Shown in pieces: positions 1-37,959 of a DNA stretch of 37,959 bases. Source of the DNA: a virus. Numbering within the stretch: the stretch's first letter is position 1; each line of letters opens with the position of its first letter. Under the pieces are notes generated by a model. It was not told the origin of the DNA and did no database searches. It saw nothing but the letters and a program-made list of their open reading frames with translations. Both the position numbers and the translations under genes were made by a program. The stretch lies in the IMG/VR virus record IMGVR_UViG_3300031902_000025, positions 1 to 37,959 of that record. One strand, 5' to 3'.

Positions 1-825
1 CGGGTTCTCATGGAGCTTGGTCAGATCGAACAGTGAGCCGGTGCTTGGCGTCCAGACACGCGACTTCTCTGGGACTGCCGCGGCTGGAGCTTCCTCGACC
101 GCGCCAGCTGCGCCACTTGGCACCGACTCCTTCGTCGTCACCGGAGCGTCGGCTTCTGCTTGACGAGCGGCCTCGCCAGCACGCAGATCCTCGGTGCGCT
201 TCGCGCCGTCGTACAACGCCCCGACCTCGTCGCGGGTCAGGATTCCTTTTCCGGGCACGCTGAACAGGTCAATCGTGTCGCCCATCTCCCGGTTGAGCTT
301 CGGTGCTTTCAGGTCGAGCAAGCCCGCGGCAGCGGCTTTCTTCATCGCCTCGATATGCGTCGCCCCATCGAACTCCTTGCCGCCGAATCGGACTACGGCG
401 CGAATGCCGTCAGGAAGCTCGCCTAGCGCGTCTGCGGCCCTCCCACCACCCTGAGCAGCATGGAGCAGCATTGCGAGCGTTGGCGCCCCGGCCTTTGCCA
501 TCCCTGCGACCTTTGCCGCGCCTGCGGCGGCAGTCTTGATCGGTGGGCCAGCCAAGGAGGTGATGTTCTCGACCGGGGTGTCGCCCCACCCCAGAGCAGA
601 CTTGAGCGCGTCGGCGAGCATCGAGCCAGAGTTGCCTTGCGCTTGGAACGGGTTCATGTCCGCGAGTTGACCGGCGCCCACCGCGACTCCGCGACCGACG
701 TTCTTCGCGGTGTCCTGCCACGGGTTGTCGCGCACTTGCTCTGCGGCGTCGGCGACGTACGATCCAGCACGCTGCCTCGCGTCCTCAATCGCGGCGAGAA
801 GACCGGAGAGTGTCGGCATTGCCAT
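1..825 (-). CDS. Virion-operon protein, N-terminal part (gene cut by window edge)
   Basis: This leftward gene starts at ATG 825, three bases after the stop of the lysozyme/holin-like gene, and stays open for 275 codons to base 1, so it is truncated by the window edge. The N-terminal 50 residues are amphipathic, followed by an Ala/Gly-rich segment (about residues 92-125) and a segment ending SRVWTPSTGSLFDLTKLHENP. The C-terminal part is almost certainly the open frame at 37146-37959. If base 1 and base 37959 are the same base, the halves join in frame into a protein of about 545 residues. Its position among late genes suggests a virion or release-associated role. The fused layout resembles large phage proteins of unknown function that I cannot name with certainty. 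No catalytic motif was recognised. Confidence 0.8.
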   Translation of the reverse strand, partial: MAMPTLSGLLAAIEDARQRAGSYVADAAEQVRDNPWQDTAKNVGRGVAVGAGQLADMNPFQAQGNSGSMLADALKSALGWGDTPVENITSLAGPPIKTAAAGAAKVAGMAKAGAPTLAMLLHAAQGGGRAADALGELPDGIRAVVRFGGKEFDGATHIEAMKKAAAAGLLDLKAPKLNREMGDTIDLFSVPGKGILTRDEVGALYDGAKRTEDLRAGEAARQAEADAPVTTKESVPSGAAGAVEEAPAAAVPEKSRVWTPSTGSLFDLTKLHENP

Positions 826-828
826 GGG

Positions 829-1893
829 TTAGCTTTGCTGCGGCACGCCAGCCTGCGCCGCGATGGTCGCGTCCTTCTTGATCGAGCCTGCGCTCGTACC
901 CATCCAGAACGCGCCGATCAGAGAGATAATCACCAGCGTCGCGGTCACGATCTGCGTCTTCGTCGCGGCGTCGTAGGTGTACGGGTGAATGAACAGGCAA
1001 TCGACCAGCAGCATCATCGGCATCGATAGCATGATCATTGAGATCCAGAACACCGGGTTGTACCAGAACGGGCGCTCCGAGTTCTGCATCGCGAGTCCAC
1101 GTTCCGCCGCGCCAGCGATGCCGCCCTGGCCGACCTCGAGGATCTGGATGATCTGCGGATCGTTGACCACCGCAGTCGTCACGGTCTTCACCAGATCCGG
1201 CGAGGCTTGCATCTGCTCGACAGCAGCCTGAAGGTTCGGTGCGCCTGCGGCCTTTGTGATCACGTCGATGATCTGCGAAACGTTCGCGGCGTCCTTCGCC
1301 GACGAGATCGAGTCGGGCTTCATCATCTTCGCGATCTGCGGGATGAGGTTCGCGAGCGCAGGACCGAAGGCGGTGATCAGTGGAATCAGTAGAGCGAGTG
1401 GCATGGTCGTTCCTTGTGGTGTCGAAACTGGTGCTACTTGCGGTGCGTTGGTCAGGTACTTCGCCGGGAAGCTCGCGGCATCGGCTTTGGTGACGTAACC
1501 CTTGCTGCCAATATCGAGCGCTTTGTTCTGGTCGTATGCAGTGGTGCCAGCCCGGAACAAAACGTAGTCGTTCGCCTGGCCGACTGCCATCGGCCAGAGG
1601 ATTGCCATGTAGGTGTCCTCAAACGTCGCAAGTCTGCCGCGATAGTCCGCAAAGTACCGTTCAACATAGTCGAGCTGATCCTCTGCTGACATTGCCGCGA
1701 GCGCGTCGGTGGTCGTGCCGAGGCGACGCGCAGTACCTGGCATGAACTGGATCAATCCAGTCGCGCCAGAAACGATGTTGCGTTTCGCTGGATCGAGCCT
1801 CGACTCAAAAGTCATGCACGCCAGCAGCCACGCCGGCTCGATGCCGAGCGAGGCGCAGATGACGTTGAGCTTGCTCTGAAACATTGGCGTCAC
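829..1893 (-). CDS. SLT-type lytic transglycosylase fused to a holin-like membrane domain
   Basis: The 354-residue protein starts at GTG 1893, overlapping the upstream stop as GTGA; ATG 1884 is an alternative start. Residues 20-125 look like a soluble lytic transglycosylase domain: catalytic Glu30 in TFESRLDP and the GATGLIQFMPGTA motif near residues 43-55. This domain would cleave peptidoglycan glycan strands. From about residue 164 the protein changes character: a hydrophobic stretch (PLALLIPLITAFGPAL), an amphipathic linker, then two clear membrane segments near residues 276-300 and 312-332, ending with a GTSAGSIKKD tail. This tail resembles three-TM phage holins. An internal ATG at 1404 has an AAGGA ribosome site six bases upstream, so a separate 191-residue holin-like product is plausible. 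The role is host lysis, or cell-wall opening from the virion. Confidence 0.82.
   Translation of the reverse strand: MTPMFQSKLNVICASLGIEPAWLLACMTFESRLDPAKRNIVSGATGLIQFMPGTARRLGTTTDALAAMSAEDQLDYVERYFADYRGRLATFEDTYMAILWPMAVGQANDYVLFRAGTTAYDQNKALDIGSKGYVTKADAASFPAKYLTNAPQVAPVSTPQGTTMPLALLIPLITAFGPALANLIPQIAKMMKPDSISSAKDAANVSQIIDVITKAAGAPNLQAAVEQMQASPDLVKTVTTAVVNDPQIIQILEVGQGGIAGAAERGLAMQNSERPFWYNPVFWISMIMLSMPMMLLVDCLFIHPYTYDAATKTQIVTATLVIISLIGAFWMGTSAGSIKKDATIAAQAGVPQQS
1402..1415 (-). promoter_or_regulatory. Internal ribosome binding site and ATG for a holin-like product
   Basis: Read leftward, AAGGA (1415-1411), six bases and ATG (1404-1402) lie in frame inside the transglycosylase gene, exactly where the lysozyme domain ends and the hydrophobic domain begins. 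This would allow a second, membrane-only product of 191 residues. The signal is visible in the sequence; its use is inferred. Confidence 0.4.
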
Positions 1894-2174
1894 TTCTTGG
1901 CGTCCCGCAGGAAGTTCTGAATGTTGTTCAGAGAGTCCTCGATCCGGCGCATCCCGTCGCGCAACGCGGCGTCCTGCTTGTCATCGATCCGTGCCTGCAT
2001 CGCTTGCTTCTCTTCGATCACCGTGATGCGCTTATCCATCGACGTGTACCCCATGACCGCTGACACGATGAAGCCGACCGCGATCAGCAGATCGCCAGTG
2101 CTGACTTCCCGCTTGAATTGCCACTTGTCCCCATGTCGCCTACTTTGATTTTCATCGTCTCTATCATCGTTCAC
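1890..2174 (-). CDS. Small membrane-anchored coiled-coil protein (spanin- or holin-associated type)
   Basis: The chosen start is GTG 2174, which overlaps the fibre gene stop as GTGA, giving 94 residues. An acidic/polar N-terminus with KWQFKRE is followed by one membrane segment (LLIAVGFIVSAVMGY, about residues 29-43), then a charged heptad-like helix (DKRITVIEEKQAMQARIDDKQ to NNIQNFLRDAKK). One TM with a periplasmic or cytoplasmic coiled coil, just upstream of the lysozyme/holin gene, fits an inner-membrane spanin or holin accessory. No lipoprotein partner is seen nested nearby. A longer frame reaching 2450 runs antiparallel in frame through the fibre gene and was not used. Its last bases overlap the next start by GTGA. 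Confidence 0.7.
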   Translation of the reverse strand: MNDDRDDENQSRRHGDKWQFKREVSTGDLLIAVGFIVSAVMGYTSMDKRITVIEEKQAMQARIDDKQDAALRDGMRRIEDSLNNIQNFLRDAKK

Positions 2175-3202
2175 GGAATTCTCACTACGTTGATCATCGA
2201 ATTGGTGCCGAAAAGCGTGGTGGTAGCCGGGGCGGTCCACCACGCTGCGATCACTTGACCCACCGTCAGCGTCATCACTTTGGTGTACGAGAGTGTGACG
2301 GGCGCATTCGCAACCGTTGGTGCCGAGTAGAGCGATTGGAACAGCGCAACGCCGTTGTCGCCGATGCCGAAAGTTATAGTGACGCCAGCCACAGTGCTGT
2401 CGCTGACGTGCGCCTGCACGTTGACCAGATAGCGGCCGGGATACTTGCAAGTGAACTGCGGCGTCGTGAACTCACCGAGCGGATCGGGAGAGGCGGCATT
2501 CCATGCTGTCACTTTCGCCGAAGCTCCCACGCCGACTTGATTGCCGTTCTTCGTCGTATTGACCGCGGTGCGCGGATCGAGGTATCCCGGAGCGCTGGGC
2601 GACGAGAAACGCATCAACCCGTAGTACATTGCGCTGATGCCGGCGTCGATGACGCTCGCGCCGTCGTTCACCACGGTGATCACATTGGGAATCGCGCCAG
2701 TGATCGACACGATGGTCGAATAGACGAAGCCAGAGTTGTTCTGCGTGCGGATGCGATCTCCCGGCCCGAGGAAGTATGGCGAGAGCGTCATGTCGGTCAG
2801 GCCGTTCAGGTTGATGCTGAACGAAGTCCCGGTGAGGAACGCGAAAACAGGTGCGAGCAGGGTAGTCGGATTCAGCGCCTGCACCCACTGCGACGGCGAC
2901 GGCGACGGCGCAGCAGTGTTTGGCGAATAGTTGTCCACCGTCTCCAGCGTCGCCCCGCCGCTATCCTTCATCACGAACTTGTAGGACAGCGCGTTGACCC
3001 AGATTTGCGCCTCGCCGCTCGCGTTCAGCACGACCGGGTTCGCGTTGGCGTTGGTGCCCGCTGCCGCGTCAGCAGCGGTCGGGTAGGTCGTCAGCGGCGT
3101 CGCACTGCCCGCGGCGAATGTCGAGACGCTGCCGCCCGCGTTGGGCGCACCGTTGGCAAGGAAACCTCGGAAAAAGCCTGTTCCTAGTACTGGTGAAGGC
3201 AT
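2171..3202 (-). CDS. Tail fibre/appendage protein with possible C1q-like C-terminal domain
   Basis: A 343-residue protein starting at ATG 3202. The N-terminal part carries the run TTYPTAADAAAGTNANANP followed by VVLNASGEAQIW, a pattern seen in many phage tail-fibre/tailspike attachment regions. A Pro/Ser linker (SPSPSQW) follows near residue 100. The C-terminal third is beta-rich (YPGRYLVNVQAHVSDS, GVTITFGIGDNG, TKVMTLTVGQVIAAWW) and suggests a C1q/TNF-like trimeric receptor-binding head; that fold is inferred by eye. No enzymatic motif is visible. It sits after the ejection proteins and before the lysis genes, as expected for a receptor-binding component. A 76-base gap separates it from the upstream gene, the largest in this part of the operon. 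Confidence 0.7.
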   Translation of the reverse strand: MPSPVLGTGFFRGFLANGAPNAGGSVSTFAAGSATPLTTYPTAADAAAGTNANANPVVLNASGEAQIWVNALSYKFVMKDSGGATLETVDNYSPNTAAPSPSPSQWVQALNPTTLLAPVFAFLTGTSFSINLNGLTDMTLSPYFLGPGDRIRTQNNSGFVYSTIVSITGAIPNVITVVNDGASVIDAGISAMYYGLMRFSSPSAPGYLDPRTAVNTTKNGNQVGVGASAKVTAWNAASPDPLGEFTTPQFTCKYPGRYLVNVQAHVSDSTVAGVTITFGIGDNGVALFQSLYSAPTVANAPVTLSYTKVMTLTVGQVIAAWWTAPATTTLFGTNSMINVVRIP

Positions 3203-3217
3203 GGTAGATTCTCAGCG

Positions 3218-3391
3218 ATGAGTGCGTTTTTGGTCGGGCTGCTTCGCCCACTGGTGATGGTCTTTGTCTGGGGATGCGCTATCTCGATTGCGCGTTGGCT
3301 AGAACCGGCAGCGTTCCGCTTGAGCGAACGAGTTGGAGGACGAACTGCTCGCTTGGTGACGGCGCTCTACCTTGAGCGAGGCGGCGCGTAA
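3218..3391 (+). CDS. Candidate small rightward membrane protein in the gap (doubtful)
   Basis: An open frame of 57 codons on the + strand begins ATG 3218. Residues 4-26 are strongly hydrophobic (FLVGLLRPLVMVFVWGCAISI), followed by RWLEPA and a basic tail. Its first third lies in the 76-base gap between two leftward virion genes; the rest is antisense to the end of the 596-residue gene. No convincing ribosome site is visible, and there is no other rightward gene in this half of the genome, so this may be chance. Confidence 0.2.
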   Translation: MSAFLVGLLRPLVMVFVWGCAISIARWLEPAAFRLSERVGGRTARLVTALYLERGGA

Positions 3392-5069
3392 TCCCCTGGA
3401 CGAATACGTCTGGGTTCTGCAATGCCTGCGACAGCGCAGCCTTGTATAGCGACTGCGAGTGCCCTGCGACCATGCCGACGATGCCGGTCGGATCTTTGGA
3501 CGACAGCGCCTTGACCGCAGATTCCTCCATCGCGTTGCCGAGCGGCGCCGTCATCGATCCGCCGCCCGAAGTCATCGTGCCCTTGAGTAGGCTCATCAGC
3601 CCGTCACTGCGACCGATGTTGTCGATCAGTTGACCGAACGCATCGCGAGTCCCGAAGTCCAGCTTGTCGCCGAAAGCGTCAGCGCCGAATCGATCCATGT
3701 TGCGACCGAGGTTCGACCGCGTGACGCTGGGCACCGCGTCGAGTCCACCACCGACCATTGCCGCGCCATCCTTGGTGTACGCGCCCAGGATGTCGCGCTG
3801 CGCTGCTGCGCTATTCACCGGCTTTGAAAGGTCGCCGTAGCGTTCCATGTACGGCGTCCACTTGCCGCCACTCGCACGGTCGAGCGCGAGGTCGATGGAT
3901 TTGATCATGCCCATCGTCTCGCGTTGTGCGCTCTTCGCGGCGGCGCTCAACGTGTCGCCGATCTGCGCCGGACCCGAGAGCTTGTCGGTCAGCACTTTGC
4001 GAACCGTGTACAAGCGCTCTGGCGTGATGCCGTCCTCAAGCGCACTCTGGACGTAGTTCCCGATGGATTTCACCGCCGGGTTCGATCCACTGCCACCAGC
4101 GAGCATATCCTGCGTCGCCTGCGCGACCGGGGCACTGAACCACTGATCCTTGCCTGCGGCCTTGAGTGCCTTGTCGCGCATCGGTCCCGTCGCGGTGTCG
4201 CGTGCGGCGGCGAGCTTATCGACGTTCGCGGCATCGGCGGTGATGTCCTCGAGCGCACCGTAGCGGGCCTGCGCCTGACCTTGCCGGAAGTTCGCCCAAT
4301 CGCCACTTTTGTCGCCCGCAGACGCGACCATCTGCTGCTTCGCAAGCACCGGGTTCTGGGTGATCTCCGCTGGCGTCATCGGGATGTCGCGAGTGAACGG
4401 CCCCTGCTTGCCGCTGAAGTTCCGCACGGTGTCCGCTGCGGCCTGTCCTTCGGATGCGCCGCCGAGCGACGCGATGAGTTGTTCTGCAGCGCGATCCGCC
4501 GCGCCGCGGGAGGTGAGCTTCCGCATGAACGCGCTGCCGCCAGCAAGCACGCCGGGGAGCAGTGCGCCGCCGCCAGCACCGAGCGCGGTGTTCGCGAGCT
4601 TCGATTCGTCTGATGTCGTCGGCTGCAACGCGCCAGCGGCGCCGCCCATGAGGGCAGAATCCGCCATCAAAGCGACAGTGCCGAGTCGAGCTACGCCAGC
4701 GGCTCCACGCCCAAACAAAGCAGAAAGGCCTCTTCCTGCGGCGCCTGCGGCGCCCCCAGCTGGGATCACCATCGTCGGCAGGATCTCGCCCGCGAGTTGC
4801 AGCGCACCGCCGCCGGTCGTCTTTTCGGCGAGCGCTTCATCACGCGCACGCTTCTCGCGCAGTTCTTGGTCGGACATCCCCTTGCCGAAGAGTTGCTTCG
4901 CGCCCTGCCAGAGGTTATCCATCCCGGCGCCGACGTTTATGAGCGCCTTGTCGCCCCAACCCATGTCGTCAGCCGCCGCCGATGCGCCGGCGCGAGCGCT
5001 ATCGATGCTCGACTGCGGCGAGGACTGCGGCTGCGGAGTCGCGCCAGTAGGAATGATCAGCGTGCCCAT
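3279..5069 (-). CDS. Internal virion / DNA-ejection-type protein, 596 aa
   Basis: The start is ATG 5069, which overlaps the upstream stop (TGATG) and has a perfect GGAGG seven bases before it; an in-frame upstream codon at 5093 is less likely. The N-terminus is Pro/Gln/Ser-rich. Residues 90-190 hold several Gly/Ala-rich hydrophobic stretches that could insert in membrane (LPTMVIPAGGAAGAAGRGL, GAGGGALLPGVLAGGSA). The rest is long and helical, with a segment GKWTPYMERYGDLSKPVNSAAAQRD. It is the third of three large proteins between the tail hub and the fibre, the position of P22 ejection proteins (gp7, gp20, gp16). The function is inferred from position, size and composition only. Confidence 0.7.
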   Translation of the reverse strand: MGTLIIPTGATPQPQSSPQSSIDSARAGASAAADDMGWGDKALINVGAGMDNLWQGAKQLFGKGMSDQELREKRARDEALAEKTTGGGALQLAGEILPTMVIPAGGAAGAAGRGLSALFGRGAAGVARLGTVALMADSALMGGAAGALQPTTSDESKLANTALGAGGGALLPGVLAGGSAFMRKLTSRGAADRAAEQLIASLGGASEGQAAADTVRNFSGKQGPFTRDIPMTPAEITQNPVLAKQQMVASAGDKSGDWANFRQGQAQARYGALEDITADAANVDKLAAARDTATGPMRDKALKAAGKDQWFSAPVAQATQDMLAGGSGSNPAVKSIGNYVQSALEDGITPERLYTVRKVLTDKLSGPAQIGDTLSAAAKSAQRETMGMIKSIDLALDRASGGKWTPYMERYGDLSKPVNSAAAQRDILGAYTKDGAAMVGGGLDAVPSVTRSNLGRNMDRFGADAFGDKLDFGTRDAFGQLIDNIGRSDGLMSLLKGTMTSGGGSMTAPLGNAMEESAVKALSSKDPTGIVGMVAGHSQSLYKAALSQALQNPDVFVQGITRRLAQGRAPSPSEQFVLQLVRSSGTLPVLANAQSR

Positions 5070-6946
5070 CACTGTCCTCCGTTCATCTGCCAAGTCGTAC
5101 CGTCGTTGGTGAGCTTGGTGCGACCGTCTTCGCTGACCCAGATCGTTCCCTTCGGGTAACTGCGCGGATCTGGCGGCGTGTCGCCTTCAGTCTTCATCGT
5201 CTTGAACGCGCCGCTCGCGGCTTGTGGTGCTGCCTGCGGAGTAGCAGCTGGTGCGCCCGTTGGCGTTGGTCTGCCGCCAGTGAAGTCCTTGTCGCCGAGC
5301 GCCATCACGCGCTGCACGTTCGCCTGCGCCGCTGGCGGCAACATGTCGAGCCAAGTCTTATTGGTGCCGAAGGCAGCATTCTGCTGATCGGCGAGCGCTT
5401 GCAACCGTCCTTCCATTAGCTTAACTGCGGCTTGCACCGCGCCGCGCATCGTGGCTGGCGTGAGGTTGTTGCCATACGTCTTCTTCCAGTCGTCGATTTC
5501 CTGCACCGACATCCCAGACGAACGGAACACCTTCGCCATTTCGCCAGCGACGCCGTTTACGTCAGCCGCAACCTTGCCCATCGCGTTTTGCAACCCGCGG
5601 TCGCCGAATTGATTGCGAACGGTATTGCCAACAGCGTTCGCAAGCGGGAAGTCTGTGTTGTTCAGTTGCGCGAAATCGTCGGCCAGCGACACCAAATGAT
5701 TGCTCGCGGTCGCTAGGTTCTTGACGTTCTCTCCTCCCTGCCCACCAGGTGCCATGTACAGGTACGCCTTGCGCCGCGCTTGATAGACCGGCTCACTGTA
5801 CTGCGGGTCGTATTGCGAGAGCAGCAAGTTCATCTGGTTCGCCATCGGATTGCGCGAGTTCTGTGATGGCATGTCGATCTCGCCAGCCTTGATCTGGCGC
5901 AGCCGGTTTGCAATCGCTGGCGGCAACGTGGCGAGCAGTTCGTCGCCAGTCAGTCCACTGCGATCAATCGCGCCACCAGGAGCGTTCGCGCCCTGCACAA
6001 TCGGAGCGGACCCGTACGTCGTGGCGGTGTTCGGCGGTCCCGCAGGCTGCGCTGCGCCGAAACCAGACGCCTGCGAGTCGGCCTGAATCGCGGCGCGATC
6101 CTTCTCCGATAGACCGACCGAGTTGTCGAACGACTGCGGCGGTCCCTGCGGTGGTCGCTGCGGAGGAGCGCCGCCACCTTGCTGCTGGCCTGGCAAGCCG
6201 AGATTGCCGGTGCCGACATCGAAACCGCCGCCGAAGTTGCCGTTGTTGATGCCGAGCAGGTTGAGCGGATCTGCGGCAGCAGCGGTGACGCGGTGACCTT
6301 GCGCTGCGCTGTTCGCGGTCATGTTCTGGGCGCGCACTTGCACGGCTCGCTCGTACGCCTTCGCTTGGTTGCTGAGTTGATCGGCAGCAGTCGTCGCGAT
6401 CCCAGACAGATTCCGCAGGTACTGGCTCGCGTCGTCGCCCATCTTGTAGGGCGGCAGATCCAGACCGAATCGTTGCGCGTGGAACGCAAGGTTTGCCACC
6501 GTCTGCGGGTTCACGTCGCCATTGGCGAGCGCGGACTGCGCCAGACCGCCGAGGTGACCGAGGCCAGCAGCCATCGCGTCCATCTGTTCCTTCGCCGCCT
6601 TCGCCTTCGATTCTTGGGTCTGCGCTCCCTTGTACTGCGTCTCGGCAAGCGCTTTGCGTTCTGCGGACACGCGGTCGAGGAGCGCGGCTCGAGCGTTGGG
6701 ATCTTGCGTACCCATGAGCGCACGCTGGACCGACGCGTCGTCGAATCCGCTCGCCTGCAGATCCGGCAGGAACTGTCCGAGCGCTTGCGTGGCGGCATCC
6801 TTCCGCATCGAGTCTTGCAGAAGATACTGCTTCATCTGGTTGCCGGTCGCGAGGTCGCCGAGCTTGTACGCGCTCAACGCAGTCGCCATCGGATCTGGCA
6901 TCTGCAGCGGCTGCGAGTGCAGCAGGACGGACGGATCGAGTGCCAT
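5069..6946 (-). CDS. Internal virion / DNA-ejection-type protein, 625 aa
   Basis: Starts at ATG 6946, overlapping the upstream stop as TGATG, with GAGG upstream. It is a long, mostly helical, Gln/Ala-rich protein without a signal peptide. Residues 240-320 form a Pro/Gly/Gln-rich linker (GQQQGGGAPPQRPPQGPP). A helical region (about 390-560) contains FRSSGMSVQEIDDWKKTYG and KLMEGRLQALADQQNAAFG, resembling a segment that recurs in putative phage ejection or internal proteins. The C-terminal 30 residues (YPKGTIWVSEDGRTKLTNDG) look like a small beta module. It lies between two other large virion proteins, so an injected or head-internal protein is the best guess. Confidence 0.72.
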   Translation of the reverse strand: MALDPSVLLHSQPLQMPDPMATALSAYKLGDLATGNQMKQYLLQDSMRKDAATQALGQFLPDLQASGFDDASVQRALMGTQDPNARAALLDRVSAERKALAETQYKGAQTQESKAKAAKEQMDAMAAGLGHLGGLAQSALANGDVNPQTVANLAFHAQRFGLDLPPYKMGDDASQYLRNLSGIATTAADQLSNQAKAYERAVQVRAQNMTANSAAQGHRVTAAAADPLNLLGINNGNFGGGFDVGTGNLGLPGQQQGGGAPPQRPPQGPPQSFDNSVGLSEKDRAAIQADSQASGFGAAQPAGPPNTATTYGSAPIVQGANAPGGAIDRSGLTGDELLATLPPAIANRLRQIKAGEIDMPSQNSRNPMANQMNLLLSQYDPQYSEPVYQARRKAYLYMAPGGQGGENVKNLATASNHLVSLADDFAQLNNTDFPLANAVGNTVRNQFGDRGLQNAMGKVAADVNGVAGEMAKVFRSSGMSVQEIDDWKKTYGNNLTPATMRGAVQAAVKLMEGRLQALADQQNAAFGTNKTWLDMLPPAAQANVQRVMALGDKDFTGGRPTPTGAPAATPQAAPQAASGAFKTMKTEGDTPPDPRSYPKGTIWVSEDGRTKLTNDGTTWQMNGGQ

Positions 6947-8829
6947 CAGCTGGTCCTCGTCATGTTCTGCGGCTGGATCTGGTTGAGGTACTGGCTGGTC
7001 AGGTACTGCTGCAGCGCCTGACCAATTGCGCCGCTGATGTTGTTGCCCTGGCCGATAGTGCTATTCGCGTCCGTCTGGCCTGCGGTGAGTTGGTTGTTCG
7101 CCAGTGCCTGCGCGAGCGCGGCCTGCAGCGCGTTAGAACTTTGAGTCGCGCCGAGGCCCATGTTCGCGAGCGTCATGTTCTGCTGCCACGGGATCTGCTG
7201 GTTGTTCAGATCCTGCTGGTAGCCGAAGTTGCGGTCATTGTTCGCCGCCATGTACCCGAAGTTGCGGTTGTCCACGCCTTGCTGATAGGCGAAATTGCGG
7301 TCGTTGTTCGCAGCCTGGTAGCCGAAGTTCCGGTCGTTGTTGTCAACGTTGTAGTTGAACCCCTTGTCTGCCATGTAGCGCTGGTTCGCGTTCGCGTACT
7401 CCTGCGAAGCTGCGTTCTGACCGTAGTCGCTGATGCCCTTGAGCGCGGTGCCCGACAGGAAGTTGCCGGCGGCACCGTAGGTATTGCCGAGCGCCTTCTC
7501 TCCCTGCTGCTCGCGGAAGTCGTACGACGGGTCGAAGTAGTTCGCGAGCGACATCCCACCCGTGTAGTTGCCGGGTGCTTCGGTGAACGTGTTCGGCGCG
7601 GTGCTGCTGCCGAGGTTGTTGCCACCGTTCGCGACGCCGCCCGTGCCAGCACTCGTACCTGGAGTCGTGCCGGGTGCCGGGTTCGCCGACGTGCCCGTCT
7701 GATCACCTGACTGCCCAGCGCCAGGACTGTTCGCCCATGCGCCAGTGTGATTCGCTTTGTCCTGCTGCGCTTTCGCGATGGCTTGCGCCTGCGCTTGCGG
7801 CATTCCCTCGAAACCGGAACCAGCGAGCAGCGCTTGCTGCATCGCGTTGTCGCCCGCGGCATTGTTCGGCGTCTGGTAGCCGGCGCTCATCGAGTGCCCT
7901 GCCATGAACTGTGCGAGCGCGGTGTTCGCTGCAGAACCGGAGTCGGCGTTGTCGCCAGCGAATCCGAGCGATGCGAGCAACGAACTTCTTGCCGCGCCGC
8001 GTTGCGCCTCCGACAGATTGGAATCCGACATCGTGTCGAACAGTTGCTGCTGATTGCCGGTGCTGGCTGAGTTGGCGTTGCTGCCCTTGTAGCCCTGCTG
8101 CCCGTACGCGCCGATGTAGGCCGCAGGATCGGTGTAGATCGTGTCCTTCGGCGTCGGTCCTGAGAACGTCCCATCGCGCAGTTGCGTTCCTTGGAACATC
8201 TGCTGGATCTGCTGCGGCGTCATGTTCGCAGCATTCGCGCCGACGCCGCCAGTGATCCAGTCGATGGCTTGATTGGTGCCGGTGTCGTAGTTCTTGTTCG
8301 CCGTGAAACCACCTGAATTGTTGTAGTCTGGATTGATCACCGATCCGTCAGCAGCCTTGCCCGAGCGCACGACACCCGGCTGGAAACCGGGTGCGTTGAA
8401 GTTTGTCCCCGAGTTCGCGTAGGTGCTTCCCTGCCACCAGTTGGTGCCACCGGGCGGCGGCGCAGCGTTCGCGTCGAACGTTGACGCGGCCGTGTTCTGC
8501 GACGGGGTCGTCGTGCGCTGATCGCCGGGACCGGCACGCCACGGCATCGAAGCGCCCGGAGTGTTCGGGTCGTTGAATCCGCCCCAGTCGCCGGGCGCGG
8601 AGGTGTAGGGCGTGCCGTCAGGGTTGTAGGCGTTCATGTCGCCGGGGCCGTGCGGCGGCCCGGTATAGCCCATGTTGAGCGGCACCTTTTGCTCGCCTCC
8701 GGGAATCGTCGCACGGTTGTTATTCGCCAAAGAATATGGCGTTGTCGTGCGTAGGTTGCCGAAGAGTTGCGCCCCGGTCAGCGAACCGGGGTTGCGCGAC
8801 AGGGAGCCAAGGGTGAGAGGGGGCGGCAT
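6946..8829 (-). CDS. Ejection-type virion protein with 11-residue repeats, 627 aa
   Basis: Starts at ATG 8829, just after the upstream stop. The first 430 residues are low complexity, rich in Asn, Gly, Pro and Thr. Residues 435-490 hold a more conserved-looking block (NYFDPSYDFREQQGEKALG, AAGNFLSGTALKGISDYGQ, SQEYANANQRYM), a pattern I associate with phage DNA-transfer proteins. Immediately after it, about residues 491-543 contain four tandem 11-residue repeats of the form NNDRNFGYQxx, consistent with a hendecad helical rod. The C-terminus is Gln/Asn/Ala-rich. Together with the two following large genes it probably forms the ejectosome set. Assignment is by motif recall and context, not by search. 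Confidence 0.72.
   Translation of the reverse strand: MPPPLTLGSLSRNPGSLTGAQLFGNLRTTTPYSLANNNRATIPGGEQKVPLNMGYTGPPHGPGDMNAYNPDGTPYTSAPGDWGGFNDPNTPGASMPWRAGPGDQRTTTPSQNTAASTFDANAAPPPGGTNWWQGSTYANSGTNFNAPGFQPGVVRSGKAADGSVINPDYNNSGGFTANKNYDTGTNQAIDWITGGVGANAANMTPQQIQQMFQGTQLRDGTFSGPTPKDTIYTDPAAYIGAYGQQGYKGSNANSASTGNQQQLFDTMSDSNLSEAQRGAARSSLLASLGFAGDNADSGSAANTALAQFMAGHSMSAGYQTPNNAAGDNAMQQALLAGSGFEGMPQAQAQAIAKAQQDKANHTGAWANSPGAGQSGDQTGTSANPAPGTTPGTSAGTGGVANGGNNLGSSTAPNTFTEAPGNYTGGMSLANYFDPSYDFREQQGEKALGNTYGAAGNFLSGTALKGISDYGQNAASQEYANANQRYMADKGFNYNVDNNDRNFGYQAANNDRNFAYQQGVDNRNFGYMAANNDRNFGYQQDLNNQQIPWQQNMTLANMGLGATQSSNALQAALAQALANNQLTAGQTDANSTIGQGNNISGAIGQALQQYLTSQYLNQIQPQNMTRTS
7201..7350 (-). repeat. 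Four imperfect 33-bp tandem repeats (11-residue units) in the ejection-type gene
   Basis: Within the 627-residue protein the units NNDRNFGYQAA, NNDRNFAYQQG, VDNRNFGYMAA and NNDRNFGYQQD follow each other without gaps; the DNA has a matching 33-base period. Aromatic, Asn and Asp/Arg positions are kept in each unit, indicating coding-level repeats with an eleven-residue helical period. Confidence 0.85.
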
Positions 8830-8831
8830 GG

Positions 8832-9608
8832 TCAGTACCCCATCCTGCCGCGACGAAACGGCGACTTTCCGGCGAAACCAGCGTAGGGCTGGCTAGAATC
8901 GCCCCAGATCGATTTTCCGCCCGTCATGGCACCTCCGCCCCAACCCGGTTGCTGCGGCGGCTTGTAGCCCGCCTGCGAGCTTGGCGCGGTGCCGCTTGGC
9001 TGGTCGATCCCCGGCAGGTTGATGCCGTTGTTCATCGGACCCCACTGGCTGAAGTCTTGATTTTGCGACGGGTCTTTGTAGCCGCCGGGAGTGCTGGGAC
9101 CAGTCCCGAACAAACTGCCCGGCGCCGGCGGCGGGAACGGATCACCGTGCGGCGGTTGCGGCGGCGGGAATCCACCGACACCACCCTCGCCCGGCGCGAC
9201 CGGCGGCATCCCAATCGACGGCGTGCCGCCGGTTGGATCGGGGGGAATTCCTCCGGGGGGCACCGGGTCAATCGAGATCGGCGGCATACCTGTAGCGCCG
9301 GTTGCCGCGTTGAATTGCGATTGATCCTTGATGCCCGCATTACTGAGCGCGTCCATCGGATCGCCGCTACCTGTCGGCAGTCCCGGCAGAGGCATGTTGC
9401 CACCGCTGAGGTCACCGCCCTGCTGATAACCGAGCTGCGGTTGTTTCTTCATCCCCCACAGATCGTTCTGCCCGGTGCCGATGTCGCCCAGCGTCGGGTA
9501 CTGGCCCTTCATTTGCTGGCCGGGATCATAGCCGGTAGGAGCCGCGGACATTCCCCAACCACCAGTGCTGGGGTCGAACGCGTTCGGATCGTTGCGTGTC
9601 ATCGGCAT
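8832..9608 (-). CDS. Pro/Gly-rich virion-operon protein, 258 aa
   Basis: Starts at ATG 9608 with GAGGT six bases upstream and two bases after the preceding stop. The protein is low complexity throughout: Gly, Pro, Asp and Gln dominate, with a central run of PPxP and PPG motifs (about residues 108-165, for example DPVPPGGIPPDP). It has no signal peptide, membrane segment or catalytic motif, and its tail is basic (SPFRRGRMGY). It is probably an intrinsically disordered structural or ejection-associated protein, as it lies between tail-hub and ejection-type genes. I do not recognise the family. Confidence 0.65.
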   Translation of the reverse strand: MPMTRNDPNAFDPSTGGWGMSAAPTGYDPGQQMKGQYPTLGDIGTGQNDLWGMKKQPQLGYQQGGDLSGGNMPLPGLPTGSGDPMDALSNAGIKDQSQFNAATGATGMPPISIDPVPPGGIPPDPTGGTPSIGMPPVAPGEGGVGGFPPPQPPHGDPFPPPAPGSLFGTGPSTPGGYKDPSQNQDFSQWGPMNNGINLPGIDQPSGTAPSSQAGYKPPQQPGWGGGAMTGGKSIWGDSSQPYAGFAGKSPFRRGRMGY

Positions 9609-9610
9609 GA

Positions 9611-10228
9611 TTACCTCTTCGCTATGTTGCCGAGCGTCAGTCCACGACCAGCGCCGAGCGGTTGAAATTGCGGAGACAGCGGGCCACCACCATTGATCGA
9701 ACCAAAGTTCTGCGCGAGCGCTCCGTAGTTCGTCGGCTTGAACATCATCCCCGGCGCACGACTCATCGCATCGGTGCCAGCTTGCGCGTACGGCTGCAGG
9801 TTCGCGCCCGCCTTGGTGTAGGCGTCGGTCAGCGTAGTGTTCGCGGTGTTCAGCGAATTATTCAGTTGATTCGCTGCCGTTTTCGTCTTACTGTTGCTGT
9901 AGAGCGCCCCGGCGAAGGGGGCAATCATTGCCGCGAGTTTCCCGAGATCGGCAGCGGACGTGATGCCGAGCGCTTTCCCCAGCGTTTTCGCCAAGTCGCT
10001 GATACTCGGCGTGCTGCCCGGATCGGCGCCGCCGCCCGCATAGGTGGAGTTCGCCAGAGTCTGCTCGTCGTCGCCAGCGTTGACGTTGCCGGGCACGTAA
10101 CCACCACCAGTTGGCGCGCCGCTGGTGTTCAGATCGAACGATCCATCGTACGGACTGCCGAGTCCGTACTGCGAGGGATCGCCCAGCAAGTCCCAGTTGT
10201 CGCCCAGATCGAAGTTTTCACCCGCCAT
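9611..10228 (-). CDS. Virion-operon protein ending in GLTLGNI motif, 205 aa
   Basis: The start is ATG 10228 with GGAGG eight bases upstream; a GTG seven codons earlier is less likely. It overlaps the end of the upstream gene by 11 bases. The N-terminus is acidic and Gly-rich, with one Ala-rich hydrophobic stretch (LAAMIAPFAGALYS, about residues 99-112) followed by a polar helix (ANQLNNSLNTANTTLTDAYTKAG). The C-terminus RGLTLGNIAKR matches the C-terminal region of the neighbouring upstream protein. Function unknown; probably minor virion or ejection-associated. Confidence 0.65.
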   Translation of the reverse strand: MAGENFDLGDNWDLLGDPSQYGLGSPYDGSFDLNTSGAPTGGGYVPGNVNAGDDEQTLANSTYAGGGADPGSTPSISDLAKTLGKALGITSAADLGKLAAMIAPFAGALYSNSKTKTAANQLNNSLNTANTTLTDAYTKAGANLQPYAQAGTDAMSRAPGMMFKPTNYGALAQNFGSINGGGPLSPQFQPLGAGRGLTLGNIAKR

Positions 10229-10976
10229 TGTTCGGCCCTCCGAAGGCACCAGCTCCGATGTTCGCGAGCGTCAGTCCGCTTCCTGTTGGATTGCGATTGA
10301 AATTGTTGAGCGCATTGTAGGCTGCCATGCCCTGCTTCGCGTACCCAACGTATGGAGCGATTCCCTCCATCCCAGGGATGAAACCCGACGCGTTCATCGC
10401 CAGTTGGACCGGGTTGAGCTTCCCGCCCTGGCCCAGCGTCTGCATCCCACCCATGAGCATCGATGCCGCTGGCGGGACGCCCAGCGCCATCATCGCCAAA
10501 CTGGGACCGTACTTTCCGACGTAGTCGAGCCACGTCTGCTTCTCCGGGAGGAACTTCGACGTGATGTTGCTCGAGTCGGTCACGTCGCCGTAGTTCTCGT
10601 CTTGCGACACCTTCGATGGATCGATCAGCCCATGCAGGATGCCGCCGCCGCCGTTCATTCGCATCGCTTGATCGTTGCCAGCCTGCGTCGGCGCGAGCGT
10701 CGCGCCCTTGCCGTTCGCCATGTCGAGACTGTTGAGGCCCGTCGTGCCGCCGATCTTCGGCATCTTGTCCCAGTCGGCCGCAATGTAGCTCTGCCCATAA
10801 CCGTTGTCGGCGAGCTTCGCGTTGGGATCGTACTTCAGCGCGATAGCGAGATTCGCGGCGAGGCGCGGGTCCGCAGCGTCGCCCTGCATCAGCGCGCCAC
10901 CGTTGAGCAGGAAGTCGCGCAGCTGAAGCCCGGTGTCGCTCTGACCGTTGGTGCCTCTGTCGATATAACTGCTCAT
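10218..10976 (-). CDS. Virion-operon protein, 252 aa, related C-terminal motif
   Basis: Starts at ATG 10976, overlapping the upstream stop as ATGA; a longer in-frame opening to 11294 runs antisense-like through the fibre gene and was rejected. Residues 155-215 contain Gly/Met/Ala-rich hydrophobic helices (GPSLAMMALGVPPAASMLMGG). The C-terminus holds GSGLTLANIG, nearly the same as the tail of the next gene. No enzyme motif is visible. The context between a fibre-like gene and ejection-type genes suggests a minor virion protein; function unknown. Confidence 0.65.
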   Translation of the reverse strand: MSSYIDRGTNGQSDTGLQLRDFLLNGGALMQGDAADPRLAANLAIALKYDPNAKLADNGYGQSYIAADWDKMPKIGGTTGLNSLDMANGKGATLAPTQAGNDQAMRMNGGGGILHGLIDPSKVSQDENYGDVTDSSNITSKFLPEKQTWLDYVGKYGPSLAMMALGVPPAASMLMGGMQTLGQGGKLNPVQLAMNASGFIPGMEGIAPYVGYAKQGMAAYNALNNFNRNPTGSGLTLANIGAGAFGGPNNGG

Positions 10977-11698
10977 GTCAAAAGGTATCCGCCGAAGTAT
11001 GAGTAGGCGGTGCCAAATGCAGCGCCGTACAACGTGCAACCGCCGCCCTGCGAAAAGAAGGCCGCATCGACATAGTCGGTCGTCCCGTTCATCGCATAAC
11101 TGCACGACACCGGAAGGGAGAACAACTGCGCGATGGTGGTTGTGTTCATGGTGGGACGACGATTCACACCGTTCTTGCGGATGTAGCTCAGTTGGTAGTC
11201 GAGTCCAACGATGGGGGTATAGGACAACTGGGCATAGAAGTAGTACGTCCCGGCGATCTGCGGAACCCACCGTGAAGTTCCAGCGTTCCACCACGCGCGC
11301 GGATCAAGGACAACCGTATTGAACGTCACCAGTGTCTGCGCCGCAGCACCGATCGCTTGGTTGACTTGCTGCTCGACCTCAAAGCTCGCGGTGAATCCTG
11401 GCGAGAGAGTCCACACCGCATCACCAGTATTGTTGCCGGTGTTCACGGTCGTGCAGACGATCTCGCGCTTGAGTGTTGTGTCGTAGAACACCTGCCCAAG
11501 CACCGGATTCGCCGGTCGCTGCGCGGTCGTTCCAGTCGCGAACAGACGCTGCACCGCGTCGGTAACCTGACTCTGCCAGTTCGTCAGTTCTGGGGCGGGC
11601 ACTTGATGACCTTGCTGCACGCCAGCGGCAGCACCAAATGCGGTTCCCGCTCGCGGGTCAGGCTGGAGGATCTGCGACGAGACGGGGTCGATGTTCAT
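10973..11698 (-). CDS. Fibre-like virion protein with C1q-like C-terminus, 241 aa
   Basis: Starts at ATG 11698 (four-base ATGA overlap with the gp10-type gene stop). Residues 40-100 contain QVTDAVQRLFATG and a short beta segment (GQVFYDTTLKREIVCTTVNTG) of the kind found in phage fibre attachment regions. From about residue 108 the sequence has the alternating beta pattern of a C1q/TNF-like jelly roll: AAQTLVTFNTVVLDPRAWWNAG, WVPQIAGTYYFYAQLSYTP and CTLYGAAFGTAYSYFGGYLL. It is likely a short trimeric fibre or needle-tip-like component attached to the tail hub encoded just upstream. Fold and role are inferred from pattern and position. Confidence 0.65.
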   Translation of the reverse strand: MNIDPVSSQILQPDPRAGTAFGAAAGVQQGHQVPAPELTNWQSQVTDAVQRLFATGTTAQRPANPVLGQVFYDTTLKREIVCTTVNTGNNTGDAVWTLSPGFTASFEVEQQVNQAIGAAAQTLVTFNTVVLDPRAWWNAGTSRWVPQIAGTYYFYAQLSYTPIVGLDYQLSYIRKNGVNRRPTMNTTTIAQLFSLPVSCSYAMNGTTDYVDAAFFSQGGGCTLYGAAFGTAYSYFGGYLLT

Positions 11699-13863
11699 AC
11701 GACGTTCATCGCCCCGTTCGCAATCACGAATTTCACCGGGTCAGTCATGCGGAAGCGGAATAGCGCGTCACGCGCCATGCCAACTTTGTTCCAGATCACG
11801 CGCTGCTGGAAGTTGCCCTGCGCCCCGATGTCGGCCCAACGCTCGTTGCCGAAGGTGTGCCCGCCATCCTGCGACATTTGCATCATCATCTGCGCGTTGC
11901 GCTGCGGCGTGATCGGTACATCGTCGCGACTCGACACGATGATCGTCGGATCGGTCCAGTTGAGGGAATTGCCGCGCCCAGTGCCGTCAGGAGCGAACTG
12001 CCCGATCTGGTTGAACGTGCCCCAGAACGCTCGCAATCCCGTTTCCGCTCCGGTCAGATTGAGGTTGTAGTTCGCCGCGACTTGGGCAGCGGTCAGGTTC
12101 TGGTTCCAGATGCGGATCTCGCTGAACTGGATGCCACCGCTCGCGATATTGGTGGTCAGGAAGTTGACGCGCCCGATATCGACCGCGAGCGCTGCACTTG
12201 TGCCGCCCCAGTTGCGGATCACCGTTTCTGTGTACAGCGCATTCGCATTGGAATAGATCCCAAACGCGCCCGTCGTGTCGTCGTAGCAGACGCTCAACAT
12301 GAACCAGGTGTCGGGCAGCAACAGGTATGGCGAGACGGGTCCGACAGCGACGCCGGCGCCGATGGCGTTGGCGACGGTGATCGTTGTGGTCCCGAACGCG
12401 ATCTGCGGCGCAGGCGTCGCCGCAGCGGCTCGCTTTTCAAAGAGAGGCACGCCAGCCCCAGCGCTGAGAATCAGAGCGAGCGGGATCTTGAGCTTCATCT
12501 GCACGGCCCAACTTGCGGTGGACATCGCCGCGCCAGAAAACGCGCTCGCGAATCCGCCTGCCGTCAACGGGCTGGTGAACTGGATCGCGCTCGCGTTCGT
12601 CTGCGGGACCGTGCCGATGCCGCTCTCCATGTCGAGTTGCAACTGCTGGATGCTCACGCGGTCGAGGTCATGGAAGATATGTCGCGTCCACAATTCGCGA
12701 GCCTTCACGTTGCCGTCGTCGGAGTAGGTGTTCGGGTCGAACGTGTAGATCCGCCCATCGCGGTAGTCGCTGCTGAACACCTTGCCGAATGCTGCGACAG
12801 AGTAGTTCCCTGCGGCACGCCCGCCATCGGTCTGCAACTCCGACCAGAACCCGCTGCTGAAGTCGTAGCACCACGACGTTTCCGGCAGATTCAGTTGATA
12901 GAACTGGTGACCGGCGATGGTGTAGCCCATGCCGGTCGCGCTGTCAGGTGATGCGCTCGCGTTGATGTCGGCGATCACGTTCGGGTCCGAGAGCGGCGTA
13001 CAGGTATGACCCTGCAGCATCAGCACCATCTTCTCGCCACCAGTGCGCGAACGACCGACGAAGCACAATCCGCCGGCAACCTTGGAAATGCTCGACTTCG
13101 CGGTGCAGCCCCAATCGATCCCGGAACTGCCGATGCGGCGGATGATGTCGGTGCCGCCGGTCAGTCCCCAGAATTCGATGGTGTCGCGACCGAGCGCGAC
13201 GAGCTCGCCGAGCGACTCCGCGATCGCAGTGAGCGGGTCCGCTGAAGACTCCGCGGTCCAGAAGTCGAGCGCGGCCCAGGCGGTGCCGTCGTAGGTGCCG
13301 CTGGCGCGGAATCGACCGGGGAACGACGGGTCGTTGACGAAGAACTTGCCACCGAGGAAGCAGACGCTCGATGCACCCGCTGGGAACGAGGTCGCTCCCG
13401 GCAGTTGCGTCACCGTGCCGACCGCGCCGGTCAGGATATGAGCGCCACGATTGCCATCGACGGCGAGCAGGCCGAATCCGTTGTATGCCATTGCCACCGG
13501 ACCCTGCGTCGTCACTAGGCCGGTCACCGACGCCGCATAGTTCAACTGCGGTGTCGTGATGCCGGGAGTGAAGAACCCCATCCCGACGCCGTTTGCGCCC
13601 GGTGTGAAGTCGCTGAACGCGGCGATGATCGCGTCATTGCCGACGACGCCGCCGAAGTTGGTGATCTGCTCACTGAATCCGCGCACCGCGGTGTCATTCG
13701 CGATGCGGCCAGAACGCACCAGTCCCGGCATACCGAAGAACGCGATTTGCGTCTTGTCGGGATCTTTGTAGATCTCCGCGTAGACGTTGATGCGCCGCTC
13801 GCCAGTGATGTTCACCGACTTGCCGAGCGTGTTGCTCCCGAAGAGTGGGACGATGTTCGGCAC
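11695..13863 (-). CDS. P22 gp10-type tail hub / DNA-stabilising protein with inserted LamG-like domain
   Basis: A 722-residue protein starting at GTG 13863. It begins IVPLFGSNTLGKSVNITGERRINVYAE, and residues 1-420 form repeating beta segments typical of the P22 gp10 family (FWTAESSADPLTAIAESLG, LVALGRDTIEFW). This family closes the portal-neck channel. The family C-terminus is also present: residues 656-722 (QRNAQMMMQMSQDGGHTFGNERW, DALFRFRMTDPVKFVIANG). Between them, about residues 422-645, is an extra beta-rich block with a LamG/concanavalin-like pattern (SWAVQMKLKIPL, WFMLSVCYDD, FSEIRIWNQNLTAAQVAANYN). This makes the protein much longer than the roughly 470 residues usual for gp10. The insert may bind glycans; this is inferred. 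Confidence 0.85.
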   Translation of the reverse strand: MPNIVPLFGSNTLGKSVNITGERRINVYAEIYKDPDKTQIAFFGMPGLVRSGRIANDTAVRGFSEQITNFGGVVGNDAIIAAFSDFTPGANGVGMGFFTPGITTPQLNYAASVTGLVTTQGPVAMAYNGFGLLAVDGNRGAHILTGAVGTVTQLPGATSFPAGASSVCFLGGKFFVNDPSFPGRFRASGTYDGTAWAALDFWTAESSADPLTAIAESLGELVALGRDTIEFWGLTGGTDIIRRIGSSGIDWGCTAKSSISKVAGGLCFVGRSRTGGEKMVLMLQGHTCTPLSDPNVIADINASASPDSATGMGYTIAGHQFYQLNLPETSWCYDFSSGFWSELQTDGGRAAGNYSVAAFGKVFSSDYRDGRIYTFDPNTYSDDGNVKARELWTRHIFHDLDRVSIQQLQLDMESGIGTVPQTNASAIQFTSPLTAGGFASAFSGAAMSTASWAVQMKLKIPLALILSAGAGVPLFEKRAAAATPAPQIAFGTTTITVANAIGAGVAVGPVSPYLLLPDTWFMLSVCYDDTTGAFGIYSNANALYTETVIRNWGGTSAALAVDIGRVNFLTTNIASGGIQFSEIRIWNQNLTAAQVAANYNLNLTGAETGLRAFWGTFNQIGQFAPDGTGRGNSLNWTDPTIIVSSRDDVPITPQRNAQMMMQMSQDGGHTFGNERWADIGAQGNFQQRVIWNKVGMARDALFRFRMTDPVKFVIANGAMNVV

Positions 13864-13867
13864 GATG

Positions 13868-14272
13868 TCAGGCGACGACTTTCAGATCCGGTGTGCGATC
13901 CAACGCGACGAGGCTCGCCGCATCTTTCTTCAGGCGCCCAGTGAAGTCGCCCTGGCGGAACAGTAACGTCATGCGACCGCCGACGATGATCGGCTCGCCA
14001 CCGCTCTGATACTTGCCAAACATCACCACGTCGCCGACCTTGAAGCGCATCTCTTCAAAGTGACCGTTCTCATGCGTGCGGCCTGGCCCGACCGCGACCA
14101 GACGCGCCCAGCGCTGCTTCTGCGCGTCGCCCACGTCAGGGATCATAATTCCGCCCTTGCTGACGTGTTCCAGGATCTCTTCGCCCGCGCAGATGTCGGA
14201 CATGACCTCGAAATCGTCCCAAGTGAAATCGGCGGTGCCGGTAGTGATGTACTTCGCTTCTGGTGCTGGCAT
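13868..14272 (-). CDS. GroES-like (Cpn10-fold) protein in the virion operon, 134 aa
   Basis: The start is ATG 14272, with GAGG about nine bases upstream, overlapping the gp4-type gene stop by three bases into the leader. Residues 38-112 follow the GroES plan: a mobile-loop-like segment SKGGIMIPD with IMI in place of the IVL tripeptide that binds GroEL, then RLVAVGPGRTHENG, RFKVGDVVMFGKY, GGEPIIVGG and a terminal LLFRQGDF strand. The N-terminal 37 residues and C-terminal 20 residues are extra. The likely role is to work with host GroEL in folding coat or tail proteins, as T4 gp31 does, but a structural head-tail use of the fold is possible. It lies between the gp4-type and gp10-type genes. Confidence 0.75.
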   Translation of the reverse strand: MPAPEAKYITTGTADFTWDDFEVMSDICAGEEILEHVSKGGIMIPDVGDAQKQRWARLVAVGPGRTHENGHFEEMRFKVGDVVMFGKYQSGGEPIIVGGRMTLLFRQGDFTGRLKKDAASLVALDRTPDLKVVA

Positions 14273-14274
14273 TC

Positions 14275-14961
14275 TCAATATCCTCGATTGATGTCAACCC
14301 AGCGACGATGACCTGTCGGCAACTGGGTCGTGTCCATGATTTCCGGCTTGTGGTTGGTGCGCTTGAGCCACGCGAGAGAATCGCGAGCTTCTGCGGCCAG
14401 TTCAGCGGACACCGGGCGCGTATAGGGCACCGCGAGCCGCACCGCGAGGTTCGCCACGATTGCCGTCTCGTAACCGGGCGGCAGCGACACCGTAGTCGCC
14501 AGCGTCATGGTTCCGTTCACGTTCAACTGAAGGCGGAAGTTCGCGGTGTAGGCTGCGGACGGCAGCGGGTAGAAGTAGATCGTGCTGTTCGGCCACGATA
14601 CATCCACCCAGCACCAACGCGGCAATCCAGATGTCGCCTTGAACGCGAGTTGGTCCCACTGCGCCGCAGTGACGAAGTCGCAGGGATACGTCACACCACC
14701 GATGGTGACGTTTACATCGTTCCACATTTGTGGATTGCCCTGCGACAGCAGAGAGGTCGAGTACGACTGCACTCCTGGAGTCAGCGCGAGCGTGTCCAGA
14801 TAGTTGTTGTACATCGCCGCCGGCTGATTCGCCCACTTCGCGAGCATCCGGTTCAGATGCCGCAACGCCAACTGCGAATCTGCAGCGGTGACAGGCTGCT
14901 CCAGACCCTGCACGCCGATGTCCATCAGCGCGTCGGTGATCAGTTCCAGAGCGGTCGCCAT
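14275..14961 (-). CDS. P22 gp4-type head-closure (tail accessory) protein, 228 aa
   Basis: Starts at ATG 14961, sharing TGATG with the upstream stop. It opens with ALELITDALMDIGVQG and SQLALRHLNRMLAKWANQ, the typical N-terminal helices of the P22 gp4 / head-to-tail adaptor family, followed by beta segments (FRLQLNVNG) and PPGYETAIVANLAVRLA. The length fits this family. It would bind under the portal ring to extend the DNA channel and carry the gp10-type hub. Its place between coat/portal genes and the gp10-type gene agrees with this. Confidence 0.85.
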   Translation of the reverse strand: MATALELITDALMDIGVQGLEQPVTAADSQLALRHLNRMLAKWANQPAAMYNNYLDTLALTPGVQSYSTSLLSQGNPQMWNDVNVTIGGVTYPCDFVTAAQWDQLAFKATSGLPRWCWVDVSWPNSTIYFYPLPSAAYTANFRLQLNVNGTMTLATTVSLPPGYETAIVANLAVRLAVPYTRPVSAELAAEARDSLAWLKRTNHKPEIMDTTQLPTGHRRWVDINRGY

Positions 14962-15356
14962 CACGCCGCCTTGCGCTTCTTGCCGAGATCAGCCGGCAAC
15001 TCGACGCCAGCGGCAGCGAACTCCTGCGCGGCCTGCGCTTCCGCCTCAAGGCGAATGCGTTCCATCTCCGCAGTCTGCTCTTTGTCTGGGTGAGTGATCC
15101 CGAAGGGCAACTTCTGCCAGAGCGGGTCCATCTCCTTGAGTTCCGCCAAATCCTCGTCGTTGTCGATCTGGACCGGCTCCAATTCCGGGTGATACATCGC
15201 ACGCGGATATTCCTGGTAGACGTAACTCTCGCGTGGATCTTCCACCGGATCACCAGTCACCGGATCTTTCGGCCCGAAGTAAACCATCTTCGGCGCCTTT
15301 GACTTGAGTTGACGCTCCTGTACTTGATTTGCGTCGTTCAGTGCTTTGATTGCCAT
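14961..15356 (-). CDS. Conserved small head-region protein, 131 aa
   Basis: Starts at ATG 15356 with AAGGAG eight bases upstream; the in-frame opening extends further up to 15584, but that part overlaps the coat gene and lacks a matching ribosome site. The protein is acidic in the centre (IDNDEDLAELKEMDP) and basic at the end (GKKRKAA), with YFGPKDPVTGDPVEDPRES and YVYQEYPRAMYHPE near residues 21-60. Hypothetical proteins like this often sit between coat and gp4-type genes in P22-like podoviruses. Function unknown; no membrane segment. Confidence 0.75.
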   Translation of the reverse strand: MAIKALNDANQVQERQLKSKAPKMVYFGPKDPVTGDPVEDPRESYVYQEYPRAMYHPELEPVQIDNDEDLAELKEMDPLWQKLPFGITHPDKEQTAEMERIRLEAEAQAAQEFAAAGVELPADLGKKRKAA

Positions 15357-15375
15357 GTGGCACTCTCCTTGAAAC

Positions 15376-15400
15376 CCCCGGAGGCACCATGCCTCCGGGG
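15376..15400 (-). terminator. Strong hairpin after the coat gene (terminator or processing/attenuation site)
   Basis: A perfect inverted repeat of 11 bases (CCCCGGAGGCA / TGCCTCCGGGG) with a three-base loop sits in the 61-base gap after the coat stop at 15418. No T-tract follows on the leftward strand (GTTTCAAGG instead), and the ribosome site of the next gene follows at once. It may partly terminate or stabilise the coat mRNA, raising coat over downstream products. Confidence 0.6.
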
Positions 15401-15417
15401 TGTTCACAGACCGTCGA

Positions 15418-16656
15418 TTAGTTGCCGACCATCTGCGCTGCCTGCTCCGGGTACGGAGTGGCCCAACCGTACAGAACGTCCACCCGCGTGCCCACCGTGT
15501 CGGTCGCAATTGCGGCCTGGCGGAAGACGCGGAGCGAGAAACCGTCCTTGGTCTTCCGGGCGCCCCAACCGCCGTACTCTGCAAGGTTCAGCAGATCGAC
15601 GCAGCCGAGCGTGAAGGCGTCCTTGTACCAACCGATGTTGCGGACGCCAACCTGGCCCGTCGTTCCGATCACCACGATGCCGCCGCCGTTAGTCGGAGCA
15701 GCAGTGCAGTTCTGGAACGGGCCAGCCGAGATCGGGGCCGGCGATACCGGGACCGTCGATGCGCCGGCTGCGTCCGAGGACACGTTCGCCAGCACGACGA
15801 ATTGCAGCAGCACGCCGGTCGATTGGCGCGTCACCGGGTTCACCGTGAAGCAACCCGGCAGCGTGATGACATCGCCTTGGTTCAGGCGCGGCGCAGCTGC
15901 GGCGGTCCAACCGTTGATCAAGATGTTGGCGGTGTTCGACCAACCACTCGTCAGCGACTGATTCGCACCGTTGATCACCGGAGCGCCACCGAGCGGACCC
16001 GTCGTGTGACGAATCACGTTCTGCGACATCCCGATCTTGAAGCCGACCGTGTTCTGCATGTCCACAAACACGCCTTGCTTGAACTGCGAGGCGATCTGCG
16101 CTTGCGGATTGAAGAAACCAGTCAGCGCACCCACCAGTGCCGCGTTGGTGCCTTGGTCGATCACCATGTAGCGCTCGTCACGCGGGACGCTGAAATCGTC
16201 GAGCTTGCGTCCGTTGTCGAACAGGAACGACACGTTGTTCGGTGCCGTGCCGATGGTGCCGGTCAAATTGCCGACCGTGTTCTTCGCGTTCAAGCACCCG
16301 TCTTGATCGATCTGCTGCGCCAGTTGGATCAACTTGGGGTTGATCACGCGGTCGATGAAGTCCTCGACCTTCAGCGTCAGATCGCTCGACGTGAAGTTCG
16401 TATCGACGTGCTTCTGGTTGTTGATCACCAGCGGGATGCTCGTCTCGGTGTAGTCCTGCGGGCTGAAAGCCGCGCCAGTCGACACCGTGAAGCGAGCGGG
16501 ACGACGAATGTTGAGCGTGTCGCCGATCTTGCCGCCCTTGTCGCCGAATTTGTCATCGTACTCGCGGACGACGTGCGCCGCGAAGACGATGTTGTTTTGC
16601 AACGAGCGCAAGCACTCATTGGTGAAGACGTTTGGATTTTGGAATCCGTTAGACAT
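15418..16656 (-). CDS. P22-type major coat protein, 412 aa
   Basis: Starts at ATG 16656, 12 bases after the scaffold stop. The N-terminus NECLRSLQNNIVFAAHVVREYDDKFGDKG and KIGDTLNIRRPARFTV is the signature of P22 gp5-type coat proteins. LTLKVEDFIDRVINPKLIQLAQQIDQD follows near residues 93-119. The length is near the roughly 430 residues of P22 coat, so the inserted telokin-like I-domain region is likely retained (middle, about 220-330). The C-terminus RVDVLYGWATPYPEQAA is also typical. It forms the T=7-type procapsid shell with the scaffold encoded immediately upstream. Confidence 0.92.
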   Translation of the reverse strand: MSNGFQNPNVFTNECLRSLQNNIVFAAHVVREYDDKFGDKGGKIGDTLNIRRPARFTVSTGAAFSPQDYTETSIPLVINNQKHVDTNFTSSDLTLKVEDFIDRVINPKLIQLAQQIDQDGCLNAKNTVGNLTGTIGTAPNNVSFLFDNGRKLDDFSVPRDERYMVIDQGTNAALVGALTGFFNPQAQIASQFKQGVFVDMQNTVGFKIGMSQNVIRHTTGPLGGAPVINGANQSLTSGWSNTANILINGWTAAAAPRLNQGDVITLPGCFTVNPVTRQSTGVLLQFVVLANVSSDAAGASTVPVSPAPISAGPFQNCTAAPTNGGGIVVIGTTGQVGVRNIGWYKDAFTLGCVDLLNLAEYGGWGARKTKDGFSLRVFRQAAIATDTVGTRVDVLYGWATPYPEQAAQMVGN

Positions 16657-16668
16657 GATTAGGAGCCT

Positions 16669-17580
16669 CTACCTGAGTCCCCGAGCTTTGGCCCAGCGAA
16701 AATATGCGTCGGTGTCTTCCGGTGGGTTGTCGTTTGACGAACCACCGCTTCTACCTTGCGCCGCTCGACCAGGTGCCGGAGCATTGGACGTTGTCCGAGC
16801 AGATGACATGGCAGTATCGATACGCGACACCACGCGAGCAACTTCGACTGGATGCATCTGGGCCAAACGCATCCCGATGTCGGGGTGCTGCGCGAGGTAG
16901 TGAATCACCGCCGCGGGCCTGTTTGCATTGGCAAGCTCCATCGCAACGTGCGGGGGAACCGGAACCTGCGATTGACCCACCACGGCCTCATAGTCGGGAA
17001 TCGACTTTGCGTCCTCAGTGTGCTTCGCATGGAACCGTGCGGCAATACTCTCAGCCTGCGCTTGGGCGTGAGCCTGCTGCGCTGCTGCGAGTTGTCGCTC
17101 CTCAAACTGACGAATACGCGCATCGGTCGTCCGACCCGCGTTGTAGTCAGCTACTGCTGCGAGGTATTCCTCGTACGTCCCTCTGAAGGTGTTCGGGTCC
17201 GGTGGTCCTGCTGGTGCCGCAGCCTGACGCGTCTGCTGCTGCGCGATGGTCTGACGCAGTACGTTTTCGCGCTGCTCTGCAGCTTCCCGTGCCCGACGCT
17301 CCGCGTGCTTGTCGGCGGTCAATTCATCGACGCGCTTCTGGTACGCATTGCGTGCCTTGTCCTGTCTCTGCTGCGTCTCGCGGATCGTTCTCTGATTCCG
17401 CTCTTCATCTGTTTCGGACGCTTGCCCGGTCGTGTCCGTTGCGCCGGATTGCACACGTTCGCCTTCCGGCGTAAACGTGATTTCGGACGATTGCGCGGGG
17501 GTGTTGCTGCCGCCCGTGTCGGCCACTGCTCCTGCTGGCGCTGCGTCTGGTGCAGCGAACCCTACATCTGCTTCTGGCAT
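16669..17580 (-). CDS. Scaffolding protein, 303 aa
   Basis: The start is ATG 17580 with GGAGAG five bases upstream. The sequence is very polar and helical, rich in Gln, Glu, Ala and Arg: a long coiled-coil-like stretch (about residues 55-125, EERNQRTIRETQQRQDKARN onward) and QFEERQLAAAQQAHAQAQAES. The C-terminus SSNDNPPEDTDAYFRWAKARGLR is a short charged helix like the coat-binding end of P22 scaffold. Position directly before the coat gene and composition identify it. It drives procapsid assembly and leaves before packaging. Confidence 0.85.
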   Translation of the reverse strand: MPEADVGFAAPDAAPAGAVADTGGSNTPAQSSEITFTPEGERVQSGATDTTGQASETDEERNQRTIRETQQRQDKARNAYQKRVDELTADKHAERRAREAAEQRENVLRQTIAQQQTRQAAAPAGPPDPNTFRGTYEEYLAAVADYNAGRTTDARIRQFEERQLAAAQQAHAQAQAESIAARFHAKHTEDAKSIPDYEAVVGQSQVPVPPHVAMELANANRPAAVIHYLAQHPDIGMRLAQMHPVEVARVVSRIDTAMSSARTTSNAPAPGRAAQGRSGGSSNDNPPEDTDAYFRWAKARGLR

Positions 17581-17613
17581 GGATCTCTCCAAGAATTTTA
17601 GCCCCGCGTATTA

Positions 17614-17627
17614 GCGCACGGGTGCGC
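17614..17627 (-). other. GCGCAC/GTGCGC inverted repeat between two virion genes
   Basis: A palindrome (six-base arms, two-base centre) in the 59-base gap between the 242-residue gene stop and the scaffold start. It could form a small hairpin in the mRNA, but no T-tract follows, so terminator function is doubtful. Confidence 0.3.
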
Positions 17628-17639
17628 TTCCCTGCACGG

Positions 17640-18368
17640 TTACTGCAACGAGATGTACGCCGAGTTCAGCGACACGGCATCGGTGCCCGTCGCCTTCGTC
17701 GCGGTGATCACGAACTCTGTTTCGTTGTTGAGATAGTCGCGCGACAGTGTGACAACCGCAGTGGTACTCAGTCCCAGACCCGCACCGACGCCGGGACCGT
17801 ATCCGTTGATCGACACGCCGTCCGACGCGGCAGACGAGATGTTGCATAGGATGTTGGTTGTCGCCGCACTGGTGATGACATAGGTCGCCATCAGCGATCC
17901 AGCCAGACCATTGGCGCGAACGCTGACGTTCTTGACGTTCGCGTTGTTGGTCGAGACGAACGACAATATCATCATCATCCGCCAGTTCGTCGGCGGCAGA
18001 TAATTCGGCGGCACGCGCAGGCTATACAGCACCACCTCCGAAGTCGTGTTCGGGCTTGCGAACACGCCGTTCACGCTCGCCAACTGATCCTGACTGGGAA
18101 TGTTCGACGTACCCATGTCGGTCAGCGCTACCGTCGCGGCTTGCGTCGTCGCGGTCACGCGGCACCACTGGTTCACCGATGGGCGCACCGATCCGCCGTT
18201 GGTCGCGCTGAAAGCGGTGGACCAAGGTCCGTTCTGCGTCGGCGCCGTTTCGACCAGCACCGTGCCACCCAGCACTGCGGGACCGACCGACACGCATGTC
18301 AGCGGGTTGATCGCGAAAGGCGGCAACTGCGTTCCTGCTGCTACGTTGAATACTGTGGTTCCAGCCAT
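17640..18368 (-). CDS. Probable minor capsid/decoration protein, 242 aa
   Basis: Starts at ATG 18368 with a GGAGAA ribosome site. The sequence is Ala/Thr/Val/Ser-rich and beta-strand-rich (TVLVETAPTQNGPWSTAF, NQWCRVTATTQAATVALTD, TEFVITATKATGTDAVSLN), with few charged residues and no signal peptide. This composition and its place between the 209-residue gene and the scaffold suggest a surface-exposed head protein. I do not recognise a family; fibre-like use is also possible. Confidence 0.6.
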   Translation of the reverse strand: MAGTTVFNVAAGTQLPPFAINPLTCVSVGPAVLGGTVLVETAPTQNGPWSTAFSATNGGSVRPSVNQWCRVTATTQAATVALTDMGTSNIPSQDQLASVNGVFASPNTTSEVVLYSLRVPPNYLPPTNWRMMMILSFVSTNNANVKNVSVRANGLAGSLMATYVITSAATTNILCNISSAASDGVSINGYGPGVGAGLGLSTTAVVTLSRDYLNNETEFVITATKATGTDAVSLNSAYISLQ

Positions 18369-18399
18369 TTCAGTTCTCCTTCGTTTGCTGCGTTGTGGG

Positions 18400-18420
18400 G
18401 GCGCGTCGTTCTCACGCGCC
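18400..18420 (-). other. Seven-base inverted repeat between two head-region genes
   Basis: GGCGCGT and ACGCGCC are separated by seven bases, in the 55-base gap between genes at 18369-18423. It may form an mRNA hairpin on the leftward transcript. There is no T-tract, so it is weak evidence for a terminator. Confidence 0.3.
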
Positions 18421-18423
18421 TTG

Positions 18424-19053
18424 CTATGCGAGAGCGCCGGGTTGAGCGGCAGTCTCGGTAAACGAAATCGATACGTTCACAGTCGCGCCGGCGATGGTCG
18501 CGCCATTGAAGTTGAGCGCGAACACGTCGCCCGACCCGCGCAGCGTCGGCAACGCCAAATTGCCGTCTGTGGTGAAGTCGAGGAACAATTCCGCGCCAGC
18601 GACGACCGTCGCCGACACCGTCGCCAGCGACAGCGGGCGATTGAACAGCGTCCCACCCTGCGGCGGCGTCGCGGTGCCCACAGTGGGCGGCACGGTATAG
18701 GCCTGAACGAGCGCCGTTGAAGGCAAGTAGGTGTTAAGCCCCGTAGGTGCCTGACCGGGCGCTGCGGCTTGTGGCGGGCCTCCAGTGGCGTCGCGTAGCA
18801 CCGGAATGAGGGAGGTCGCGGTGCCAGCGGTGTTCGCAGTGCTGCGCTTGATCCCGGCGATCATCGCGATCTGGGCGGCAGTCGCGACCCCAGTGATGAT
18901 CACGCGCTGGATTCGCTGGATGAAGCCGTCCTTCCCGGTCACGGTGAAGAAGTCGGTCGCCGCGGCGCCGACGACGAGGCCCGCGAGAACCGTGGCGCAG
19001 GAGTAACTGCGTTCGCCGTTCGGGATGACTGCAACGAGAGAGCTTGAGAGCAT
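18424..19053 (-). CDS. Probable virion protein between portal and scaffold, 209 aa
   Basis: Starts at ATG 19053, eight bases from the portal stop. It begins LSSSLVAVIPNGERSYSCATVLAGLVVGAAATDFFTVTG and continues with RIQRVIITGVATAAQIAM. The C-terminal half is beta-rich (AELFLDFTTDGNLALPTLRG, DVFALNFNGATIAGATVNVSI). A similar Ala/Thr/Val-rich composition to the next gene suggests both are related surface or decoration proteins. No enzymatic motif is visible; function unknown. Confidence 0.6.
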   Translation of the reverse strand: MLSSSLVAVIPNGERSYSCATVLAGLVVGAAATDFFTVTGKDGFIQRIQRVIITGVATAAQIAMIAGIKRSTANTAGTATSLIPVLRDATGGPPQAAAPGQAPTGLNTYLPSTALVQAYTVPPTVGTATPPQGGTLFNRPLSLATVSATVVAGAELFLDFTTDGNLALPTLRGSGDVFALNFNGATIAGATVNVSISFTETAAQPGALA

Positions 19054-19061
19054 GGTTTACC

Positions 19062-21416
19062 TCACATTGGCGCAGCTGGGGCCGCGGTTTGGGTTGTCTG
19101 GTTTGGCACTTCACCGGGGAGCGCGTCAGGGACCGGCGACATCGCCGCTTCCATGCCCCTCGACATGATCAGCGCGTTGCCCTTCACCTCTTCGCGACGC
19201 AACGCGAACTCCTCGCGCATCTTCGCGATGCGCTCCTCGCTGGCGAGCCGGATCTGTTCAAGCCGCTCCTGCAACTGGGCATCCATCATCGCGCTCTGCA
19301 CCTTCGCATCGCGATCAGCAGCAGCCTTCGCGGCGTCGGCCTGCGCTCGAGCTTGCGAATCCGCGGCGTCGGCCTGCGACTTCGCCTGAATCGCCGCCAT
19401 CTTCGATTGCTCGCCGCTCTTGAGTTGCTGATTCTCCTGCTGCATCTGCTGCATACCCTGCTGCATTTGTTGCATCTGCTGCTGGGCCTGCTGGAGCTTC
19501 TGCTGCAAGTCGGCAAGCATCGCTTTCGGGTCTTGACCACCAGCCTTTGCTTTTTCCATCGCTTGAATCGCGGGCGGCAGCATCGCTTTGAGACGGTCAG
19601 CGATCTCCTCTGCACCTGGAATCTGCTGCGCCTTCACGATCAGATCACCAGCGACTTGCATGATCTGCGGGAACGATTGCACCAGCGACATCGTCGTCTC
19701 CGCACTCTCGGCAACCTTCGACGCGTACGCAGGCCCGGTCGAGATCGTCACCGCGTACTGACCCTTCGACACGTCGTTCATCTTGATCGCGTTCAATGCG
19801 CCAGACAGCGCGTCGCCCTCTGCGCCTGGTACGTTGATCGGCGTCGTCTCAACCTCGTCCTTCTCGTTGAGGATCGACACGATGCGCTGCGAGTCGTAGT
19901 ACTTCGGGATCAACTCGACAATGATGCGCCCGGTGAGCGCGACGGCACGATCACGGTTACCGACGAAGTGATACGTCGCGGTGTCACCCTGCTTCTCGCG
20001 AGCCATGATCGCCTTGCCGCTGATCTCGTTGCTGCGCTGGCCGAGCGACGGGTCGTAGATGCCAATGGTCGAGCGCAGATCGGCCTTGCTGCTGTTCATC
20101 AACTCGATCAGACCGCTCTCTGCCTGTATCGGCGAGGCGCGTTGCGGCGGCGGCACCAGTTGCCCTTCGTACGTCGTCGGCTTGTAGAACAACGCGCTCT
20201 GTGCGCTCTTGTTCGCGTTCTTCCACTCAAGTTCGTGCGACTCGTCTTGCCCCTCTGCCATGATGTATGGCGCTTTGGGCGCGAGCGCGATGCGCTCCGC
20301 GGTCGCCGACGAGGCATAGTTGTACATCATCTGCGGATCGCGAGCGCGGCGGATCAAGCCCTGGTAGAGAACCTTGCCCTCGACCACCAATTCGTCACCG
20401 ATGCACGGCACCACCGGGATGATCGTTCCCGGCCACTGGTTCTCCTCAAGGATCTGCCGACCGCCAGCGATCTTGAACCACTCGACCGAGTAATCGTCGC
20501 ATTCTCGCGTGCGGACAATCGTCACGCCACGCGTCTTCATTCCCGCCTTGAGTTCAGGCGTCAGTTCGTCCTCGTACGCCATCACGCCGTCAGAGAGCGC
20601 GACCATGCGCCGCTTCTTGATCACGCGACGGTAGTAATCAGCGGTCAGAACTTCCTTGTCATCGATCTTGTTCCACTTCTGCTGGTACTCGTCACCCTCG
20701 TCCCAACTCGACGGGTCAGCATCCGGCCAGCGCTCCTTGAACGCGTCGAGGGGAACCGATTCGGTGACGAAGCACCAATCCTTGTCGCTGGTGTCTGGCT
20801 CGTTGTAGTGCGACATCACCACCGACAAAAAGTCGGGGATGCGCTTGATGATGAGCTTCTGGTCGAACGTGTTGCCGGGTAGATACTCACTCAGCACGCG
20901 CCAGTAGCCGCGGCCACCCGTCACCGCCTGCTCAAACGCGCTGTCGTAGGCCTGCTGCGCCTGCGAGTCGTACTCGATGTACCGAGTCATGCCTTGCAGC
21001 AACTCCGCAGTCTCTTCCGAAGCGTCTCCGCTCGCGGGAGTGATGCGAATGCCAGCCGGATTCTGCCGCTGATCGTTCACCACTTGCTTGATGAACTGCG
21101 GCAACTGGTTCATCTCCAGACACGGCTGCTCGTCGATCTCGCGGCGGTCGAGCGCACGGTCAGGCCACTGTGCGCCCTTCTCCCAGACGAACTTGGTGTC
21201 GAAGAGAGCTTCGTCGCGATTGTCCTTGTCCTCCTCGACACCCTGCACATAGCGCTTCGCCGCTTCAGCGCAGATCTTGTCCTGCTCTGCTCGCGGTCGC
21301 TTGCATTGCACGCCATCTTGGTCGTCCTGCGGCGTGACGTTCGACGTTGTGGCGCCATTCGCCGGCGCTGTCGTAACCTCGCCGCCGTCGATGCCGGGAA
21401 GAGTATCGTCAGCCAT
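19062..21416 (-). CDS. P22 gp1-type portal protein, 784 aa
   Basis: The start is ATG 21416, sharing TGATG with the terminase stop. Family features include FVWEKGAQWPDRALDRREIDEQPCL, MNQLPQFIKQVVNDQRQNPAGI near residues 90-125, a GGRGYWRVLSEY motif and RMVALSDGVMAYEDELTPE. The C-terminal 130 residues form a long Gln/Met-rich then charged coiled coil, comparable to the P22 portal barrel that extends into the head. The dodecameric portal is the DNA entry channel and binds the terminase and the gp4-type adaptor. The order terminase-portal-scaffold-coat is conserved here, with two extra genes between portal and scaffold. Confidence 0.92.
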   Translation of the reverse strand: MADDTLPGIDGGEVTTAPANGATTSNVTPQDDQDGVQCKRPRAEQDKICAEAAKRYVQGVEEDKDNRDEALFDTKFVWEKGAQWPDRALDRREIDEQPCLEMNQLPQFIKQVVNDQRQNPAGIRITPASGDASEETAELLQGMTRYIEYDSQAQQAYDSAFEQAVTGGRGYWRVLSEYLPGNTFDQKLIIKRIPDFLSVVMSHYNEPDTSDKDWCFVTESVPLDAFKERWPDADPSSWDEGDEYQQKWNKIDDKEVLTADYYRRVIKKRRMVALSDGVMAYEDELTPELKAGMKTRGVTIVRTRECDDYSVEWFKIAGGRQILEENQWPGTIIPVVPCIGDELVVEGKVLYQGLIRRARDPQMMYNYASSATAERIALAPKAPYIMAEGQDESHELEWKNANKSAQSALFYKPTTYEGQLVPPPQRASPIQAESGLIELMNSSKADLRSTIGIYDPSLGQRSNEISGKAIMAREKQGDTATYHFVGNRDRAVALTGRIIVELIPKYYDSQRIVSILNEKDEVETTPINVPGAEGDALSGALNAIKMNDVSKGQYAVTISTGPAYASKVAESAETTMSLVQSFPQIMQVAGDLIVKAQQIPGAEEIADRLKAMLPPAIQAMEKAKAGGQDPKAMLADLQQKLQQAQQQMQQMQQGMQQMQQENQQLKSGEQSKMAAIQAKSQADAADSQARAQADAAKAAADRDAKVQSAMMDAQLQERLEQIRLASEERIAKMREEFALRREEVKGNALIMSRGMEAAMSPVPDALPGEVPNQTTQTAAPAAPM
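19425..19512 (-). repeat. Gln/Met-rich low-complexity tract in the portal barrel
   Basis: The leftward reading frame encodes repeated QQMQQM units (for example QQQMQQMQQGMQQMQQE), and the + strand DNA is dominated by CTGCTG/TGCAT triplets. This is a coding simple-sequence tract that forms part of the portal C-terminal coiled coil and is prone to slippage. Confidence 0.75.
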
Positions 21417-22804
21417 CAGCGCATCCACGCGCCAGAGCGCGAGCCGGTGTGACCCATCAGACGTGCGACGCGAATGGCCTTCTCTTCGTCGCTCTCGACC
21501 TTCGCCTTGCGCGGATTCACCACGCCGGGGAATAGCTCCGACATCGCCCAGACGAACGCATCAGCGCGATTCGGCGAGTTGTCGCCTTGGTAGCCTGCAG
21601 TCGCGGTGAATCCCGCCAACTCCTCCTCAAGCTCCGGGAAATACCCTGCGAAGCGCACCTTGCCCTTCTCCACAAGCGCAGAGATCGGTTCTGCTCGCAC
21701 GACCTTGCCGCGGCTCGCGGTGACCTCGCGATACGGCGTGCGCTGGCGTGCGGTCTGGATCACATGCTTCACCATCGCGCCGCCGTAGTTCACCTCGCCA
21801 ACGATCAGATCCGCTTGGTGACGGTCGAACGCATCGGTCGCGACCTTGCCCCAGGTTCCCGGTCCCGCCTTCACCGTGAGGTCTTCCATGACGTACGCGT
21901 TGCCATCAGTGCCCAGACCTGCGACCACGATGCCGATAGCGTCGTTGTCGGCGTTGTCAACGTCTCCGCTGCCACTGGGATCGACCGCGATCACGATCCG
22001 CACCATGTCTGGCAACGGACGCCCGTCCACGCAACGCCACTGATCGATGTAGTGTTCGGGGAAGAGCGCGTTGTCACTGTCGTCGCGGAACTCGCCACGC
22101 AGGAATCGCGTCTTCATCCGCTCTGTCATCGAGTTCAGGATGCCGAAGTACTCGACCGGCAGATTCTCCCGGTTGTCCTCCGGGTTCATCTGCATCGCGA
22201 CATAGTTGCTGGGATCGGGAACCGGGATCTTGGTGTCGGGCGATACCTTCTGAAAGAATAGACGATACGTCCAGTGCCCGCGCCCCGGTGGGTTCTCGTC
22301 GTAATACGCCTTGAGCGAGAGATACTTGCCAGTGGCGACTCCATCATCGTAGATCTCACACTTCTGTGCCAGGCGGGTCATCGCGATCTCTCGCGCCGCG
22401 AATGGGATCTGCGAACACTCGTTGAAGAGCAGCGTCGCGTACTCGTTACCCAAGATCTTCTCGGTGCGCTCCTTGTCGTCGAGTCCTCCAAACCAGATCT
22501 GCGATTCGTTCTTGAGTTCAGCGAACCCGTCCTGCTCGTACATCCGATACGGCATCCCCGGAAAGCAGGAGCGCATCACCGCAGGGAACGTGTCACGCAC
22601 GATGGCTCGCTTCACCGCGTTCTGCCGGAAGCGAAGGATGCAATGTCGAGATCCGGGCGCCTTCACCGCTCGCACACCAATCCCGCGTACTTCCAAGAAC
22701 GTTTTCCCGCTGCGCGACCCGCCATACAGCAGAATGTTGCGTGCCGGGGACGCGAGCAACTTGTTCGCGGCATCCTGCTTCGGAGTGAGCCTGAAGTCGG
22801 TCAC
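21416..22804 (-). CDS. terL: Terminase large subunit
   Basis: A 462-residue protein starting at GTG 22804 (GTGA overlap with the small-subunit gene). The N-terminal ATPase domain has Walker A GGSRSGKT (residues 28-35) and Walker B LLFNE (125-129). The C-terminal RNase H-like nuclease has VIAVDPSGSGD with Asp275, GEVNYGG with Glu337, and NRADAFVWAMSEL near residue 430. The enzyme cuts concatemers and pumps DNA through the portal encoded next. With P22-like head genes, headful packaging is likely, which fits the permuted-looking window ends; this is inference. Confidence 0.95.
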   Translation of the reverse strand: MTDFRLTPKQDAANKLLASPARNILLYGGSRSGKTFLEVRGIGVRAVKAPGSRHCILRFRQNAVKRAIVRDTFPAVMRSCFPGMPYRMYEQDGFAELKNESQIWFGGLDDKERTEKILGNEYATLLFNECSQIPFAAREIAMTRLAQKCEIYDDGVATGKYLSLKAYYDENPPGRGHWTYRLFFQKVSPDTKIPVPDPSNYVAMQMNPEDNRENLPVEYFGILNSMTERMKTRFLRGEFRDDSDNALFPEHYIDQWRCVDGRPLPDMVRIVIAVDPSGSGDVDNADNDAIGIVVAGLGTDGNAYVMEDLTVKAGPGTWGKVATDAFDRHQADLIVGEVNYGGAMVKHVIQTARQRTPYREVTASRGKVVRAEPISALVEKGKVRFAGYFPELEEELAGFTATAGYQGDNSPNRADAFVWAMSELFPGVVNPRKAKVESDEEKAIRVARLMGHTGSRSGAWMR

Positions 22805-23088
22805 AGATCACTGTCGTCTCGCGTCAGCACCACGCGCAGCGGTGCGTCGCCGTCGCCAGCGATGACCTGGGCCACCTTGCCATCGAGACGGTCGCCGAGT
22901 TCCTTGAGCGCGGCGATGTCGCCCGCAGCAGCCGCAGTGAGCAACGCCTTCGCAGCACGCCGCAGCAGCTGCTTCTGTTCGGGTTGCGACTCGTCGTGCG
23001 CCAGAGCGTTCCGCAACGCACGGTCCCATGGCTTGAGCGAAACGTGCTTGCCAGCAGCGTTCTGGTTGCCCTTCGGTGCGCCTGCCAT
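22801..23088 (-). CDS. terS: Terminase small subunit (probable)
   Basis: The start is ATG 23088, overlapping the upstream stop as TGATG; 95 residues. It begins AGAPKGNQNAAGKHVSLKPWDRALRNAL, followed by a helical LRRAAKALLTAAAAGDIAALKELGDRLDGKVAQ segment and ends with the short strand LRVVLTRDD. The pattern matches small DNA-binding phage proteins directly upstream of large terminases. It would recognise the packaging site and recruit the large subunit. Position gives most of the confidence. Confidence 0.75.
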   Translation of the reverse strand: MAGAPKGNQNAAGKHVSLKPWDRALRNALAHDESQPEQKQLLRRAAKALLTAAAAGDIAALKELGDRLDGKVAQVIAGDGDAPLRVVLTRDDSDL

Positions 23089-23306
23089 CAGCCGCTCGCC
23101 ACCAGTAGCTTCGGCACCACGCGCTGGATGCGCGGCGGTTCTGGCGCGAGCTTCTCGCATCGGTGTTGCACTTCGGCGAGCATGTGCGTCAGCCCGATCA
23201 GTTCGTCACGTTGCGTCGGGCGCGTCTCGCTGGCGATCCGCAGCAGCGTGGACATGCCGTCGCACGCAATCGCGACGTTGGTGATCATCTGGCTCGCGTC
23301 AATCAT
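23088..23306 (-). CDS. Hypothetical helical protein, 72 aa
   Basis: Starts at ATG 23306, overlapping the upstream stop as ATGA. The sequence is mostly helical (DASQMITNVAIACDGMSTLL, DELIGLTHMLAEVQHRCEKL) with a Pro/Arg-rich tail (APEPPRIQRVVPKLLVASG). No membrane segment or known motif. It is translationally coupled with the small terminase and may assist packaging or be an unrelated small gene. The longer in-frame opening to 23609 crosses the terminator and was rejected. Confidence 0.6.
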   Translation of the reverse strand: MIDASQMITNVAIACDGMSTLLRIASETRPTQRDELIGLTHMLAEVQHRCEKLAPEPPRIQRVVPKLLVASG

Positions 23307-23554
23307 CGCCGCTTCGCCGCAGCCTTGCGGTCCACGGTCGCTTCCTGCGCGGCAGTGATGTTGCCCTTCGCTCGCGAGTACGCGGCGAGTCCTGGAGCAG
23401 CAGCCACGCGCCCCGGAGTGTTCAGCGGAAACTTGCCGCCAGCGAGCGCGAAGTCGGCGCGTGGCGCCTTGCGCTTCTCGCCCTTGCGGCCAGCGTTCTT
23501 CGCCATCAACGCCGCTGTCTGCGCTCCGGTCTTGTCGAGGAACTGATTCGCCAT
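23303..23554 (-). CDS. Small basic protein with DUF6582-like pattern, 83 aa
   Basis: The start is ATG 23554 with GAGG six bases upstream, directly after the T-tract of the terminator; a start at 23596 would lie within the terminator hairpin. The protein is rich in Ala, Lys and Arg. Its second half (DFALAGGKFPLNTPGRVAAA, LAAYSRAKGNITAAQEATVD) resembles a small domain found in many phage-related proteins, which I match only by memory. It is the first gene of the late block as placed by the terminator. Function unknown. Confidence 0.6.
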   Translation of the reverse strand: MANQFLDKTGAQTAALMAKNAGRKGEKRKAPRADFALAGGKFPLNTPGRVAAAPGLAAYSRAKGNITAAQEATVDRKAAAKRR

Positions 23555-23566
23555 CGCGTACCTCAG

Positions 23567-23591
23567 AAAAAAGGGCCGCACGGGGCGGCCC
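23567..23591 (-). terminator. Intrinsic terminator between early leftward and late genes
   Basis: On the leftward strand GGGCCGC pairs with GCGGCCC over a five-base loop, followed at once by six T. This is a classic rho-independent terminator. It ends transcripts from the replication block and lies only 13 bases before the first late gene, so late transcription needs read-through, antitermination or a promoter hidden in this short space. Confidence 0.9.
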
Positions 23592-23636
23592 ATCAACGGG
23601 AGGAGTCATCGTGCGTCGCGATGATGCCGTGAGCGT

Positions 23637-23885
23637 TTACTTCAACGCAAGCCTCTTGACGCGGATGATATCCATCTGGGTACGCAACAACGCACTGGGA
23701 TCGGTGAGCCTCGGTCGCCAGTTGATGCCTACGTCGTTCGATAGCAGCGAGAGGTACTTGTACGAGTAGCCGGTGTGCTTCGCGACCGTCGCCAGCGTCA
23801 GCCCTTCGGCGTGCGCGTCACCCAGCACTGTGACCAGATCGGCCTTGCAGTTGAGCAACTCCCTACGCTTCTTGCGCTTGGTCAT
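23637..23885 (-). CDS. Small HTH DNA-binding protein, 82 aa
   Basis: Starts at ATG 23885 and overlaps the upstream stop as ATGA. The N-terminus is very basic (TKRKKRRELLNCK). Residues 28-58 read LTLATVAKHTGYSYKYLSLLSNDVGI, a plausible helix-turn-helix (helix, Thr-Gly turn, recognition helix with Tyr/Lys/Ser). It is the last leftward gene before the terminator, so it may act as a regulator of the early-to-late switch. Function is inferred from the motif only. Confidence 0.6.
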   Translation of the reverse strand: MTKRKKRRELLNCKADLVTVLGDAHAEGLTLATVAKHTGYSYKYLSLLSNDVGINWRPRLTDPSALLRTQMDIIRVKRLALK

Positions 23886-24073
23886 GTGTTCGGCACGTCC
23901 AAGCCACGCGACCAGTCGTAGCGCATCTTGCAGCGCACCTGACAGTCGATCATCTGCGAGTAGTGCGGCGTGTTCACGATCTTCGCGATGCGCCGCGCAC
24001 GCTCGCGCTCGCCTTGATGCGCGGTGTTGCTTCGACTGCGCCAGATGCGCCGCCAGGCTGATCGTAGCGTCAT
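23882..24073 (-). CDS. Hypothetical basic protein, 63 aa
   Basis: Starts at ATG 24073, overlapping the upstream gene stop as ATGA. It is strongly basic (TLRSAWRRIWRSRSNTAHQ, ERERARRIAKIV), with two cysteines near the end (IDCQVRCKMRYDW). No known motif. Its tight coupling to neighbours on both sides supports it as a real gene; nucleic-acid binding is possible given the charge. Confidence 0.55.
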   Translation of the reverse strand: MTLRSAWRRIWRSRSNTAHQGERERARRIAKIVNTPHYSQMIDCQVRCKMRYDWSRGLDVPNT

Positions 24074-24552
24074 GGCGCGTTCCCAGATATCTCGCGCCGC
24101 TTCATCTGCGCGTACGCGAACTGCTTGCGCGATTGCTCCGAATCGATCTGCTCGATGTCGCGCTTGATCATGTTCAGCGTCGAGCGATGGTGAACGTCGA
24201 GCGTGGCCTCGAGCAATTCGTCGATGAGATTGCACGCGATCTTGATTTTATTCTCGCGGGGGATGAACGGCGGCGACACCGGGATCGCCGTCTTGGCGTA
24301 GTGCGGTGGGATCGGCGCGAGGTGCGTATCGTGCCCGAAGTCGATCTCGATGCCGCGGTCGCGCAGGATCTCAGCCACCGAGCGCGGATCGAATGCCTGA
24401 TCAACCGCTCGATGTGCGTCCCGGTACTGAATGTCGCGCACCACGACGTCGGCCAAGGCAGCGAGCCGCGAGCGCAGCTGCTGCAGGTTCAGCGCGCGAT
24501 CCCACGCAGTCAATTCGCGCAGCACGCTCTTCGCATTGATCAGTGTGTTCAT
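24070..24552 (-). CDS. Hypothetical helical protein, 160 aa
   Basis: Starts at ATG 24552, with GGAGACAAGG upstream and a four-base overlap with the preceding gene. Helical segments dominate (LRELTAWDRALNLQQLRSRL, DVVVRDIQYRDAHRAVDQ, LIDELLEATLDVHHRSTLN), with a central loop PIPPHYAKTAIPVSPPF. No recognised domain. It is part of the early leftward block behind the replication genes. Confidence 0.6.
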   Translation of the reverse strand: MNTLINAKSVLRELTAWDRALNLQQLRSRLAALADVVVRDIQYRDAHRAVDQAFDPRSVAEILRDRGIEIDFGHDTHLAPIPPHYAKTAIPVSPPFIPRENKIKIACNLIDELLEATLDVHHRSTLNMIKRDIEQIDSEQSRKQFAYAQMKRREISGNAP

Positions 24553-24806
24553 TGCCTTGTCTCCATGTACGGCACCGTGTAGACGAGCGAGCCGATGAGG
24601 TGCCAATAGTCGGCGCGTTGGATGAGAACCGCTTTGTCGGGCAACACGATCCGCAGCAGCATCACACCGTGCTGCGATTGGTACAGGCCCGCGTCGTGTG
24701 ATCCAGTCACGGTAGCGAGGTCAACAAGCCACTGGTGACACGCCGGCTGCTCTCGCGGCCACGGTTCGGGAGTGAACGCAGCACCGAATGGGAACAGACG
24801 CTTCAC
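24549..24806 (-). CDS. Hypothetical protein, 85 aa
   Basis: Starts at GTG 24806, in GTGA overlap with the small gene upstream, and has GGAGG four bases before the start. The sequence VKRLFPFGAAFTPEPWPREQPACHQWLVDL followed by YQSQHGVMLLRIVLPDKAVLIQ looks like a small alpha/beta protein with no membrane segment. Function unknown. Confidence 0.55.
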   Translation of the reverse strand: MKRLFPFGAAFTPEPWPREQPACHQWLVDLATVTGSHDAGLYQSQHGVMLLRIVLPDKAVLIQRADYWHLIGSLVYTVPYMETRQ

Positions 24807-24967
24807 ATGTCCTCCACATCGCTGTCGCCGATCAGCGTCTCGATGCAGAACCCGAAGTGCAGACCCAACCACCGGAACGAGTAGATCGAGCGGTAGTCGG
24901 TGTAGTGTCGTGCGCTGACATACGGCATCCAGCGAAACGGCACGACGTAGATCAGCAGGCCGATCAT
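24803..24967 (-). CDS. Hypothetical small protein, 54 aa
   Basis: An open frame from ATG 24967 (ATGA overlap with the upstream gene stop) to TGA at 24803, which overlaps the next start as GTGA. The N-terminal MIGLLIYVVPFRWMPYV is hydrophobic, followed by a Tyr/Arg-rich segment and the acidic tail LIGDSDVEDM. It fills an otherwise empty stretch between two coupled genes, which supports it as real. It may be membrane-associated; function unknown. Confidence 0.6.
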   Translation of the reverse strand: MIGLLIYVVPFRWMPYVSARHYTDYRSIYSFRWLGLHFGFCIETLIGDSDVEDM

Positions 24968-25452
24968 AGGAACGTCAACGACTGCGTGTCGTCAAGCCGG
25001 ATGAAGCGCACGCTCTTCAGCGGCGCGATGTACTGCAACTTCAGCGGCTGACCGTGCTGCGTCTTCTGGCGCACCATGCGCTTCGTCCAAGTGCCGCGCT
25101 CCGCGAGCTTCACCACGCCTGCGTGCGTCATCCTCGCGTTCACATGCATGATCGTGTGCGGCATCGTGCGATCAATCGCTTCGACCTGACCGACGATGTA
25201 GTCGTTGTGCGGCCACGTTCCAACGGTCGTGAACGCGTACTTGGGTCCGATGCCCTTGATCTCAAGCTTGCGCGTGTAGCCGTCCTGCGTGCGGTATCGC
25301 GCATCACCATCGTCGCAGTCAACGTACTCAGTCTGCTTGATCGGCATGGCCCAGGCATCGACGCCACGCGAGTTGAGCCAGCGCACGACGTGCCGCACGA
25401 TGATGTCGGACGCGATGAGCGCTTTGCGATATTCGGGAGTCAGTTCGATCAT
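24964..25452 (-). CDS. Possible PD-(D/E)XK-type nuclease-like protein, 162 aa
   Basis: Starts at ATG 25452 with GAGG seven bases upstream. After two N-terminal helices (PEYRKALIASDIIVRHVVRWL) the region DCDDGDARYRTQDGYTRKLEIKGIG (about residues 46-69) has acidic residues followed by LEIKG, which fits the D-x(n)-E-x-K core of PD-(D/E)XK nucleases. A following YAFTTVGTWPHNDYIVGQVEAI would be the next strand. The fold is only suggested. In this early block a nuclease acting on host or replicating DNA is plausible. Confidence 0.55.
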   Translation of the reverse strand: MIELTPEYRKALIASDIIVRHVVRWLNSRGVDAWAMPIKQTEYVDCDDGDARYRTQDGYTRKLEIKGIGPKYAFTTVGTWPHNDYIVGQVEAIDRTMPHTIMHVNARMTHAGVVKLAERGTWTKRMVRQKTQHGQPLKLQYIAPLKSVRFIRLDDTQSLTFL

Positions 25453-25477
25453 GTTCAGACCTCGTCGATTCGTCGCA

Positions 25478-25795
25478 TCAGAAGTTCCCCCGCTTGAGCC
25501 GCTCTGCGTTGCGCTCCGCGATCTTCTCCGGTGAGTTGTCGAAGTCTGGATCGATGGATGCGACGCGCACTGGAGCTGAACGTGGATCGACGTAGCCGCG
25601 TTGACGCTCGATCATCATCGCGTCGGCAATTGCGTAGGCGAATCGCGCAGTCGTCTCATCGCTTAACGATTGCATCTCTTCGTCATTCGTTGCGAGCAAT
25701 GCTTGCAGCGCGTGCATTGCGAAGTCATCGCGCAGTTTTCGCGTGGCGTTGAGGTCGAGATCTGGCACAGCGTGATGAGCATTTGCTGGGAACAT
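25478..25795 (-). CDS. Hypothetical phage protein with helical core, 105 aa
   Basis: Starts at ATG 25795 with a perfect GGAGG upstream, 13 bases after the helicase-loader-like gene. The helix DDFAMHALQALLATNDEE and the segment TTARFAYAIADAMMIERQR follow a pattern found in many small phage proteins of unknown function. The tail is charged. It is likely co-expressed with the replication genes. The longer in-frame opening to 26059 is antisense-like and lacks support. Confidence 0.65.
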   Translation of the reverse strand: MFPANAHHAVPDLDLNATRKLRDDFAMHALQALLATNDEEMQSLSDETTARFAYAIADAMMIERQRGYVDPRSAPVRVASIDPDFDNSPEKIAERNAERLKRGNF

Positions 25796-25808
25796 TGTTC
25801 CTCCGGTT

Positions 25809-26378
25809 CTAAGCGACTGAAGCTGATGGGAAACGAGTCTGGAGATCGTCGATGTTTTTGATGCCGAGTACAGAGAGTGCGGAAGTGATGCCGTGGAAGT
25901 CGTCGTACTGCTTGAGTTGAGCGAGTCTGACGATGCGACATGCCCACCAGACTCCGAATCCATCTTTGGATTTTGGGTACTCGCGAGACACGTCGAGTTC
26001 GATGTCGGAGATTTTGTTCGGTGCTGGTTGCGTGAACGAGAGAAGCGCAGCTGCAGCATCGCGGCGGCACGATTTCACGATGGTGACGAATTGAGGGAGA
26101 GTTGGTGGTGTAGCGACATCGGATTCGCAGAGGGTGATTGCTCTTCCGATCTGGTGAGGATCGAAGTGGGTGAGAGCGTTGAACCAGGTACGCTTCATCT
26201 CGTCTGGATCGGTGCCTGCCCAGAGGTTGGTGAAGCGAGCGCCGTAGATTGCGGTGAAGCGAGCGAAGAGACGTTCAACCAGACGATGAGGTTCGGGCTT
26301 TTGGTTTGTATCCGGTGAGGGCGCTGGCGACTCGTTCCTGCTCTGCGATGCGAGATTCGTACTTTGGCTGATGTCCAT
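25809..26378 (-). CDS. Replication protein P-like helicase loader, 189 aa
   Basis: The start is ATG 26378, with AAGGAG upstream, inside the end of the O-like gene (104-base overlap). After a polar N-terminus, residues 32-115 read LVERLFARFTAIYGARFTNLW, DPDEMKRTWFNALTHFDPHQIGRAITLCES and TPPTLPQFVTIVKSC. This is the pattern of the phage replication P family (lambda P-like), which delivers host DnaB helicase to the origin. The gene order O-like then P-like supports it. The C-terminal 70 residues are less family-like. Confidence 0.75.
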   Translation of the reverse strand: MDISQSTNLASQSRNESPAPSPDTNQKPEPHRLVERLFARFTAIYGARFTNLWAGTDPDEMKRTWFNALTHFDPHQIGRAITLCESDVATPPTLPQFVTIVKSCRRDAAAALLSFTQPAPNKISDIELDVSREYPKSKDGFGVWWACRIVRLAQLKQYDDFHGITSALSVLGIKNIDDLQTRFPSASVA

Positions 26379-27024
26379 TGCTCGATGCTCCTTGGTTGTC
26401 GATGGGGAAGACGCCCTTCCAGCCGCGTTCCATGGACTGTTCGATGACGGCAACCGGGTTAAAACCGTCTGTGGCGAGTTTTTTGAGTTTGGTGATGATG
26501 AGGTAGCCAGCCTCGTCGGTGAGAGGCGCCTTGAGCCTTGTACGGTGCTTGGTGAAGGCTTGCCAGAGTTTGGTCGAGACACCTTCCGGGAGGGTCGCTT
26601 CACCTATGGTTTTAGGTTTAGGTTTTATATGGTTCTGGTTCTGGTTCTGGTTAGCATTGCCAACGGACTGCGGATCGGATGCGTTCGCAGATGCGTTCGC
26701 ATTGCGTTCGGACCATCGGATCTTAGCCGACTTGCGAGCCGATTCGCTCTTCGCGTGATAGGCGTCTAGCTCTATGTCGCAGCGTTTGTGGTGCCACCCG
26801 TCAGGCTCAAGATGGAAGAACTCTTTGAGAAGTGCCGACACCAGTTGCCGCGAATAGGTAGTTGAAGCCCGTGCGAGTCGATTGCACGCCTCGACATCGG
26901 TCGGAAGCGGTTTCTCGCGTGCGTAGTACTGATCGATCAGACGCAAGTAGAGGCACTCCTGCTGCTCGCTCAGATGCACGGTGTCGCGCATCCAGTCGCC
27001 GATATGTCTGGGGTAGTGATTCAC
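26275..27024 (-). CDS. DUF1376/O-like replication initiator, 249 aa
   Basis: The start is GTG 27024 with GGAGG eight bases upstream. The N-terminal 100 residues (YPRHIGDWMRDTVHLSEQQECLYLRLIDQYYAREKPLP and FHLEPDGWHHKRCDIEL) are a clear DUF1376 domain, common in phage replication initiators. A low-complexity linker (NANQNQNQNHIKPKPKTIG, about residues 123-141) is followed by a second domain (KLWQAFTKHRTRLKAPLTDEAG, AVIEQSMERGWKGVFP) typical of the C-terminus of such proteins. It should bind the origin and recruit the P-like loader encoded next. The linker-coding DNA is a candidate origin. Confidence 0.82.
   Translation of the reverse strand: MNHYPRHIGDWMRDTVHLSEQQECLYLRLIDQYYAREKPLPTDVEACNRLARASTTYSRQLVSALLKEFFHLEPDGWHHKRCDIELDAYHAKSESARKSAKIRWSERNANASANASDPQSVGNANQNQNQNHIKPKPKTIGEATLPEGVSTKLWQAFTKHRTRLKAPLTDEAGYLIITKLKKLATDGFNPVAVIEQSMERGWKGVFPIDNQGASSNGHQPKYESRIAEQERVASALTGYKPKARTSSSG
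26608..26653 (-). repeat. AT-richer iteron-like tract inside the O-like gene (candidate origin)
   Basis: Read leftward, three tandem AACCAG units are followed by ATATAAAACCTAAACCTAAAACC-like sequence. This is the most AT-rich, repetitive patch in the replication block and lies in the initiator gene linker, as the lambda origin lies inside O. The repeats are visible; the origin role is inference. The tract also simply encodes an Asn/Gln/Lys/Pro linker. Confidence 0.4.
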
Positions 27025-27044
27025 TTCAAAAGCCTCCGCAAAAT

Positions 27045-27149
27045 GCCCCTCCCGAGGGCCGTTGAAGGGTCCGCTCGCCAGCCCTCGATGGGAGGGTTCC
27101 GGCGCGTCTACGTCTGCTAGAAGTTGACGGGTGCCGGTCGAGGGCTGGC
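27045..27149 (-). promoter_or_regulatory. Mutually exclusive hairpins ahead of the replication genes (attenuator-like)
   Basis: In the 140-base leader of the O-like gene, leftward RNA 27149-27138 pairs perfectly over 12 bases with 27088-27077. The segment 27096-27081 can instead pair with 27059-27047 over 13 bases with one three-base bulge, followed by GCAUUUU. The two hairpins share 27088-27081, so only one can form. This resembles an antiterminator/terminator pair or a translational switch; the O-like ribosome site starts ten bases further on. Confidence 0.45.
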
Positions 27150-27164
27150 TCGCGGGTTGATTGG

Positions 27165-27671
27165 TCAGGACATCTCCACGATCTTGACATGCGCCGCGCC
27201 GGCGCCTTCTTTCGCTGGCAATCGCCGGATCGTGATGCAGTCGAACTGGTTGTCATCGAGGAACACTCCCGCGGCTTGCAGCGCGTCGAGCGTTGGCTTG
27301 ATGAGGTTGTCGATGTCGCGTTTTCGTTTGTCTGGTGCGAACACAAGGATCTCGGCGTGCAGACGACCCTCCAGCGGCAGCCAGCTCGCGTAAGCCACCG
27401 CGTGGCCGCGTAGCTTGTGATTCACCGCAGCTGCGACCTCGTCGCGGAATTGCGAATGCGCTGCGGACAGCGTGCGCTGCGCTGTCAGGTTATGGTTCAA
27501 GGTCGGAGGAAACGGCAACAGCAACTCGATCTTGATCGATGGCATCGAGAGCATCGGCTGATCGGTATAGATTACCTTCGCGCCGGTCGGCAGCGGCTTC
27601 TCGCCGCCGTAGAGTTTTCGGAGACGCGCCTCGCGACGTGCGAGCCACGCCTCATCGAACATGCGCGTCAC
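27165..27671 (-). CDS. RusA-type Holliday junction resolvase, 168 aa
   Basis: The reading frame opens at GTG 27671; ATG 27662 is an alternative, and the family-like part begins at MPSIKIELLLPFPPTLNH (residue 43), so about 42 residues are extra. Residues 111-142 contain DKRKRDIDNLIKPTLDAL and GVFLDDNQFD, the RusA signature with the acidic metal-binding residues (Asp119, Asp121, Asp139/140). The enzyme resolves branched DNA made during replication or recombination before packaging. It lies upstream of the replication genes in the early leftward block. Confidence 0.88.
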   Translation of the reverse strand: MTRMFDEAWLARREARLRKLYGGEKPLPTGAKVIYTDQPMLSMPSIKIELLLPFPPTLNHNLTAQRTLSAAHSQFRDEVAAAVNHKLRGHAVAYASWLPLEGRLHAEILVFAPDKRKRDIDNLIKPTLDALQAAGVFLDDNQFDCITIRRLPAKEGAGAAHVKIVEMS

Positions 27672-27672
27672 G

Positions 27673-27891
27673 CTACCACCACTTCTTGAGGTTGGTGCTG
27701 CCGGTGAATCCGCCCAGACCGAGCAGGATCTGGATCAAGAAGATCGCGGCGACGACGGCGACGAGCCCCTTGCCGATCTTGTTGAATGGTTCCGGGAGTC
27801 CGAAGTAGTCGATCAGCCACCAGATCAACCAGCAGATCGCGCCGACGACGATGATCTGCACGACGAGGTGCAGCAGGGTTCCAATGTCCAT
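27673..27891 (-). CDS. Two-TM small membrane protein (Thivi_2564-like), 72 aa
   Basis: The start is ATG 27891 with AAGGGA five bases upstream. Two hydrophobic helices (about residues 7-28, LVVQIIVVGAICWLIWWLI; and 40-58, GLVAVVAAIFLIQILLGL) flank a conserved-looking loop DYFGLPEPFNKIGKG. This resembles the small Thivi_2564-type membrane proteins seen in phages and bacteria. It may be a holin-like or superinfection-related protein; its place in the early block argues against a main lysis role. Confidence 0.7.
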   Translation of the reverse strand: MDIGTLLHLVVQIIVVGAICWLIWWLIDYFGLPEPFNKIGKGLVAVVAAIFLIQILLGLGGFTGSTNLKKWW

Positions 27892-27931
27892 GTGAGTCCC
27901 TTCAATTATTGCGGTTGACAAACGGGAGCCG

Positions 27932-28117
27932 CTAGAGCGCGGCCCAGATCCGCATCACGGTGTCGTAACCGGGACGCTTGGGCACGTTGTAGTCGTAGCA
28001 GTACTTGTGGACGGTATGAACCGACAGGCCAGCCTTCTTGGCGATCTCGGCGCGCTCCGCGTAGCTCATCGCGTGGAGCTTGGCAACCATTTTCTTCAGG
28101 TTCAGGGGTGTCTTCAT
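27932..28117 (-). CDS. Cro-like HTH transcription regulator, 61 aa
   Basis: Starts at ATG 28117. Residues 20-50 (RAEIAKKAGLSVHTVHKYCYDYNVPKRPGYDTV) contain a clear lambda-Cro/CI-type helix-turn-helix, with AGLSVHTVHKY as turn and recognition helix. It is the first leftward gene at the divergent control region and the obvious candidate to regulate both promoters there. No ribosome site precedes the ATG; the predicted transcript start would be at or just before it, suggesting a leaderless message. No cI-type dimerisation or protease domain is present. Confidence 0.78.
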   Translation of the reverse strand: MKTPLNLKKMVAKLHAMSYAERAEIAKKAGLSVHTVHKYCYDYNVPKRPGYDTVMRIWAAL

Positions 28118-28124
28118 GGGGCCG

Positions 28125-28153
28125 ATTCTGCCGCGTCTGGCATGGACGGTCAA
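28125..28153 (-). promoter_or_regulatory. Sigma-70-type promoter for the leftward early genes
   Basis: Leftward strand: TTGACC (28153-28148), 17-base spacer, CAGAAT (28130-28125). Five of six and four of six bases match consensus. The predicted start lies about seven bases on, at about 28118, next to the HTH gene ATG. Confidence 0.55.
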
Positions 28154-28166
28154 GTGGTGTACAAGA

Positions 28167-28178
28167 CCGCCTGGGCGG
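28167..28178. promoter_or_regulatory. Palindrome between the divergent promoters (possible operator)
   Basis: CCGCC-TG-GGCGG is a perfect dyad, followed by palindromic GGCGCC (28177-28182) and GCCGGC (28180-28185). It lies between the two predicted divergent promoters, where an operator for the HTH protein would be expected. In GC-rich DNA such dyads also occur by chance. Confidence 0.3.
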
Positions 28179-28201
28179 CGCCGGCCAGCCGACGAACGGT
28201 A

Positions 28202-28230
28202 GTGACATGTCCTGCCTCACAAGGCACAAT
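28202..28230 (+). promoter_or_regulatory. Sigma-70-type promoter for the rightward early operon (copy 1)
   Basis: GTGACA (28202-28207), 17 bases, CACAAT (28225-28230), then a leader ending TTGCACC...ACCACCAAAC-GAGAGGACGCC before ATG 28269. The same arrangement is repeated at 29317-29378, which supports it as a real signal. Confidence 0.6.
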
Positions 28231-28268
28231 GGAACCAGTTGCACCCCACCACCAAACGAGAGGACGCC

Positions 28269-28985
28269 ATGAACACCAAGATCGAAACCGCACTGAAGAC
28301 CGCAGGCTTCGCAGTAGCCAACACGGGCGGCGGCTGCACCGCGTGGGAACTGTCGATGCCCAACGACCACTACATGTGGATCACGTCGGCTGACGATCCC
28401 TCGCACGATCTGGACCCGACCGTGGGTGCCTGCATCGGGATCTACAACGCCGAAGGCGAGGCGATCTTCACCTTCACGACGAAGGACTTCACGACGATGT
28501 TCACCGCGATCAACGAAGCGCAACTGAAGGCGGCGGGCTTCGTCTACGAGTCGTTCATGGATGTCTGGATCAAGCAGGCAGGCACATGGGTTGCGACGAT
28601 CAGCAACGGTCAGTCGATCAACGGCAACGCGTGGGAAGTGTCGATCACCGTCGATGGCGTCAGCGTCGATAGCACGCCCGAAGGCGACAACACCGTCGAG
28701 GAAGCCATCGACTTCGCGCTCAAGGCTCTGGAGCCGAAGTTGCTCGACCCGGCGACCACGGTGCGCGGCAACATCGATCAGCGCTTCGACCTGCTCGATG
28801 AAGCGATCCTCGACTGCCCGGTTGACTCGTGCGTCGGATCGTCGGTGGTCGATGTCTGCGCCAAGGCAATCGCGCTGATCGACACGCAAGCCGCCGATCA
28901 AACGGACGGCGGTCTGGAACACGATGTCGCGTGCCAGATCATCGCCGCCGTCGTTCAGCAGTGCAACGTCTGGTACTTCGGCTAA
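28269..28985 (+). CDS. First early protein, unknown function, 238 aa
   Basis: Starts at ATG 28269 with AGAGGA five bases upstream. The protein is acidic with several aromatic and Cys residues, cytoplasmic in appearance, and has no membrane segment. N-terminal half: KIETALKTAGFAVANTGGG, WELSMPNDHYMWITSADD. Centre: GIYNAEGEAIFTFTTKDF. C-terminal helical part: NIDQRFDLLDEAILDCPVD, VVDVCAKAIALIDTQAAD, VACQIIAAVVQQCN. I do not recognise a family. Being first behind the strongest early-type leader, it may interfere with host processes. The opposite strand carries a long shadow frame that is not a gene. Confidence 0.78.
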   Translation: MNTKIETALKTAGFAVANTGGGCTAWELSMPNDHYMWITSADDPSHDLDPTVGACIGIYNAEGEAIFTFTTKDFTTMFTAINEAQLKAAGFVYESFMDVWIKQAGTWVATISNGQSINGNAWEVSITVDGVSVDSTPEGDNTVEEAIDFALKALEPKLLDPATTVRGNIDQRFDLLDEAILDCPVDSCVGSSVVDVCAKAIALIDTQAADQTDGGLEHDVACQIIAAVVQQCNVWYFG

Positions 28986-29011
28986 TCACTCACACCACAA
29001 CGGAGACAACC

Positions 29012-29320
29012 ATGAAGACCCCACAAGTAGCAGCGCTCCCCGGCATGACACCGCTGGGCATCAAGCCGCAGACCGCCCTGCCCTACCACACCGCCGAGAA
29101 GGGTAACGGCGACGAGTGTGCCGTGTACGGTCCGACCGGCGAGATCGTCGCGGAGTACTGCGATCCGCGTGACGCGAAGTTCATCGCGAAGGCGTGCAAC
29201 AACCACAAGAAGCTTGTCGATGCCCTGAACACGCTGGTTGATCGTCTGGGCAACGACAAGCGCTGGGTGATCTCCGACGCCCGGTGCGACGCGATCAAGA
29301 TCCTGAAAGCCATGTCTTGA
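29012..29320 (+). CDS. Early hypothetical protein, 102 aa
   Basis: Starts at ATG 29012 with CGGAGA upstream. The segment CAVYGPTGEIVAEYCDPRDAKFIAKACNNHKKLVDALNTLVDRL (about residues 37-79) matches a small module seen in many phage hypothetical proteins (beta hairpin followed by two helices). The stop codon overlaps the -35 element of the second early promoter. Function unknown. Confidence 0.72.
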   Translation: MKTPQVAALPGMTPLGIKPQTALPYHTAEKGNGDECAVYGPTGEIVAEYCDPRDAKFIAKACNNHKKLVDALNTLVDRLGNDKRWVISDARCDAIKILKAMS

Positions 29321-29345
29321 CAGGCATTCTGCCTCGCGAGACAAT
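29317..29345 (+). promoter_or_regulatory. Second early promoter with perfect -35 (copy 2 of the repeated unit)
   Basis: TTGACA (29317-29322), 17-base spacer, GACAAT (29340-29345). The following leader (TTGCACCACCAACCAGAGGACGCC before ATG 29376) repeats the leader of the first early gene. The -35 overlaps the preceding stop codon. Confidence 0.65.
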
Positions 29346-29375
29346 CACCTTGCACCACCAACCAGAGGACGCCAA

Positions 29376-29633
29376 ATGAAGACAGCAACGAAGCAAGCGC
29401 AGCGCACGCCGGATTGGAAAGCGACACTCCGCGCCAACGTTCGCAAGCTGAATGCAGCGCAAGCGCAAGCGTGGCTCGACCGCTACAACGCGGAAAACCC
29501 TGACAAGGGCGGCACCATTTTCCACGCCAGCGTGCGCGAAATGACCGGCGGCTATAACAGTCAGTCGATCAACTGGATCGTCGTTCGCGCCGTCGCCGCG
29601 CGCCGCGCCGCTCTCGCCAAGGTGCAATCGTGA
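29376..29633 (+). CDS. Early hypothetical protein, 85 aa
   Basis: Starts at ATG 29376 with AGAGGA upstream. Basic N-terminus (KTATKQAQRTPDWKATLRANVRKL), a helical centre (AAQAQAWLDRYNAENPDKGG) and a C-terminal segment NSQSINWIVVRAVAARRAALAKVQS. No membrane segment or recognised motif. It has its own promoter copy and overlaps the next gene by GTGA, so it is probably strongly expressed early. Confidence 0.7.
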   Translation: MKTATKQAQRTPDWKATLRANVRKLNAAQAQAWLDRYNAENPDKGGTIFHASVREMTGGYNSQSINWIVVRAVAARRAALAKVQS

Positions 29634-29950
29634 GCGCCGCCGAGTACGAGTTGGCGCAGATGCGTCGTGCGCTCGCGGCGGCGCACCAGTGCCATCAGTC
29701 GGGTGCGCCGTCGATGTACGCAACTCACCTCGTCAACCTCGCTGCCAATCATCTGGAGTCAGCACGCGTCGCCGACCACCAATCGCGCAAGCTCACCCAG
29801 AAGGAGTACGACTGTCGCTACTGCCGCGACAGCGGCTACCTCGTAGCAGCGAGCAGCGACGGCGAACCGTGCGACGCCTGCGATGCGCCAGAGTTGAACG
29901 CTATCGGGCGTGCGAAGTGGGCAATCGACTACAGGTGCAACCATGAATGA
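29630..29950 (+). CDS. Early zinc-ribbon protein, 106 aa
   Basis: Starts at GTG 29630, overlapping the upstream stop. Residues 62-86 contain CRYCRDSGYL and CDACDAP: two CxxC-type pairs about 17 residues apart, as in a DnaJ-like or short zinc ribbon. The N-terminal half is helical (YELAQMRRALAAAHQCHQS, HLVNLAANHLES). Probably a nucleic-acid- or protein-binding early factor; function unknown. Confidence 0.65.
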   Translation: MSAAEYELAQMRRALAAAHQCHQSGAPSMYATHLVNLAANHLESARVADHQSRKLTQKEYDCRYCRDSGYLVAASSDGEPCDACDAPELNAIGRAKWAIDYRCNHE

Positions 29951-30260
29951 ATCGAATCAGCCAGAGCGCCGCGATGCAGCGGGTGGATTGGCGTCCTCCT
30001 CGCTGACTCTACTCGCGCCGCTCTGGCCCCCCAACCTGGTACGCGCCATTTTGAAAAGTTTGTTGATGGCTCACCTCGCTGCCGAGATCTCGCGCCTCGA
30101 TTGGCACATTGAAATCGAAGAGCGACGCATCAGCGAGTGGGCGCATCGCGAAGAAGTCTGGCGCACTGAACGCGCCCGACTCGCAACGAAGTTGGATCGG
30201 CTGCGCGGCATCGGCGACCGAGTGAAGTTCCTGCACCGCATTCGCGGTTCGGGTGAGTAG
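29943..30260 (+). CDS. Early coiled-coil protein, 105 aa
   Basis: Starts at ATG 29943, overlapping the upstream gene by eight bases. A variable N-terminus contains a mildly hydrophobic stretch (SSLTLLAPLWPPNLVRAIL). The second half from residue 42 is a charged coiled coil (AAEISRLDWHIEIEERRISEW, RTERARLATKLDRLRGIGD). An internal ATG at 30067 could start the coiled-coil part alone. Function unknown. Confidence 0.6.
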   Translation: MNESNQPERRDAAGGLASSSLTLLAPLWPPNLVRAILKSLLMAHLAAEISRLDWHIEIEERRISEWAHREEVWRTERARLATKLDRLRGIGDRVKFLHRIRGSGE

Positions 30261-30279
30261 TCAACTGGAGAGTCATCAC

Positions 30280-30471
30280 ATGGCAACAACGACAAGAATC
30301 TACATTGCAAAGAAGGGCGAGACGGTTCGCCTGATCAACGCCGCGACACCTGCCGAGTGCGGTCGGCATCTCGCAGCGGAGTGGGACATCTCGGTCGCTG
30401 ACGTGAAGGACGTCCTGCAGCACCGGGACATCGATGTCGAGCAGGCGAAGACGGAAGGGGGTGCCGCGTGA
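30280..30471 (+). CDS. Early hypothetical protein, 63 aa
   Basis: Starts at ATG 30280 with TGGAGA upstream. The sequence TTTRIYIAKKGETVRLINAATPAECGRHLA followed by DISVADVKDVLQHRDIDVEQ suggests a small alpha/beta protein. Similar short proteins are common in phage early regions. It overlaps the next gene as GTGA. Function unknown. Confidence 0.65.
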   Translation: MATTTRIYIAKKGETVRLINAATPAECGRHLAAEWDISVADVKDVLQHRDIDVEQAKTEGGAA

Positions 30472-30740
30472 GCGCGAACATGATCCTCAAGTCGCTGGAG
30501 ATCCGGCGTCAGGAGTGGGGCGCGATGAAGGGGAAGCTCCAAGGCGAGATCGAGTACATGGGCGTCGGCGGCAAGGTCGCGGTGACCCTGAACGACGAGG
30601 ACTGCAACCGACTGCTGGGTGTCGTCGCCGAGGCGATGGTGGCGACGACCAAGTCGCTGGCAAAGGGCTTGACGGCAAACATCCTGACCAGCACCGCGCG
30701 GATCGGGCACCAGATCGACGCCAGCGAGGCTGCAGCGTGA
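30468..30740 (+). CDS. Hypothetical protein before the exonuclease, 90 aa
   Basis: Starts at GTG 30468 in GTGA overlap. The sequence ILKSLEIRRQEWGAMKGKLQGEIEYMGVGGKVAVTLNDEDC reads as helix-strand-strand, followed by a helix VAEAMVATTKSLAKGLTANI. It overlaps the exonuclease start by GTGA, so it is probably part of the recombination operon. No known domain recognised. Confidence 0.65.
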   Translation: MSANMILKSLEIRRQEWGAMKGKLQGEIEYMGVGGKVAVTLNDEDCNRLLGVVAEAMVATTKSLAKGLTANILTSTARIGHQIDASEAAA

Positions 30741-31675
30741 GCGCGGCTATGGTGGTCCCCGGAATCTACCCGGACCTCACCATGGCCGAATATCTGGCGA
30801 TTCCCGCTGTCTCAGCGGGGGTTGCCAGAGCGGTCGTGGACGAGTGCCCCCTGTCTGGGTGGTTTCAGTCACCCTTCAACCCCTCCCGCGTGCTGGACCA
30901 GTCCAAGGCATCGGATGTCGGCTCGATCACCCACCAGATCTTCTTGGAAGGCGGCAGAATGGACGGGATCGAGGTCATCGATCCCCGCGACCACCCGGCA
31001 GAGAAGACCGGCGCGATCCCGGAAGGCTTCACCAACAAGTCGATCCGGGCGGCGCGGGATGCCGCTCGCGCAGCTGGGAAAATCCCGGTGCTGCTCGACA
31101 CGATGGACGAGATCGAGACTGCGTCCGACGCGATCTACGGGTTCGCGCAAAGCCTGAAGCAAGAGGAACCGGCGGTCTGGGCTGCGCTGCAACCGGACGG
31201 TGGGCAGAGCGAAGTGACGATGGTCTGGATCGATAACGGCGTGCCGTGCAAGCTCCGCACCGACCGGATCTCGACCGACTACGGCGTCACCGTGGATCTG
31301 AAGACCACCACCGGAAGCGTCGATCCTGACCGCTGGGGGCGCACGCAACTGATCGGCGAAGGCTACTATTTCAGCGCGGCGTGGTATCGCCGCGGCATCG
31401 AGAAGTTGACCGGCGTCCAGACAGAGTACTTGTTCCTCGCGGCAATGCAGAACGCGCCGCACCTCTGTTCGCTGATCGGTGTCGATGCAGCAACGCTCGA
31501 TCTGGGCGCACGCAAGGTCGAACGCGCTCTCGCTGTCTGGGCGCGTTGCCAGGCCAATCAGAATTTCCCGGCGTACCCGTCGCGTGCGGTGTATCCATCA
31601 CTGCCAGCGTGGGAGTCGATGAAGTTCGACAACGTCGAGCAGCAAGATCCTTTCCTTCTGGGGACGCAAGCATGA
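30737..31675 (+). CDS. RecE-like PD-(D/E)XK exonuclease, 312 aa
   Basis: Starts at GTG 30737, overlapping the upstream stop. Family features include SKASDVGSITHQIFLEG (residues 56-72, conserved His), CKLRTDRIS with Asp176, VTVDLKTT with Asp187 and Lys189 (the D-x-K core), and the QLIGEGYYFSAAWYRRG motif. This is the pattern of phage exonuclease VIII / DUF3799-type nucleases, which make 3' single-strand tails for annealing. The Sak4-like ATPase two genes on is its likely partner. Length is normal for the domain. Confidence 0.85.
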   Translation: MSAAMVVPGIYPDLTMAEYLAIPAVSAGVARAVVDECPLSGWFQSPFNPSRVLDQSKASDVGSITHQIFLEGGRMDGIEVIDPRDHPAEKTGAIPEGFTNKSIRAARDAARAAGKIPVLLDTMDEIETASDAIYGFAQSLKQEEPAVWAALQPDGGQSEVTMVWIDNGVPCKLRTDRISTDYGVTVDLKTTTGSVDPDRWGRTQLIGEGYYFSAAWYRRGIEKLTGVQTEYLFLAAMQNAPHLCSLIGVDAATLDLGARKVERALAVWARCQANQNFPAYPSRAVYPSLPAWESMKFDNVEQQDPFLLGTQA

Positions 31676-32082
31676 GGAAGGCTGGCGAAGGAAGTGTTCG
31701 CACCGATGGCTATTTGATGTATGAGGTCGGCGGTCGGTCGGTGCTTCGGCATCGGTTGATAGCAGAGCGCGCCCTTGGGAAGCCGCTACCCAAAGGCGCA
31801 GAGATTCACCACGTCGATGGTGATCGCGGCAACGATGACACATCGAATCTTGTTATCTGCCCGTCCCGCGCGTATCACCAGTTGCTACATCGAAGGCAGC
31901 GCGCGCTCGACGCGTGCGGGCACGCTGATTGGAGAATGTGCCAACTCTGCAAGCAGTGGGGGCCAGAGTCCGAATTGCGGATATACAAATCGGGCAACAA
32001 GTGGCACCCATCATGCATCCAACAAAGCGAAAGGGACCGACATGGCAATCCAGTTTCGACCGGCAATCAGATCCAACGTTAA
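31672..32082 (+). CDS. HNH endonuclease (homing type), 136 aa
   Basis: Starts at ATG 31672, overlapping the exonuclease stop as ATGA. Residues 40-75 (PKGAEIHHVDGDRGNDDTSNL and YHQLLH) are an HNH_3-type ββα-metal site with His46/His47, Asn59 and His69/His73. A zinc-binding pair follows (CQLCKQW at 90-93 and HPSC at 112-115). Its end overlaps the next start by 41 bases, and its bases look less GC-rich than its neighbours. It is probably a mobile free-standing homing endonuclease that settled between two recombination genes. Confidence 0.82.
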   Translation: MRKAGEGSVRTDGYLMYEVGGRSVLRHRLIAERALGKPLPKGAEIHHVDGDRGNDDTSNLVICPSRAYHQLLHRRQRALDACGHADWRMCQLCKQWGPESELRIYKSGNKWHPSCIQQSERDRHGNPVSTGNQIQR

Positions 32083-33016
32083 CCTCCTAATCGGGCTTGC
32101 AGGAACGTCCGGTTCTGGCAAAACGTACTCAGCACTTCGCTTGGCGACCGGCATGGCGCAGGGCAGGCGTTTCGCGTTGATAGACACAGAGAACGGGCGC
32201 GCGTTGCACTACGCGGATCAGTTTCCGCTCTTTGATCATTGCGACTTGCACGCGCCATTCACCCCTGACCGTTACGCCGAAGCGATACTTGCCGCTGATG
32301 CTGCGGGCTACCCGGTAATCGTGGTTGACAGCATGAGCCATGAGTGGGCTGGAGAAGGTGGCGTGCTTGAGTGGCACGAAACCGAGCTGACGAGAATGGC
32401 TGGTGACGATTGGAAACGTCGAGAGGCTTGCACGATGGCGGCATGGATTCGCCCGAAGCAAAACCATCGGATGCTCGTCCAGAAGCTGCTGCAGACCAAG
32501 GCCCACGTCATTTTCTGCTTCCGCGCCGAGGCGAAGGTCGAGATCGCGAAAGACGACAAAGGCAAGACGATCATCCGTCCCAAGACATCGACAATCGGAC
32601 TCGACGGCATCATGCCGATCAGCGAAAAGAATCTGCCCTACGAGCTGACCGTCTCTCTGCTGATGACCGCCGACGCACCTGGGGTGCCGAAGCCGATCAA
32701 ATTGCAGGAGCAGCACCGCAAGCTGTTTCCCCTCGAAAAGGCGATCACCGAGGATAGCGGCATGGGTGTCGCAGCATGGGCCGCTGGTGGATCCAAAGCG
32801 GCCGAGCCGGTGCAGGGACCGACGCATGCAGTCGGTGAGTACCTGGACCCGATGCCGCTCTTCGACGCGATCAGGAACGCGACGACGGGCAGCGCGTTGC
32901 GCGAGATCTCTGATCGCATCGCGAAGTTGAGGCTGCTCGATCAGGATCGCATCAATCTTCGCGAGGCCGGGCGGCAGCGCGTCGAAACACTACGCATTGA
33001 AAGGGGTGCAGCATGA
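32042..33016 (+). CDS. Sak4-like / AAA_24 RecA-fold ATPase, 324 aa
   Basis: Starts at ATG 32042, inside the end of the HNH gene. Walker A GTSGSGKT is at residues 21-28, LIDTENGRALHY follows, and Walker B VIVVDSMSHEW is at 92-102. A segment KAHVIFCFRAEAKVEIAKDDKGK and PKTSTIGLDGIMPISEKNLPYELTVSLLM fits phage RecA-like single-strand annealing/strand-exchange ATPases. The C-terminal 90 residues are more variable and helical. With the exonuclease it forms a recombination pair. No SSB gene is visible nearby. Confidence 0.8.
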   Translation: MAIQFRPAIRSNVNLLIGLAGTSGSGKTYSALRLATGMAQGRRFALIDTENGRALHYADQFPLFDHCDLHAPFTPDRYAEAILAADAAGYPVIVVDSMSHEWAGEGGVLEWHETELTRMAGDDWKRREACTMAAWIRPKQNHRMLVQKLLQTKAHVIFCFRAEAKVEIAKDDKGKTIIRPKTSTIGLDGIMPISEKNLPYELTVSLLMTADAPGVPKPIKLQEQHRKLFPLEKAITEDSGMGVAAWAAGGSKAAEPVQGPTHAVGEYLDPMPLFDAIRNATTGSALREISDRIAKLRLLDQDRINLREAGRQRVETLRIERGAA

Positions 33017-33198
33017 CGAACGCAGATTGGGACGTGGGACGTGGACCGTGTTACCCGGAGGTGAAGTGCTCTCCGGTGATCATTGACCCGTGCCCGCCGC
33101 ATCAGATCGAGTGCAAGGTCAACAACGTGCCCGAACCGCCGACGCTGCTGCTGCTCGCGGTCGGTGTCGTGGCGGTCCTGCTGCGGAGGCGCAAATGA
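33013..33198 (+). CDS. PEP-CTERM-like small protein, 61 aa
   Basis: Starts at ATG 33013 (ATGA overlap) with AAGGGG upstream. The C-terminal 23 residues have all three parts of a PEP-CTERM sorting signal: VPEPPT, a hydrophobic helix (LLLLAVGVVAVLL), and the basic end RRRK. The N-terminal 37 residues are soluble, with four Cys (positions 13, 19, 27, 34) and several Pro. No N-terminal signal peptide is visible, unlike typical host exosortase substrates. It could be processed by a host exosortase or be a C-tail-anchored membrane protein. The role is unknown. Confidence 0.75.
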   Translation: MTNADWDVGRGPCYPEVKCSPVIIDPCPPHQIECKVNNVPEPPTLLLLAVGVVAVLLRRRK

Positions 33199-33899
33199 GC
33201 GACCAGTCGCAAGGGGCGCAGCGGCTGGCGCTGCAAGAGTTGATCGACGCCAACAAAGCCTGGGAGGGGCACGCCTATCTCGGGCGCATACCCGAGGATG
33301 TGCACGAGCGGATGGCAAACGCATGGGAAGCTGCTATAGACGCCTTGTCCGCACCCGCTGAGTCGCAAGGGGCGCAGCCGGTAGCGGAGACAGTCTTTGT
33401 GCAGCCGGTTCCAGATCACTGCGACCGCATCGTATGGCGTGATCGTTACTATCACTTGGACACAGCGAACAATCCGCTGCTTGTGCCGCCGCCCGCGCAA
33501 CCCGCACCCGACGCGACGCCACAGACCGCCCCGGCTGCCGCTGCTCGCCTATCCGCAGAGCGGCTACCGAGGGAGTGGACGCCAGCAATGCGCGAGAAAG
33601 CCGAACGATGGTCAACGATGGATTACACCACCGCAGATTTGTTAGACGCATGGAATGATATCTATGACGCCGGGGCCGCCCCTGTTGAGCGGGAGCGGCC
33701 AGAGCCGGTTGCGCGATACCTGCGCGATACAGGTGATGCACAACCAATGACGCTGGCCGAGGCCGAGGAGTTGTGTAAACAACTAGGTTGGCACGGCCCG
33801 ACAATTGCCCTTGCCGCGTTTGAGCGTGGGCAATACGCAATGCGGGCGTTCTATGAGGGCAGACCTGCACTCGCTGCCCAACAGGAGAGCAAGCCATGA
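33195..33899 (+). CDS. Hypothetical modular early protein, 234 aa
   Basis: Starts at ATG 33195 with GGAGG six bases upstream and ATGA overlap. Several short modules are joined by Pro/Ala linkers: LALQELIDANKAWEGHAYLG, a beta segment DRIVWRDRYYHL, the linker PPPAQPAPDATPQTAP, then EKAERWSTMDYTTADLLDAWNDIYD and LAEAEELCKQLGWHGPTIALAAFERGQYAMRAFYEG. Linker-rich proteins of this sort are frequent in accessory phage regions. No catalytic motif. Function unknown. Confidence 0.68.
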   Translation: MSDQSQGAQRLALQELIDANKAWEGHAYLGRIPEDVHERMANAWEAAIDALSAPAESQGAQPVAETVFVQPVPDHCDRIVWRDRYYHLDTANNPLLVPPPAQPAPDATPQTAPAAAARLSAERLPREWTPAMREKAERWSTMDYTTADLLDAWNDIYDAGAAPVERERPEPVARYLRDTGDAQPMTLAEAEELCKQLGWHGPTIALAAFERGQYAMRAFYEGRPALAAQQESKP

Positions 33900-34060
33900 G
33901 CGTGCGCGAGATGCAGCTCCAGTTGGAGGAAGCCGGCTGGACGTTTCAGCGGCGGTCGCAGCGCACCGGCAAGTGGAAGCGCATTACCAGCAACAGTCGC
34001 CAATTTGCCCGCGCGATTATGTGGGCGTGGGAGCAGGAATGGGGACGCCATGAGCGATGA
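33896..34060 (+). CDS. Hypothetical small basic protein, 54 aa
   Basis: An open frame from ATG 33896 (ATGA overlap with the upstream stop) to TGA 34060; 54 residues. It reads as a helix (VREMQLQLEEAGWTFQRRS) and a basic segment (KWKRITSNSRQFARAIMW). It overlaps the next start by 11 bases. The coupling on both sides supports it. Possibly nucleic-acid binding; unknown. Confidence 0.6.
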   Translation: MSVREMQLQLEEAGWTFQRRSQRTGKWKRITSNSRQFARAIMWAWEQEWGRHER

Positions 34061-34544
34061 ACGCGATAAACTGCGGGAGGCGCTGGAACAGTGCAAAACT
34101 AGCGAAGGTGCGCTCGTCATTCAGGGCAACAAGGACGCGCAAATAGCGCATCTGGAACGGCGCATCTACGCAATCAACAGAATTGCCGCTGCCGCCCTCG
34201 CTCTCCCCACGCAGCAGGCGCAGCCGATGACGCGGGAGCAGGCAATGGAGTTGATGGACAAACATAGCGGAGTTTCAATCGGCTCATATTTTCCGTGGAT
34301 GATCGACGCCATCATCGCCGCGCACGCGATGGGTGCCACGCAGCCAGCGGGAGTGCCGAGAGAGCCGGACGAGGAAATGCTGGCTGTTGCCGAGCGGATG
34401 CGCCCACCGGTCGGGTCACCGGAGCAGTTAGCGCAACCCGGCTATTGCGAACGTTGGAGACAGCGCCATCGCCACAACGCAATCGAACTGTGGCACGCCA
34501 TGCACGACTCCTATACTCGCAGACTGGCCGGGGGCGGCCGGTGA
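34050..34544 (+). CDS. Hypothetical protein with N-terminal coiled coil, 164 aa
   Basis: Starts at ATG 34050. A coiled-coil-like start (DERDKLREALEQCKTSEG, DAQIAHLERRIYAINRI) is followed by a Gln/Pro linker, MTREQAMELMDKHSGVSIGSYFPWMIDAIIAAHAMG, and a C-terminal helical part. It shares the linker style of the 234-residue gene. It overlaps the methyltransferase start by GTGA. Function unknown. Confidence 0.65.
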   Translation: MSDERDKLREALEQCKTSEGALVIQGNKDAQIAHLERRIYAINRIAAAALALPTQQAQPMTREQAMELMDKHSGVSIGSYFPWMIDAIIAAHAMGATQPAGVPREPDEEMLAVAERMRPPVGSPEQLAQPGYCERWRQRHRHNAIELWHAMHDSYTRRLAGGGR

Positions 34545-35806
34545 GATACCTGAGCGTTTGCAGCGGCATCGAAGCAGCGACGGTCGCCTGGCAGCCTCTC
34601 GGATGGAGCGCTGTCGGTTTCAGTGAGATCGACACGTTCCCATCCGCTGCTCTCGCGCATCACTATCCCACCGTCGCCAACTTCGGCGACATGACAAAGT
34701 TCAAGGAGTGGCCCGATGCAACTTTCGATGTTCTCGTCGGAGGAACACCTTGCCAGTCGTTCAGCGTCGCAGGACTCCGAAAAGGATTGGCTGACCCGCG
34801 TGGCAACCTCATGCTCACCTATCTTGCAATTGCTGACCGATATCGGCCCGAATGGCTGGTTTGGGAGAACGTCCCCGGCGTCCTGTCATCAAACAAAGGA
34901 CGGGATTTTGCGGCCTTCCTCCTTGGGCTGGCAGAACTCCGGTATGGGTTCGCCTTCCGAATTCTTGACGCTCAATACTTCGGAGTTCCCCAGCGACGGC
35001 GTCGCGTGTTCGTTGTCGCAAATTCTAGAGGATGGCAACGTGCCGCCGCGGTACTTTTTGAGCGTGCGAGCCTGCGCGGGGATCTTGCGCCGAGCAGAGA
35101 ATCGGGGAAAGACGTTGCCGGTCCAATTGCGGGATGCTCTAACGGCGGCGGCGCAAACGGCCCAGGTAGAACCGCCGACGACGCCGACTCGCTGATCGTC
35201 ACCAACGCCGAGGGCAGCGACGGCTTCACGCTGACCCAAGCGAACCTCGGCAAGCACATCAACAACCAGACGCCGCTGATCGCGTTCGATCCCAGACAGA
35301 TCACATCGCCAGACAACCGCTCGCAGCCGCTTCCGGGTGACCCGTTCCCAACTCTCGCTGCAAGTCCAGATGTCCCGGCGATTGCGTTCGCCGATGTCGC
35401 GATCTCGTTCAAGCCATCGCACTTCACGCGAGACAAGGATGGCGCCCCAGACGATGTGTTCCCGCCGCTGTCGAAGGAAGCGGATCGCGGCGACCAGGAA
35501 GCCGTCGTCTTTCAACCCCGCATAGGTCGCAACGGGCGAGGGCAACCGTCCGATGTCGTCCCAGCGCTGAACGGCGCGGACGCGGGCGACACCAGCGATA
35601 TGCGGCCCTGCCTCGCGTCTGCTGGTGCAGTGCGTCGCCTCACGCCGCGCGAGTGCGAGCGCCTGCAGGGATTCCCAGACGACTACACGCTCGTGCCGTT
35701 CCGCGGGAAGCCTGCGGCAGACGGTCCCAGATACAAAGCGCTTGGGAATTCGATGGCGGTTCCGGTGATGCGCTGGATCGGGAATCGGATCGCGGAGGTC
35801 GCGTGA
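34541..35806 (+). CDS. C5-cytosine DNA methyltransferase, 421 aa
   Basis: Starts at GTG 34541 in GTGA overlap. Motif I LSVCSGIEAATVAW, motif IV GGTPCQSFSVAG with catalytic Cys71, motif VI ENVPG (109-113), motif VIII QRRRRVFVV, motif IX LTPRECERLQGFPDDYT and motif X ALGNSMAVP are all present. The variable target-recognition region spans about residues 170-370. No restriction partner is visible, so it is an orphan enzyme that probably protects phage DNA from host restriction. A second gene is nested in the +1 frame over residues 59-218, which constrains both sequences. Confidence 0.92.
   Translation: MRYLSVCSGIEAATVAWQPLGWSAVGFSEIDTFPSAALAHHYPTVANFGDMTKFKEWPDATFDVLVGGTPCQSFSVAGLRKGLADPRGNLMLTYLAIADRYRPEWLVWENVPGVLSSNKGRDFAAFLLGLAELRYGFAFRILDAQYFGVPQRRRRVFVVANSRGWQRAAAVLFERASLRGDLAPSRESGKDVAGPIAGCSNGGGANGPGRTADDADSLIVTNAEGSDGFTLTQANLGKHINNQTPLIAFDPRQITSPDNRSQPLPGDPFPTLAASPDVPAIAFADVAISFKPSHFTRDKDGAPDDVFPPLSKEADRGDQEAVVFQPRIGRNGRGQPSDVVPALNGADAGDTSDMRPCLASAGAVRRLTPRECERLQGFPDDYTLVPFRGKPAADGPRYKALGNSMAVPVMRWIGNRIAEVA
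34716..35195 (+). CDS. Overprinted gene inside the methyltransferase, 159 aa
   Basis: An open frame of 159 codons in the +1 frame relative to the methyltransferase, starting ATG 34716 with AAGGAG seven bases upstream. The sequence has a coherent character: QLSMFSSEEHLASRS, SEKDWLTRVATSCSPILQL, GPNGWFGRTSPASCHQTKDG, GWQNSGMGSPSEFLTLNTSE and RYFLSVRACAGILRRAENRG. I associate this pattern with a phage hypothetical family often encoded next to or over Dcm-like genes; this is from memory. It overlaps the region coding for motifs IV-VIII. Function unknown; co-expression suggests a methylation-related helper or anti-restriction role. Confidence 0.6.
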   Translation: MQLSMFSSEEHLASRSASQDSEKDWLTRVATSCSPILQLLTDIGPNGWFGRTSPASCHQTKDGILRPSSLGWQNSGMGSPSEFLTLNTSEFPSDGVACSLSQILEDGNVPPRYFLSVRACAGILRRAENRGKTLPVQLRDALTAAAQTAQVEPPTTPTR

Positions 35807-35841
35807 AAGAGCATGATCGCGTCATCGTCTGGTGTCACCGC

Positions 35842-36522
35842 TCAATAGTTCCAGCGCGAGTACAGGCAGACCTCTGCCGCAGTCGGATTGATCGACTTGT
35901 GTGTCCACAATCCAACCCCTGGTGCAAAGGTCGAGTCGTAGCCCATCACGGCGTGCGGATCGCGCGGCGTGCCGTCCGGTGCGAATGGGTTGCCGCCGCT
36001 GCCGATTGCCCATCCGCGCGAGTCGCCCCACCACCAGCACTCCGTCTGCTGGATGCACTCCGTCTTCGTCGTCGGCCCGTTGATCCAGCATGGGTTGGCG
36101 ACGGTGACGCCGGGCTGGAAGCGCGACTCCCAGAACCACTTGGTGTCGTTGCACAGTCCCCACTGGCGGATCATGAATCCGTTGCGCGGAATGATCAGCG
36201 GCGCGTACCACGCAGGCCCAGCGGGAAGCGGCGCGTTGTAGCCAGTCTCCAGATCGACGTAGTCGGTCGCGATGGAAGTCACCGGATACTTCATCCCTGT
36301 CGAAGGAGCGTCGCCGTATCCGGTCATGTAGCAGAAACCATTCATCGTCGCCATATACTCAGACGACGCACCACTGCCGTCTGGGTTCTGCCACGTCAGC
36401 ACGCCAGTGCCGTTCGCGACCCACTCGCTGATGAGTGGGCGCGGCGCATTCGCGTACGGAGACACCAGTCCCCCGGCAACCTTCACCGGGGAGAGATGCA
36501 TGAAGTATTGGCTCGCGTTCAT
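35842..36522 (-). CDS. Hypothetical protein at the end of the late operon, 226 aa
   Basis: Starts at ATG 36522, overlapping the Ig-like gene stop as ATGA. The sequence is rich in Trp, Gly, Pro and aromatic residues (EWVANGTGVLTWQNPDGSG, YAPLIIPRNGFMIRQWGLC, TECWWWGDSRGWAIG, GVGLWTHKSINP). It has no membrane segment and looks beta-rich, like secreted or virion-surface proteins. It converges on the methyltransferase with a 35-base gap. It is the last leftward gene; it may be an accessory fibre or decoration protein. Family not recognised. Confidence 0.65.
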   Translation of the reverse strand: MNASQYFMHLSPVKVAGGLVSPYANAPRPLISEWVANGTGVLTWQNPDGSGASSEYMATMNGFCYMTGYGDAPSTGMKYPVTSIATDYVDLETGYNAPLPAGPAWYAPLIIPRNGFMIRQWGLCNDTKWFWESRFQPGVTVANPCWINGPTTKTECIQQTECWWWGDSRGWAIGSGGNPFAPDGTPRDPHAVMGYDSTFAPGVGLWTHKSINPTAAEVCLYSRWNY

Positions 36523-36899
36523 GCTGCGCGAATGACGAGCGTTGCGGGGGTGTTATCCACCACGTCCACGGTGAACGGTGCGGAGACGATCTTTCCATCC
36601 GTTGCTTGCAAGATTGCGCCGCCCTCTGCAGTCGCGGTCAAGACACCGTTGGTGCCGGCGGGATCGACGGTCGCGGTGCCAGGTACGCCAGAGAGCGACA
36701 CGGTGATGCCAGTGTCTTGTACGACGCGACCGAGTGCGTTGAACGCTTCGACCACGAATGCGAACGGCTTGTTTACATCTGCCATGATTGCACCTCTGAT
36801 TTTGAGTGTTACCACGACGGGATCGCCGCGGGGGAGTAGCAACAAAATCGCGACGAAGATAATCGCGAGAGAGAAACACAGTACTACGATAGCGGTCAC
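36519..36899 (-). CDS. Ig-like domain protein, optionally membrane-anchored, 126 or 88 aa
   Basis: The frame opens at GTG 36899 (GTGA overlap with the upstream small gene), giving 126 residues with an N-terminal membrane segment (IVVLCFSLAIIFVAILLLL). An internal ATG at 36785 with GAGGTG six bases upstream gives 88 residues. The common part is an Ig-like beta sandwich: KPFAFVVEAFNALGRVV, TGITVSLSG, GVLTATAEGGAIL and PFTVDVVDN, similar to bacterial Big-type and phage Ig modules. Both products may be made. The likely role is surface binding or virion decoration. Confidence 0.65.
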   Translation of the reverse strand: MTAIVVLCFSLAIIFVAILLLLPRGDPVVVTLKIRGAIMADVNKPFAFVVEAFNALGRVVQDTGITVSLSGVPGTATVDPAGTNGVLTATAEGGAILQATDGKIVSAPFTVDVVDNTPATLVIRAA

Positions 36900-37009
36900 T
36901 GCGAGCGCACCAGGTAGATCACAATCGCTGCGGTCGCGACGACGACGAGCGTTTGGCCCGCCGGGTTGGCTGCAAGCCAGATTGCCAGACGTACGATCAA
37001 CGAGTCCAT
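36896..37009 (-). CDS. Very small membrane protein, 37 aa
   Basis: An open frame from ATG 37009 to TGA 36896, with one membrane helix (LVVVATAAIVIYLV, residues 21-34) after LIVRLAIWLAANPAG. Its stop overlaps the next GTG by GTGA, as is usual in this genome. No clear ribosome site precedes it. It may be a lysis- or membrane-associated small protein; existence is uncertain. Confidence 0.45.
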   Translation of the reverse strand: MDSLIVRLAIWLAANPAGQTLVVVATAAIVIYLVRSQ

Positions 37010-37018
37010 GAGGGAATA

Positions 37019-37252
37019 ATGAACGTCCCAGAGATACTACGCAAGCACTCGATCACCATCGAGAAACTGTCGGAAGTGAGCGGCATCCCGGTCGAAGCCC
37101 TGCAAGGCATCTCGATGAGTGCGCTGCATACGCTCGCTCTCGCCTTCACCGAAGAAATTCTGTCCCGTGGACAAACTCCCGGAGAAACTGCGCCGGGGTC
37201 TTCCCCGTCTTCTGGGCCGCATCAATCATCTGACGCTGAAGGATCTGCATAA
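37019..37252 (+). CDS. Candidate small HTH-like protein on the opposite strand, 77 aa
   Basis: A rightward open frame from ATG 37019 with GAGGG a few bases upstream. Residues 1-45 (NVPEILRKHSITIEKLSEVSGIPVEALQGISMSALHTLALAF) read like a natural helical HTH-type domain, and this part lies in the only sizeable gap between leftward genes. The remaining part (from 37146) is antisense to the virion gene end and is low complexity. It may be a regulator or a chance frame. Confidence 0.4.
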   Translation: MNVPEILRKHSITIEKLSEVSGIPVEALQGISMSALHTLALAFTEEILSRGQTPGETAPGSSPSSGPHQSSDAEGSA

Positions 37253-37959
37253 ACGGCGCGGCGTCGGTGACGTTGGTCTGATCGGCGCCGCCGATCCAGC
37301 CGCCTGCTTGGTACTGCGCTGGCGTGACGCCCATCTTCCGCGCTTCCTCGGCGATCTTGGCTTCCAGTGAGCCGTACCACGCGCCCTCTGGAGCCTCAAG
37401 CGGCTTGCCATTCTTGCCGACTAGATCGATGCCGCGCACAACGTGGCGATCAATCGCGACCGGAGTGTAGTTGCCACTCAGATTCGCGCCGAACCCAGAT
37501 GTCTTCGGGTATAGCTCCGAGTTCAGCGAACCGTTGTTGAGAATGTCGGCGAGCTTCTCGTTCACCTGACCTTGGTATTGGTGGTTGTACCCGGTAGGCA
37601 ATTCCATCCTTCCGGTCGGATCGAGCGCGCGACCAATTCCGAGGTTGCCCTGACCGTACTGCGCCTGCAGATACGAGGCGAGCTTCTGGTTGCGCCCGAC
37701 GCCCATTCCAGGCGAGGTCGCCGCGATGAATTGGTTCCACATATCGAAGCGCTTCGCGCCTTCTTCCGGCCCGAGTTCCTCAAGGAAGATCTTCCGCAGC
37801 GGCTCTTGGTTGTACCACTCGCGACCACCATTCTGCAGCCCGCGCTCGACCAGCGGGTTGTAGGTGTCGCCGAGCGTGTCGATGCGCGATTGGACGTAGT
37901 CGGGAATGCCCTTCTTCGGGGGCGCCAATCGCTGCAGCGCTTGGTCGGTCATGTACGAC
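37146..37959 (-). CDS. Virion-operon protein, C-terminal part (gene cut by window edge)
   Basis: This leftward frame stays open from 37959 to the stop at 37146. An ATG at 37952 exists but is probably internal, because the sequence continues naturally from the protein ending at base 1. Motifs: DYVQSRIDTLGD, NGGREWYNQEPLRKIFLEELGPEEG, NQFIAATSPGMGVGRNQKLASY, YTPVAIDRHVVRGIDLVG, and a terminal helix AQFLREFVHGTEFLR. The WYN...LG and ATSP motifs recall large phage-associated proteins of unknown function. Joined with 1-825 it would be about 545 residues. Confidence 0.75.
   Translation of the reverse strand, partial: SYMTDQALQRLAPPKKGIPDYVQSRIDTLGDTYNPLVERGLQNGGREWYNQEPLRKIFLEELGPEEGAKRFDMWNQFIAATSPGMGVGRNQKLASYLQAQYGQGNLGIGRALDPTGRMELPTGYNHQYQGQVNEKLADILNNGSLNSELYPKTSGFGANLSGNYTPVAIDRHVVRGIDLVGKNGKPLEAPEGAWYGSLEAKIAEEARKMGVTPAQYQAGGWIGGADQTNVTDAAPFMQILQRQMIDAAQKTGKTPAQFLREFVHGTEFLR

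Follow-up and report, generated by a model that had tools for sequence, protein, structure and literature searches.

A 61-residue protein with a C-terminal PEP-CTERM-type sorting signal is encoded in the early operon of a phage

Gene order and coding status of the locus

The window, i.e. the whole stretch of DNA analysed here, corresponds to an IMG/VR virus record and comprises 37,959 bases; its portal, coat and terminase genes are P22-like. Isolate phages that come closest in portal and coat (about 36–40% identity) are, among others, Rhodoferax phage P26218, EBPR podovirus 1, phage DSL-LC05 and Xanthomonas phage PBR31. Genes for an exonuclease VIII-like protein, an HNH endonuclease and an AAA_24 ATPase are located in the rightward early region, together with the small gene described here (mini gene), orphan genes and a gene for a cytosine methyltransferase (Table 1), the true start of which probably lies later. 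The downstream neighbour of the mini gene harbors a 26-nt direct repeat (88%; 33205–33230 and 33361–33386) encoding SQGAQ-type segments. In the leftward early operon, an open frame (27673–27921, minus strand) encodes an orphan membrane protein of 82 aa, probably with two helices, for which no Pfam or PHROG match was obtained. A gene product of the late region (829–1893, minus strand) combines a lytic-transglycosylase-like N-terminal part with C-terminal hydrophobic segments.

Table 1. Location of the mini gene, its parts and genes of the same early region (positions in the window)
Feature	Position	Strand	Basis
Exonuclease VIII-like gene (phrog_412), same early operon as the mini gene	30743..31675	+	
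AAA_24 ATPase (phrog_1366, recombination-type), upstream; TGA overlaps ATG of the mini gene	32042..33016	+	PF13479 49 bits; phrog_1366 E 3e-63
Ribosome-binding site AAAGGGGTG	33000..33008	+	4 nt 5' of the ATG of the mini gene; from sequence
Mini gene, 61 aa, with C-terminal PEP-CTERM signal	33013..33198	+	ORF, coding signature, Pfam/NCBIfam matches
N-tail, residues 1–38, polar, C13, C19, C27 and C34, no signal peptide	33013..33126	+	hydropathy and charge
PEP-CTERM tripartite signal, residues 39–61 (VPEPPT, 13-residue hydrophobic helix, RRRK)	33127..33195	+	PF07589, TIGR02595, control scores
Downstream gene, 234 aa, no family; ATG overlaps TGA of the mini gene	33195..33899	+	
C-5 cytosine DNA methyltransferase ORF, same early region	34295..35806	+	PF00145 180 bits; phrog_116

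The mini gene is coupled to both neighbours by 4-base overlaps: its ATG shares an ATGA with the TGA of the AAA gene, and its TGA shares another with the ATG of the downstream gene. The translation of the complete frame is MTNADWDVGRGPCYPEVKCSPVIIDPCPPHQIECKVNNVPEPPTLLLLAVGVVAVLLRRRK*. A sequence-only reading of this DNA had described a 61-residue protein of the early operon, preceded by a good ribosome-binding site and containing four cysteines, and the ORF with its two overlaps, the site located 4 nt ahead of the ATG and the four cysteine positions given in Table 1 are in line with that description. The GC content at codon positions 1, 2 and 3 is 0.67, 0.45 and 0.82, which is a coding pattern. 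The phase of third-position GC changes to the mini frame across the ORF and afterwards towards the frame of the downstream gene; the mini gene is therefore a real gene and not the 5' extension of a neighbour. While an in-frame GTG at 33090 would lengthen the downstream ORF across more than half of the mini gene, a spurious ORF within such an extension was rejected as highly improbable, since third-position GC over 33010–33190 marks the mini frame rather than the downstream one and a match to a curated profile is not expected from a non-coding frame. The ORF is a genuine phage early gene.

The C-terminal signal and the N-terminal tail

Residues 39–61 (VPEPPTLLLLAVGVVAVLLRRRK) form the extreme C-terminus of the protein and comprise the tripartite PEP-CTERM signal (VPEPPT, helix, RRRK) postulated earlier. 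In the profile search proposed at that time, the mini-protein reached 31.2 bits with PF07589 (E 2e-7, gathering cut-off 20.7) and 26.8 bits with TIGR02595 (cut-off 16), so that both curated cut-offs were exceeded by approximately 10 bits. It was the single PF07589 match of the whole window in a six-frame search, and no match above the cut-off was found in 14 control genomes. The top bacterial matches are tails of ordinary PEP-CTERM proteins, e.g. NNIPEPDTILLIGLGVVAVWVARR (62%). The hydrophobic stretch is short (13–14 residues), with a spacing as in PEP-CTERM domains.

The main alternative is a small phage membrane protein of the ordinary single-pass type, for example an exclusion or inhibitor peptide, in which a proline-rich juxtamembrane stretch resembles PEP-CTERM by chance and no contact with an exosortase occurs. 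The absence of both a signal peptide and homologues fits such a protein, and a helix followed by RRRK would be expected in any protein with N-out/C-in topology. With a local HMM built from 24 PEP-CTERM tails, sequences in which helix and RRRK were kept and residues 1–44 shuffled already scored 20.8 bits on average. None of these 5,000 shuffles, however, reached the score of the mini-protein (39.4; maximum of the shuffles 38.1), and the best-scoring one among 38,128 ORFs of 160 related phage loci reached 11.8 bits. The length of the helix is normal for PEP-CTERM, while a plain anchor would usually be longer, and the curated cut-offs were clearly passed. This alternative is considered rather unlikely. 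When the PEP stretch and the helix were shuffled, the maximum was 29.3, and the score of the mini-protein was attained by none of 15,000 shuffles in total. Helix and basic tail account for about half of the local HMM score and the PEP stretch for the remainder; since shuffles retaining helix and basic tail still score lower, the PEP part itself carries information. A true C-terminal PEP-CTERM sorting signal is thus well supported by sequence, albeit in an unusual architecture.

The N-terminal part of the mini-protein is acidic, the net charge of residues 1–43 being -3 with three basic residues in this 43-residue tail. No hydrophobic segment was detected in residues 1–38 (best 11-residue Kyte-Doolittle mean 1.0, compared to 3.2 in the C-terminal helix). 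A hidden signal peptide is likewise absent, since the frame is closed by an in-frame stop 4 codons upstream of the ATG. The lack of an N-terminal signal peptide, noted before from the sequence, therefore holds. PEP-CTERM proteins are defined by two marks, an N-terminal signal peptide and the C-terminal domain (PMC9850573, PMC12188702). Without the Sec signal peptide, the mini-protein lacks one of these defining features and is not an ordinary exported PEP-CTERM protein by the published definition. Weak bacterial matches spanning the N-tail (e.g. L101, 40% over residues 7–58) include frames with internal stops and were taken as chance similarities.

Relatives of the phage and its putative host

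Homologues of the mini-protein were not found in INPHARED phages, IMG/VR or GTDB genome contigs, and conservation of the PEP motif can for this reason not be gauged, which is the principal weak point of the case. Short tail queries gave no match in phage isolates, a weak result, as the low-complexity filter may mask such queries. A PEP-CTERM tail was found in none of the 80 AAA-gene loci most closely related, and the 50 loci inspected have no comparable small gene behind the AAA gene. For the downstream gene and the exonuclease gene, searches of IMG/VR likewise yielded no relatives. Three contigs from three other metagenome datasets (L113, L114 and L115) are 99.985–100% identical to parts of the window between 11419 and 27593, which indicates that the same phage recurs across datasets; none of the three spans 33013–33198.

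The mini gene might also derive from a host PEP-CTERM gene, the 3' end of which was captured and is now an open frame in the phage operon, in which case the sorting signal would be true by descent and the product would have no selected function yet. The tail aligns best with the tails of Burkholderiales PEP-CTERM proteins, the gene is missing beside the AAA gene in the 50 relatives inspected, and orphan genes accumulate in early phage operons. On the other hand, the N-tail matches no PEP-CTERM protein convincingly, and the ribosome-binding site together with the exact ATGA coupling on both sides looks like a maintained gene. Capture is judged improbable, slightly more so than an ordinary membrane protein.

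No tRNA gene that might have been informative about the host was found, and the genomes with terminase relatives disagree. The genome with the closest terminase relative (G596, 60%) encodes an exosortase (206 bits) and 14 PEP-CTERM proteins above the cut-off. The latter score 21.7–40.2 bits, a range that includes the mini-protein (32.1 bits in the same kind of search). The G596 contig with the terminase is phage-like and has a structural gene order in common with the window, but the identity of the coat proteins is only 31%, and the contig may stem from a phage and have been binned with this genome. The next closest terminase (55–56%) belongs to a Rhodoferax MAG (G001/L081), in which neither an exosortase nor PEP-CTERM proteins were found; this 2.7-Mb MAG may be incomplete. 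An exosortase is present in 39 of the 81 genomes of its genus. An exosortase-bearing host is plausible, but the support from these genomes is weak. The phage itself does not appear to encode an exosortase, as no TIGR02602 match was obtained in the window.

Possible role and comparison with known systems

The mini-protein is tentatively regarded as a small inner-membrane protein with the N-terminus outside and the C-terminus inside, most probably serving the host exosortase as a substrate that is either cut by the enzyme or competes for it; this is our preferred reading, although its probability is put at somewhat less than even. The topology is predicted from the charge of the N-tail (-3) as opposed to the RRRK tail and from the presence of one short helix. 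The acidic, cysteine-bearing N-tail of about 43 residues would cross into the periplasm with no need for a signal peptide, as do YidC-type N-tail substrates, and the helix would halt at RRRK in the cytoplasm. VPEP would consequently be positioned on the periplasmic side of the membrane, the presumed site of exosortase action, which is why a role as exosortase substrate or competitor is suggested. The mini-protein would then resemble a host PEP-CTERM protein from which the signal peptide has been removed. Exosortase might cut the tail and thereby release the four-cysteine N-tail into the envelope, or the mini-protein might occupy the exosortase and reduce the display of host PEP-CTERM proteins. 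An altered cell surface, such as in superinfection exclusion, would be a likely benefit. That the phage produces it as an anti-host protein, which mimics processed exosortase substrates, is inserted without a signal peptide, enters or blocks the exosortase pathway early in infection and remodels the cell surface, is possible but doubtful.

Several points argue against an involvement of exosortase. Such an involvement presupposes that an N-tail of 43 residues, among them three basic ones and four cysteines, is translocated. In addition, the mini-protein differs from PEP-CTERM proteins in the missing signal peptide, no homologue of it was found, and the genome of the second closest relative is without exosortase and PEP-CTERM proteins.

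Sorting by exosortase and PEP-CTERM signals is linked to the matrix and the flocs of many environmental Gram-negative bacteria. A literature search (titles and abstracts, few subscription journals) revealed no paper on phage-encoded PEP-CTERM proteins or on phages acting on exosortase/PEP-CTERM sorting, and no phage factor acting on this pathway is known to us. Should the mini-protein gain access to exosortase in the absence of a signal peptide, it would offer a compact means of probing the substrate requirements of the enzyme, and surface display would be a target in the conflict between phage and host.

The mini-protein shares VPEPxT, a short hydrophobic helix and RRRK at the extreme C-terminus with the PEP-CTERM proteins of Gram-negative exosortase systems (PF07589/TIGR02595), but differs from them in the missing signal peptide, the length of 61 aa and the location in a phage early operon. 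Bacterial PEP-CTERM proteins of very small size are encoded in genomes of the order to which the Rhodoferax MAG belongs, namely L102 (60 aa, MKTMPKARKAGLNAVIAGFAMAVLPLAAFAIGGNNIPEPDTILLIGLGVVAVWVARRIKK) and L194 (51 aa), which consist of little more than a signal-peptide-like segment and the sorting domain. These are similar in size to the mini-protein, and the NN-[VI]PEP tail of L102 is 62% identical, but both are bacterial, start with an N-terminal hydrophobic, signal-peptide-like segment and have no four-cysteine N-tail. Cleavage by signal peptidase would bring them into the form in which the phage protein is made to begin with. The short targets of exosortase J (TIGR04200, model length 57) are of comparable size as well; the mini-protein scored below the cut-off of this family (13.9 bits versus 40, E 0.034).

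Two pattern scans of IMG/VR yielded about 35 contigs with PEP-CTERM-like matches, mostly PEP-CTERM ORFs. The ORFs on these contigs (L084–L095 and L199–L223), which are classed as viral, have the C-terminal signal in common with the mini-protein. In contrast to the latter, the complete ones are about 180–380 aa long and nearly all have an N-terminal hydrophobic segment, the clearest case with a merely weak one by a crude measure being L221 (383 aa). Some of them may be located in flanking host DNA and not be phage cargo. A 237-residue PEP-CTERM frame with an N-terminal signal-like segment occurs on both L084 and L095, a 192-residue one on L092 and L095, and L086 carries a relative; these shared frames may represent phage cargo or host flanks that the contigs have in common.

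The Pf3 coat protein is the standard YidC N-tail substrate with N-out/C-in topology. It is inserted by YidC, and its N-tail is accessible to proteinase K (PMC8920935). Unlike the mini-protein, it is a virion protein of a filamentous phage and has no PEP motif. A short N-tail translocated without a signal peptide, one helix and a basic C-tail would be common to both, and the charge and hydropathy of the mini-protein, as deduced from its sequence, are consistent with YidC N-tail substrates of the Pf3 coat type.
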